Virus record (IMG/VR): IMGVR_UViG_3300031673_000143
Span: 1-42,593 of that record
Origin: a virus
Reading direction: 5' to 3' (one strand)
DNA: 42,593 nucleotides
Shown one piece after another: positions 1-42,593 of this stretch. A model generated the notes under the pieces. The model was given only the letters and a program-made list of their open reading frames with translations. It searched no databases and was not told the DNA's origin. Each line of letters opens with the position of its first letter. Positions within the stretch are counted from its first letter, which is position 1. A program made the position numbers and the translations under genes.

Positions 1-435
1 TTAACTATTTGTAATTACGAGAATTACCAGAACTCACGAAACGATAATGAAACAAAGTTGAAACAAAGACGAAACAAAGTTGAAACAAAGTTGAAACTAA
101 ACAATAATGATAATAATGATAATAATATACATCCACTACAAATGTGGATTGAGGAAAATCTGCAATCAGTAAGAAAGATATCTGCACAACTAACATCAAA
201 ACAAGCTCAGGAATTATTGGATGAATATCCCATTGAAAAAGTTAAAGAAATACTTAAAGCAATGGAAAATTATAAACCATTACTTTCAAAGTATAAATCA
301 GTCAACCTCACATTAAGAAATTGGATTAAAAGAGAAAAGGACAGAAACACAACATACACAGACCCCCAAAAAAACTATGAACCAACAAGCGATTTTATGA
401 AGGAATTATTAAAGAGACCAGCCAATGCAAAATGA
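1..435 (+). CDS. Phage replication initiator, C-terminal part (gene crosses the circular junction)
   Basis: This is the 3' part of the gene that begins at 42140; frame 1 is open from base 1 and matches the frame of the right-end copy. Joined across the repeat, the protein is about 244-247 aa. The part here has a charged repeat linker, an Asn/Asp-rich stretch (NND units), then a helical C-terminal domain (from about base 140) ending in KELLKRPANAK. The order winged helix, linker, helical domain resembles DnaD/lambda-O-type initiators that recruit the helicase; that role is inference, supported by the overlapping DnaB-like gene. The stop overlaps the helicase start by 11 bases. Confidence 0.8.
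   Translation, partial: LTICNYENYQNSRNDNETKLKQRRNKVETKLKLNNNDNNDNNIHPLQMWIEENLQSVRKISAQLTSKQAQELLDEYPIEKVKEILKAMENYKPLLSKYKSVNLTLRNWIKREKDRNTTYTDPQKNYEPTSDFMKELLKRPANAK
38..97 (+). repeat. Iteron-like tandem 11-bp repeats (candidate replication origin)
   Basis: Four head-to-tail 11-mers of type GAAACAAAGTT lie at 49-59, 60-70, 71-81 and 82-92. A degenerate unit precedes them (38-48) and a partial one follows (93-97). Eleven is not a multiple of three, so perfect repetition inside a coding region suggests selection on DNA rather than protein. Lambda and many phages carry iterons inside the initiator gene. The same array recurs at 42477-42536 in the terminal repeat. Confidence 0.6.
101..130 (+). 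repeat. AATAATGAT 9-bp AT-rich repeat beside the iterons
   Basis: Tandem AATAATGAT units directly follow the iteron array and encode Asn-Asn-Asp. The right-end copy of this region has one extra 9-bp unit. AT-rich repeats next to iterons are typical of DNA-unwinding elements; that role is inference. Confidence 0.6.
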
Positions 436-1681
436 ATTAGAAAAGGTTGTTTTAGGACATTTACTTTTACCCTCAAATGATAAATTAGACAGAGATATTA
501 AACTTGATGCTTTGTGTGAATTAGATGAAAACTTGTTTACTTTACAGGAAAACAGAGAATTACTTAAAACTATTTCAAGATTAGTTATCGAAGGCAAAGA
601 CCCGGACTTTCTTGCGGTTTATCAATCAGGCTCACACAATGTTAAAATCGGAGAATATACAAAGAACCTAAACAGCATAGCTGATATTAACAAACATATT
701 TGGTTGCTTAAAAGTGCAAAATACAAACTCGATTTGACCCGCGCTATCGAAAAACACTTAAAAGAAATTCAAAACGGAAGCTATTCTGAAGATTTAGACG
801 AAATTAAGAATGGTTTGATAGCTTCACTCTCTGGAATTGCGATTGAAGACAGCGCTGATTTTATTTCAATTCAAGAATATACCGACAAAATTAAAGAGCA
901 AATGGGAAGCAGCAGAGAAATTGAAGGATTGTCTTGGGGTGTTTCCGATATAGATAAATGGACATCCGGGATAGTGAGACCTCGTTTATATGTTTTGGGC
1001 GGACTAAAGAAATCAGGGAAGACAAGATTTATAATTCACGTGATGAAAACGCTTCACGAACAAAACAAGAAAATGGCTTTTTTGAGTTTAGAAATGCCAG
1101 CTTATGAAATTACTAAGTTATTATATTCTTCTTTTACCGGATATAATGATCTAAGATTTAGGTCCGCCTCTTTCCTGTCGAGAGAAGAAAAATATATGTT
1201 TGATAATACGATAATTAATCAAGACCTATTAGGGATTGAATGCAAATCAGCATTAAGTATTGAGCAGGTAATTTCAAGAATTAAGCGACTATCCAAGATG
1301 AACTTTAAGATTATTGCTATTGATTATTTACAAAGAATTAAAACCGGAAATAGCAATAGAGCCAATGAATTAGAAGATTATTCAATCAGGATTGCAGACG
1401 CAGCTCGTCAGAATGATGTGTCAATAATATTATTGTCCCAGCTTAACGCCTTAGCGGAAAATCCAAAAGAACCCCCGAATATGGGAAGCTTGAAGGGAAG
1501 TGGCGGAATTGGAGAGGCAGCGGATGTAATTATTTTATTTGACAATTTATACAGAAGAACAAAAAAAGAAGAAGACAAAAATCTAATTGATTTATATTTT
1601 GAACAACGGTATGGAGATTCGGGTCGCATACAAATTCAAGCAGACTTAGGAAGCTGCACATTTAAAAACTTAACAAATTAA
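425..1681 (+). CDS. dnaB: Replicative DNA helicase, DnaB family
   Basis: A 418-aa DnaB-like helicase that would unwind DNA at the phage fork. The N-terminal helical domain spans about residues 1-100. The RecA-like motor has a Walker A, GLKKSGKT, at 193-200 (K199), a Walker B in IAIDYLQ with D300, then the H3-type IILLSQLN, the EAADVIILF segment and a C-terminal RYGDSG motif. It is a little shorter than chromosomal DnaB (about 450-470 aa), as is usual for phage versions. Its start overlaps the initiator gene by 11 bases, fitting translational coupling and a loader-helicase pair. No phage DNA polymerase or primase is seen, so host enzymes are probably recruited. Confidence 0.93.
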   Translation: MQNELEKVVLGHLLLPSNDKLDRDIKLDALCELDENLFTLQENRELLKTISRLVIEGKDPDFLAVYQSGSHNVKIGEYTKNLNSIADINKHIWLLKSAKYKLDLTRAIEKHLKEIQNGSYSEDLDEIKNGLIASLSGIAIEDSADFISIQEYTDKIKEQMGSSREIEGLSWGVSDIDKWTSGIVRPRLYVLGGLKKSGKTRFIIHVMKTLHEQNKKMAFLSLEMPAYEITKLLYSSFTGYNDLRFRSASFLSREEKYMFDNTIINQDLLGIECKSALSIEQVISRIKRLSKMNFKIIAIDYLQRIKTGNSNRANELEDYSIRIADAARQNDVSIILLSQLNALAENPKEPPNMGSLKGSGGIGEAADVIILFDNLYRRTKKEEDKNLIDLYFEQRYGDSGRIQIQADLGSCTFKNLTN

Positions 1682-1690
1682 GGAGTTACC

Positions 1691-1864
1691 ATGAATTACG
1701 AATATATGTTCAAGTTAATAAACCAAATCTTACAGGAAACCCGGGACGAAAAAGTTATAAGTGTGGTTTTAAGAATGAATAATTATTTAGTCAAGGAAAG
1801 AAATGAATCTACAAAAACAGAACACGATGTCAAATGTGCCGAAGATACAGGGGTGAGCAAATGA
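1691..1864 (+). CDS. Small hypothetical protein, 57 aa
   Basis: An ATG follows an AGGAG ribosome site by five bases, immediately after the helicase stop. The product (MNYEYMFKLINQILQETRD...) is charged and mostly helical, with no motif I recognise. Its TGA overlaps the next ATG (ATGA), as do many junctions in this operon, which supports it being translated. Confidence 0.6.
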   Translation: MNYEYMFKLINQILQETRDEKVISVVLRMNNYLVKERNESTKTEHDVKCAEDTGVSK

Positions 1865-2094
1865 CACCAAAAGCACAGGAAATATTTAATAAAGCCTTTG
1901 AACTTAAAAAAGCAGCTTCGGAAATAGATTCCGAAGATATGTTCAAAGAAGCCGATGAATTGCTGAAAACTCTTTGCCCTGAGTGTGACGGATGGGGCTG
2001 TGTGGCTTCATTATATCAACCAAACAATCCTAATTTGATTGATTTACCGGAGGAAGTATGTAAGGAATGTCGTGGAAGCGGAGTGATAGAATGA
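1861..2094 (+). CDS. Small Cys-rich protein with two CxxC knuckles, 77 aa
   Basis: The start at 1861 overlaps the previous stop (ATGA). The N-terminal half is helical. The C-terminal half holds CPECDGWGC and CKECRGSG, which resemble one zinc site of the DnaJ Cys-rich domain (CxxCxGxG repeats). A structural zinc site is likely; the role is unknown. A similar small CxxCxGxG protein is encoded at 30765-30968 in the late operon. Confidence 0.65.
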   Translation: MTPKAQEIFNKAFELKKAASEIDSEDMFKEADELLKTLCPECDGWGCVASLYQPNNPNLIDLPEEVCKECRGSGVIE

Positions 2095-2735
2095 AAGTAT
2101 TAATTGCATGTGAATTTTCGGGAATAGTGAGAGAGGAATTTAAAAAATTAGGGCACGATGCTTGGAGCTGTGATTTACTTCCAACTGAAATTCCGGGTAA
2201 TCATTATCAAGGTGACATATTTGAATTTCTTGATAAGGATATGAGTTGGGATTTAATGATTGCACATCCGCCTTGCACTTATTTAAGCAACGCAGGAATT
2301 GGTTGGTTTAATATAGAAAAATATGGAGAAAAAGCGAGAATTAGACACCTAAAAAGATTTGAAGCATTTGGTTTTGTTATGAAATTAGCACATCTTAAAA
2401 TTCCCAAAATTGCTATTGAAAATCCAGTCGGATATTTAAACAGATTTTGGAGAAAACCCGACCAAATTATTCAACCTTATCAATTTGGCAATAAAGAAAG
2501 TAAACGAACCTGTTTGTGGCTTAATAATTTGCCTTTGTTGAAACCAACCGAAATAGTAACTCCCAAAATATATGGATATTATAAAAAGGGGAAAAAGAAG
2601 GGTTTGCCAATTTATGGAAATTCATATTTGCCATTTAGTGAAGATCGTTGGAAATTAAGAAGCAAAACTTTTCCCGGTATTGCGCGAGCTATGGCGGATC
2701 AGTGGTCTATGGCAGAACAATGGGGGAGATTATGA
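2091..2735 (+). CDS. C5-cytosine methyltransferase-like protein (short phage form)
   Basis: A 214-aa protein of a family common in phages. The N-terminus MKVLIACEFSGIVREEF resembles motif I of C5 DNA methyltransferases, CDLLP (27-31) follows the next strand, and HPPCTYLSN carries a PPC at 60-62, matching the catalytic motif IV. AIENPVGY (E110-N111-P112) matches motif VI. There is no room for a full target-recognition domain, so DNA methylation in vivo is uncertain; it could also act on a nucleotide or be degenerate. The start at 2091 is chosen over an upstream TTG/ATG because of the ATGA overlap and the GGAG upstream. Confidence 0.75.
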   Translation: MKVLIACEFSGIVREEFKKLGHDAWSCDLLPTEIPGNHYQGDIFEFLDKDMSWDLMIAHPPCTYLSNAGIGWFNIEKYGEKARIRHLKRFEAFGFVMKLAHLKIPKIAIENPVGYLNRFWRKPDQIIQPYQFGNKESKRTCLWLNNLPLLKPTEIVTPKIYGYYKKGKKKGLPIYGNSYLPFSEDRWKLRSKTFPGIARAMADQWSMAEQWGRL

Positions 2736-2941
2736 ACGAAATTAAATTAAGCACACACTCAGAGCATACATGTACCATCACTTGTTTATCAAAATCAAGG
2801 TCAGAGCCTCTAAATGACGTAAAAATGCAGAAAGAGGCTAAGAATTTGTTTAATTTTATGTTTGTGAATTTACCTTCGGGAGTTTTCAAAGAATTGAGTC
2901 GTTTGATAATTAAGTATAACGAAGATGGGAGAGTTCTCTAA
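2732..2941 (+). CDS. Hypothetical protein, 69 aa
   Basis: The ATG overlaps the methyltransferase-like stop (ATGA) and is preceded by GGGGGAG, a strong ribosome site. The product MNEIKLSTHSEHTCTITCL... has no motif I recognise. The C-terminal half (FVNLPSGVFKELSRLII) is predicted helical. It is a likely early-operon accessory protein of unknown role. Confidence 0.6.
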   Translation: MNEIKLSTHSEHTCTITCLSKSRSEPLNDVKMQKEAKNLFNFMFVNLPSGVFKELSRLIIKYNEDGRVL

Positions 2942-3034
2942 ATGCCACCCAAAATAACAGAAACACTATATAGCACAAAAGAAGATATGCGGGTGACCAT
3001 TTATACCCCCAAACTCAACCCTGACGATTTATGA
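2942..3034 (+). CDS. Possible micro-protein, 30 aa
   Basis: The ATG directly abuts the preceding TAA. The 30-codon frame (MPPKITETLYSTKEDMRVTIYTPKLNPDDL) is intact and ends at a TGA. Position and spacing fit the operon, but the length gives little coding evidence and no ribosome site is obvious. It may be a non-coding spacer. Confidence 0.35.
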   Translation: MPPKITETLYSTKEDMRVTIYTPKLNPDDL

Positions 3035-3062
3035 GCGAAATTTAGCGAAAGGAATTTAAGAA

Positions 3063-3887
3063 ATGCAAAAATCAGAAATAAAGTGGACTGAAAAGACCTG
3101 GAATCCTGTAACTGGTTGTACTAAGGTTTCTCAGGGTTGTAAAAACTGCTATGCTGAAACAATAGCAAAGCGATTTTGGGGCGATAGAAAGTTTACGGAC
3201 GTGATTTGTCACGAAGATAGACTTGAACAACCACTACATATTAAAAAACCTTCAATGATTTTTGTTAATTCAATGTCTGACCTTTTTCATGAATCGGTTT
3301 CGTTTGAATTTATTTATGAAGTGATCACGGCTATTGAATTTTCACCTCAACATATTTTTCAGATACTTACGAAAAGACCCGTGACTGCGATGTTGTTTGC
3401 GCGTTGGTACAAGAATAAAAGAAAAGGCTGGCCTTTGCCTCGTAATATTTGGGTTGGTATTTCTGCAGAGGACATCCATACATTCGACGAACGAAGATTT
3501 TTCCTTTCACAAATTCCCGCTGCTGTTAAATTTATTTCGCTTGAGCCCCTATTGGATAAAATTACTTTTGATTTTAGCGAAGTAAGTAAACCGGATTGGA
3601 TTATTGTAGGGGGCGAAAGCGGTGTACACGCAAGACCGATGAAACCGGAATGGGTAAGAAGCATAAGAGATCAATGTAAAGCTGCCGGCATACCCTTTTT
3701 CTTTAAGCAATGGGGAAATCATATTCACAAAGATCAAATTCAGTTTTTGTCGATGGGAGAAAAAGCAACGCACATATTAGCTGATTCGCCAGAAAATAAA
3801 GACGGGTTTATTTTCGCTTATCCAAAACTAACCGGCAATTTGCTTGATGGAATTAAATATGAAGAATATCCAAGAGGGGTGAAATGA
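3063..3887 (+). CDS. DUF5131 / phage Gp37-Gp68 family protein
   Basis: A 274-aa protein matching the widespread mobile-element family DUF5131 (Gp37/Gp68). The signature WNPVTGCTKVSQGCKNCYAE places three cysteines at C19, C26 and C29 (C-x6-C-x2-C), a metal or Fe-S site likened to radical-SAM folds. The conserved SMSDLFHESV, LTKRP, WVGISAE, SLEPLL, WIIVGGESG and FFKQWG blocks all follow in order. Family members sit in phages and defence-like islands, but the substrate is not established. An AAGGA site lies 10 bases before the ATG. It lies close to a methyltransferase-like gene; a shared nucleic-acid modification role is only a guess. Confidence 0.88.
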   Translation: MQKSEIKWTEKTWNPVTGCTKVSQGCKNCYAETIAKRFWGDRKFTDVICHEDRLEQPLHIKKPSMIFVNSMSDLFHESVSFEFIYEVITAIEFSPQHIFQILTKRPVTAMLFARWYKNKRKGWPLPRNIWVGISAEDIHTFDERRFFLSQIPAAVKFISLEPLLDKITFDFSEVSKPDWIIVGGESGVHARPMKPEWVRSIRDQCKAAGIPFFFKQWGNHIHKDQIQFLSMGEKATHILADSPENKDGFIFAYPKLTGNLLDGIKYEEYPRGVK

Positions 3888-4168
3888 CCGGCACAATTAA
3901 ATCAACATTACGGAACAGGTTAAAACCACGCAAGTCTAAGAGATATTTGAAGTGGATTAAGGAAAAATATCCAAATCAAGATTCAGATCACATTCTTGAG
4001 AGTGTTTACGGATTAAAACTCAATGATTTTTTAATAAGTATAAAATCACATGACCGTCACATGAGAAAGCACTATGGAAAACCAGAAGATGAAGACTTTG
4101 AGAGCGACTTAGTGGAAGCCCTTGAACATATTTTTGATTATATAATATATTTAGAGGAGTTAAAATGA
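3884..4168 (+). CDS. Hypothetical protein, 94 aa (possibly a degenerate HNH-like protein)
   Basis: An ATGA overlap couples it to the DUF5131 gene. The basic N-terminus (LRNRLKPRKSKRYLKWIKEKYP) followed by SDHILESVYGLKLNDFLISIKSHDRHMRKHYG recalls phage HNH or NinG-like nucleases, where DAHH...GLK.SD..V.PL...HH is seen. The second His and the Cys pairs are missing here, so an active nuclease is doubtful. The C-terminus is acidic and helical. Confidence 0.6.
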   Translation: MTGTIKSTLRNRLKPRKSKRYLKWIKEKYPNQDSDHILESVYGLKLNDFLISIKSHDRHMRKHYGKPEDEDFESDLVEALEHIFDYIIYLEELK

Positions 4169-4488
4169 AAAATATTCCCAAAGTAATTTATTTACAGGTT
4201 GACCCCGAAAACGAAGGTGGCGATTTTAACGAACTTCAGAAAGAAAGTTTGAACGGAATAACTTGGAGTGTCGATAAAATAAACGAGAATGATGTTGGAT
4301 ACTTCTCAGCGGCTGATATAAAACAACACTATGACTGGATAGTGAGGGTGTCGAAGGATTATCAAGAGATGATTGAAAGTGACAGAATATTAGGAACTAA
4401 AGAAACTTGGAGAGACCGGAAAATTGGGCTAGATAAAGCAATTAAACAATTTCAAAACTTATTTATAAAGGATGAAGAAAATAAATGA
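4165..4488 (+). CDS. Conserved phage hypothetical protein, 107 aa
   Basis: Coupled by ATGA overlaps at both ends, with GAGG upstream. The opening IYLQVDPENEGGDF and ITWSVDKINENDVGYF look like a small beta domain seen in many phage hypothetical proteins with the pattern IYLQ...W....I...D..Y. The C-terminal half is a charged helix. No catalytic residues are evident. Confidence 0.65.
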   Translation: MKNIPKVIYLQVDPENEGGDFNELQKESLNGITWSVDKINENDVGYFSAADIKQHYDWIVRVSKDYQEMIESDRILGTKETWRDRKIGLDKAIKQFQNLFIKDEENK

Positions 4489-5006
4489 AAACTTTAATTT
4501 TTGTGTTATTATTAGCAGGGGTAATGTTCGGGCAAAAACCTGATACCGATACACTCCGTTGTTATTTATCAGATACAACACAGCATCTAGAAATTGGTAG
4601 TGATTTTTCACATAGCACGATAACCTTTACCCCAGAAAATTATTATTTTTTTACTTCAGGCAAATCAAGCCTTTATATTGACACCATCCTTGTGGTTGAT
4701 AGCGGCAAGGTGAATTTAATTCCTATTCTTAAAGTAAAAATAAAAGAATTTCAAGATTTTTGGGATCAACTTAAAAATCTTTATCTTACGTTTTACGCAT
4801 TCCAGATGGCAATGTATGACCCATATAAATATCCAAAAAACTTAAAAAATATGGTTACAAATGTGTTCAAGCATTACCAAGAATATTATAATAAATGGAT
4901 AGATTCTAAGCCAGATTTTGAAGGTTTTGAGCTTTACCTTACGGACAAACAAGGATGGTTAGATCATCTTAATGTTATTAAAACTGAAATAGGGGAGTTA
5001 AAATGA
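4485..5006 (+). CDS. Secreted or periplasmic hypothetical protein with signal peptide, 173 aa
   Basis: The N-terminus MKTLIFVLLLAGVMFGQ is a clear Sec signal peptide, with probable cleavage after GQ. The mature part begins with a beta-rich segment (about 20-80) and continues as a helical region (about 85-150) rich in aromatic residues (YLTFYAFQMAMYDPYKYPK). I recognise no family. It is coupled by ATGA overlaps to cytoplasmic replication and nuclease genes, so an exported early protein is odd; superinfection exclusion is one possibility, purely inferred. Confidence 0.7.
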   Translation: MKTLIFVLLLAGVMFGQKPDTDTLRCYLSDTTQHLEIGSDFSHSTITFTPENYYFFTSGKSSLYIDTILVVDSGKVNLIPILKVKIKEFQDFWDQLKNLYLTFYAFQMAMYDPYKYPKNLKNMVTNVFKHYQEYYNKWIDSKPDFEGFELYLTDKQGWLDHLNVIKTEIGELK

Positions 5007-5314
5007 CCAAAAACGACATTGCAAAAGAATTCCTTAAACTTAAAAAATATGGTTACAAAGTTAAAAGTTTTGGAGACAATAGAAGCCTAAGACGAGGTCA
5101 AACCGGCTTTGTAGATACCGTAATATTTAACAGGAAAAACCTAATTTTCATAGAAGTTAAAGTTGGGAAAGATACTTTTTCTGAAGAGCAGTTAGAGACG
5201 GCAGATTTATTAAGTTCAGTTGCTGCAATAAATAAAACTGTCTATTATTACATTGTGAATGATGTAAAAGATGCCAAACTATTGGTAGATATAATTTTGA
5301 GAGGTGATTTATGA
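5003..5314 (+). CDS. VRR-NUC-like PD-(D/E)xK nuclease domain protein, 103 aa
   Basis: A small nuclease-fold protein. GFVDTVIF (D38) is followed by LIFIEVKVGKDTFSEEQ with E51-x-K53 and Q63, which is the D...ExK...Q pattern of VRR-NUC/PD-(D/E)xK enzymes. VRR-NUC proteins are common in phage replication operons and may process branched DNA. Its length (about 100 aa) is normal for stand-alone members. It overlaps both neighbours by ATGA. Confidence 0.75.
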   Translation: MTKNDIAKEFLKLKKYGYKVKSFGDNRSLRRGQTGFVDTVIFNRKNLIFIEVKVGKDTFSEEQLETADLLSSVAAINKTVYYYIVNDVKDAKLLVDIILRGDL

Positions 5315-5451
5315 AATATTCACAAGCCCATATTCACAAGGGACAAAAAGTATCAAGCACCCTGTATTGGTATATCCACGGTAAATTAAGTTACTTTGAA
5401 TATTACTATATGACAATAAATAAATTGAGGTATAAGAAATGCAAACCATAA
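5311..5451 (+). CDS. Small hypothetical protein, 46 aa
   Basis: The ATG overlaps the nuclease stop (ATGA) and GAGG lies just upstream. The product MKYSQAHIHKGQKVSSTLYW... is basic and Tyr-rich, with no family recognised. The next small gene starts inside its last codons. Confidence 0.5.
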   Translation: MKYSQAHIHKGQKVSSTLYWYIHGKLSYFEYYYMTINKLRYKKCKP

Positions 5452-5567
5452 TTTTAACATTGGAAGTTTTCTTCTGTGGCTTTGCTCTTTATGGAGCTTA
5501 TACTATGATGAAGAATATTATTAAAGCAATTAAAAGAATAAATGACGATAGGAAACTCTTTAAGTAA
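5439..5567 (+). CDS. Small single-pass membrane protein, 42 aa
   Basis: The protein starts MQTIILTLEVFFCGFALYGA, one hydrophobic helix, then a basic tail (KNIIKAIKRINDDRKLFK) that would stay in the cytoplasm. It overlaps the preceding gene by 13 bases. Single-pass phage micro-proteins of this type often modulate host membranes, but no specific role can be given. Confidence 0.5.
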   Translation: MQTIILTLEVFFCGFALYGAYTMMKNIIKAIKRINDDRKLFK

Positions 5568-5580
5568 AAATTATAAATGA

Positions 5581-6165
<585 letters not shown>

Positions 6166-6168
6166 AAT

Positions 6169-6315
6169 ATGCTTTTAAGAATACTAATTATCTATTGTGT
6201 GTTATCTTTACCAATTAACGCTATAATTTTATATCTAATGTGGAAAGTTCCAAGAGGACATGAGACGAGGAAACGGGATATCACGAAGACTAAGCAACAT
6301 AACGATTATAGTTAG
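6169..6315 (+). CDS. Small membrane protein, last gene of the rightward arm, 48 aa
   Basis: The ATG follows the exonuclease stop by three bases, with AAAGG upstream. Residues 1-25 (MLLRILIIYCVLSLPINAII) form one membrane helix, followed by a basic tail. The last 26 bases overlap, tail to tail, the 3' end of the endolysin gene on the opposite strand. Confidence 0.5.
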   Translation: MLLRILIIYCVLSLPINAIILYLMWKVPRGHETRKRDITKTKQHNDYS

Positions 6316-6718
6316 CTATAAACTGCTCAACAGTAGCAGCACCCGCAGGGGTATTATACCACTTCTTATAATAAGCCGCCAAAGCAGGTATATCATTGGC
6401 ATCCGGTAGTGGCGCAGGTACAACATAATATCTTAGTCTGCAAAATATAGTTGCCATTTCATCATCATTAGTCAAGTCGGTGAACTGAACATTTTGAAGG
6501 TCAAATTTTTTTTCGTAAACTTCCTTCAACCAATCGAAAGTAGGTTTTTCCATTTGATAAATACCTTGTGCGATCCCACTTCCTAATTGACTTCTGTATT
6601 TACCGAATGCTGATTCTTGCGCACAAGTGCCTAACAATAAATTAAGCGCCGCCTCAGAGAACAAACCAATTTTTGTTAATGTATCTGTTATAAGTTTTAT
6701 TAGTGCTTCTTTTTCCAT
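6290..6718 (-). CDS. Endolysin, lysozyme-like peptidoglycan hydrolase
   Basis: A 142-aa lysozyme-superfamily protein. CAQESAFGKYRSQLGSGIAQGIYQ carries a candidate catalytic E35 and the GxxQ...YQM layout of phage lysozymes of this type. The conserved CRLRYYVVPAPLPDANDIPALAAYYKKWYNT block follows. It would cut the host wall at lysis. No signal peptide is present, so a holin is needed; a two-helix protein is encoded directly upstream. Confidence 0.85.
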   Translation of the reverse strand: MEKEALIKLITDTLTKIGLFSEAALNLLLGTCAQESAFGKYRSQLGSGIAQGIYQMEKPTFDWLKEVYEKKFDLQNVQFTDLTNDDEMATIFCRLRYYVVPAPLPDANDIPALAAYYKKWYNTPAGAATVEQFIANYNRYVA

Positions 6719-6725
6719 TATATCC

Positions 6726-6986
6726 TCACTTAATTAAAGAGCCTTTAACACCGGTAATAGTATCAGGTATTTTGTCCATAACGCTTGTAATTCCAGAGGA
6801 AAGATTTCCAGACTGATATCCTACTTGCAGACCATGCACTTGGGTTATAGTTCCAACTACAAAACCTATTGCCGCTCCTACTATATGGACGGTAGAACTT
6901 GCAGGGAATAAAAGGAATATACCTGATAATCCCTGCAAAACAGTTCCAATAACCTCAGCGCGTTTCCACCAAGATTTTTTATTCAT
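6726..6986 (-). CDS. Putative holin, 86 aa
   Basis: A basic N-terminus (MNKKSWWKRAE) is followed by two hydrophobic segments (about 12-30 and 33-52) joined by a short turn, then a polar tail. Size, charge pattern and position seven bases upstream of the endolysin fit a class II-type holin. I recognise no specific family, so the call rests on topology and context. Confidence 0.6.
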   Translation of the reverse strand: MNKKSWWKRAEVIGTVLQGLSGIFLLFPASSTVHIVGAAIGFVVGTITQVHGLQVGYQSGNLSSGITSVMDKIPDTITGVKGSLIK

Positions 6987-7417
6987 TAGAAATACTTCTG
7001 ACAGTAAGTTTTGATCTGCATTGCTAGTGCAATTCCGTCCGTTACTGCATCGGCTTCGTTTGAGCCTGCCTTAAGTATGCCTAAAGCTACAATTGCATCA
7101 CTGATTTGTTTAGCTTCTTCCGGTGTGATTGTATCGACTAATTCTGCTTCGATCTGTGGTAATGTACCCACGAAGTCGAAACCTGCTTTGGCTTCTTGCA
7201 CTAAAGCTAAATCTTGCTTAAAATCGAAAATGTTAAATTTCTTTCCGATTAAGCCCTTGCCAAGTGTGTAAGCATTTCCTAAAAAAGAAATACCGTTTAC
7301 AATGGCATCTACGTTCTGATTGTTCTCCATGATTTTCCTCATTGGATAGTTGTTATTAAATGTGACGGGCTGTTCTTCCAATCCCGCCGGTTTTAGATCT
7401 GAAAAATCTTCGTTCAT
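6986..7417 (-). CDS. Hypothetical protein of the lysis region, 143 aa
   Basis: GGGAG lies before the ATG at 7417, and its stop overlaps the holin start. The protein is mostly helical, with a Gly/hydrophobic stretch around 40-60 and an acidic C-terminal half (VDTITPEEAKQISDAIVALG). No family recognised. An internal ATG at 7330 (MENNQNV) with GAGG upstream is a second possible start. Similar small helical proteins sit beside holins in many Bacteroidota phages, role unknown. Confidence 0.6.
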   Translation of the reverse strand: MNEDFSDLKPAGLEEQPVTFNNNYPMRKIMENNQNVDAIVNGISFLGNAYTLGKGLIGKKFNIFDFKQDLALVQEAKAGFDFVGTLPQIEAELVDTITPEEAKQISDAIVALGILKAGSNEADAVTDGIALAMQIKTYCQKYF

Positions 7418-7551
7418 TTATGCTCCCGAATTTCATCTTTGAAATTATTGTCAAAATCTTGTTTTATCTGATCTGAATTCTCCGGACTACCCACATAAGC
7501 AGAGAACTGGATCTTAATTTTTTTTATAAATGTTAATAGCTTCTTAAACAC
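7414..7551 (-). CDS. Small protein with GTG start, 45 aa
   Basis: A GTG codon follows AAGGA by a normal spacing. The frame reads MFKKLLTFIKKIKIQFSAYVG... and ends in a TGA overlapping the next ATG. A basic amphipathic N-terminus precedes an acidic C-terminus. The GTG lies two bases after the upstream stop, and both junctions look coupled. No function recognised; a small lysis accessory is possible. Confidence 0.55.
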   Translation of the reverse strand: MFKKLLTFIKKIKIQFSAYVGSPENSDQIKQDFDNNFKDEIREHK

Positions 7552-7553
7552 AA

Positions 7554-7874
7554 TTACTTTCCTTCGTTATCATTTTGTATATAGTCTATGTGGAAATGAT
7601 TCAATAGTGCTTTCAAGTTATACTTTATTTCATCGTTTGAATTTCTGCTGTTGACCATAGATTTTTCAAGGATGTCTATTCTGCCCGAATCAACACTAAC
7701 TTTTTGGGCGGTTAAGTTAACTTGATTATTTAACTCACTTATGCCCCATATACCTTTTATAAAAAGCCCCATTATTGTAATCCAAAGCGTAATAATGATT
7801 AACCATGTTCTGATGGATAATCTATTCGTCACTGTTGAATCATACCTGCTTTTGTGTTCTTCTATGTCTGCCAT
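7554..7874 (-). CDS. Membrane-anchored coiled-coil protein, 106 aa
   Basis: The ATG at 7874 (MADIEEHKSRYD) is chosen because AAGTAAGG precedes it; the frame extends upstream to 7916. One strong membrane helix (TWLIIITLWITIMGLFIKGIWG, about 23-43) is followed by a heptad-like region (NNQVNLTAQKVSVDSGRIDILEKS). In the lysis cassette this could be a spanin-like or holin-antagonist protein. It lacks a lipobox, so a spanin role is not supported directly. Confidence 0.6.
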   Translation of the reverse strand: MADIEEHKSRYDSTVTNRLSIRTWLIIITLWITIMGLFIKGIWGISELNNQVNLTAQKVSVDSGRIDILEKSMVNSRNSNDEIKYNLKALLNHFHIDYIQNDNEGK

Positions 7875-7926
7875 TACCTTACTTTCTACCGTAAAATGTT
7901 TGAAATATAATACCATGAATTATGCC

Positions 7927-8403
7927 TTAATAGGATTTATGCTTTGTTGCTCTTAAATAATAATATAGTTTACTTGAGTTTTTATTCAGGATAACTATGC
8001 GAAACAATTGCATACTGAAATTCTTAATATAATACTCATTAGCCCCGGGAGGAAACAACAGTAAAGACGATACCTTAATAGTTCCCATGGAATCTGCCTG
8101 AGTTGAAACCCAAATAGTATCTTTAGGCAAATATTGAAGGTTTCCACCAGCATCAGAACCTATTTTGTATCTTATAGTACCCGATTGGACTTTGATGGAA
8201 TCTATCAGAGTTGCAGCCGTATCGCTACCAGCTAAATAAATTTGGTCATACTGCTGATATAAATTTATAATTCTAACAGTATCAGTAGTACTTGTCAGAG
8301 AATCCTGCCAAATAGTATTGTAAACCCCGTCTATCGAAATAGATTGAGCATTTATCTTGGATAAAGCCCAAATAAGAACAAACAAAACAAGTAATTTTTT
8401 CAT
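7927..8403 (-). CDS. Signal-peptide protein, probable virion or surface component, 158 aa
   Basis: MKKLLVLFVLIWALSKINAQ is a Sec signal peptide, probably cut after NAQ. The mature part is Thr/Ser/Asp-rich and beta-predicted (TDTVRIINLYQQYDQIYLAGSDTAAT). The style is like the exported proteins at 15732, 18339 and 25401. No family recognised. It lies between the lysis genes and the ATP-grasp gene. Confidence 0.65.
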   Translation of the reverse strand: MKKLLVLFVLIWALSKINAQSISIDGVYNTIWQDSLTSTTDTVRIINLYQQYDQIYLAGSDTAATLIDSIKVQSGTIRYKIGSDAGGNLQYLPKDTIWVSTQADSMGTIKVSSLLLFPPGANEYYIKNFSMQLFRIVILNKNSSKLYYYLRATKHKSY

Positions 8404-8450
8404 TTTATACCTCTATATAATTTAATAATTTACAAATTTAATACCAATAG

Positions 8451-9704
8451 TTAGAATGTGATACCATAAGACTTTGACTTTGCAATTTCTTCCGACAAAG
8501 TATCTAAAGCACCCAAATCAATTTCAAGTTGAAAGGCTTTCACCTCTGAAGCATTATCTTTACAATTCTTAATTGCTTCATCTAATGTATTTCCTAATCC
8601 TACAACAGCTCCAACAGTTTCAATTTTTGAATCTTTATTCGGAATATAATAATATACGCCTTCTGATTTAGCTACATTCTTAACCTTTATGAACCTTTTA
8701 ACTTTATCCGGTATTTCAAAGGCTACTTCGCCAAGTGCTGCAAATTCAGAAGTCATTGTACATTGTGCGCAGTAACGAGCCTTAATTTTAGGCTCTACAA
8801 GCTCACCGCTTGCACCCGCCCAAGCTATTTCAGGTAGGTTACCGATTATTTCCATTTGAGACTGATGCGGAGGGTTTCCATTTCTTAGGCACGGATCTAT
8901 TAAAAATCCTTCTCGTCTTTTAGTCACTCTTACTTCGGTTGAAAACTGCCCTTTCATTCTTTCTTGTTTGAAAACATCCGATAAGGCATCATTAACTTTC
9001 TTCAATGATTGCGGTAGTCCTTCTATCAAGCCCATTTTACCACCGTAAGACGATCCCTTGACCTCTAAACCGTATAGTCCATACTTAGGGTAGTCACCAT
9101 TAACGCTATAAATATCAACTCCAAATTCAATAGCATCCGGTATCATTTTTTCAGCCATAAACTTATAGGTTGATTTTCTATGACCAAGTATTAAAGCCAA
9201 AGAATCAAAGAAAGAATCCATTTGGGGGTTACCCATTTTCTTAAATGTTTCGGCATCATACCTGTAATTATCAATTTTAATGAACCAATCCTTTGGGAGT
9301 TTTCTTAAACCATCAATACCAATAATTTCTTTACGTTCAGGAGTAGGAAGTCCAACAGACAACATCCATTCCGTAGTACGCATCCTATCACGTTCTAACC
9401 ATTCAGACTTACCCGATCCCCATACCGGCATACCCAATGATCTTAAATGTTCCTGTAAATCTCCCTGATAAATGTCAGTGAATACGCATAAATCAAAATA
9501 TTTTAGGTAGTCAAAGAAATTGGTAATAACGGTAATATTATCAAATCCTTCAGTTATAGCAACATCCTGAGAAGCCGGAAAAGCATCAATTTGAGATGGA
9601 TTATAAAAATAAACGTGCTTAAATGTTTCAGAGGCTTGTACAGCTAACTCATTGAATAAACCCGTATCAATGTAGCAAGCAACAACATTTTTTAAGTCTT
9701 TCAT
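8451..9704 (-). CDS. ATP-grasp ligase-like protein (PurD-like)
   Basis: A 417-aa protein with the overall order of glycinamide ribonucleotide synthetase (PurD) and related ATP-grasp ligases. An N-terminal alpha/beta domain (1-90) leads to GMPVWGSGKSEWLERDRMRT (91-110), matching the GIP.FGPS..A..LE..K region of PurD. FIKIDNY (K143) matches the ATP-binding lysine strand. EVRVTKRREGFLIDPCLRNGNPP resembles the metal-binding (E/D)xN segment, and the C-terminal TVGAVVGLGNTLDEAI resembles the PurD C-domain. The substrate cannot be read. It overlaps the 1409-aa virion protein gene by ATGA, so it may modify a virion protein or a small metabolite made late in infection. Confidence 0.7.
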   Translation of the reverse strand: MKDLKNVVACYIDTGLFNELAVQASETFKHVYFYNPSQIDAFPASQDVAITEGFDNITVITNFFDYLKYFDLCVFTDIYQGDLQEHLRSLGMPVWGSGKSEWLERDRMRTTEWMLSVGLPTPERKEIIGIDGLRKLPKDWFIKIDNYRYDAETFKKMGNPQMDSFFDSLALILGHRKSTYKFMAEKMIPDAIEFGVDIYSVNGDYPKYGLYGLEVKGSSYGGKMGLIEGLPQSLKKVNDALSDVFKQERMKGQFSTEVRVTKRREGFLIDPCLRNGNPPHQSQMEIIGNLPEIAWAGASGELVEPKIKARYCAQCTMTSEFAALGEVAFEIPDKVKRFIKVKNVAKSEGVYYYIPNKDSKIETVGAVVGLGNTLDEAIKNCKDNASEVKAFQLEIDLGALDTLSEEIAKSKSYGITF

Positions 9705-12700
9705 TGGTTTTCCTTAACTCCATATTTTTTCTTTTCTTCAGCAGACATTTTTTTAGCCAATCTCTCTTTATATTCTTTTCTTAATCCCTTGAACATCCAA
9801 ACATCATCAGGCACATTCCTTGATCTTACCATATCGGTAATTTGCCTTCTCGTAAATGTTTTATCTTTTAAAGCCTGCCTTATTAATTCGGCAGCTTTTT
9901 TATTATCCTTGTTTTTATATGCTTGCAAAATATCCCTACGAACTTTAGCAGATTCTTGAGCCGAATATGGTTTTACGCCCTGACCTGATTGTTTAGAGTA
10001 TAATTCTTCGATATCATTTTGCATCGGAGTATTACTGATATATTTAGGCGCTGGACTCATACCGACAAAACTTTGAAGTTGTCCGCCCAAACCTTCACCG
10101 GCCTCAGCCCTTTTTTGCATACCTTGAATAGAAAAAGGCATTGCGGATTTACCAACATACGAAGCCCACTCACCAACTTTCTTAATCAATGGATCGTCAG
10201 GATTAACAATTTCATAACCATAATAATCCTTATTATTAAGCATTTGGATAACATCACTTATAAAAGGATGGAGTTTATTTTCAATAGTGGAAGTAGGTTT
10301 AATTGAGTAAGCCCAAGCATCACGCATATAGCCCGGTATTGATATCCTTTCGGGAGTCCCGTCAGCATTCATTTTACCGGTACGGGGGAAATAATAATCT
10401 TTTAATTCTTTCGGAGGCTGACCGGTATATAAATAATTTGTTATAGCTCCCGTCATTCCGCTAATTATAGGCAAGGCTAAGACATAAGCCATTTTAGGAG
10501 TTACGCGGAAACCTTGACCTTTAGCAGCACCATATATTTGTTTACCCAAATCAATAGGAGCACCGCCAATTTCTCTTAAATCTCCGATATTCCAACCCAC
10601 CGATCTTACTGATCCCATTGATAAATCTTTGAGAGCTTTATTCCAGAATAAATTATCGTAAGTCATTTGTCCCATTCTATTATCAACACTATCCCAAGCC
10701 TCTTGTAATAATGCAGTTTCTTTTTTCCAATCTAATCCTTTGCTTGCAGCTTCTTTATTTATATTTTCGGCTAAATCAAAGAAAACTCCCAACTTTTGAC
10801 GAGGGACCAAATCCTGCATTAAAGGCTTAGCTAAAGTTTCAATCAGTGCGCCCGGAGTTCTCAAAACACCGCCAATGGGATTCCCAGACCGCCAAGCCTT
10901 CATCCAACCCTGGACAGCTTTATTATAATAAAAAGAATCCATTTTAGCCCTGCCACCGGCACGCATCAAATTATCAAGCGCCTTAGTCATAATAGGATTC
11001 TTTGAATAGTAATCCTTCATTAACTCGTTACCCTTGATAAAATTTGTAACTGGAGATAGGGGGACATCTGCAAGTGATTTTAGAGATTCACCAAATCTGC
11101 CTTGAGAGAATTGTTGTATTCCTAAAGCCATTTTTGATATCATAACATCTTGGGTAGTGAAGAAAGCATGGAAACCGCTTAAACCTAATTGGAATTGATT
11201 TAATAAGTTTCCACTTTGTCTTAACACAGAAAAAAAAGGATTGTTTTGAAGTCCGGGAGACAAGTAATTATTAACAATATTTGCTGCTTTTTCAGGCATA
11301 TAATAATTGCCTCGATAAATCAAACCTTTTTCTTTTTCTGAATATTGGAAAACCTTACCCATAGGATCATCCAAAGGTTTCCATCCCGAAGGCTGATCTC
11401 CTAATTTAGCAAATTTAATTAAGCCATTCTTTTTGAAATCTCCCTTTAAGTCTTGAGCCATAATATATTTATCCATTTCGTGTATTTTAGCAAGAAATAG
11501 CTCGGTAGGATTATAAGAAACAGGCTCTAATCCTTTTGCAATTCCGTCCATAGTCAAAGGTATAGTTCTTTCTTTCAAGAATCCTTTTTGACCTTCAAGA
11601 TTAGATTTCTTAAAAGTATCAGAGAATGCTGCTTTTGCTTTTTCCGGATCTTTCCAAAAATGGGGGAAATAGTTTTCAATAAAACTTCCTGCACCATCCT
11701 TATAAGTATTTAAAATATATTGATATTTCTCATTAAGTAATTCCTGCATGTGCTGCATAATTTTAGATTCATTAGGATCGCCTTCATATTTACCTTTTTC
11801 AGCACCGTCAATAAGTTTAAGATTATCCGCATTAGATTTCTTATCAAAATAATCCCTTGCCTGCTTAAACGCATTTAATGTTTGTTCCCTTGCTCTCGTA
11901 AGTTCTGCAATTCTAACCCTGCTTAACATAGCCGTTAGTTTGCCTTCTTTACCCCAACTTGACGGCAGAAAGGTTTTTCTTAAATAATTGACACCGGACT
12001 TTATTCCTTCAGATACTTTACTCAAATCTTGTTCGGCAAATTGTTTTAATCCCGGGATGGGAGTTGATTGTAAATCACCAAAAATATTCCCTTGATTTTT
12101 ATCTTCTGTTTTCTGATTAAATAAAGGAGTAGTTTCTTCACCTTTACCGCCTTCTTTATTTATAAAACCTTCAGGCATTTTAGCTTGACCTAAGCCTTGC
12201 ATTTTAATTTGTTCACCTGGTTTAGCTTCTCGGTTATGAAATTTATTTAACCAATCTTCAAAATTAGAACCTTTATAAAAATTATCTGTAATTCTTTCCG
12301 TTAGTAAGTCTTTTGTTTCACCCTGAGAATAACCCAAGTCTTGTCTATCTTTTACTCTATTAAAAAGTAGATTTTTATCATTTTCAGAAAGATTTTCAAA
12401 TCCTTGATGTCCCAGTTCATGTAAAACGGAATCAGTTATATCCGAAGCATCTGCATTGATAGTAATGGTTTTATTCTTCATATCAATATTAGCATCTTCA
12501 CTTAACGACATAACTCCAGGTTTTTCAATTACTACTTTTTTGATTCCCAAATCTTTTAATAAACCCTGTACTTTTGGGTTAGAAAAAGTATCGACAAATT
12601 CTTGTTGTTTTACATTTGATATTGAACTTTTTTTCTCAAATTCTAATCCTTTTATATTTATTGGTTCGTTTGTCTTTGAAGAAACATCGGATATTTTATT

Positions 12701-13930
12701 TAACTCTTTTTCAAGGCCGCCCATAAAGCCATCTTGAATTTCGGGTTTATCTAAAGTAGAGGCATCTTGTGATGCGACAAAGACTGAATTAATTCTATCA
12801 GAGAATCCGGGTTTGTCTTTTAATTTTAGGAAATCAGAAACATTCATTTTTGCTCTATTCCCATTTGCATCTTTAACTACTAAACTAAAATTACCAAATT
12901 TATTTTGGAGAGATTCTAAATCTGTATTATCACTAATATAGCCCATTCCACCCACTTCTTTTTTGAGTTGGTCTATATTTGTTTCCTTATTAATTGTGAC
13001 TTTCTTTTCGGGGGTTTCAATTAAATGGTTTGTATCAGTAAGTTTCTCTACTCCCGTACCTTCACTACCGACTTGAGCGACATTAGAATTTATCCCTTTA
13101 GCATTTTGTGGAGCTTGTTCCGGTTGGATATTTTCACTTTGCCTGAGTGGAGTTCCGACTTTAGTTTGTCCTTCTGCTCCGGTTTGAGCGGACTTCCCTT
13201 GCTCATTAGAAAGCGGACTTGTCGCATTGTTTTGGTTTTCATTTTGAGTGCCTTTCTTTAATTCATTTAATCTATCTTTTGATAATTCCGTTAATGGTTT
13301 AAACTCCTCAGGATGTTTCATAACCTTACCTAAAAGTAAAGTTTGCAGCATTAAATTGCCAACATTTTGGGCAGTCTCTGATGGTTCTTTTGTACCCGTT
13401 AATGCAGCAGCACCTTTGCCTATATAAGTAGCCGGTCTATTTAGTACATCCGAAGCTATTTTACTCACAGGGCTTTCATTTATTGATTTTAATGCAGGGA
13501 TTTTTGTCAATTCGTCAGCAACTGCATTACTACCTTTTTGCAAATAATTAAAAGGAACTCCTATTGTTGCATTGGTTGCACCCAATAATAGTTTGCCCAA
13601 TCCTTCAGCGTAATTAGAAAGTCCTTCGCCAACATTGTGTCCGGTAAATGCTTTATTGAGATTTTCTAATCCAGAGCCAAATTCTTGAGAGCCTTGAGAA
13701 ACAGATTCAAGAGCGGGTTGAAATATCTTACTGAGGAAACTCGGTTCGTTATTGGTTTGTTTAGAATTTGGAGACAGAAAATTATTTTTCCCAACAGTAT
13801 CTCCACTAGTCGGGGCTTTAGAAGAATTATCTTGAGGAGTTTTTATAGAATTGTCTTTAACATCCGGAGCGCTATTATCGGAATACTTAAATTTTAATGG
13901 TATCCATTTGCCGGACTTATCAGTTGGCAT
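9701..13930 (-). CDS. Large polyvalent virion/ejection protein with zincin motif, 1409 aa
   Basis: The largest protein of the phage. The N-terminal 300 residues are low-complexity, with a Gly/Ala-rich hydrophobic part (about 80-200). A metallopeptidase motif HELGH lies at 504-508 (VLHELGHQGFENL). A helical region (about 660-780) ends in IENYFPHFWKDPEKAK, resembling large polyvalent-protein-associated domains. The rest is helical and basic. Together with the 420-aa and 138-aa neighbours it forms a small-medium-large trio like P22 gp7/gp20/gp16 or T7 gp14-16, suggesting injection into the host envelope. The protease could open the periplasm or process virion proteins; both are inference. Confidence 0.7.
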   Translation of the reverse strand: MPTDKSGKWIPLKFKYSDNSAPDVKDNSIKTPQDNSSKAPTSGDTVGKNNFLSPNSKQTNNEPSFLSKIFQPALESVSQGSQEFGSGLENLNKAFTGHNVGEGLSNYAEGLGKLLLGATNATIGVPFNYLQKGSNAVADELTKIPALKSINESPVSKIASDVLNRPATYIGKGAAALTGTKEPSETAQNVGNLMLQTLLLGKVMKHPEEFKPLTELSKDRLNELKKGTQNENQNNATSPLSNEQGKSAQTGAEGQTKVGTPLRQSENIQPEQAPQNAKGINSNVAQVGSEGTGVEKLTDTNHLIETPEKKVTINKETNIDQLKKEVGGMGYISDNTDLESLQNKFGNFSLVVKDANGNRAKMNVSDFLKLKDKPGFSDRINSVFVASQDASTLDKPEIQDGFMGGLEKELNKISDVSSKTNEPINIKGLEFEKKSSISNVKQQEFVDTFSNPKVQGLLKDLGIKKVVIEKPGVMSLSEDANIDMKNKTITINADASDITDSVLHELGHQGFENLSENDKNLLFNRVKDRQDLGYSQGETKDLLTERITDNFYKGSNFEDWLNKFHNREAKPGEQIKMQGLGQAKMPEGFINKEGGKGEETTPLFNQKTEDKNQGNIFGDLQSTPIPGLKQFAEQDLSKVSEGIKSGVNYLRKTFLPSSWGKEGKLTAMLSRVRIAELTRAREQTLNAFKQARDYFDKKSNADNLKLIDGAEKGKYEGDPNESKIMQHMQELLNEKYQYILNTYKDGAGSFIENYFPHFWKDPEKAKAAFSDTFKKSNLEGQKGFLKERTIPLTMDGIAKGLEPVSYNPTELFLAKIHEMDKYIMAQDLKGDFKKNGLIKFAKLGDQPSGWKPLDDPMGKVFQYSEKEKGLIYRGNYYMPEKAANIVNNYLSPGLQNNPFFSVLRQSGNLLNQFQLGLSGFHAFFTTQDVMISKMALGIQQFSQGRFGESLKSLADVPLSPVTNFIKGNELMKDYYSKNPIMTKALDNLMRAGGRAKMDSFYYNKAVQGWMKAWRSGNPIGGVLRTPGALIETLAKPLMQDLVPRQKLGVFFDLAENINKEAASKGLDWKKETALLQEAWDSVDNRMGQMTYDNLFWNKALKDLSMGSVRSVGWNIGDLREIGGAPIDLGKQIYGAAKGQGFRVTPKMAYVLALPIISGMTGAITNYLYTGQPPKELKDYYFPRTGKMNADGTPERISIPGYMRDAWAYSIKPTSTIENKLHPFISDVIQMLNNKDYYGYEIVNPDDPLIKKVGEWASYVGKSAMPFSIQGMQKRAEAGEGLGGQLQSFVGMSPAPKYISNTPMQNDIEELYSKQSGQGVKPYSAQESAKVRRDILQAYKNKDNKKAAELIRQALKDKTFTRRQITDMVRSRNVPDDVWMFKGLRKEYKERLAKKMSAEEKKKYGVKENQ

Positions 13931-15182
13931 TCGGATCCTCTCCGCTTGACTGATCGTCAGTCTCTATATTTGAATCTTGATTAGTCTCAAAATTAGCAGG
14001 AAAATCTTTTTGAGGATCAGTACCATAAGTTGCTTTGTAAAGTTCCGCACCATATCGCATATCTAAAATATCTTGCTGTTTATCTTTGCTTAGTCCGTTA
14101 TTCTTATAAGCATCAACTAAATTAGCCCAGAAATCCCTTTTATCGGGGTTCTTACCCGTAACTTTATAAACTGATTTATACCAATCCTTGATTCCTTGAG
14201 GCATATTCTTTTTAATGTGTTCAACATACTTTTGATTGAAGTTTACTAAATTCTTTTGTAAATCTGCTCTTGTGATTAAGCTTCCGGGGTCATCAATAGA
14301 TGTGCCTTGAGAAGTCATTCCTGTTTCTAATTCCTTCATCATTCTTTGTTGAGTACCAAAATAATCATTATAAAGCCCTTTGGTAGCCTTAGTGAAATCC
14401 TTTTGGGTTGCGCCATTAATACTAACTTCTTTATATGCCTTTCCCTCAGAGCCTACACCCGTAACAGTATATTTTTGACCGCCAATAATTTTAGTTGAAG
14501 GGTCTTTCGGATCAGCATTTGGGTTCTTATAACCTCTGAAAGTTTGTATTCTATTTAATTTATGGTTGACTTCACTGCCTAAATATACTGGTTCAGGTTT
14601 GGCAGGTTTCATTTCTGTTAAATAGTCATGAAATTTAGCCGCGTATTCAGGAGGTACTTGGCTTATCACTTGTGCTTTTTGTTCAGGAGTATAACTATCC
14701 CATTTAGGAATACTCGTTTTAACTAAATCATTAAATTGATTTTCTTTTTGAGTTTTTTCCTGTCCGGTTAATAACCTCTGCATGTAGTTTCTATTTGCAG
14801 GTGTAAGACTTGACATTCTTTGGTTAATTGAATCTTGGCTTAATGGAACTGTTTGCTGCTGTAATCTTCCCGGGTTCACATTAGTCTGGATATTATTACC
14901 AAATTGAGCTAATGAAGGCTTGTTGGAAATATTGGAAACTCCCAAGTTTGACGGTTGCTGAATTAAATCAGTAGTTGTGCCTTTCTGAATTGTGTTCATC
15001 GTATCGGCTTGCTGTTGGTTCTGCTGTTCTGCTTGTTGCTGTTTTATTCTTGCAGCGTTTTGCTGTACTTCTTCCTCACGGGAAAGAGTTTCCTTCATTC
15101 TTTGATTCTGATTATAGTCGGCAGCACTTTGTTTATAAGCTGAATCAAATCCTGATAACAGATATTTGAGTGCATTGCTCAT
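13920..15182 (-). CDS. Putative internal virion/ejection protein, 420 aa
   Basis: The start at 15182 (MSNALKYLLSGFDSAYKQ) is used because its A is the last base of the upstream TAA (TAATG coupling); the frame is open further upstream without a plausible start. Residues 25-70 are Gln-rich coiled coil (EEEVQQNAARIKQQQAEQQNQ). The rest is mixed charged and Gln/Asn-rich, ending in an acidic tail (DQDSNIETDDQSSGEDPNAN shortened). It overlaps the 1409-aa gene by 11 bases. The assignment rests on composition and position. Confidence 0.6.
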   Translation of the reverse strand: MSNALKYLLSGFDSAYKQSAADYNQNQRMKETLSREEEVQQNAARIKQQQAEQQNQQQADTMNTIQKGTTTDLIQQPSNLGVSNISNKPSLAQFGNNIQTNVNPGRLQQQTVPLSQDSINQRMSSLTPANRNYMQRLLTGQEKTQKENQFNDLVKTSIPKWDSYTPEQKAQVISQVPPEYAAKFHDYLTEMKPAKPEPVYLGSEVNHKLNRIQTFRGYKNPNADPKDPSTKIIGGQKYTVTGVGSEGKAYKEVSINGATQKDFTKATKGLYNDYFGTQQRMMKELETGMTSQGTSIDDPGSLITRADLQKNLVNFNQKYVEHIKKNMPQGIKDWYKSVYKVTGKNPDKRDFWANLVDAYKNNGLSKDKQQDILDMRYGAELYKATYGTDPQKDFPANFETNQDSNIETDDQSSGEDPNAN

Positions 15183-15598
15183 TATATTAGCTTTCCTAAA
15201 GCACCACCTATTGCAGTACCAAAACCTCCTGTTGCAGATCCCAATAATGAACCTGCTACACCACCGGCAACATCTCCCCAAGTTGGTTTCTGATCTTGAT
15301 ATTTATATAATCCTAACATTTGATTTAAGATTTGTGAACGATTCTGCATATTCATCATTTCACCTTGACTTGCAACATTTGATAATTGCCCGCCTGCATT
15401 TGAATAAATATCATTTAAGGAAGCTCCCGAAATACCTGATCTTGACATACCGGTATTTGAAAACCTCGACATTAAATCTCTTACTCTTTTGTTGGTCTGA
15501 TTATTTATTCCCGCAGAAGCAGAAGAAATATAATCATTTACAGGAGTTGAATTGTCATATTGACTTTGCAGCATTTGTTGTAATTGTCCAGCATCCAT
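15182..15598 (-). CDS. Small ejection/internal virion protein candidate, 138 aa
   Basis: AAGGAG lies before the ATG. The N-terminal part is polar and Ser/Asn/Gln-rich; the last 35 residues are a Gly-rich hydrophobic stretch (GDVAGGVAGSLLGSATGGFG) like a glycine zipper, able to insert into a membrane. This matches small ejection proteins of short-tailed phages. Its stop is coupled to the 420-aa gene. Confidence 0.6.
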   Translation of the reverse strand: MDAGQLQQMLQSQYDNSTPVNDYISSASAGINNQTNKRVRDLMSRFSNTGMSRSGISGASLNDIYSNAGGQLSNVASQGEMMNMQNRSQILNQMLGLYKYQDQKPTWGDVAGGVAGSLLGSATGGFGTAIGGALGKLI

Positions 15599-15631
15599 AA
15601 AAACTCCTTACTTTCCTTTAATTTATTAATA

Positions 15632-15739
15632 TCATGGTATTTTTCTCAATCTGAAATCCAATAAGTCTATTTCATCATCGCCCTTGATATAGTCAACTCT
15701 GATAATATGTATGTTAGAAAGATTAAGTAAATCATTCAG
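15632..15739 (-). CDS. Possible small ORF or out-of-frame extension after the tail fibre gene
   Basis: A 35-codon frame overlaps the end of the 788-aa fibre gene and ends at 15632. It reads LNDLLNLSNIHIIRVDYIKG and ends in RLRKIP, which looks protein-like, but no ATG, GTG or TTG is available: only CTG (15739) or an ATA/ATT. A +1 slip at the fibre's GAA-TGA stop would also enter this frame. It may be chance. Confidence 0.25.
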   Translation of the reverse strand: MNDLLNLSNIHIIRVDYIKGDDEIDLLDFRLRKIP

Positions 15740-18098
15740 TTACCCAATTCGTGCCGTTGTAAAAAACTAAACCTTTTACCGTTCCGCCACCTACTGCTGT
15801 TGCCCCATAAGTAGGAGATGTTAAATCCGTGCAATATGCAGTCATGCCTAAAGTACCTGCTGGTAGTGTTGCTACTGTGTAACCTGCCGGTGCATTGTTT
15901 GAAGTCCCTGGATTCATTATTACACTTGCATATACTGCGCCAGTAAAAGATAATGGAATATTATATTGATAAACTGTTTTATTAGTGTAACCCAAGACAT
16001 ACATTTTAGTACCATCAGGGCTTAAAAACATATCGGTTGGCGAACTGTCTTGAGCATTAACACTAAGACTTATGCCTGCATAAGATGCAGTGCTAACATC
16101 ACCTGCTGTACTTAAAGTATATTGATAAACTGTTTTATTAGTGTTACCCAAGACATACATTTTAGTACCATCAGGGCTTAAAGAGACATCTCGTGGTGTG
16201 GCATCTTGCGAACTAACTAAAAACGATTTTGAAGCATAAGAAGCTGTTGAAACACTCCAAGCAGTTGATAATATGTATTCGTAAACTGTTTTGGTATTAG
16301 AACCTACTATATATAGTTTAGTCCCAGTAGTATCAAAACAATAGCCATAAGGATATATGTCTTGTGTCGTGGTAGTTAAACTTCCACCCGAATTAGATGC
16401 TGTGCTTACATCCCATGGGGTGGCTAAAGTAAATTGATAAATTTCATGATTCGTCCATCCATTGACGTACATTTTAGTACCATCAGGACTTAATCGGACA
16501 TTATAACTATTAGCATCAATCGAATTACTATTAAAAGATTTAGATGCATAAGATGCAGTGCTAACGTCACCTGCTGTACTTAAAGTATATTCGTATTCAG
16601 TTATATTGGTCGCCCGTCCCAACATATACATTTTAGTACCATCGGGGCTTAAAAAAATGCCAGCGGGCGAACTGTTTTGAGCATTAACACTGAAACTCTT
16701 ACTTGCATAACTTGCTGTACTAACATCACCTGTTTGTGTTGCTTTAATCGCAATACTATGACTCGCAACATTATCAAAGTAATTAGCAACGCCATAATTG
16801 ACAGTCTCGGGAGTTAATGAACTGTCAACCACCACATATAAATTTCCAGTAGTTGCCGCCCGTGCATCAATAGTGACCCTATATGTAGCCGCATAATTTC
16901 TCCCTGTAAAAGCAGTCCACGAAGTAGTATCTGTAAAAGTGTGTTTGTATAAAGTATCAGAAGATGAACCTATTTTTGTATTCCAATATGTACTATCAGC
17001 CGCACTCATTGTGCCTAAAGTAGGTTTACCCGTTATTCCCGACCATGCAACTGTATCAGCGGTAAAAGCCGAATCAACTCTTGCAGCCGACCTTGTGGCG
17101 TACGCAGCTTTAAGCATATCACCACCGCCGGGTACAACTGCCCAAGCCGTATTTGTACCGTTTGTGCTCAAGAAATATCCAGCAAGTCCGGTTTGTGCGG
17201 GAATAAGAGTTGCCGCATAAGCCTTAGTCGCAATTACAGAAGCAGTATCTGAATATTTAGTGTATTTAACATCTGAATAAGTTCTATTTGCTGTACTATC
17301 CGAAGGAACCAGATAAGTAGCCTTAGCTTGATACTTAGCATCTGAAAAAATTCTAAACGCTGTTGAATCACCCGGAACTAAATAAATTCCTTTAACCTGA
17401 TATTTCAAGTCTGAAAAAGTCCGGTTTGCCGTGCTATCTGAAGGAATTAAATATAAACCTTTGGGTTGATAATTAGCTAAAGCATAAGCCTTGCTCAAGA
17501 CAGTAGTATTGGTATCAACATTTATTGTGTAATCTTTACTGTTTTTTGTTGCTATAATTCCAACACCCGAATTTATCTTGCTCACCGCATTAGTGTAAGT
17601 CGTATCTACCGAGCCTGTCGTAATAGTCCCCAAGGTAGTAATAGAGGCAGAACCGTGATAATTGCCGGAATCCGCCTTTGCCATTGAGCCTAAGCCTGAT
17701 ATATCGGTCGTGCTTAAAGAAATTATTCCCGTTCTTCCAGCGACCGTAATAACCTTTGCCTGTGTGTGTGAAGTATCAGCAACACCCAAAGAGATAATTG
17801 GCGTTGTGCCGCCGCTTGAGACTATCGGAGATGTGCCGGTTACAGAAGTAACGCCCGTAAAAGCCACTCCGTTGAGGTAAAACGTACCTACTACATTCAC
17901 GCCTAAGGTAGATAACTGTAATGCTGAAACATTGCCTAACCCATCATAAACAGTCTGCAACGAGGTTGTTAACCCCGTATTATTCCCGAAGTGAAGCAAG
18001 CCACCGTACGAACTTGCCGGTGAAGTACCAGCTAAACTTGTTTGCGAATAATTAAGACCGGTAAATAATAATAAGAGAACTAATAAAATCTTTTTCAT
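15732..18098 (-). CDS. Tail fibre / receptor-binding protein with beta-propeller-like repeats, 788 aa
   Basis: MKKILLVLLLLFTGLNYSQ is a Sec-type signal peptide. The next 450 residues are Ser/Thr/Gly-rich, fibre-like, and include three 23-residue repeats of type YLVPSDSTANRTFSDLKYQ (about 213-280). Residues about 455-714 are five repeats of roughly 50 aa with the core SPDGTKMYVLG.TNKTVYQYTLSTA, as in YVTN/WD-like propeller blades. The C-terminus GTVKGLVFYNGTNWVTE is typical of fibre tips. It is coupled by ATGA to a small exported coiled-coil protein. Host recognition is the likely job; the signal peptide is unexpected for a virion part. Confidence 0.75.
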   Translation of the reverse strand: MKKILLVLLLLFTGLNYSQTSLAGTSPASSYGGLLHFGNNTGLTTSLQTVYDGLGNVSALQLSTLGVNVVGTFYLNGVAFTGVTSVTGTSPIVSSGGTTPIISLGVADTSHTQAKVITVAGRTGIISLSTTDISGLGSMAKADSGNYHGSASITTLGTITTGSVDTTYTNAVSKINSGVGIIATKNSKDYTINVDTNTTVLSKAYALANYQPKGLYLIPSDSTANRTFSDLKYQVKGIYLVPGDSTAFRIFSDAKYQAKATYLVPSDSTANRTYSDVKYTKYSDTASVIATKAYAATLIPAQTGLAGYFLSTNGTNTAWAVVPGGGDMLKAAYATRSAARVDSAFTADTVAWSGITGKPTLGTMSAADSTYWNTKIGSSSDTLYKHTFTDTTSWTAFTGRNYAATYRVTIDARAATTGNLYVVVDSSLTPETVNYGVANYFDNVASHSIAIKATQTGDVSTASYASKSFSVNAQNSSPAGIFLSPDGTKMYMLGRATNITEYEYTLSTAGDVSTASYASKSFNSNSIDANSYNVRLSPDGTKMYVNGWTNHEIYQFTLATPWDVSTASNSGGSLTTTTQDIYPYGYCFDTTGTKLYIVGSNTKTVYEYILSTAWSVSTASYASKSFLVSSQDATPRDVSLSPDGTKMYVLGNTNKTVYQYTLSTAGDVSTASYAGISLSVNAQDSSPTDMFLSPDGTKMYVLGYTNKTVYQYNIPLSFTGAVYASVIMNPGTSNNAPAGYTVATLPAGTLGMTAYCTDLTSPTYGATAVGGGTVKGLVFYNGTNWVTE
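15955..16734 (-). repeat. Five tandem ~156-bp repeats coding for propeller-like blades
   Basis: Five units each encode about 52 residues with a GDVSTASYASKSF start and SPDGTKMYV core. The first and last pairs are nearly identical at DNA level (for example the segments around 16000 and 16160), while the third unit has drifted. Such repeats can recombine and change blade number. Confidence 0.75.
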
Positions 18099-18334
18099 TT
18101 TTTTACCTTTTTAATTTCTTCTGCATATTGCGCCTGGATATAAGCCATTGCGCCCTTTACCTGTTCAATCTGATTGTTTGTCTCTGTTTGCTGTTTCAAT
18201 AAGACCGTTAGCTTTTGGTTCAGAGTAATAAAATCGGTTTCCAGCTTTTTTATTTGCGTGGAATCAGCTGCTTGTGCAAAACCTAAAGCCGTAAAAACGA
18301 AAACTACAAAGAATGTTTTTTTTATTATTTTCAT
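18095..18334 (-). CDS. Small exported coiled-coil protein, 79 aa
   Basis: The start at 18334 (MKIIKKTFFVVFVFTALGFAQ) is chosen because it lies four bases after the upstream stop and gives a clean signal peptide, cut after FAQ. The mature part is a heptad-rich helix (IKKLETDFITLNQKLTVLLK) ending in KKVKK. It could be a trimerising stalk or a chaperone for the adjoining fibres; this is inference. Confidence 0.6.
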   Translation of the reverse strand: MKIIKKTFFVVFVFTALGFAQAADSTQIKKLETDFITLNQKLTVLLKQQTETNNQIEQVKGAMAYIQAQYAEEIKKVKK

Positions 18335-18338
18335 ATTT

Positions 18339-20348
18339 CTAATCCGTTGTAAGTATGTGAACAGTGATACCATCTATCGTTACAGTACGCCTATAAATGG
18401 AATAAGCTCCAATAGTGCCTATGGCTGAACCCGCCACGCCTAAAGAACTTATACCTCTTTGGGTTGCCGAAGCAGTGCCGCCTAAATCGGAAAATTGAAG
18501 TTGTGCGGGGGTGAACGAAGTGCCATCTGAACGCAAAACATAACCTGTATTGCCCGAAGCATTAATCCCATTTACTGTTATAATCTGCGAAATATTAGAA
18601 ACCAAAAAACCGCCACTATTCCCGACAACCAAACTATTTGTATTAAACCTCCCAGTATTAAATAGCTGATTGCTAAAGGCATACAAATCAAGTTCATGGT
18701 TGATTGCATCAAAAAATCTAATTTGGTTTGTACTGTCTATTACTATCCTTTGAGTTGTTGAGCCTGTTGGTAATGTTTGTATAGTAGGTGAAGTAATAGA
18801 AATACCAGCAACCACGTAATCAGCAGTGACTGTTCCTGTTGTAAGCTTATTACCATTGATAGTAGTAGTATTCGCATTTACATCAGAGGCTGCGCCACCG
18901 GAAGGGACTTTAGTTGTAGGATTATAACCGCTTGCGAAGGTAGTGGTACCGTTAATATTTATTTGACCGCTTGCCATTAAATTTATACTTGACCACGTAC
19001 TCGAACTATCATTATTCAATCTTGTCGAGACTAAAGAGATTGAGCCTGCATTTACGGAAATAGACGAATGGATATTAGTGCTATCCGCAAGCCGTCTTGA
19101 AACTTCTAAGGCAATACTTGAAGCATTAACAGCTATAAGAGCCGAATCAGTAGTGACTTGATTCCCGATTGTTAAAATCTTTGACGAAAATATACTTATC
19201 GAATCAGAGGCAATATTTATCCCCGAACGTAAAGCCAATGTCGAATCGACTAAATCTTTCTTAATACCAGGATATAGATATGTCCACGAATGCGGATATA
19301 ATTGCACCCATCCGGTATCCTGTGCCGAATAAAGCCAACCACCCTGAACAGATGAAGCCGTTAAGTTGATAACGTTATTCATTTGAGAGATATTAGTGCC
19401 ACCAACAACAGACTTAAAACTATTGCCGTCATAAGTTAAGTAGTTATTAGAATCAGCGTATAAGTAAAACCGGTTAGCATACAGACCATAACCCGACATC
19501 GGCACACCGTTAGGCATTGTGAGACCTAAAAGCTTACCGGCTTGCATTTTAATTGATGTAGGGGATTTCCACTTAGACCACGAATTGACCGAATCCGTAA
19601 CCCTGATATAAGGTGAATATTGCTCGTCTGAATAAATTCCAACCATTCCCGAATGAGAATTATTCACGTTGCCAAACCTTACAAACACATCCCCTTTTTT
19701 TAATTTTCCCGTATTTGTAGGCGCACCGGTTAAGGTAGAAACATATATTTTCAACCCATTTACAGAATCAACTTTATAAATAAATCTTTTCGATAAATAT
19801 TTATTTATTACAACATTTCCTAAACTGTCATAAGTGGCTCCGCTTAAATCGGCTTCTTGGCACATTATCATATCACCCGCTTGAAATGGGGCTAGTCCAT
19901 TACCAGAAACTGAATCTGCATAAATCCAATTATATGGATAAGTAGGAAAGAATGAAGATAGCGAATCTACCATACAAGATGCAGTCACTAAGAAATTACC
20001 ATTAGTGGCGCGGATTTGATTGATAAGAAATTCATAAACCGCTAAAGTTCCTCTGATAGTCATATTATCGACTGTTAGGGTGTATTCCTTAGTAGTAGTG
20101 TCATAATCTAATTTCCAACCCGAACCAGACTGCCAACCCGGAACATAAGTTTTGCTTCCCGCCTGCCCACCGTTATAAATCTGCAGAGCTAAACCAGAGG
20201 AATCCGCTTTATTGCCAATGAATAGCCCTGGATGTCCGGTAGTATCTTTAGAAATCTGATATGTCTTAGTGTACGTACCGGTGCTATTGTATATCTGCGC
20301 ATAAGCAAATCCGGAGAATAACATCAATATTAAAAATAGTTTTTTCAT
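18339..20348 (-). CDS. Tail fibre/tip protein with signal peptide, 669 aa
   Basis: MKKLFLILMLFSGFAYAQ is a Sec signal peptide. Residues about 90-310 contain a block common in tail-tip and fibre proteins of Bacteroidota phages: TIRGTLAVYEFLINQIRATNG, a GDMIMCQ segment, KGDVFVRFGNV, YSPYIRVTDSV and PMSGYGLYANRFYL. The remainder is repetitive Ser/Thr/Asn-rich fibre with SISVNAGSISL-type motifs, ending in a small C-terminal domain. Coupled by ATGA to the gene upstream. Probably a fibre attached to the nozzle. Confidence 0.72.
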   Translation of the reverse strand: MKKLFLILMLFSGFAYAQIYNSTGTYTKTYQISKDTTGHPGLFIGNKADSSGLALQIYNGGQAGSKTYVPGWQSGSGWKLDYDTTTKEYTLTVDNMTIRGTLAVYEFLINQIRATNGNFLVTASCMVDSLSSFFPTYPYNWIYADSVSGNGLAPFQAGDMIMCQEADLSGATYDSLGNVVINKYLSKRFIYKVDSVNGLKIYVSTLTGAPTNTGKLKKGDVFVRFGNVNNSHSGMVGIYSDEQYSPYIRVTDSVNSWSKWKSPTSIKMQAGKLLGLTMPNGVPMSGYGLYANRFYLYADSNNYLTYDGNSFKSVVGGTNISQMNNVINLTASSVQGGWLYSAQDTGWVQLYPHSWTYLYPGIKKDLVDSTLALRSGINIASDSISIFSSKILTIGNQVTTDSALIAVNASSIALEVSRRLADSTNIHSSISVNAGSISLVSTRLNNDSSSTWSSINLMASGQININGTTTFASGYNPTTKVPSGGAASDVNANTTTINGNKLTTGTVTADYVVAGISITSPTIQTLPTGSTTQRIVIDSTNQIRFFDAINHELDLYAFSNQLFNTGRFNTNSLVVGNSGGFLVSNISQIITVNGINASGNTGYVLRSDGTSFTPAQLQFSDLGGTASATQRGISSLGVAGSAIGTIGAYSIYRRTVTIDGITVHILTTD

Positions 20349-20704
20349 GTTACACTTAGTTTATAAATTATGCTACAAATTCCAGATGTAGGTGTCCCAG
20401 TTAAACTGATTGTCAAGATTGCACCGGCATTATACTTTTTCCATAATGGAATTTCATAAGATTGCTGCGTAGTCAAATCTACCTTAGATGGATCAACAAT
20501 AACCGCGGTATCACTAATCGAAATTGCCCCGGTGTTATAAGCCTTCGTAACATTGACAACAATACTTTCAAGCCAACTGTCATAAACAATCGGGACATAT
20601 AAGGTTGAAGGGAAGTTTACAAAACTTAAATCAGTTTCCTGCCTTATAACCGAACTAACCGGTCTGTCACTATAAAACAATTGATTATACTTTTGTGCAT
20701 TCAT
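20345..20704 (-). CDS. Small beta-rich structural protein, 119 aa
   Basis: A compact protein with alternating hydrophobic strands (LESIVVNVTKAYNTGAISISD, GAILTISLTG). No family recognised. Lying between the nozzle and fibre genes with ATGA overlaps on both sides, it could be a fibre adaptor or a small tail component. Confidence 0.55.
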   Translation of the reverse strand: MNAQKYNQLFYSDRPVSSVIRQETDLSFVNFPSTLYVPIVYDSWLESIVVNVTKAYNTGAISISDTAVIVDPSKVDLTTQQSYEIPLWKKYNAGAILTISLTGTPTSGICSIIYKLSVT

Positions 20705-20904
20705 GGTGTTTTCAAGGTCGCTTTAACCATCCAATTTCCTTCTACCATTTGATAAACCGTGAAAGTACCGTCTGAATTTTTGATTAATTTCTCTGATAAA
20801 TCATTAGCCTTTTCGGGAAGTTTAGTCACGATCTCACTTTTAGGATTGAAATACTTGCTAATTTCCTGTTGAGATTGTGAATTTATTTTGAATTTATTAT
20901 CCAT
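20701..20904 (-). CDS. Small hypothetical tail-region protein, 67 aa
   Basis: The ATG shares a base with the nozzle gene stop (TAATG). The sequence MDNKFKINSQSQQEISKYF is polar and helical; the end (GTFTVYQMVEGNWMVKATL) is a short beta unit. No motif recognised. Likely translated by coupling. Confidence 0.5.
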   Translation of the reverse strand: MDNKFKINSQSQQEISKYFNPKSEIVTKLPEKANDLSEKLIKNSDGTFTVYQMVEGNWMVKATLKTP

Positions 20905-23387
20905 TATTGTGACACTCCCATACCATGTCTAATTTCGCGGTAATCTAAACGTATGGCGTTTAATTGCAGAATCCCTGTTCCGCTTAAGCTAAAATTTAAT
21001 TTCTTGCTTGTCTTTAACGTTCCCAAGGCATCCGTTATGCTCTTAGATGTTTTTATTGTGGACAAACCGCTGCCGTCGGTAGAATCCACATAGGCAAGTG
21101 CTGTGTTACTGTCAATGTCGTTAATATCTAATTCAGCGTTCCCCGGAGTAGTTCCATTCAGTCTGATATAATCCAAGAATAAATATCTTAGTCTTGCCAA
21201 CATAAAATCATCTTTGAATGAGAATGTTTTTGAAGTTAAAAAGGTGACAATATCAGTTCTAATCTGCCTTAGAGAACTTCCATTAGTCCAAGTTGTAGGA
21301 GTTGTACCGGTTGCTATGAAGATACATCCGCTTACATTCACGGTTCCGCTTAATACATTAGCTACATTTGTAAAATTATCACCGGTAACAAAAGCATCAA
21401 TTACATAAACATTGCCTATTACCAAACTTCCGCTTGTGGTTACTGTGCCGGCTAAAACAGTATCAATATTCAAGTTCTCATCATAAACATTCAGATATTG
21501 AGAATCTCCGCCTACAAGTAATTTCCCTGCATCAGCTCCAAATTCTTTCCTTGATATAGTATCAGCTTCATTCATAGTAAATTTATACCATGTCTTTAAT
21601 TTCAAATCATAGCATAACAAATAAGGAGCTGAGCCTATTTTAACATTCAATACGAACCATTCATTTTTGGTATAATAAGTTGCGCCTAAGAATGAAGTGA
21701 CGGAATCAAAAGTCTTAGGAAACATTAGTCCTATTTCTTCCGGTTCACCCGAACCTGAGAATAAATATGGTCTGTTTCTGAATACAAAGAAGTATGAATG
21801 ACCTAATTTGTAAATTGAGTCCGGTTGATCGCAGCCAATGTTTGTAGAGAGCTTTACTACTTGCCAATTAGAAGAATCCCCATTGGTATAAAGCTTGCAA
21901 ATAGATTTATCTTTGAAAATCATTATACCGTTATCATCATCAAATATGCCGTTTATTTTATCCCCGTCATCCGGAAAAATTTCTATGTAATTGACTTCCG
22001 GATATTCCAAGTAATTAAATAAATTGCTGAATATGATACTTGAGGATAATGTGACAAAATCAATCGCAGCACTTGTCGTTGATGAGAAGAAGTGGTCAAC
22101 AAAAGGATAAAGAATACCTGGTCCGCCTGATGTGTCAATGAACGTATTCTGGTTAAGCGCGCTAATCTGTCCAATATATTTGTAAATTCCACTTCCACCT
22201 ACGGCACGATAGAAGTTTATATATTTTATATTTTTGTCCCCAGTTATTCCCGCCGAAGATGTGGTAAGGTTAAGATATGGTTGCGCAAAATTCCACAACG
22301 TTACCGTCCAATACGTGCCTGCTGTGCCGGTTACCGTGTAATTAGTCAAGTAAACTAATTGTGATTCCTTATTATTAGCATCTTGATAACTATAAGCATA
22401 ATCGTAATTGCCCGGGGCTAGATTGCCATAAACACCTGCCGTTTGTGTTGAAATAATATTTGAAGAGCTTGTATTTATGTGAGCCGGTGGAATAACAATA
22501 TTAGTCAACTGTTTCTGTATATTTGCTAAAAAGATAATATCTGATTGAGTTGCCATATACCGAAAAGTATTCGGCGTATTTGTGTACTCAATTGTTTCGG
22601 TGGTATCTAGATTTGCATCCGCTAAAGAATCGGAGAATGTAGTTACGGAATTATCTAATGTAGTCACTAAATAAAACTTAGAAAGAATATTTGATTTAGT
22701 CCTAAATATTTTTTTACTCACAATTCTTGTATCAGAAGAAACCGGCAATCCTGTAAAATTGGTCTGCATGTTCACACCGTTAAATTCAAATCCCAGATAA
22801 TATTGAGCTATTTGTGTTGAGGGATTACTATGCTGACCATCATTAGTTATATAAACTAGGATATATCTATAAGACCCATTTAACCCGCTTGTTATGACTG
22901 TCGGTGTGTTAACTACACTTGATGTATCTGGCTGAGGCAATGCCATATTCCATACCGTGGTATTATCGGTATAAAAAGGTACATCAATGTCATTAGAAAT
23001 TAAAAACTTACCGGCATAGTTTAATATTCGTGCTTTTAGTGCTGATGTAGATAATCCGGTTTTAACATTCGCCCATGCAGCTAAAACTCCGGTATAGATA
23101 CTCTTTACAATACTTTGACCATGCACGTTATCACTTATTGCAGCATACATTACATTATTCTGATTTGTATCTACTAAGTCATAAAGTGATTGTATTAGTC
23201 CGCCGGTACTCGTTAGTTTCCCTATGGCTTGATTCCATCTACTGAATCCTTTTCTCATTGTAGGGGTATAAATAGGATTGTCCAAAACCATATTCTGTAG
23301 TACGGTTAAGCTCTCAGCAGGCATAGCTTCAGGAGAAGTTCTTTCGTCAACTGCTTTGAATTTTCCGGTATTTAATGATTGCTGCAT
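20904..23387 (-). CDS. Tail nozzle/hub protein, P22 gp10-like
   Basis: An 827-aa protein typical of short-tail nozzle proteins. The start FKAVDERTSPEAMPAESLTVLQNMVLDN is the conserved N-terminus. The middle has GIFDDDNGIMIFKDKSICKLY and YLFSGSGEPEEIG, the blades of the nozzle platform. Around residues 650-715 an inserted module (LVIGNVYVIDAFVTGDNFTN...ATGTTPTTWTNGSSL) is a common phage structural add-on. The end is beta-rich (LQLNAIRLDYREIRHGMG). It would close the portal-adaptor channel. The start is coupled to the upstream adaptor (TAATG). Confidence 0.8.
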   Translation of the reverse strand: MQQSLNTGKFKAVDERTSPEAMPAESLTVLQNMVLDNPIYTPTMRKGFSRWNQAIGKLTSTGGLIQSLYDLVDTNQNNVMYAAISDNVHGQSIVKSIYTGVLAAWANVKTGLSTSALKARILNYAGKFLISNDIDVPFYTDNTTVWNMALPQPDTSSVVNTPTVITSGLNGSYRYILVYITNDGQHSNPSTQIAQYYLGFEFNGVNMQTNFTGLPVSSDTRIVSKKIFRTKSNILSKFYLVTTLDNSVTTFSDSLADANLDTTETIEYTNTPNTFRYMATQSDIIFLANIQKQLTNIVIPPAHINTSSSNIISTQTAGVYGNLAPGNYDYAYSYQDANNKESQLVYLTNYTVTGTAGTYWTVTLWNFAQPYLNLTTSSAGITGDKNIKYINFYRAVGGSGIYKYIGQISALNQNTFIDTSGGPGILYPFVDHFFSSTTSAAIDFVTLSSSIIFSNLFNYLEYPEVNYIEIFPDDGDKINGIFDDDNGIMIFKDKSICKLYTNGDSSNWQVVKLSTNIGCDQPDSIYKLGHSYFFVFRNRPYLFSGSGEPEEIGLMFPKTFDSVTSFLGATYYTKNEWFVLNVKIGSAPYLLCYDLKLKTWYKFTMNEADTISRKEFGADAGKLLVGGDSQYLNVYDENLNIDTVLAGTVTTSGSLVIGNVYVIDAFVTGDNFTNVANVLSGTVNVSGCIFIATGTTPTTWTNGSSLRQIRTDIVTFLTSKTFSFKDDFMLARLRYLFLDYIRLNGTTPGNAELDINDIDSNTALAYVDSTDGSGLSTIKTSKSITDALGTLKTSKKLNFSLSGTGILQLNAIRLDYREIRHGMGVSQ

Positions 23388-24034
23388 TAAATTACTCCAG
23401 TCATTTTATAGTTTAGTTTCTGTCCATTAAATTGTTTGGCAATTAATCTCGTTATCTCTTTGTCAAAGTTCGGCTTGTTATCTCCAAACATTGAATCAAC
23501 CATGTGAAATATTATAGCTCTGTCATAAACACTTGGTAGTATTGTATAATTTGTTGAGTAAGCATCTTCATCAATAGTCGGATCAAAAGCTCCCAGATCA
23601 CTTGTATAATTGATTGTTAAATTAGTTACTGTGCTTGGTGTCGGAAATAAAAGAATGTTAAATTTACTCCCCATTGTAGTATCACTTAAAACTGTTATTG
23701 CATAATCAGATGGGTCTGTCCCGGTATTGCCTAAATCAATTTGCTTATTAATCCACTCTGTTGTTCTTTTGCATAATATATTATTATTACAAGATACCAA
23801 CTTAACCATACCAAAATCTAAATTTAACGGATATTCATTTGTTCCCGACACCAAAGATATTATTTGACTTGATTCTATGATTCCCGTCTTTGATTGTATT
23901 TCGCCCACTGCATCGTATATTAATGTAGCAACAAGTTTGCCCTGATTGGTAAAGTTGACTTCCTCTACCTTCCTTTTCAAGCATTCTATTTTATATCGGG
24001 CGACAAAGTTATCGCGCAAACTGACTATATTCAA
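23387..24034 (-). CDS. Head-tail adaptor-like protein 1, 215 aa
   Basis: An alpha plus beta protein with the order of short-tail adaptors: N-terminal helices (RDNFVARYKIECLKRKVEEV), strands around IISLVSGTNEYPLNLDFGMVKLVS, and C-terminal helices (YDRAIIFHMVDSMFG). The YPLP-like segment followed by KLVS is seen in gp4-type adaptors. It is the nearest of three such genes to the nozzle gene. Confidence 0.6.
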   Translation of the reverse strand: MNIVSLRDNFVARYKIECLKRKVEEVNFTNQGKLVATLIYDAVGEIQSKTGIIESSQIISLVSGTNEYPLNLDFGMVKLVSCNNNILCKRTTEWINKQIDLGNTGTDPSDYAITVLSDTTMGSKFNILLFPTPSTVTNLTINYTSDLGAFDPTIDEDAYSTNYTILPSVYDRAIIFHMVDSMFGDNKPNFDKEITRLIAKQFNGQKLNYKMTGVI

Positions 24035-24045
24035 TTTTTACTTCC

Positions 24046-24723
24046 TTATTGTAAATTCGCTTTTTTATCAACATCTTTTTGCTGTTGCGTATCCATGAAT
24101 TTTTGCCATGCTCCGGTGATCTGATCTGATAATCCCGCTATTGCGTTGTCCTTATTTGCGATCAACCCACGTATTGCATCTATTTCAATGCCTACCCTTT
24201 TGGTAATGTATTGAACAAATTCAGTAGGGATTTGCGTTGCATCGGTATCTGCGGCTAAATCTGTTATCACAGCGTAATAGTGTAGGGCACCAGTTAGGAT
24301 AGTTGACGGAGCCAACCATATAAAATTGTCCATACGGAAAAAGAAAGGATCCTTTATAGTAGGTGCCAATAATGAGTTATTGAGATGTTCGTAAGCAAAA
24401 GCTTCTGACACTTCGTAAGCTAACCCATAGGTTGTGCCATCGCCAACCTCAACAAACCTTATTGATTTAGGGCTTTCAATCATATCAGGAGTTAAACTAA
24501 GGGCTGCATTCATAAGAGATTTGTTTACGAAAGTATTTGGTCCCAATGTTAATGTGGCAATCTTTTCCCATTTTTTGAAACCTAAGCCATTAAGCTGAAT
24601 CTGCACATACCTTTGGGCTTGGTTAATCATTAAGGTCAGCCTTGTTATGGGGAAGTTGGGATCACCTTCTAATTTGTAGTCAAGCCTGATTTGCTCTCTT
24701 AAATTTAATAATGTAGTTGGCAT
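24046..24723 (-). CDS. Head-tail adaptor-like protein 2, 225 aa
   Basis: It starts MPTTLLNLREQIRLDYKLEGDPNFPITRLTL (shortened here), then NQAQRYVQIQLNGLGFKKWE. The middle is beta (DMIESPKSIRFVEVGDGTTYG), and the C-terminal helices include TEFVQYITKRVGIEIDAIRG. This matches phage adaptor proteins that join portal and tail. The C-terminal tail is polar and Gln/Lys-rich. Confidence 0.65.
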   Translation of the reverse strand: MPTTLLNLREQIRLDYKLEGDPNFPITRLTLMINQAQRYVQIQLNGLGFKKWEKIATLTLGPNTFVNKSLMNAALSLTPDMIESPKSIRFVEVGDGTTYGLAYEVSEAFAYEHLNNSLLAPTIKDPFFFRMDNFIWLAPSTILTGALHYYAVITDLAADTDATQIPTEFVQYITKRVGIEIDAIRGLIANKDNAIAGLSDQITGAWQKFMDTQQQKDVDKKANLQ

Positions 24724-24734
24724 TTTGAACTCCT

Positions 24735-25361
24735 TTATATAGCCATATACTTAGCTAATAATGATAGAAATTGATTGAAATTTTGTGTTGATTCTTCTAA
24801 CCGCTGGTCTTTCTTCAGGACTTGAGAGAAAGCATAAAGACATATTATATCATGTATAGCACTACCAACAGTAGGGTTAACTCCGCTTGAAATAGCTGGA
24901 GGATTTTCTATATAATAAATATTATAGCTTCCATTTAGTAATTGATTGAAGAAGTAGTTAGCGGCATTGCTAAAGTAAGAAATATTATTAGTGCCATTCA
25001 TTAGTGAATTGTATTGATAAAATATTGTCTCAACCGAGAAATCTCTCCGGTATGCAGCGACTTTTGGATTTGTTCCGTTAGTTATCTCAATAGCAATTAA
25101 TTTGAATAAGTCCGTAGGAATGGTTATGGTGTAACTACTGACGATAGAGTTTGAAAGTGATTTTGTCAGTGGCGACAAAACATCCGGGAGAATGGTATTC
25201 GGATCGGCTTTCTTTTTAGCTTCATAAAGACCATAGATAAAATTTACCGCCTCTGTTTGACCGTCTGATAAAGCTGAATAGATTTCGCTGTCCTGCCAAT
25301 ACGAAGCAGTAGCTTCATCAATTAGAGTTCTAACACGGGCTAGCATATCCGTACTTAACAT
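24735..25361 (-). CDS. Head-tail adaptor-like protein 3, 208 aa
   Basis: Begins MLSTDMLARVRTLIDEATAS followed by YWQDSEIYSALSDGQTEAVNF, the layout of phage adaptor proteins in which short N-terminal helices pack on the portal. A central beta part (YTITIPTDLFKLIAIEITNG) and C-terminal helices follow. The third adaptor-like gene in a row; it lies downstream of a GGGGG/CCCCC hairpin. Confidence 0.65.
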   Translation of the reverse strand: MLSTDMLARVRTLIDEATASYWQDSEIYSALSDGQTEAVNFIYGLYEAKKKADPNTILPDVLSPLTKSLSNSIVSSYTITIPTDLFKLIAIEITNGTNPKVAAYRRDFSVETIFYQYNSLMNGTNNISYFSNAANYFFNQLLNGSYNIYYIENPPAISSGVNPTVGSAIHDIICLYAFSQVLKKDQRLEESTQNFNQFLSLLAKYMAI

Positions 25362-25377
25362 AAAACCCTTAAAATAA

Positions 25378-25395
25378 AGGGGGAATAATCCCCCT
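25378..25395 (-). terminator. Intercistronic hairpin (AGGGGG/CCCCCT)
   Basis: In the leftward transcript a six-base perfect stem closes an ATTATT loop, between the exported protein gene and the third adaptor gene. A short run TTTATTTT follows on the transcript, so partial termination or 3'-end protection is possible. Confidence 0.45.
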
Positions 25396-25400
25396 AATTG

Positions 25401-25922
25401 TTATCGTTTAGGCAGATAAGCCCATACTCTAAATTGTCCTGAGTTCCCAACAGTAGTAGGATTAGCAAAAGTAACTTTAAGACGTGCTAAGTTTCCAATC
25501 TTACCCGCCATAGTAACGGCATCAGTAACACCGGAGGCAATAGCGCCACGCTGGAATACGTTCATTGCATATAATGTGTCGTTACCGGCATTGGCTTGAA
25601 CAGTTGTAATAGTTGAAACGGTCTGCCAAGACCCTTGATATGATGCGCCTAATTGACCTACTGTATTCATTACTTGCAAGGCTATTGTAACCTGCACGGT
25701 GTCATTAGACTGCCAAGCCACAGTGAAAAAATCAGTGCTATCATAAGGCAAATAACCATCTAAACTAAACGAGGTAGAGTAATTTGTAGTTGCTTTTGAC
25801 AGAGAAATGGGAATATCATAAGTAACCAACTTACCTTGAAGGGTATTTGTAATAGATGTGGATTGTGCAAATCCCAAAAAAGAGAATAGCACAAATAACA
25901 GAGAGATTAATTTAATCTTCAT
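25401..25922 (-). CDS. Exported capsid-region protein, possible decoration protein, 173 aa
   Basis: The start at 25922 (MKIKLISLLFVLFSFLGFAQ) gives a clean signal peptide, cut after FAQ; the upstream in-frame ATG would bury it. The mature part is Ser/Thr-rich and beta-predicted, ending in QFRVWAYLPKR. It overlaps the preceding gene by 11 bases. Its place between capsid and adaptor genes suggests a head or surface component, but a Sec signal is hard to square with cytoplasmic assembly. Confidence 0.62.
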   Translation of the reverse strand: MKIKLISLLFVLFSFLGFAQSTSITNTLQGKLVTYDIPISLSKATTNYSTSFSLDGYLPYDSTDFFTVAWQSNDTVQVTIALQVMNTVGQLGASYQGSWQTVSTITTVQANAGNDTLYAMNVFQRGAIASGVTDAVTMAGKIGNLARLKVTFANPTTVGNSGQFRVWAYLPKR

Positions 25923-26385
25923 TTTTTTCCTCAGTTGTATCCGCTTTCGCGGGTTGTGAAAACTCCTTCTGCAAATTCTCGTATTCATCAATGAGAGATT
26001 GATCCGAGCTTTTTACATAAGTACCATCTTTTTTAATTAGAATAGACTTTAATTCACCCAACCTAACTGCTTTTGCAATAATAGGATCAGATTTCTGGAA
26101 AGTCTGTTCAAATGTTTTAACTATTGATGTACCTGTTTTTGTTGGCGGTTTATCGACAATCTTAAATTCATTATTGAACTTTGGATGTTTTTTAATTTTA
26201 TTCAAAAGTTCGGTTTGACTATCTTCAATCGCGCAAATCCAATCATCACTTTTATTTGTCCTGATCTTATTACCGGCAGAATCCTCAACTAAGTTATTGT
26301 TCATACGTTCAAATGTCATGAGCAATTCCTCACCATCAAAAATTTTAGTTCCACCGCGATCAGTTGATAAAAAATAAATTAACAT
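25912..26385 (-). CDS. Hypothetical protein after the capsid gene, 157 aa
   Basis: AAGGAG precedes the ATG. The sequence is acidic and mostly helical (KTGTSIVKTFEQTFQKSDP, KEFSQPAKADTTEEKNED). No family recognised. Small acidic proteins here are often head completion or adaptor chaperones in short-tailed phages; that is inference from position. Confidence 0.55.
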   Translation of the reverse strand: MLIYFLSTDRGGTKIFDGEELLMTFERMNNNLVEDSAGNKIRTNKSDDWICAIEDSQTELLNKIKKHPKFNNEFKIVDKPPTKTGTSIVKTFEQTFQKSDPIIAKAVRLGELKSILIKKDGTYVKSSDQSLIDEYENLQKEFSQPAKADTTEEKNED

Positions 26386-26402
26386 ATTAACTCCTTAATT
26401 TA

Positions 26403-26418
26403 GGGGTGTTTCCACCCC
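26403..26418 (-). terminator. GNRA-loop hairpin downstream of the capsid gene
   Basis: In the leftward transcript GGGGTG-GAAA-CACCCC forms a six-base-pair stem capped by a GAAA (GNRA) tetraloop. No strong U-run follows, so it is more likely a stabiliser or processing element than a full terminator. Confidence 0.5.
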
Positions 26419-26428
26419 GATTAATTAT

Positions 26429-26445
26429 AGAATCTTAAAGATTCT
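26429..26445 (-). repeat. Inverted repeat AGAATCTT/AAGATTCT at the capsid gene stop
   Basis: Two eight-base arms separated by one base overlap the capsid stop codon. The same arm sequence forms the palindrome upstream of the gene at 27633-27652. Confidence 0.6.
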
Positions 26446-27620
26446 TATTTGTAATAGATACCATGTTTAGATTCATTAGGAATTTCAATTCCCAAATCAG
26501 CGTAAATTTTACACTGTTCAGCTGAAGATCCGATAGTCTGTACATCGTCTTCAATACGAAACTTCTGTGTTCCTTTACTATCATTCGCCATGTAACGTAA
26601 AGTAATATTTTCCCAATCTATGGCAAAGCCATAATTAGTAAATTTACCATCCATACGAGGATTCCAGTATACATTAACCATACCGAAAGGCGTTAGGTAA
26701 CGACTTAATTTAACTCCGTATTCTTCAGCAGGAATAGCAGTGACCTGATATCGGTCTTTCAAAATTTGATTAACTCCGGTAGTTAGGTTTGAACCTAAAT
26801 AGAAGTCTCTCATATCCGATCCACCGGTATCAAAGGTATTCTGCAAGAAAGCATCGAGAGAAGTTTCCGTAACAGTTGTATAAGCAACTTTGTTAGTAAC
26901 AACAGTACCAAGGAAACCTTTACCCCAAGTTACGGGAGAAGAACCGGTAGTATTACGACCGGAAGATGTTGAAAACATTAAGTTTCTCTCAAACATCTGT
27001 TTCATTTCTTCAACTCTTTTTTGAACCTGTTCATCATAAGTACGACCGTTTGTAAAATGCTTTGCACCTTGTTCCCTTGAGGTCATAGCAACAGATTCAT
27101 TAAAGATTGTCAGATAGTTTTGTAACTGAACTTCCTGAGTGGCGGTAGCCAAACGAGGTGTATTGTATTCAGGATTACGTGAGCCGATTTTTTTAACATA
27201 AGTACCGGTTTGAGAAACAGCGGTAATGTTAGATCCATCCATAGCAGTTACAGTAAGAGCAGACCCAGCAGTTAAAGCAGATACGTAAACTTCCTGTTCT
27301 GATTGTTCAATTAAAAGTATATCTCCTAATTGAAAGTATGTAGGATTATTAAGTTCGGTGTACATATTTTCGGTAGCTGATCCGCCAGTAATTGCGGTTG
27401 CAAGAGTATCTTGATGGGGATAGAGTGAATCTTCAAAGTAACTAAATAAACCTTTAGCGTCGGTTACTTCTTTAGATTGACGTTCTGAAAAATAAAGTTT
27501 TTGGAATAATTGTGATTGATAGGGCTTTAATAGATAAAGCAACGCATCATTATCAGGCATTTGGTTAGCATCCAATACTATATCGGAAGCTAAATTGCCC
27601 GTTAGAATAGTAGTAGCCAT
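26445..27620 (-). CDS. Major capsid protein, DUF5309/SU10-like
   Basis: A 391-aa HK97-fold capsid candidate. The N-terminus has LLYLLKPYQSQLFQKLYFSE; the central part TATQEVQLQNYLTIFNESVAMTSREQGAKHFTNGRTYDEQVQKR (quoted in part) is the signature of DUF5309/SU10-type capsid proteins, and the C-terminal domain has MVNVYWNPRMD and ITLRYMANDSKGTQKF. It lies directly after the scaffold gene, as expected. Flanking palindromes may regulate or stabilise this cistron, which must be highly expressed. Confidence 0.85.
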   Translation of the reverse strand: MATTILTGNLASDIVLDANQMPDNDALLYLLKPYQSQLFQKLYFSERQSKEVTDAKGLFSYFEDSLYPHQDTLATAITGGSATENMYTELNNPTYFQLGDILLIEQSEQEVYVSALTAGSALTVTAMDGSNITAVSQTGTYVKKIGSRNPEYNTPRLATATQEVQLQNYLTIFNESVAMTSREQGAKHFTNGRTYDEQVQKRVEEMKQMFERNLMFSTSSGRNTTGSSPVTWGKGFLGTVVTNKVAYTTVTETSLDAFLQNTFDTGGSDMRDFYLGSNLTTGVNQILKDRYQVTAIPAEEYGVKLSRYLTPFGMVNVYWNPRMDGKFTNYGFAIDWENITLRYMANDSKGTQKFRIEDDVQTIGSSAEQCKIYADLGIEIPNESKHGIYYK

Positions 27621-27632
27621 TGTAAACTCCTT

Positions 27633-27652
27633 AGAATCTTATATAAGATTCT
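27633..27652 (-). promoter_or_regulatory. 20-bp perfect palindrome just upstream of the capsid gene
   Basis: AGAATCTTATATAAGATTCT is perfectly self-complementary over 20 bases, between the scaffold stop and the capsid AAGGAG site. As RNA it is a stable hairpin next to the ribosome site; as DNA it could bind a dimeric regulator. Confidence 0.55.
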
Positions 27653-27654
27653 GT

Positions 27655-28602
27655 TTATCCCGCAGAGAGTTTTCTTGTCCTTTGTAATTGAGTAACGAGT
27701 CTACCGGCAGTTGATTCGGGTTTACCTTCTTCAAGTGTTTTCTTTGATATGATATTCTCATTGACTGTTTTACCAAGCTTTTCTAAATTCTCTTTGGTTT
27801 TTTTGTGAATTTTCTTAATTAAATCACTTTCTTTTTCACTTTTCAATGAATCGAAAGATTGAGCTTTGTACCAATCAATGACATCTTGAACAAATTCGTC
27901 CTGGTGATTCACATATAAATTCGACTTCAGTATATCCGGTATAATCTTTTCTTTGGCTTCAAACCAAGCATCAAGCAGTTTTGAAGCATCAATATTATCG
28001 GGAAGAAAAGCCTGCAATTTTTGAGTAGTCAATTTTACTGTTTGTTCTGCTGCTAATTCCTGAGCTTGTTTAATTGCGGGATTATCGTTAACGCTTGTTG
28101 AAATCTCCTTAGCCTTAGCCTCGAACATTTTTTCCAACCTTTTTACGATAACTTCATCACGTTTATCAAGCCACTTATTAAATCCTTCGGGATCTTCAAC
28201 AGGATCAGGAGCTTTACCAAGTTGATTTTCAGTCTCTTTATTGGCTGCTGTTTCAGCCGACTTCATTTCAGCTTGAGAAATCTTACCTTCAAGTTGTCTA
28301 AAATTGGTTTCTAAATCAATTAGCTTTTGGTTATTGTCATTTCCCCAACGTAGAGATTCACGATAAGACTTACCTACTTCTTTGAGGGGTCTACCGATTA
28401 GCCCTTTGGGTAAATTCATTTCCTCTGCTAATTCTTCAGTAACTAAAGATTCCTCAATTTTATCATCGCTTACGATAACGGGCGATTCTTCAATATTTGG
28501 AGTCTCTTCAACTGCTTCCACAATTGGAGCAGGTTGATTCTTTTGAATCAAGGTTTTTACGACACTTTGAGGTTGCTCGGTGTCAAGTTGAACATTTGCC
28601 AT
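27655..28602 (-). CDS. Capsid scaffolding protein
   Basis: A 315-aa acidic, helical, coiled-coil protein. The N-terminus is Glu/Pro-rich (IVEAVEETPNIEESPVIVSD), the middle has QLEGKISQAEMKSAETAANKE-type heptads, and the C-terminus is basic (GRLVTQLQRTRKLSAG), which in scaffolds binds the coat protein. Position between portal and major capsid is diagnostic. AAAAGGACG precedes the ATG. Confidence 0.75.
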   Translation of the reverse strand: MANVQLDTEQPQSVVKTLIQKNQPAPIVEAVEETPNIEESPVIVSDDKIEESLVTEELAEEMNLPKGLIGRPLKEVGKSYRESLRWGNDNNQKLIDLETNFRQLEGKISQAEMKSAETAANKETENQLGKAPDPVEDPEGFNKWLDKRDEVIVKRLEKMFEAKAKEISTSVNDNPAIKQAQELAAEQTVKLTTQKLQAFLPDNIDASKLLDAWFEAKEKIIPDILKSNLYVNHQDEFVQDVIDWYKAQSFDSLKSEKESDLIKKIHKKTKENLEKLGKTVNENIISKKTLEEGKPESTAGRLVTQLQRTRKLSAG

Positions 28603-28672
28603 AACGTCCTTTTGGATTAGTTAATATTATTATTATTAAAACTACAAAATAAACTTAATTAAAACAATAGAT

Positions 28673-28825
28673 TTAAGCTTTCAGTTTATATAATGATTTG
28701 AATAACCATATCAAATTATTATTCTCTCCTACTTTAACGCCAACAATATGATAAGTTACTATCTCCATTAGCCTAAGTCTACCGCAATCATCAACATAAC
28801 ACTCCGAAGTTAAAATTGATCTCAA
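28673..28825 (-). CDS. Small protein with TTG start, 50 aa
   Basis: A TTG at 28825 overlaps the portal stop (CATTGA) and AAGG lies four bases before the TGA. The frame of 50 codons reads MRSILTSECYVDDCGRLRLM, continues with EIVTYHIVGVKVGENNNLIW and ends in SLYKLKA. Hydrophobic alternation and the coupled start favour a real gene. It lies in the portal-scaffold gap, which would otherwise be about 220 bases. No function known. Confidence 0.5.
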   Translation of the reverse strand: MRSILTSECYVDDCGRLRLMEIVTYHIVGVKVGENNNLIWLFKSLYKLKA

Positions 28826-30768
28826 TGCCTTATCATTCCTTCCTTATCATTTAGCAAAATTTTAGCTTTATCCATATTTGATTTATCCTGCATCTGCTGT
28901 TGAGCAAATTGCTGTTGTGCTTGAGCCTGTTGTTGCTGCTGCTGTTTGGCTTGCTCGATTTCTTGAATGACTCTTTCACGGTCTTCATAAGTAATGGAAC
29001 GGATTTTCTCAATTTTCTTTTTCCGCCAGGTTGGAGACAGTAATAAGTCCTGATCTGCCTGTTCCATTTGTGACATTTCGGAAAATTCTATTTCTCTTTT
29101 GCTGTCACTTACCGATTCCTCGATAATTTCGAGTTCAAAATTGGAATCATCAAGATAATTTTTACCGTTTTGATTAACTTTTAAATATCCGGACTGAGGG
29201 TTTTCCTGAGATTGACTGTACATTTGGTCTTGTTGAAGTAATTGCAGCATTTCCGGTGTTAATGCTCCTCCTTCTACTTTCATAACATAAGGAGAATTAT
29301 CATACTTTTTCATAAACCACATCGTTTTATTACCCAAATCCTGTAAGAATCTATTGCGATTGTCTATGAATGCAGAAGTGAGAAGTTGACCCTGCATAAC
29401 CAGTGCATTAACCGCTTTAGCTGAGGTATGGGAAGCCGACATAGTGCCTGAGAAGGCTTTACCGCCTCCAATTTCGTCAATCATAGTCAGCATGGTATTC
29501 ATAATTTGCGCCCATTGAGGATTCATACCTTGAGATTTAACAGGTACTAAAGCGCCGGGTTGCATTACGGGTATATAACCTTCTTCCTTAACCATCCTAA
29601 TAGCTTCTTCAGGAGTTAATCCCGTCCCTTCTAAAGCTGGTAATACGATTTCATAAACATTTTTAATGTCAACACCAAAGGCATAGTCGATTTGTGCGAG
29701 TAATCTATTGGCTAATTGCTGCATTGATTTTAGTATATCGGTCATAGTCCAAATTTTACTCTTGAACTGGAAGGCTTGATAGATTGAATATGGGAATAAT
29801 TCCATATCAGTTTCTTCATACTCCAAAACATCAGTATAAGTGAACATATATTTATCTAACATTAGGCGCGGTACTTCAATAATATCCGCCGGGGGTAAAT
29901 CTTGCCCGGACTTAAAGTAAGGAATTTGCAGCATTCTCAAAGTTTTTTCTGCATCTTCTTTTTTTCTCTCCATAGAAACTATGGTTCCGCCAAATAAAAC
30001 GGCGTGATATATTCTTAATTCCTTATGGTAATGCTCTAAAACCGTAAGTAAATCTAAATCGGAGTTTCCATTTTTATTGTAGTTTACATAATATTGATGT
30101 TTTTTACGGCCCCAACGCATTGCGGCATCACCAATACTTAAATTTTGGGCTGCCTGTTTCCCATATAATCTCTCAACATCAATCCTGTACATATACCTTT
30201 TTTCAGCCATCCATTGCGCATCATTATGTTCATACTCAACTGAATTAACATCCCAAAGTAAATTCTGATAGTCAATATCCTTTAATTTTATAGTGTCTTC
30301 ACCGTTCCTATTAGTATCAGTATAAATTTTAGCGGCGCCATAAATCATAGCTACACCGGAGGCAAAAATATCTGAATATTTATATTCCGCAGAATTTAAG
30401 GATTCAATCATTTTTAATCTTAGAGTTGCTAAATTAGCTTTGACTTCTTTTTGGAATAATTGCTGCTGTTGCTGAGGATCATCCGAAATATCATCGGGGT
30501 CAATAATTACTTTGGCTTTTAATGATACTCTTGAATTTCTCTCAATAGAAATGATGGAATTTAATTTTTGGGGAATACTTGAAATTGAGAAAGGAATACG
30601 GTCTTGGAGAGCATATTCTCTTTTTTGTTCGTCAGTAAATGGGTCTGCAGAATAGTATCGTTCATTTTCAATTCCACGCTTCCATAATTTGGTAAAATAA
30701 TCAATTGCGCCATCGTGAATCTGGATTAATGTTTGAATGTCAATCGGGGTTTTAATGGGATTTTTCAA
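28822..30768 (-). CDS. Portal protein, P22 gp1-like
   Basis: A 648-aa portal that forms the DNA channel at the capsid vertex. The N-terminal DGAIDYFTKLWKRGIENERYYSAD, IPFSISSIPQKLNSIISIERN, and central MERKKEDAEKTLR and FPYSIYQAFQFKSKIWTMTD (motif region) are typical of podovirus portals. TSAKAVNALVMQGQLLTSAF precedes the C-terminal helices; the barrel region is Gln-rich (QQQQQQAQAQQQFAQQQMQ). The start overlaps the upstream gene by ATGA. Confidence 0.85.
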   Translation of the reverse strand: MKNPIKTPIDIQTLIQIHDGAIDYFTKLWKRGIENERYYSADPFTDEQKREYALQDRIPFSISSIPQKLNSIISIERNSRVSLKAKVIIDPDDISDDPQQQQQLFQKEVKANLATLRLKMIESLNSAEYKYSDIFASGVAMIYGAAKIYTDTNRNGEDTIKLKDIDYQNLLWDVNSVEYEHNDAQWMAEKRYMYRIDVERLYGKQAAQNLSIGDAAMRWGRKKHQYYVNYNKNGNSDLDLLTVLEHYHKELRIYHAVLFGGTIVSMERKKEDAEKTLRMLQIPYFKSGQDLPPADIIEVPRLMLDKYMFTYTDVLEYEETDMELFPYSIYQAFQFKSKIWTMTDILKSMQQLANRLLAQIDYAFGVDIKNVYEIVLPALEGTGLTPEEAIRMVKEEGYIPVMQPGALVPVKSQGMNPQWAQIMNTMLTMIDEIGGGKAFSGTMSASHTSAKAVNALVMQGQLLTSAFIDNRNRFLQDLGNKTMWFMKKYDNSPYVMKVEGGALTPEMLQLLQQDQMYSQSQENPQSGYLKVNQNGKNYLDDSNFELEIIEESVSDSKREIEFSEMSQMEQADQDLLLSPTWRKKKIEKIRSITYEDRERVIQEIEQAKQQQQQQAQAQQQFAQQQMQDKSNMDKAKILLNDKEGMIRH

Positions 30769-30968
30769 TTTACACTCACTTTCTGCTGAGCTAATCGTTC
30801 ACGAATAATTTTTCTTTCAGCTTTCCACACGCATTCACAAGGTATAAACATTTCTAAATTAGTGTCCCAGCCCTGATAACCCCTGCCGTAACATTTTTTA
30901 CAGTCTTCTGAATGAGCTAATTCAGCAATCTTTTTGAAATCTTCAAGTTGTTCTTCTCTTGATTTCAT
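30765..30968 (-). CDS. Small CxxC protein, 67 aa
   Basis: The core is EDCKKCYGRGYQGWDTN followed by IPCECVWKAE, a CxxCxGxG plus CxC arrangement like a single DnaJ-type zinc site. Similar in style to the 77-aa protein at 1861. Both ends overlap neighbours by ATGA. Role unknown; perhaps a late-operon regulator or portal-related accessory. Confidence 0.6.
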   Translation of the reverse strand: MKSREEQLEDFKKIAELAHSEDCKKCYGRGYQGWDTNLEMFIPCECVWKAERKIIRERLAQQKVSVN

Positions 30969-31219
30969 AATTGGTTCTCGAAAATTGGATTAAAACAGTT
31001 ATGGAAACTTTCTTGCTCATGTTTCCGAAGCGAGAGTTTTATGTCAATTCCTACATCCATAAGCATTTCTAACATGCCTTCTGAAATTTCATCTTGTTTT
31101 TCTAACCACGTTAAATATCTGACCAAAATATTTAATTCTTCTCGATCATAAAATTCATTTTGACAAAAATGATGTATTCTTGAATTTATACGAATAATTG
31201 CCTTTTCTTTATTGGTCAT
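30965..31219 (-). CDS. Hypothetical helical protein, 84 aa
   Basis: The frame is coupled at both ends (ATGA). The sequence is helical with paired aromatic/charged residues (RIHHFCQNEFYDREELNILV, LEKQDEISEGMLEMLMDVG). No family recognised. It lies between the terminase and portal genes. Confidence 0.55.
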   Translation of the reverse strand: MTNKEKAIIRINSRIHHFCQNEFYDREELNILVRYLTWLEKQDEISEGMLEMLMDVGIDIKLSLRKHEQESFHNCFNPIFENQL

Positions 31220-31590
31220 TTTGTTTTCCTATATAAATCAATGTAATGATATAATTCTTTACCGCAAACTTGAGCATCTTTAGACAAAAGAGTTTCAAAG
31301 GTAACGATATCACCACCAATAATTTTAGGTTCAATTTCTTTGCCTATGGCTTTATAACGATACTCTTGACCTGAGAAGGTTGAGGTGTCGCCTATAACCG
31401 GTTGTTTCTTTGGTAGTGGTACGCGGGCAATCATGCAGGTAAATCCTTTGTAAACACTCACCTTTGAATAAGTTAAAAATTCAGATTCATCCTGAGAGGT
31501 TCCATACTTCTTGGCGTTATAAATCATTGACCCCAATCGGTCTTTGATTATGTTTTCAGTTTTTTTAGGATCAATCTTAATTAAAGTCAT
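31216..31590 (-). CDS. Conserved-looking hypothetical protein, 124 aa
   Basis: Mixed alpha/beta protein, IDPKKTENIIKDRLGSMIYN at the start, then strands around KVSVYKGFTCMIARVPLP and IIGGDIVTFETLL. No motif recognised. ATGA coupling to both neighbours suggests it is part of the head operon. Confidence 0.58.
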   Translation of the reverse strand: MTLIKIDPKKTENIIKDRLGSMIYNAKKYGTSQDESEFLTYSKVSVYKGFTCMIARVPLPKKQPVIGDTSTFSGQEYRYKAIGKEIEPKIIGGDIVTFETLLSKDAQVCGKELYHYIDLYRKTK

Positions 31591-31787
31591 TTCTTCATTT
31601 TCCGTTCATAAGGCAGATAGTTTGATGATCCCATGGCATTAGGGACTTCTTCAGCTTTGTGGGCTTTACCTATACCATTTTTTACTGAGATAGGGTTAGC
31701 TTTGGGAAGTTTCATATCATTCGTTGAGGATTTCCCTGAGCCAAAGTTAAGCTCTTTTACTTTAGGTTTAATTTTAATATGTTCCAT
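31587..31787 (-). CDS. Small basic protein, 66 aa
   Basis: Lysine-rich and apparently unstructured (IKIKPKVKELNFGSGKSSTN, ending YLPYERKMKK). It follows the large terminase gene by eight bases, with AGGAG upstream. It might bind DNA or act as a head protein; nothing specific is recognised. Confidence 0.55.
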   Translation of the reverse strand: MEHIKIKPKVKELNFGSGKSSTNDMKLPKANPISVKNGIGKAHKAEEVPNAMGSSNYLPYERKMKK

Positions 31788-31795
31788 AATACTCC

Positions 31796-33268
31796 TTAAA
31801 ATGTTGATATTGTTTTTATTGATTTAGATTTTCTTTTACCCTGCCTATCATACTCGACCTTATCAGACTTAGGATATTTTGGGGGTATTAAGGCATAGAA
31901 CGGATATTTAAACCCATCGAACGCATGGTCATCAACTGAATTATCGTGTACAAAGTCCATACCATTTGAGTCCGGTTCATGAATAAAAGTTGTCATTTCC
32001 TTAATCAAATATTTGCATAATTGATGTATGAATAATTTAGCTTTATTATTTGATAAATGCAAGAACTCCTTTACGGCTTCATTTACGCCCTGCCGGTAGT
32101 TCTGTTTCCTGTTTAAGTTATTCTTTGATACTACAACCATACCAGGAGCTTTATCGCCCATTCTTTCATGGAATATCTTTCTGAATATCTGTATAGGTGT
32201 CTTATCATATCCTACATTTGAAATTTGGGAGATATCCATATTAGTATCATAAATAATTCTAAGTTTATGGTAACCCTTCTCCAATAAAAAATCTGCTATT
32301 AGGTTAGCTCTTTCCGATGGTGATTCGGAATCGGGGAGGTAGCATTCATCAAAACATATAATATTACCTTCATAATCACGCTGCAATACTTCAAGCACCG
32401 TAACATTACCATAATCCAAGCCGCCACAAGTGTTCCACGTGGAACGGAACTCATAATTATCAATGACATGCTTCTCACGCCTGAACTCTGAGAAGAACAT
32501 ACCCTCAAAGATATTCATATCTCCAAGTAGTTCAGCTTTCCTTTTACTTTCAGGAAGTGAGTTTAATATCCTGCCGTAATCCGAACGAGTTATAAAATAT
32601 TGGAAACGAGTTTCGGAATCCCAGCCATGGTAAGTCTCAAAGTTAAGTTTATCCTCAATTAAGGACTTTTGACACCAGTAAGCATTATCCCATCCATAAG
32701 TTTGAAGAAATGCAAAATCTTCCGCTCTCTCATTGCTTTCGTAAATCTTCTCATAGAATATTCGTTTGTGATAATTATGACTAATATTCCCGGGGTTAAA
32801 ACAAAACAACATCTTCGGCACTATCTTCAAATCCGTGGACCTGTTAATAGTTCCCAAAAATTCTAACTCTTCCTGCTTAAATAATTCCGATTGGTCTACA
32901 AATACATCCGCAAATTCTCTACCCTTACGCTCCTGAAATTCCTTTAAGTTATCTCCTGACAAAAACCTCACATAACTCCCCTTCGGCAGCGTTAATTTCA
33001 TTTCGGCTTTATTAAATGATTTCGCTAATTCAGGAAATTTCTGGAATAAAGGTGTTAAATGGATATCCCAAATATCCTGATATACCTTCATAATCATTAT
33101 TCCATTAGTCCCCGGATATTTTATACGCCTTAGTATCATTACCATATCCGAAGTATAACTCTTAGTTCCCCCTCTTGACCCTCCAAACCCTATCTTTCGC
33201 GCCTCTGAAAACTCATATAATTCATATAATTTAGCTTGTACGGGTTGAAAGTCAAAGTTTAGATCCAT
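31796..33268 (-). CDS. terL: Terminase large subunit
   Basis: A 490-aa packaging motor. Walker A is GGSRGGTKS (29-37, K36); Walker B is in FADVFVDQSEL (D125, with Gln next rather than Glu, as in the VDQAE-type terminases). The nuclease domain has GGLDYGN, RIIYDTNMD and a final HDNSVDDHAFDG. The start at 33268 is chosen because the overlapping upstream small ORF stops seven bases into it, giving coupling; the frame is open up to 33328 but that N-terminus looks unlike the family. Confidence 0.9.
   Translation of the reverse strand: MDLNFDFQPVQAKLYELYEFSEARKIGFGGSRGGTKSYTSDMVMILRRIKYPGTNGIMIMKVYQDIWDIHLTPLFQKFPELAKSFNKAEMKLTLPKGSYVRFLSGDNLKEFQERKGREFADVFVDQSELFKQEELEFLGTINRSTDLKIVPKMLFCFNPGNISHNYHKRIFYEKIYESNERAEDFAFLQTYGWDNAYWCQKSLIEDKLNFETYHGWDSETRFQYFITRSDYGRILNSLPESKRKAELLGDMNIFEGMFFSEFRREKHVIDNYEFRSTWNTCGGLDYGNVTVLEVLQRDYEGNIICFDECYLPDSESPSERANLIADFLLEKGYHKLRIIYDTNMDISQISNVGYDKTPIQIFRKIFHERMGDKAPGMVVVSKNNLNRKQNYRQGVNEAVKEFLHLSNNKAKLFIHQLCKYLIKEMTTFIHEPDSNGMDFVHDNSVDDHAFDGFKYPFYALIPPKYPKSDKVEYDRQGKRKSKSIKTISTF
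33256..33258. other. Junction note: small-ORF stop beside terL start
   Basis: The TAA of the small ORF (33259-33261) lies inside the second and third codons of terL, an arrangement that fits re-initiation. The three bases listed mark the first terL bases after that stop. Confidence 0.3.
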
Positions 33269-33429
33269 TGCGGTGTACCTATTTGAGAATTGCGAAAATT
33301 GGGAATGTAGATGATTGTGATAGAACATTTAGGGCGCTGTGCAAGGGCGTGGCGTGTTGGGGTGTGCCAGGTGGCTTTTGGGCTTAGTAGTTCCTTACTC
33401 TGTCTGTTTGGCTGGAGGTTGTTTATCAT
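33259..33429 (-). CDS. Possible small basic protein upstream of terL, 56 aa
   Basis: An ATG at 33429 follows AAAGGA by about ten bases. The frame of 56 codons starts MINNLQPNRQSKELLSPKAT and stops just inside terL. The product is basic and Pro/Gln/Arg-rich, and its DNA (33330-33420) is visibly more GC-rich than its surroundings, hinting at a different origin or a structured packaging site. Coding status is uncertain. Confidence 0.35.
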   Translation of the reverse strand: MINNLQPNRQSKELLSPKATWHTPTRHALAQRPKCSITIIYIPNFRNSQIGTPQWI

Positions 33430-33743
33430 GCAGGTAGTTCCTTTATATATTAACTATGCTTGTGTAGTGTAGATCGTATAAGTAATCGTGTGTATTTAGC
33501 AATCAATAACCTATTTTGTCATGTCCGATAATATCCAATTATGTAAACTTCGCCATATTTGGTATGCTCTGGAATTATGTTTTACCGTAAAAATCTTTCA
33601 TTATCACACTATTTAAGCCCTGCAATCGCCCAAATATACCTGAAGATATTAAGTTTATATCCACACTTAATGCAACCGCTTTATTTTTTGATTGTTTTCG
33701 CACTATTAAAAGTGTTTTACCGTCTTTTCTTTCCATTTTCAAA
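33329..33743. other. 415-bp terS-terL spacer
   Basis: This spacer holds two possible leftward small ORFs (33259-33429 and 33575-33736), a GC-rich patch at about 33330-33420, and an AT-rich centre (33430-33570) in which I see no gene. The 11-mer TGTTTTACCGT occurs at 33578-33588 and 33713-33723. A pac or cos site would be expected near the terminase genes, but no diagnostic motif can be read. Confidence 0.5.
33575..33736 (-). CDS. Possible small protein between terS and terL, 53 aa
   Basis: The frame starts seven bases after the terS stop and reads MERKDGKTLLIVRKQSKNKA, ending in MKDFYGKT. Hydrophobic alternation (LLIV, VALSVDINLI) looks protein-like. No good ribosome site is present, so translation would depend on coupling. 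Both ends contain the same ACGGTAAAACA element. Confidence 0.35.
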   Translation of the reverse strand: MERKDGKTLLIVRKQSKNKAVALSVDINLISSGIFGRLQGLNSVIMKDFYGKT

Positions 33744-34127
33744 CTATAATTTAGCCAATCCCTTGATATTAATGTTCACATCGCCGGAATGCTCAACCTT
33801 CTGGACATCGCTCCAGTCATGATTTTTAAGCCAAAACATCGCACCAATGCTATTTTTATCGATTAAACGAGCTTCAATGCTTGCCTCTATGCGTGTTTTA
33901 GCCCTTTTTACAACAAACGACATTTCCTTGCTTTTATTTTTGTTAATATAATCGTAGATACTCCCACGTGTCGCAAATCCCAAAAAATAAGCAAACCCCG
34001 TGATCGTGTAAGTGCTTTTATTTGCATCACATGTATTGAAATACTCATCTATTTTTTTTTGAAGTTCCACCGCAGAGCGAAAGCGCAAATTAGCGCAAGT
34101 TTTAGTTCTCTCTCTTTTAGCTGCCAT
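33744..34127 (-). CDS. terS: Terminase small subunit
   Basis: A 127-aa DNA-recognition protein. RFRSAVELQKKIDEYFNTCD and YTITGFAYFLGFATRGSIYDY match the N-terminal helix-turn-helix of small terminases of the gp3/DUF-type family, followed by helices (VKRAKTRIEASIEARLI) and a C-terminal KNHDWSDVQKVEHSG segment that usually binds the large subunit. It is the first gene of the leftward late operon. Confidence 0.85.
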   Translation of the reverse strand: MAAKRERTKTCANLRFRSAVELQKKIDEYFNTCDANKSTYTITGFAYFLGFATRGSIYDYINKNKSKEMSFVVKRAKTRIEASIEARLIDKNSIGAMFWLKNHDWSDVQKVEHSGDVNINIKGLAKL

Positions 34128-34151
34128 GATAGATCCTATATAGTTGCTGTA

Positions 34152-34180
34152 ATTATAAGGACAATAGAGGAGAAAATCAA
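34152..34180 (-). promoter_or_regulatory. Candidate late promoter for terS (TTGATT-N17-TATAAT)
   Basis: On the leftward strand TTGATT (34180-34175) and TATAAT (34157-34152) are separated by exactly 17 bases, 25 bases before the terS ATG. The -10 is a perfect sigma70 consensus. Whether the host uses this class of promoter is unknown. Confidence 0.35.
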
Positions 34181-34236
34181 TAACAAATCAATGGAAACTG
34201 TCAAGTTTAAATTTGTAAATGGTCACACTTGCAATT

Positions 34237-34248
34237 GTAATAATTACC
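34237..34248 (+). promoter_or_regulatory. Operator-like element 1 (GTAATAATTACC)
   Basis: Palindromic half-sites GTAAT and ATTAC around one central base. An identical 12-mer lies 43 bases downstream, about four helical turns, so two dimers could bind the same DNA face. Confidence 0.4.
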
Positions 34249-34279
34249 GATAACAGAGGTAAATTTTACAAACCAAACC

Positions 34280-34291
34280 GTAATAATTACC
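34280..34291 (+). promoter_or_regulatory. Operator-like element 2 (GTAATAATTACC)
   Basis: Second exact copy of the palindromic 12-mer. The pair is the only repeated motif I see in the divergent control region. Confidence 0.4.
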
Positions 34292-34414
34292 ACAAATATT
34301 ATGTAAACTTGCATTTTTAGCTTAAATTCTCAACTTTTAATTCTGGCATCTATTTTGTAGATATGAAAGCAGCAAACAAAAACAATTTATAAACAAACTT
34401 TGAAAGGTACTAAA

Positions 34415-34921
34415 ATGGATAAGCAAAAATTAGAAGCTCGTAGAGAAGCAAAACGGGAAGCCGCTGAACTTGCAATTATTGAACAACAAAAAAATCAAAA
34501 ACCAATCAATAAGATCATTATTTCCATTGAATGGAAAAAGTCCCAAATGTGGGGATCAAATCCACATTGTGAAGTCAAGATATACTATAAAGACGGTGAG
34601 TTTACAAGATCACAGGTTTACACTGCTTCGGGTTGTGGTTATGATAAAGAAAGCACAGTTATAGCTCAAGTATTTAATGACTATTTAAGATACAAACTAT
34701 GGAAACTCTCAGAGGAAGCCATAAAAGGCGGGCACGGTTCAGGTGATGAAGGCAGCGCACCTTATGGAATAAATCGTTATTCCAACTCAAGATCATTTGC
34801 TGGCGGTATTGGTACAAATTGTTATTTCAAAATATCCGAATATATCGGGGGAGAATTTGAGCAAACGGCAAGCGGAAAAACGTTTGACGTTTTCACCTAT
34901 AAAGATAAAGAAAATAACTAA
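34415..34921 (+). CDS. Conserved phage hypothetical protein, 168 aa
   Basis: The ATG at 34415 follows GAAAGG; a TTG at 34400 is less likely. A Lys/Arg/Glu-rich helix (1-30) precedes a domain seen in many phages: EWKKSQMWGSNPHCEVKIYYKDG, then TASGCGYDKESTVIAQVFN. The GCGYDKES block is highly conserved in that family, and its function is not established. It is the first gene of the rightward arm, so it is probably an early anti-host or regulatory protein (inference). Confidence 0.72.
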   Translation: MDKQKLEARREAKREAAELAIIEQQKNQKPINKIIISIEWKKSQMWGSNPHCEVKIYYKDGEFTRSQVYTASGCGYDKESTVIAQVFNDYLRYKLWKLSEEAIKGGHGSGDEGSAPYGINRYSNSRSFAGGIGTNCYFKISEYIGGEFEQTASGKTFDVFTYKDKENN

Positions 34922-34944
34922 ATGTTTATTTAACTAACAATTAA

Positions 34945-34963
34945 GCCGGGCATTTAGCCCGGC
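34945..34963 (+). terminator. GCCGGGC hairpin between the first two early genes
   Basis: A perfect seven-base GC stem (GCCGGGC/GCCCGGC) with an ATTTA loop sits one base before the AGGAG of the next gene. No U-run follows, so it would act as an attenuator-like or RNA-processing element rather than a strong terminator. Confidence 0.5.
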
Positions 34964-34976
34964 AGGAGCTTTGAAA

Positions 34977-35195
34977 ATGAAAGCTATCAAGTTTATTTTT
35001 GACGCAGCCGATTCTCACTATGTTTATAAAGGCACAAGACCGATTGCATATGTGAATGCGTTCAAACAAGTCGAAGACGGCAACTTTACAAAGGATGAAG
35101 CAATCAAATATGTGGGAGATTGTAATAAGGGAAGGGCTTCGAATGAATTGTCAGAACTTAAAAATTTAGTTCTATTTATTTATGAGGTCAAATAA
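34977..35195 (+). CDS. Hypothetical protein, 72 aa
   Basis: AGGAG follows the upstream hairpin, then the ATG at 34977 (an in-frame TTG at 34971 is less likely). The sequence KAIKFIFDAADSHYVYKGTR looks like an alpha/beta fold; NAFKQVEDGNFTKDEAIKY is a helix. No motif is known to me. The next ATG abuts its stop. Confidence 0.6.
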   Translation: MKAIKFIFDAADSHYVYKGTRPIAYVNAFKQVEDGNFTKDEAIKYVGDCNKGRASNELSELKNLVLFIYEVK

Positions 35196-35420
35196 ATGAA
35201 CTTATTAAAATCCGATGTCGATGTCGCATATATCCAAGTCAAAGACGGCACGACGTACAAATCGATCAATGTCGAAAAAGAAACAAATGAAACTTTTATC
35301 ACAAGCATAACTACTTACGATATAGAGTTTTCACGCTACACAGTTAAAGAAAGACTTTATAAGCAAACAGCGGAAGAGGTGAAAACTCTTCTGACAAATT
35401 TATTTAACGAAATAATTTAA
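35196..35420 (+). CDS. Hypothetical protein, 74 aa
   Basis: Starts directly after the preceding TAA. A small beta domain (DVDVAYIQVKDGTTYKSINV) is followed by a helix (ERLYKQTAEEVKTLLTNLFN). Its last codons, TNLFNEII, and the following AAGGAGCAAAA lie in the repeated unit that was duplicated downstream (35979 and 36794). Confidence 0.6.
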   Translation: MNLLKSDVDVAYIQVKDGTTYKSINVEKETNETFITSITTYDIEFSRYTVKERLYKQTAEEVKTLLTNLFNEII

Positions 35421-35978
35421 GGAGCAAAAATGGAAATAACTAAAGAATTTCTACAATCAAAAAACGCCTGTAGTCCATCTTATAGATGGGTTGTAGAAAA
35501 TAAACTCATTGGGCTTGAACACCCTGAATTTATTGCTAAACTTATGGAAAATAATCGCTTTAGCGATGCTAACTGGCTAATCACAAAACTATTTGATAAA
35601 ATGCAGTCAGTAAAATATGCAATATTTGCAGCCGAACAAGTTTTGGATATTTATGAAAAGAAATATCCAGATGACGCCAGACCAAGATTGGCTATTGAGG
35701 CAGCCAAAAAATATTTGACAAATCCCAATGCTAAAACTGCTGCTCGTGCTGCTGCTCGTGCTGCTTATGATGCTGATTCTGCTCGTGCTGCTGCTTATGC
35801 TGATGCTGCTCGTGCTGCTGCTTATGCTGCTGATGCTGTTGGTGCTGCTGGTGCTGCTCGTGCTGCTTATGCTGCTTGTGCTGCTGGTGCTGCTGATGCT
35901 GCTTATGCTGCTTATGCTGCTGGTGCTGCTGGTGGTATTAAAACATCAATCATCAATTTTGGATTGGAGTTGTTGAAA
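35392..35978 (+). repeat. Tandem duplication, unit 1 (587 bp)
   Basis: The unit starts TGACAAATTTATTTAACGA and includes the end of the 74-aa gene, the AAGGAG site and the whole first Imm-5-like gene. Unit 2 starts at 35979 with the same bases, and the start sequence recurs a third time at 36794. The units differ in length because of their Ala-codon tracts. Confidence 0.85.
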
Positions 35979-35981
35979 TGA
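35430..35981 (+). CDS. Imm-5-like protein with Ala-rich repeat tail, copy 1
   Basis: A 183-aa protein after AAGGAG. Residues 1-103 form a conserved domain: EFLQSKNACSPSYRWVVENK, SDANWLITKLFD, KYAIFAAEQVLDIYEKKYPD, RPRLAIEAAKKYLTNP. This matches the putative immunity (Imm-5-like) proteins found with polyalanine-type tails in phages and bacteria; toxin neutralisation is inferred for the family and not shown. Residues about 104-167 are (Ala)n broken by Arg, Asp, Tyr or Gly, then GGIKTSIINFGLELLK. The tail likely forms a long helix. Six substitutions separate the domain from copy 2. Confidence 0.75.
   Translation: MEITKEFLQSKNACSPSYRWVVENKLIGLEHPEFIAKLMENNRFSDANWLITKLFDKMQSVKYAIFAAEQVLDIYEKKYPDDARPRLAIEAAKKYLTNPNAKTAARAAARAAYDADSARAAAYADAARAAAYAADAVGAAGAARAAYAACAAGAADAAYAAYAAGAAGGIKTSIINFGLELLK
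35739..35930 (+). repeat. Trinucleotide (GCT/NNT) tract, 192 bp
   Basis: Every codon here is of NNT type: GCT for Ala mixed with CGT, TAT, GAT, GGT, GTT or TGT. This gives a near-continuous triplet repeat that stays open in a second frame (poly-Leu/Met). Such tracts are prone to slippage. Confidence 0.85.
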
Positions 35982-36007
35982 CAAATTTATTTAACGAAAT
36001 AATTTAA
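35978..36007 (+). pseudogene. Nine-codon remnant (MTNLFNEII) at the duplication joint
   Basis: The joint of the two units creates ATGACAAATTTATTTAACGA followed by the old 74-aa gene end and its TAA. The start matches the DUF6573-like gene (36793) and the end matches the gene at 35196, so this is a chimeric scar of the duplication. Confidence 0.6.
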
Positions 36008-36793
36008 GGAGCAAAAATGAAAATAACTAAAGAATTTCTACAATCAAAAGACGCCTGTAGTCAATCTTATAAATGGGTTGTAGAAAATAAACTCATTGGG
36101 CTTGAACACCCAGAATTTATTGCTAGACTTATGGAAAATAATCGCTTTAGCGATGCTAACTGGCTAATCACAAAACTATTTGATAAAATGCAGTCGGTAA
36201 AATATGCAATATTTGCAGCTGAACAAGTTTTGGATATTTATGAAAAGAAATATCCAGATGACGCCAGACCAAGATTGGCTATTGAGGCAGCTAAAAAATA
36301 TTTGAAAAATCCCAATGCTAAAACTGCTGATGCTGCTGATGCTGCTGCTGATGCTGCTTATGCTGCTGCTCGTGCTGCTGATGCTGCTGCTGATGCTGCT
36401 GCTCGTGCTTATGCTGCTTATGCTGCTTATGATGCTGCTGATGCTGCTGATGCTGCTGCTGATGCTGCTCGTGCTGCTGCTCGTGCTGCTTATGATGCTG
36501 CTGATGCTGCTGCTGATGCTGCTTATGCTGCTGCTCGTGCTGCTGATGCTGCTGCTGATGATGCTGCTTATGCTGATGCTGCTTATGCTGCTGCTCGTGC
36601 TGCTGCTGATGCTGCTTATGATGCTGCTCGTGCTGCTGCTGATGATGCTGCTTATGCTGCTTATGCTGCTTATGCTGCTGATGCTGCTGCTTATGCTGCT
36701 GCTCGTGCTGCTGATGCTGCTGATGCTGCTTATGCTGCTTATGCTGGTGGTATTAAAATATCAATTATCAATTTTGGATTGGAGTTGTTGAAA
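35979..36793 (+). repeat. Tandem duplication, unit 2 (815 bp)
   Basis: Same order as unit 1: TGACAAATTTATTTAACGA, AATAATTTAAGGAGCAAAA, then an Imm-5-like gene. It is longer only because the Ala-codon tract is more than twice as long. Confidence 0.85.
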
Positions 36794-36796
36794 TGA
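36017..36796 (+). CDS. Imm-5-like protein with Ala-rich repeat tail, copy 2
   Basis: 259 aa. The first 103 residues are almost the same as copy 1 (differences such as E2K, R19K, K37R). The tail runs for about 140 residues, with AADAAYAAARAA-type units, and ends GGIKISIINFGLELLK as in copy 1. Conservation of both ends with a variable middle suggests the length of the helix is allowed, or selected, to vary. Its stop overlaps the next gene by ATGA. Confidence 0.75.
   Translation: MKITKEFLQSKDACSQSYKWVVENKLIGLEHPEFIARLMENNRFSDANWLITKLFDKMQSVKYAIFAAEQVLDIYEKKYPDDARPRLAIEAAKKYLKNPNAKTADAADAAADAAYAAARAADAAADAAARAYAAYAAYDAADAADAAADAARAAARAAYDAADAAADAAYAAARAADAAADDAAYADAAYAAARAAADAAYDAARAAADDAAYAAYAAYAADAAAYAAARAADAADAAYAAYAGGIKISIINFGLELLK
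36326..36745 (+). repeat. Trinucleotide (GCT/NNT) tract, 420 bp
   Basis: One hundred and forty consecutive NNT codons, mostly GCT with GAT, TAT and CGT. The +2 frame is also fully open (poly-Leu/Met). This is the longest simple-sequence tract in the genome. Confidence 0.88.
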
Positions 36797-37188
36797 CAAA
36801 TTTATTTAACGACAAGGAAATTTTTGGGGAAGATGATATAATTTATAGCTATACCAGAAAAGAAGCAATCGAAGACGGTTTACAATTCTTAATCCCGGAG
36901 AAACTAAGTAAACAAGTTGGTTTTTTATATCCGGTTTACGCTACTAATTCTGTTTATGGCATTATTGACAGCGCAGTCAATGAAAACTCTCAACTTAAAA
37001 CAGATTGGTTGTTGTGGGAAGTCTTAGTAACTCTAAAAATAGCCATAAAACTTATGGTGGAATCTCCTGAAGTTAAATTTCACACTATCATAAACGGCAA
37101 GGACTACGAGTTTTTCTCACAAGTTTCAGCTTTAGATATTGACGACCCTAAACCAGCAATTACAATAATGAGAGTTGAGGATTTATGA
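36793..37188 (+). CDS. DUF6573-like phage protein, 131 aa
   Basis: IIYSYTRKEAIEDGLQFLIP and VGFLYPVYATNSVYGIID, WLLWEVLVTLKIAI and PAITIM are the blocks of the phage DUF6573 family, whose function is unknown. Its start codon and first codons (ATGACAAATTTATTTAACGA) match the beginning of the duplicated unit, so the duplication breakpoint lies at this start. Confidence 0.75.
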   Translation: MTNLFNDKEIFGEDDIIYSYTRKEAIEDGLQFLIPEKLSKQVGFLYPVYATNSVYGIIDSAVNENSQLKTDWLLWEVLVTLKIAIKLMVESPEVKFHTIINGKDYEFFSQVSALDIDDPKPAITIMRVEDL

Positions 37189-37358
37189 AAACATATTTTA
37201 TAAGCGCAGAATCTCCAAATATGAAAGTAAAAGCGCAAATTAAAGCTAATTCAATTACGGAAGCCATTGAAATTTTTCTCAGTGATTATCGGAAAGAAAT
37301 AAATAGTACTGAAGAAACACGCTTACAAACAATCAGTTTTTTTGTAACGAAGATTTAA
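37185..37358 (+). CDS. Small hypothetical protein, 57 aa
   Basis: ATGA overlap with the DUF6573-like gene. MKTYFISAESPNMKVKAQIK and NSITEAIEIFLSDYRKEI suggest a small beta-alpha-beta fold. No family recognised; coupling and codon use support translation. Confidence 0.5.
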   Translation: MKTYFISAESPNMKVKAQIKANSITEAIEIFLSDYRKEINSTEETRLQTISFFVTKI

Positions 37359-37543
37359 AATAAAAACGGTCAGCCTCGTACTTTCAGACTGACCGCAACC
37401 TAATTTGTTTCTAATATCCTGGGAGGATACTTGAAAGGACGAGCAAATATATGAAAACTTTCAGGTTTAATCAATAGAAATTTGTTTCTTAAAATATTTA
37501 TTTATAATTTTAACCACATCATTTTTGAAAGGACAATCACAAA
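37359..37543 (+). promoter_or_regulatory. Leader of the pentapeptide-repeat gene with hairpins and a mini-ORF
   Basis: The leader contains CGGTCAG...CTGACCG (37367-37395, seven-base stem) and TATCC-TGGGA-GGATA. A GAAAGGAC site is followed by a nine-codon frame (37451, MKTFRFNQ plus stop). A second GAAAGGAC then precedes the true ATG at 37544, so the leader looks like a duplicated start region. The first hairpin may end the upstream transcript. Confidence 0.4.
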
Positions 37544-38179
37544 ATGAAAACAAAAATCCAAATCAATTCCGTTTTCGGAAAACTTCTTTTTGAGTTTGAA
37601 AAAGAAGACAATACGATTAAAAAAACCCTTGTTGAGGCTATACGACAACGAGCTGACCTTCGCTCTGCTGACCTTCGCTCTGCTGACCTTCGCTCTGCTA
37701 ACCTTCGCTCTGCTAACCTTCGCTCTGCTAACCTTGGCTCTGCTGACCTTAGCTCTGCTGACCTTGGCTCTGCTGACCTTCGCTCTGCTGACCTTCGCTC
37801 TGCTGACCTTCGCTCTGCTGACCTTGGCTCTGCTGACCTTCGCTCTGCTGACCTTCGCTCTGCTGACCTTCGCTCTGCTGACCTTGGCTTTGCTGACCTT
37901 CGCTTTGCTGACCTTCGCTCTGCTGACCTTAGCTCTGCTGACCTTCGCTCTGCTGACCTTCGCTCTGCTAACACCGACAAACGCTATATACAAATATCTT
38001 GCATTGGCTCAGCTAAACGCATGACAACTTACTGCTTTGATGATGATAAAATTTGGTGCGGATGTTTCACCGGAAATTTGGAAGAATTTGAGGAACAGGT
38101 TAGAGAGACTCACGATACTAATCCGCAGTATTTAAAAGAATATTTACTTTTTATTCAATATTTGAGGGACTTGAAATGA
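37544..38179 (+). CDS. Pentapeptide-repeat protein, 211 aa
   Basis: The N-terminus (KTKIQINSVFGKLLFEFEKE) and C-terminus (MTTYCFDDDKIWCGCFTGNLEEFE, KEYLLFIQYL) belong to a known phage pentapeptide-repeat family. Between residues 37 and 141 lie 21 pentapeptides, A(D/N)L(R/G/S)(S/F), which would form a right-handed quadrilateral beta-helix. Some such proteins mimic DNA and inhibit gyrase, but the role of this family is not established. The repeats are nearly pure at DNA level. Confidence 0.88.
   Translation: MKTKIQINSVFGKLLFEFEKEDNTIKKTLVEAIRQRADLRSADLRSADLRSANLRSANLRSANLGSADLSSADLGSADLRSADLRSADLRSADLGSADLRSADLRSADLRSADLGFADLRFADLRSADLSSADLRSADLRSANTDKRYIQISCIGSAKRMTTYCFDDDKIWCGCFTGNLEEFEEQVRETHDTNPQYLKEYLLFIQYLRDLK
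37652..37966 (+). repeat. 21 tandem 15-bp units coding for pentapeptides
   Basis: The unit GCTGACCTTCGCTCT is repeated 21 times with few changes (mostly CGC to GGC or AGC, GAC to AAC). All variants keep several other frames open on both strands. The near identity suggests recent expansion or ongoing recombination. Confidence 0.88.
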
Positions 38180-39138
38180 AATATATCAAAACCGCTGGGC
38201 TTACAGAAGCCCAGATACAAGAAATTCGATTAAATTATCTTGGAGCTTCTGAAATAGGGGTAATTTTGGGCTTAAATCCATTCCGTACACCTCACAATAT
38301 TTGGCGTGAGAAACGCAGAGATCCAAATTATCAGCGTTTTCAAGGCAATGAATTTACTAAGTGGGGTACTCGTTTAGAAGATTCAATTGGTAAAGGCTTC
38401 GCTACTGATTATTTTTGTACGATTAAAAAAGATAACAAAATCCGAGTACATGAAAACGGCTTCCTTTCGTGTAGTTTAGATCGAATAATAACTAAACAAA
38501 AAGGGATAGACCGCCCGGGTTTGGGCATTTTGGAAATTAAAAATATCTCACAATTTGCTTATGATAAGTTTAGAAAGACTGAAACTGAAATACCATTACA
38601 TTATTACGCACAGCATCAGCAGCAGTTTCTTATAACAGGCTACAAATGGGGATATTTTGTAATGTTAGTAGGCGGAAATAAACTTGAAGTCAAGGAAATG
38701 ATACCGGACTTGACATTTATGAAAGCCCTCCAAGATTACGCTGAGGAATTTTGGAATACTTTTATTATCCAGGGGCAGGAACCGCCATTAACCGCTCCGG
38801 ATATTCAAAACCCCCAAGAAACTCAACTAAAAGAGGGTGAATATGTGAATTTTGACGATATGGAAACCTTTAACCTATACCAAAGTTATCAAGATATTAA
38901 TGCTGAAATCAAAGAACGTGAGAAAGTTAAAGATTCATTCAAGGAAAAGTTGATTGAGAAAATCGGTACTTTTAAGCAACTAACCTTCCAAAAACATCCG
39001 CTTTTAGAATGGTCGGAATATAAAACTTTTGACTCAAAGAGTTTTCAAAAAGATAACCAAGAGCTTTACGAGCAATATAAATTAAACATTGTCAGAAAGC
39101 TTAATTTCAAAAAATATATCTATGAGGAAAAACAATGA
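38176..39138 (+). CDS. YqaJ-like viral recombinase / exonuclease
   Basis: A 320-aa PD-(D/E)xK exonuclease of the YqaJ/lambda-exo group. YLGASEIGVILGLNPFRTPHNIW is the family signature; WGTRLED (E68), CSLDRI (D102) and GILEIKN (E120, K122) make up the active site. HHQQQFLITGYKWGYFVML-type helix-strand follows (quoted loosely as YYAQHQQQFLITGYKWGYF). It would resect DNA ends to give the 3' overhangs on which the downstream RecT-like protein acts. The start overlaps the preceding gene by ATGA. Confidence 0.88.
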   Translation: MKYIKTAGLTEAQIQEIRLNYLGASEIGVILGLNPFRTPHNIWREKRRDPNYQRFQGNEFTKWGTRLEDSIGKGFATDYFCTIKKDNKIRVHENGFLSCSLDRIITKQKGIDRPGLGILEIKNISQFAYDKFRKTETEIPLHYYAQHQQQFLITGYKWGYFVMLVGGNKLEVKEMIPDLTFMKALQDYAEEFWNTFIIQGQEPPLTAPDIQNPQETQLKEGEYVNFDDMETFNLYQSYQDINAEIKEREKVKDSFKEKLIEKIGTFKQLTFQKHPLLEWSEYKTFDSKSFQKDNQELYEQYKLNIVRKLNFKKYIYEEKQ

Positions 39139-39380
39139 ATTATTTGTATAAATTAACACGCCCAGACGATTGTGATTATGATGAATATGACAGCGCAATA
39201 GTTTGCGCTGCTAATCCAGATGATGCAAGACTAATCCATCCTTCCGGTCATAACGAAGAATATGACCGCAACTGGAACTCATTCACAAGTCGAGACAGAG
39301 TAATTATAAAGAGAATCGGCATAGCGGATGATGACTTAGAACAAAACAGTGTTATTTGTGCTTCATATAACGCAGGATAA
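39135..39380 (+). CDS. Small phage hypothetical protein, 81 aa
   Basis: MNYLYKLTRPDDCDYDEYDS and ARLIHPSGHNEEYDRNWNSF are typical of small phage proteins found beside recombination genes (pattern YDSAIVCA...A..IHP). It may bind or modulate an enzyme, but nothing is known. ATGA overlap with the exonuclease; the RecT gene starts 22 bases later. Confidence 0.65.
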   Translation: MNYLYKLTRPDDCDYDEYDSAIVCAANPDDARLIHPSGHNEEYDRNWNSFTSRDRVIIKRIGIADDDLEQNSVICASYNAG

Positions 39381-39402
39381 ACAAAATATAAAGGAAAAAA
39401 CA

Positions 39403-40437
39403 ATGACAAACATTCAGCAAGCCGCCAAAGATTCTTTGGCAAAACAAAACACAAGGACTACTTTGCAGGTAGTAAAGGGACTTACCAATACCGCAGAAGT
39501 AAAACAACGCTTTCAAGAAATCTTGGGGCAAAAGTCCGCAAGTTTTTTAGCTTCTTTGACTTCAATAGTTTCAAGTAATACAAACTTTGAGGGTATAGAT
39601 CCAAATTCGATAGTTTCAGCGGCACTAATTGCAGCCACTTTAGATTTACCAATAAACCCAAATTTCGGATTTGCTCATATAATACCTTATCGAGGTAAAA
39701 CTATGAAAGCGCAATTTCAAATGGGGTACAAAGCCTTCATACAACTTGCAATTCGTACTGGCATGTATGAAACTATTAACGCTACTCACGTTTACGAAGG
39801 CGAATTAGTAGAATCAGATCGTTTTAGAGGCACGCACAAATTCGATTCTAACATGAAAAAATCTGAAAAAATTGTTGGTTATTATTCGTTTTTTAAGTTA
39901 ACAACCGGATTCCAAAAAGATTTGTTTATGACAACTGAAGAATTACTTGCACATGGTAAAAAGTATTCAAAGAATTTTGCAGATGCTAATGGACAGTGGA
40001 AAACTAATTTTAACGGAATGTCATTAAAGACCGTATTGAAATCCCTTCTCTCTAAATATGGAATCCTTTCAACCGAATTAAGAATGGCAATTCAATCAGA
40101 TCAAGCAATAATTCACGAAGACGCTGAAGTTAAGGACTTCAAGTTTGAGTATGTAGACCGCCCAGAAACCGATGAAATTGAAACCGCCGAAGATAAACCA
40201 GAGCCTAAGATTAAACTTGATGTAATCGAAGCTAAATTAGCGGATAAATATGGATATCCGGCAGATGACTTAAACAAACTTGAGAACCCCGAATGGTATC
40301 TTAAAGCAATAGAAATAGAAAGCGGCAAAGACCTCGATGATTTTATAGACCAATACCGAACAGAACTTACAATGTTTGATGATAAAACTCAGTTGATTAT
40401 TGGAACTGCATACGCGAAAAAGAAAACTAATAAATAG
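39403..40437 (+). CDS. recT: RecT-family single-strand annealing protein
   Basis: A 344-aa RecT. The start at 39403 (MTNIQQAAKDSLAKQ) is chosen for AAGGA just upstream. Core features: FLASLTSIVSSNTNFEGIDP, AALIAATLDLPINPNFGFAH, the IIPYRG...AQFQMGYKAFIQLA block and MTTEELLAHGKKYSKNF. The acidic C-terminus (from about 265) is longer than needed for annealing and may bind partners. It works with the YqaJ-like nuclease in annealing-type recombination and concatemer formation. Confidence 0.93.
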   Translation: MTNIQQAAKDSLAKQNTRTTLQVVKGLTNTAEVKQRFQEILGQKSASFLASLTSIVSSNTNFEGIDPNSIVSAALIAATLDLPINPNFGFAHIIPYRGKTMKAQFQMGYKAFIQLAIRTGMYETINATHVYEGELVESDRFRGTHKFDSNMKKSEKIVGYYSFFKLTTGFQKDLFMTTEELLAHGKKYSKNFADANGQWKTNFNGMSLKTVLKSLLSKYGILSTELRMAIQSDQAIIHEDAEVKDFKFEYVDRPETDEIETAEDKPEPKIKLDVIEAKLADKYGYPADDLNKLENPEWYLKAIEIESGKDLDDFIDQYRTELTMFDDKTQLIIGTAYAKKKTNK

Positions 40438-40634
40438 TTTTTTGAAATTGTGTTGTGGTAAGTAGCTATTTGGCGACTAACCGTTTCGGAAAGTGGTAAC
40501 CTTTTTCGGTTTCTGTGAGAAACAGACAACAACGGAATGACATGTCAACTTTCTGTTTGGACAAAACAAACAAGCCATGTTTACGAGCGAACCCACAACA
40601 CATATTATTTTAATAAATAAAAAGGAGTTATAAA
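40438..40634 (+). other. Structured 197-bp spacer downstream of recT
   Basis: No gene is seen. It holds GTTTC-TGTGA-GAAAC (40509-40523), a competing AACCG...CGGTT pairing, and the perfect 10-bp palindrome TGACATGTCA (40538-40547). It ends in AAAAGGAG before the next gene. The composition (less AT-rich than its flanks) and nested pairings suggest a leader RNA or regulatory site. Confidence 0.4.
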
Positions 40635-41003
40635 ATGATTACAAAAAGCAAGCAGGAAATATTTGATCAATATTCAGAAGAGATTACGATTTGGAATGAA
40701 ACCTCTATCTTATATTTGAGTTTTCCCAATTTTGAAAAGGCAGCCGAAGAATACGTAAATCAAAGGTTGAATTTTCGTGATGCCATTGATGATAACAATG
40801 AACTTAAAAAGATATTGTTTGACGTAATAATATCCAACTACAGATTAGGCAAAGCAGAATATGACCGGAATCCATCATACAACGACACGCATTATCACGC
40901 TAAGGCAGAGAAAGCGTTGATAGATTATTTACAGGAAAACCATCCGGTTGCCTTAGCAGAAATTATGGATAAAATAAAAGCCATAGAAAGTTTTAGCTCA
41001 TAA
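40635..41003 (+). CDS. Hypothetical protein, 122 aa
   Basis: AAAGGAG precedes the ATG. Entirely helical and acidic (EIFDQYSEEITIWNETSILY, KAEKALIDYLQENHPVALAE). No family recognised. A structured spacer precedes it, so it may be controlled separately from recT. Confidence 0.6.
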   Translation: MITKSKQEIFDQYSEEITIWNETSILYLSFPNFEKAAEEYVNQRLNFRDAIDDNNELKKILFDVIISNYRLGKAEYDRNPSYNDTHYHAKAEKALIDYLQENHPVALAEIMDKIKAIESFSS

Positions 41004-41043
41004 ATAATTGTCGAGCTAATCAATGAATAAACGAAAGGAAATT

Positions 41044-41307
41044 ATGGAAAAAATAAAGGTCGAGGCGAGAGAAATAGCCGACCAAGTTATAATCGATGAA
41101 TTAGAAAATCGTCTCTTAAAAAATTATAGAAAAGACCCGACTAAACCGTCTTGTCTTTTCTGCCAACTTTTCCCAGCTCATGACGAAGAAGAATCAATCG
41201 AATTAGAAATTGAATTTTTTAGTTATGAAGAAGGTATGGAAATAAACTCTTTATTAAATAAGATTTCCAAAAGAAGGAAGAAAGTTATAAATAAAATTGA
41301 CGCATAA
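41044..41307 (+). CDS. Hypothetical protein, 87 aa
   Basis: The ATG at 41044 is chosen because GAAAGG lies six bases before it; an upstream in-frame ATG at 41023 lacks a ribosome site. The product is a charged helix (MEKIKVEAREIADQVIIDEL) followed by CLFCQLFPAHDEEE and a C-terminal basic helix. CLFC could be half a zinc site. No family recognised. Confidence 0.55.
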   Translation: MEKIKVEAREIADQVIIDELENRLLKNYRKDPTKPSCLFCQLFPAHDEEESIELEIEFFSYEEGMEINSLLNKISKRRKKVINKIDA

Positions 41308-41326
41308 CTAACTGAGCGTCATTCAC

Positions 41327-41359
41327 TGCGCCTGTCAATTATAGAGGCTGGCAGGCGCA
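41327..41359 (+). terminator. Ten-base-pair hairpin in the 41.3-kb spacer
   Basis: TGCGCCTGTC pairs with GGCAGGCGCA (one G-T pair) around a 13-base loop. It is followed by AAAATTAAACGAG, so there is no U-run on this strand. It lies between two small genes, like the hairpins at 34945 and 26403. Confidence 0.5.
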
Positions 41360-41376
41360 AAATTAAACGAGATAAT

Positions 41377-41631
41377 ATGACATATAGACAAATATTAAAA
41401 CAGTTTGGCTTTGAAAGAGTAACAGGTAAAGATAGGGTGAAGGGTGTAATAAATTTTACTCACCCAAAATATGATTGGTATGCAGAAATCATAAAATATG
41501 AACATTCCACGTCATGTTGGATAGTAGGTGACAAAATAAGAAATTCAATTCATTATCCAGGTGGTTGTCATTGCGATACACCCGAAGACCTGATGGAAGA
41601 ATTACAAAAAGCAAAAGATAAACTTAATTAA
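41377..41631 (+). CDS. Hypothetical protein, 84 aa
   Basis: MTYRQILKQFGFERVTGKDR and KYDWYAEIIKYEHSTSCWIV suggest a small beta-rich fold after an N-terminal helix; YPGGCHCDTPEDLMEEL contains a CxC. No family recognised. ACGAG upstream is only a weak ribosome site. Confidence 0.55.
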   Translation: MTYRQILKQFGFERVTGKDRVKGVINFTHPKYDWYAEIIKYEHSTSCWIVGDKIRNSIHYPGGCHCDTPEDLMEELQKAKDKLN

Positions 41632-41645
41632 ACGAAAGGATTAAC

Positions 41646-41966
41646 ATGGAAAAGAAATATGTGCTGGCGAAAGATTTACCGAATGTGAAGAGGGGAAACA
41701 TAATAGAAACTTTAAGTGATTCGTCCGTTTTCGTAAGGGAGGATGATAGTTTACACACCCTGAACAGATCACTTGAAAAAAAAGGTAATGCAATTAAACG
41801 ATTATTAAAAGACGGCTGGATTGAAGAAGTAAAGCCTTTGGAGATTTGGGTGAATGAATATGAACACAAACGTTATGGTTCTGGGTATTTAACTAAGGAA
41901 TTAGCCTTAGAAGCTCAAGACCCTAATTGCAATCGCACAGTCCATTTTATCGAAGCCATAGAATAA
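41646..41966 (+). CDS. Hypothetical protein, 106 aa
   Basis: GAAAGGA precedes the ATG. The first half reads VLAKDLPNVKRGNIIETLSD, SH3-like beta; the second, PLEIWVNEYEHKRYGSGYLT and CNRTVHFIEAIE, is a pattern I have seen in other small phage proteins. Function unknown. It is the last gene before the replication promoter. Confidence 0.55.
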   Translation: MEKKYVLAKDLPNVKRGNIIETLSDSSVFVREDDSLHTLNRSLEKKGNAIKRLLKDGWIEEVKPLEIWVNEYEHKRYGSGYLTKELALEAQDPNCNRTVHFIEAIE

Positions 41967-41972
41967 TTCCTA

Positions 41973-42002
41973 TTGCATTTAAACTTAAATCTGCTATATT
42001 TG
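41973..42002 (+). promoter_or_regulatory. Bacteroidota-type promoter for the replication genes
   Basis: TTG (41973-41975), a 19-base spacer, and TATATTTG (41995-42002) match the TTG-N19-21-TAnnTTTG consensus used by Bacteroidota primary sigma factors. Transcription would start near 42009, in front of the branched leader and the initiator gene. It is the best promoter I find in the window. Confidence 0.6.
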
Positions 42003-42008
42003 GAATAG

Positions 42009-42131
42009 CAAACATTTTGAAGTAATAATTATGAATTTAAATAAAGTCCTGTATTTGAGATACCTTTCAACGCTTCCCCAGCGGTGCTTTGATTTGTTTG
42101 CTACTCATTTGCAGGACTTTTTTATTTTGGA
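42009..42131 (+). ncRNA. Branched leader RNA / attenuator with U-rich terminator
   Basis: AAAGTCCTG (42043-42051) pairs perfectly with CAGGACTTT (42112-42120), followed by a U-rich run (TTTATTTT). The 60 bases inside hold a second hairpin (CGCT-TCCCC-AGCG, 42071-42083, extendable) and a weak one at 42051-42063. Promoter, folded body and terminator-like end together look like a small RNA or a leader attenuator. It is not a tRNA: no T-loop or acceptor pattern. Confidence 0.45.
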
Positions 42132-42150
42132 AACCTCTGATGAAAAATGA
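42031..42150 (+). CDS. Possible leader peptide, 39 aa
   Basis: An intact frame from ATG 42031 reads MNLNKVLYLRYLSTLPQRCF and ends TSDEK, overlapping the initiator start by 11 bases. It runs through the folded leader RNA, so ribosome movement would change the hairpin. No convincing ribosome site is seen, and it may be chance. Confidence 0.3.
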   Translation: MNLNKVLYLRYLSTLPQRCFDLFATHLQDFFILETSDEK

Positions 42151-42593
42151 AGGATGGATTTCACTACATAGAAAAGTTCAAGAAAATTGGATATTTAAAA
42201 AAAATCGGGTTAAATCTGAATTTGAAGCATGGATTATTATGCTTTTAGAAGTCAACCACGCAGAGGAAAAAGTATTAATTAAAAACGAAATTATTATTTG
42301 TGGCAGAGGTGAATCAATCAAATCTTTAGACACCTGGGCACATATGTTTGGGTGGACAAAATCGAAAGTATTTCGTTTTTTTAAATTGTTAGAAAGTGAT
42401 TCTATGATTGTTCTAAAATCGACACACAAAACGACACACTTAACTATTTGTAATTACGAGAATTACCAGAACTCACGAAACGATAATGAAACAAAGTTGA
42501 AACAAAGACGAAACAAAGTTGAAACAAAGTTGAAACTAAACAATAATGATAATAATGATAATAATGATAATAATATACATCCACTACAAATGT
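42140..42593 (+). CDS. Phage replication initiator, N-terminal part (continues at base 1)
   Basis: The N-terminus WISLHRKVQENWIFKKNRV, EAWIIMLLEVNHAEEKVL, ICGRGESIKSLDTWAHMFG and WTKSKVFRFFKLLESDSMIV is the winged-helix domain of phage replication initiators (100 residues, 42140-42439). It is followed by the iteron-coded linker. The frame runs off the window and resumes at base 1 without interruption; there is no stop. Its ATG lies just after the leader RNA terminator, suggesting regulated read-through. Confidence 0.82.
   Translation, partial: MKNEGWISLHRKVQENWIFKKNRVKSEFEAWIIMLLEVNHAEEKVLIKNEIIICGRGESIKSLDTWAHMFGWTKSKVFRFFKLLESDSMIVLKSTHKTTHLTICNYENYQNSRNDNETKLKQRRNKVETKLKLNNNDNNDNNDNNIHPLQM
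42440..42593. repeat. Right copy of the terminal direct repeat
   Basis: It repeats bases 1-145 with one additional AATAATGAT unit. The iterons are at 42477-42536. Confidence 0.85.

Follow-up and report, generated by a model that had tools for sequence, protein, structure and literature searches.

The question raised by this locus is what a structured leader between a promoter and the replication genes of a phage might do, and whether it would do so as RNA, as a peptide or as a gene of its own. The stretch of DNA analyzed here (the window, all 42,593 nucleotides of the IMG/VR record IMGVR_UViG_3300031673_000143) had been described in a first-pass annotation as carrying a TTG-N19-TATATTTG promoter in front of the replication genes, a 9-bp stem around 60 nt followed by a U-run just 5' of the initiator ATG, and a 39-codon frame through the leader. 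An attenuator, an antisense-type copy control and a small RNA had been offered as readings, with a covariance search of relatives as a check. The promoter was confirmed to the base, and the hairpin, the U-run and the frame lie where they had been placed.

On the plus strand, the -33 element TTG (41973-41975) is followed after 19 nt by the -7 element TATATTTG (41995-42002), in line with the Bacteroidetes promoter consensus TTTG/TAnnTTTG (PMC6847099). Since the Flavobacterium johnsoniae map (PMC6847099) places the final G of the -7 element at position -5, transcription is predicted to start at ~42007. The 9-bp stem is formed by AAAGTCCTG (42043-42051) and CAGGACTTT (42112-42120), with 60 nt between them (inverted repeat I1). 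Folding lengthens it to 11 bp, giving a terminator-like hairpin, H2, with a 5' arm at 42043-42053 (AAAGTCCTGTA) and a 3' arm at 42110-42120 (TGCAGGACTTT); the region 42040-42130 folded better than all 200 of its dinucleotide shuffles (z -3.9). The U-run occupies 42118-42123, and the initiator ATG follows at 42140, about 17 nt 3' of it. Thus, a G+C-containing stem and a U-run lie between promoter and ORF (42043-42123), which is the layout of an intrinsic terminator or attenuator. Within H2, comparison with a relative (L035, see below) suggests a small inner hairpin, CGCT-(TCCCC)-AGCG at 42071-42083, which differs from the minimum-energy inner fold and whose stem is identical in L035, with another loop (ACCCC). 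The window element was listed neither by a sigma-70 promoter scan nor by a simple terminator scan, because Bacteroidota promoters differ and the H2 loop is long. Rfam 15 gave no match at the gathering score for the window and 18 loci of the family described below, and at E<=10 the best sub-threshold hit on the window element reached 18.2 bits against a cut-off of 65.3.

The gene that begins at 42140 encodes a DnaD-like helicase loader/replication initiator (phrog_2514, E 2.8e-27), whose ORF runs on the plus strand to 42593 and continues at window positions 1-435; a DnaB-like helicase gene comes next. The two record ends (1-150 and 42438-42593) overlap by ~155 bases and differ by one 9-bp repeat unit; therefore, a circular or terminally redundant molecule is probable, with the initiator gene spanning the junction. 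The DnaD-like gene contains iterons and an AT-rich tract: five 11-bp iterons (GAAACAAAGTT-like) and then three AATAATGAT repeats were seen at 42475-42574, where they probably mark a lambda-O-type replication origin. At the corresponding position in L035 the iteron is another one (CGACCAACAA-like). Elsewhere in the window, two adjoining paralogous genes (35430-36796) have C-terminal halves made of long alanine/aspartate/tyrosine-rich repeats, with another frame also open as long Leu/Met-rich ORFs. In addition, a pentapeptide-repeat-like protein (ADLRSADL repeats) is encoded at 37544-38179, the repeats being fewer in the L035 homologue (102-617).

A feature missed earlier is that the predicted transcript opens with ~18 nt able to base-pair with the loop of H2. 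The 5' segment, K (42006-42024, plus strand, core AGCAAACA at 42007-42014), and the H2 loop segment, K' (42085-42103, plus strand, core TGTTTGCT at 42095-42102), can pair at 17 of 19 positions, a complementarity seen in part as repeat I2. K begins at the predicted transcript start, and no hairpin of its own (H1) is evident for it in the window. Taken alone, the window sequence gives the pairing only moderate significance: p 0.03-0.05 for the 8-bp core counted from the predicted start, p 0.04 for the best 18-mer and, as far as 500 shuffles can resolve, p 0.004 for the duplex energy. L035, the only close DNA relative found, carries the same promoter and RNA before a different gene; there, the 5' arm is altered and 17 of 18 positions still pair (p 0.005). 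It is this comparison, together with the family described next, that makes the proposed K-K' pairing in the window convincing.

The same layout in different letters was found upstream of other initiators (L019, L037, L099). Two scans of IMG/VR, which specified the promoter, the distance and the terminator end and did not ask for pairing, yielded 122 hairpins. A K-K' score of at least 16 was reached by 47% of these with their own partner, against 5.5% when K and loop were cross-paired, and 57 hairpins were regarded as strong members and 65 as weak. An ORF start lay within 60 nt 3' of the U-run in 55 of the 57 strong members (median distance from the U-run, 11 nt) against 19 of the 65 weak ones. 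Strong pairing thus predicts a near ORF start, a feature that lay outside the selection. At least 28 of the 55 downstream ORFs fall into one similarity cluster, that of replication initiators; profile matches comprise DUF6291, Lin1244_N, DnaD-like loaders, O-like initiators and primosomal proteins, as well as HNH/NUMOD4 endonucleases, ERF and others. Leaders of this kind also stand in front of NUMOD4/HNH endonuclease genes (L166, L182, L200, L387, L396), so that the element is not confined to replication initiators. An H1 stem surrounds K in 55 of the 57 members, and in several subfamilies the two 7-nt loops are perfectly complementary, e.g., GGGU[GUUGCAG]ACCC with GUG[CUGCAAC]CAC in L160. The 57 members hold 48 different K sequences with the pairing kept; the K-K' helix makes a pseudoknot, and the subfamilies have little sequence in common. 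A looser scan of all ORF starts, with neither promoter nor U-run specified, returned 206 cases where ~156 were expected, too many chance matches for that scan to be used alone. As a grouping based on sequence comparison, a kissing-leader RNA family of Bacteroidota phages is well supported, and the window shows its layout: a Bacteroidota promoter, K at the 5' end, K' in the hairpin loop, a U-run and a near ORF start.

Covariation was examined in one subfamily, whose 12 sequences share an 8-bp K-K' helix; there, 15 of 17 pairs had changes on both sides and 63 doubly changed cells were counted, against 17.8 after shuffling and 4-6 with slid partners. The 100% pairing of K and H1 in this set is partly by construction, because both were used to find members; the inner H2 stem, unused in member selection, covaries at four of four pairs. 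Outside K, L155 and L175 share 99% identity; within it, two of the eight positions differ, and both changes are compensated. L170 and L257, whose backbones are 90% identical, have different letters at 57% of their K positions. When every close pair is taken together, the rate of change in K exceeds that of the backbone only modestly (0.24 versus 0.16 at 80-90% identity). The K-K' pairing is kept in L035 and in the family despite sequence change.

As an independent check, the analysis turned to named Bacteroidota phages whose initiators are of the DUF6291 type. The element stands before the initiator operon in Flavobacterium phage 11b (K CGGGCAGG), in the Flavobacterium phages elemoA/D (K of the GAGAGC type), in the Lillamyvirus/Muminvirus/Hattifnattvirus group (K GTGAGACG) and in Cellulophaga phi19:3 (K CTCTCACA), and that group has a second one, GTCGTCG, before an HNH gene; it was absent from Riemerella phage RAP44. 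In these cultured phages it occupies gaps between annotated genes. The prediction made from the family thus held in 11b, elemoA/D, phi19:3 and the Lillamyvirus/Muminvirus/Hattifnattvirus group.

The best explanation, to which we give a probability of about 0.6, is a cis-acting attenuator leader of replication and early operons whose 5' end would kiss, or form a pseudoknot with, its own terminator. The promoter, the hairpin and the K-K' complementarity are kept through changing letters, as is the position before initiators, as far as comparison of the loci can tell. In a set partly selected for T6, the 8 nt behind the stem average 6.1 T, compared with 2.6 when matched positions ahead of other ORFs are counted; since most members that were not selected for T6 have the U-run too, the hairpin is taken as a terminator and H2 would terminate transcription in vivo. 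A good U-run is absent in L056 (at 3837), L051, the second copy of L182 and L260. The ORF starts a median of 11 nt after the U-run, a gap too short to hold a second promoter. Hence the gene would be read through the hairpin, and among the three readings offered earlier the attenuator is therefore the best supported. Transcription would start at ~42007, making K the first nucleotides of the RNA, and K would pair with K', which lies in the loop of the next hairpin; H2 and its U-run would act as an intrinsic terminator ~17 nt 5' of the initiator ATG, leaving the initiator to be expressed by readthrough only. In most relatives, with K in its own H1 hairpin, the contact would be a loop-loop kiss, and otherwise a pseudoknot. 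Because K' would be out of the polymerase while the 3' arm of H2 is still to be made, K-K' pairing would be timed to influence the termination decision, and presumably it alters the frequency of termination. The cis pairing and a competing partner would most likely have opposite effects, as in ColIb-P9 (see below), and the released leader could be that competitor. Most speculatively, this leader, or some other molecule that carries an identical K, would compete in trans for K/K', and the initiator would be throttled as transcripts accumulate, with K setting the specificity; against action in trans stands the lack of enrichment of K elsewhere in the same contigs (figures below). We regard the element as a structured leader that would attenuate a replication initiator. 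Copy control of the classical antisense type found no backing, as the opposite-strand -7 motif was not enriched in and behind the elements (6 found, 7.0 expected); plasmid copy control is resembled through the kissing loops before a replication initiator.

Several other readings were weighed against this one. Possible, though clearly behind it, is a leader acting on translation or mRNA stability, in which the pseudoknot would set access to the start site (as in ColIb-P9 repZ) or shield the 5' end of the mRNA, and the U-run would be merely the A/U-rich start region of Bacteroidota mRNAs that lack a Shine-Dalgarno sequence. The short, regular distance to the ATG would fit, as would the observation that translation starts in Bacteroidota are tuned by structure (PMC6847099), while the T content and the U-runs of most members not selected for T6, given above, speak against a mere A/U-rich start. 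A third copy of K also bears on this point. In L051 (3590-3720) and L182 (7340-7440), which lack the U-run, a K of 7-8 nt lies at the 5' end, its complement in the loop, and K again at -9 of the ATG, which argues for translation rather than termination in these two; a K copy lies directly before or overlaps the start in L160, L176, L240 and L264. In all six, K' may also block translation. As a general feature the third copy was rejected, being restricted to these six and absent from most members and from the window. Somewhat more doubtful is a small RNA gene, in which an RNA of ~115 nt from its own promoter and terminator would act in trans through the K' loop and the gene behind would be served mainly by upstream transcripts. 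Termination at the U-run would indeed release such an RNA, the terminators are good, and K differs between copies within one contig (L166, L056, L387). A possible orphan copy was also seen on the minus strand of the window (37367-37451, duplex p 0.002), with TATATTTG at 37451-37444, K near 37443, a terminator-like hairpin at 37396-37367 and a U-run behind, and with no same-strand gene following. We consider this second kissing element tentative: K-K' has one mismatch, only ~6 bp of the pairing lie behind the predicted start, and the first K bases precede it. On the other side, a free gene would hardly be expected to sit as close to an ORF start as the median of 11 nt seen with 55 of the 57 elements, and K was not enriched elsewhere in the same contigs (within ~10 kb, 54 copies found versus 52.2 expected).

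An immunity of the P4 kind, in which the leader would be processed to an RNA that terminates the transcripts of incoming phages, appears unlikely. It shares the logic of a replication operon leader with pairing segments and termination (P4 in PMC4825925), K types vary between phages, and the six members with a second target behind the hairpin recall seqC; this second complementary downstream target is clear only in these six, missing in most members and absent from the window. A search for tyrosine integrases (PF00589) covered 33 records (~1 Mb), either carriers of the element or part of its search set, and found none, against 14 of 14 control genomes; therefore, lysogenic immunity is unlikely. 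Far less probable than any of these is attenuation by a leader peptide. The 39-codon frame (42031-42150, plus strand) crosses H2 and overlaps the initiator start, and L035 carries a similar frame; however, the two differ by five nonsynonymous codon changes and one synonymous, giving no sign of purifying selection on codons, which argues that the RNA is kept rather than the peptide. Leader frames through the hairpin are also not enriched in the family (4 of 57, versus 14% in shuffles). A small protein gene of 39 codons was rejected on the same two grounds, and the frame is probably incidental.

Beyond the attenuator itself, we put forward as a tentative idea, clearly less probable than attenuation as such, that each phage, and each copy, has its own self-complementary kissing address, through which a leader, once terminated, would act back in trans on leaders that share it. 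If so, lytic Bacteroidota phages would possess a copy-number-like control of replication that needs no antisense gene, and the addresses would offer a basis on which co-infecting phages could be compatible or exclude one another. A leader RNA placed ahead of the initiator, and shared by phages that have hardly any sequence in common, would amount to a general point of control, and loops that are variable and yet self-matching would make a natural set of orthogonal attenuators and give a clear hypothesis on competition between phages.

Several known systems share parts of this design. The put RNAs of HK022 are antitermination RNAs, i.e., short structured phage leaders that act on their own polymerase. 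The present leader is likewise short, structured and of phage origin, whereas the put RNAs are not known to have a variable kissing pair or a terminator of their own. In P4, the CI RNA with seqA, seqB and seqC offers an untranslated leader of phage replication genes with pairing segments and premature termination, but P4 is temperate and its CI RNA arises by processing and works as an antisense RNA on two targets (PMC4825925). Here, by contrast, the complement lies in the terminator loop itself, a second target occurs in six members only, and no tyrosine integrase was found (PF00589 in 0 of 33 records). The antisense attenuators of pT181 and pIP501 need a counter-transcript, and their 5' segment competes with a terminator arm, whereas here the 5' segment pairs with the terminator loop. 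They are alike in attenuating a rep gene with a specificity set by kissing loops, and swapping of the loops is reported to yield orthogonal attenuators (PMC3753616). The IncI-alpha/IncB leader (ColIb-P9 repZ; papers cited in PMC10724649) pairs a 5' hairpin loop over a long range with a second hairpin before the replication initiator, through kissing complexes whose specificity lies in a few loop bases. The ColIb-P9 repZ system involves the leader peptide repY. Long-range loop-loop pairing before a replication initiator is likewise found here, but control in the plasmid system is translational and involves an antisense RNA as well as a leader peptide, whereas here a terminator-like U-run follows the second hairpin. 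Neither an antisense RNA gene over the first hairpin (opposite-strand -7 motif 6 versus 7.0 expected) nor a leader peptide through the second one (4 of 57 versus 14% in shuffles) was apparent. For ColIb-P9, pseudoknot formation is reported to compete with antisense binding (papers cited in PMC10724649). Membership of the IncI, P4 or pT181 families was rejected, because their defining features are lacking here or require an antisense gene that was not seen. No phage leader of this pseudoknot, kissing and attenuation design was found described in the literature searched, most subscription journals and all preprints being outside that search. The kissing-leader family is thus apparently undescribed: its parts are ordinary, and it is their combination that appears new, recurring across many phages and tracking replication initiators.
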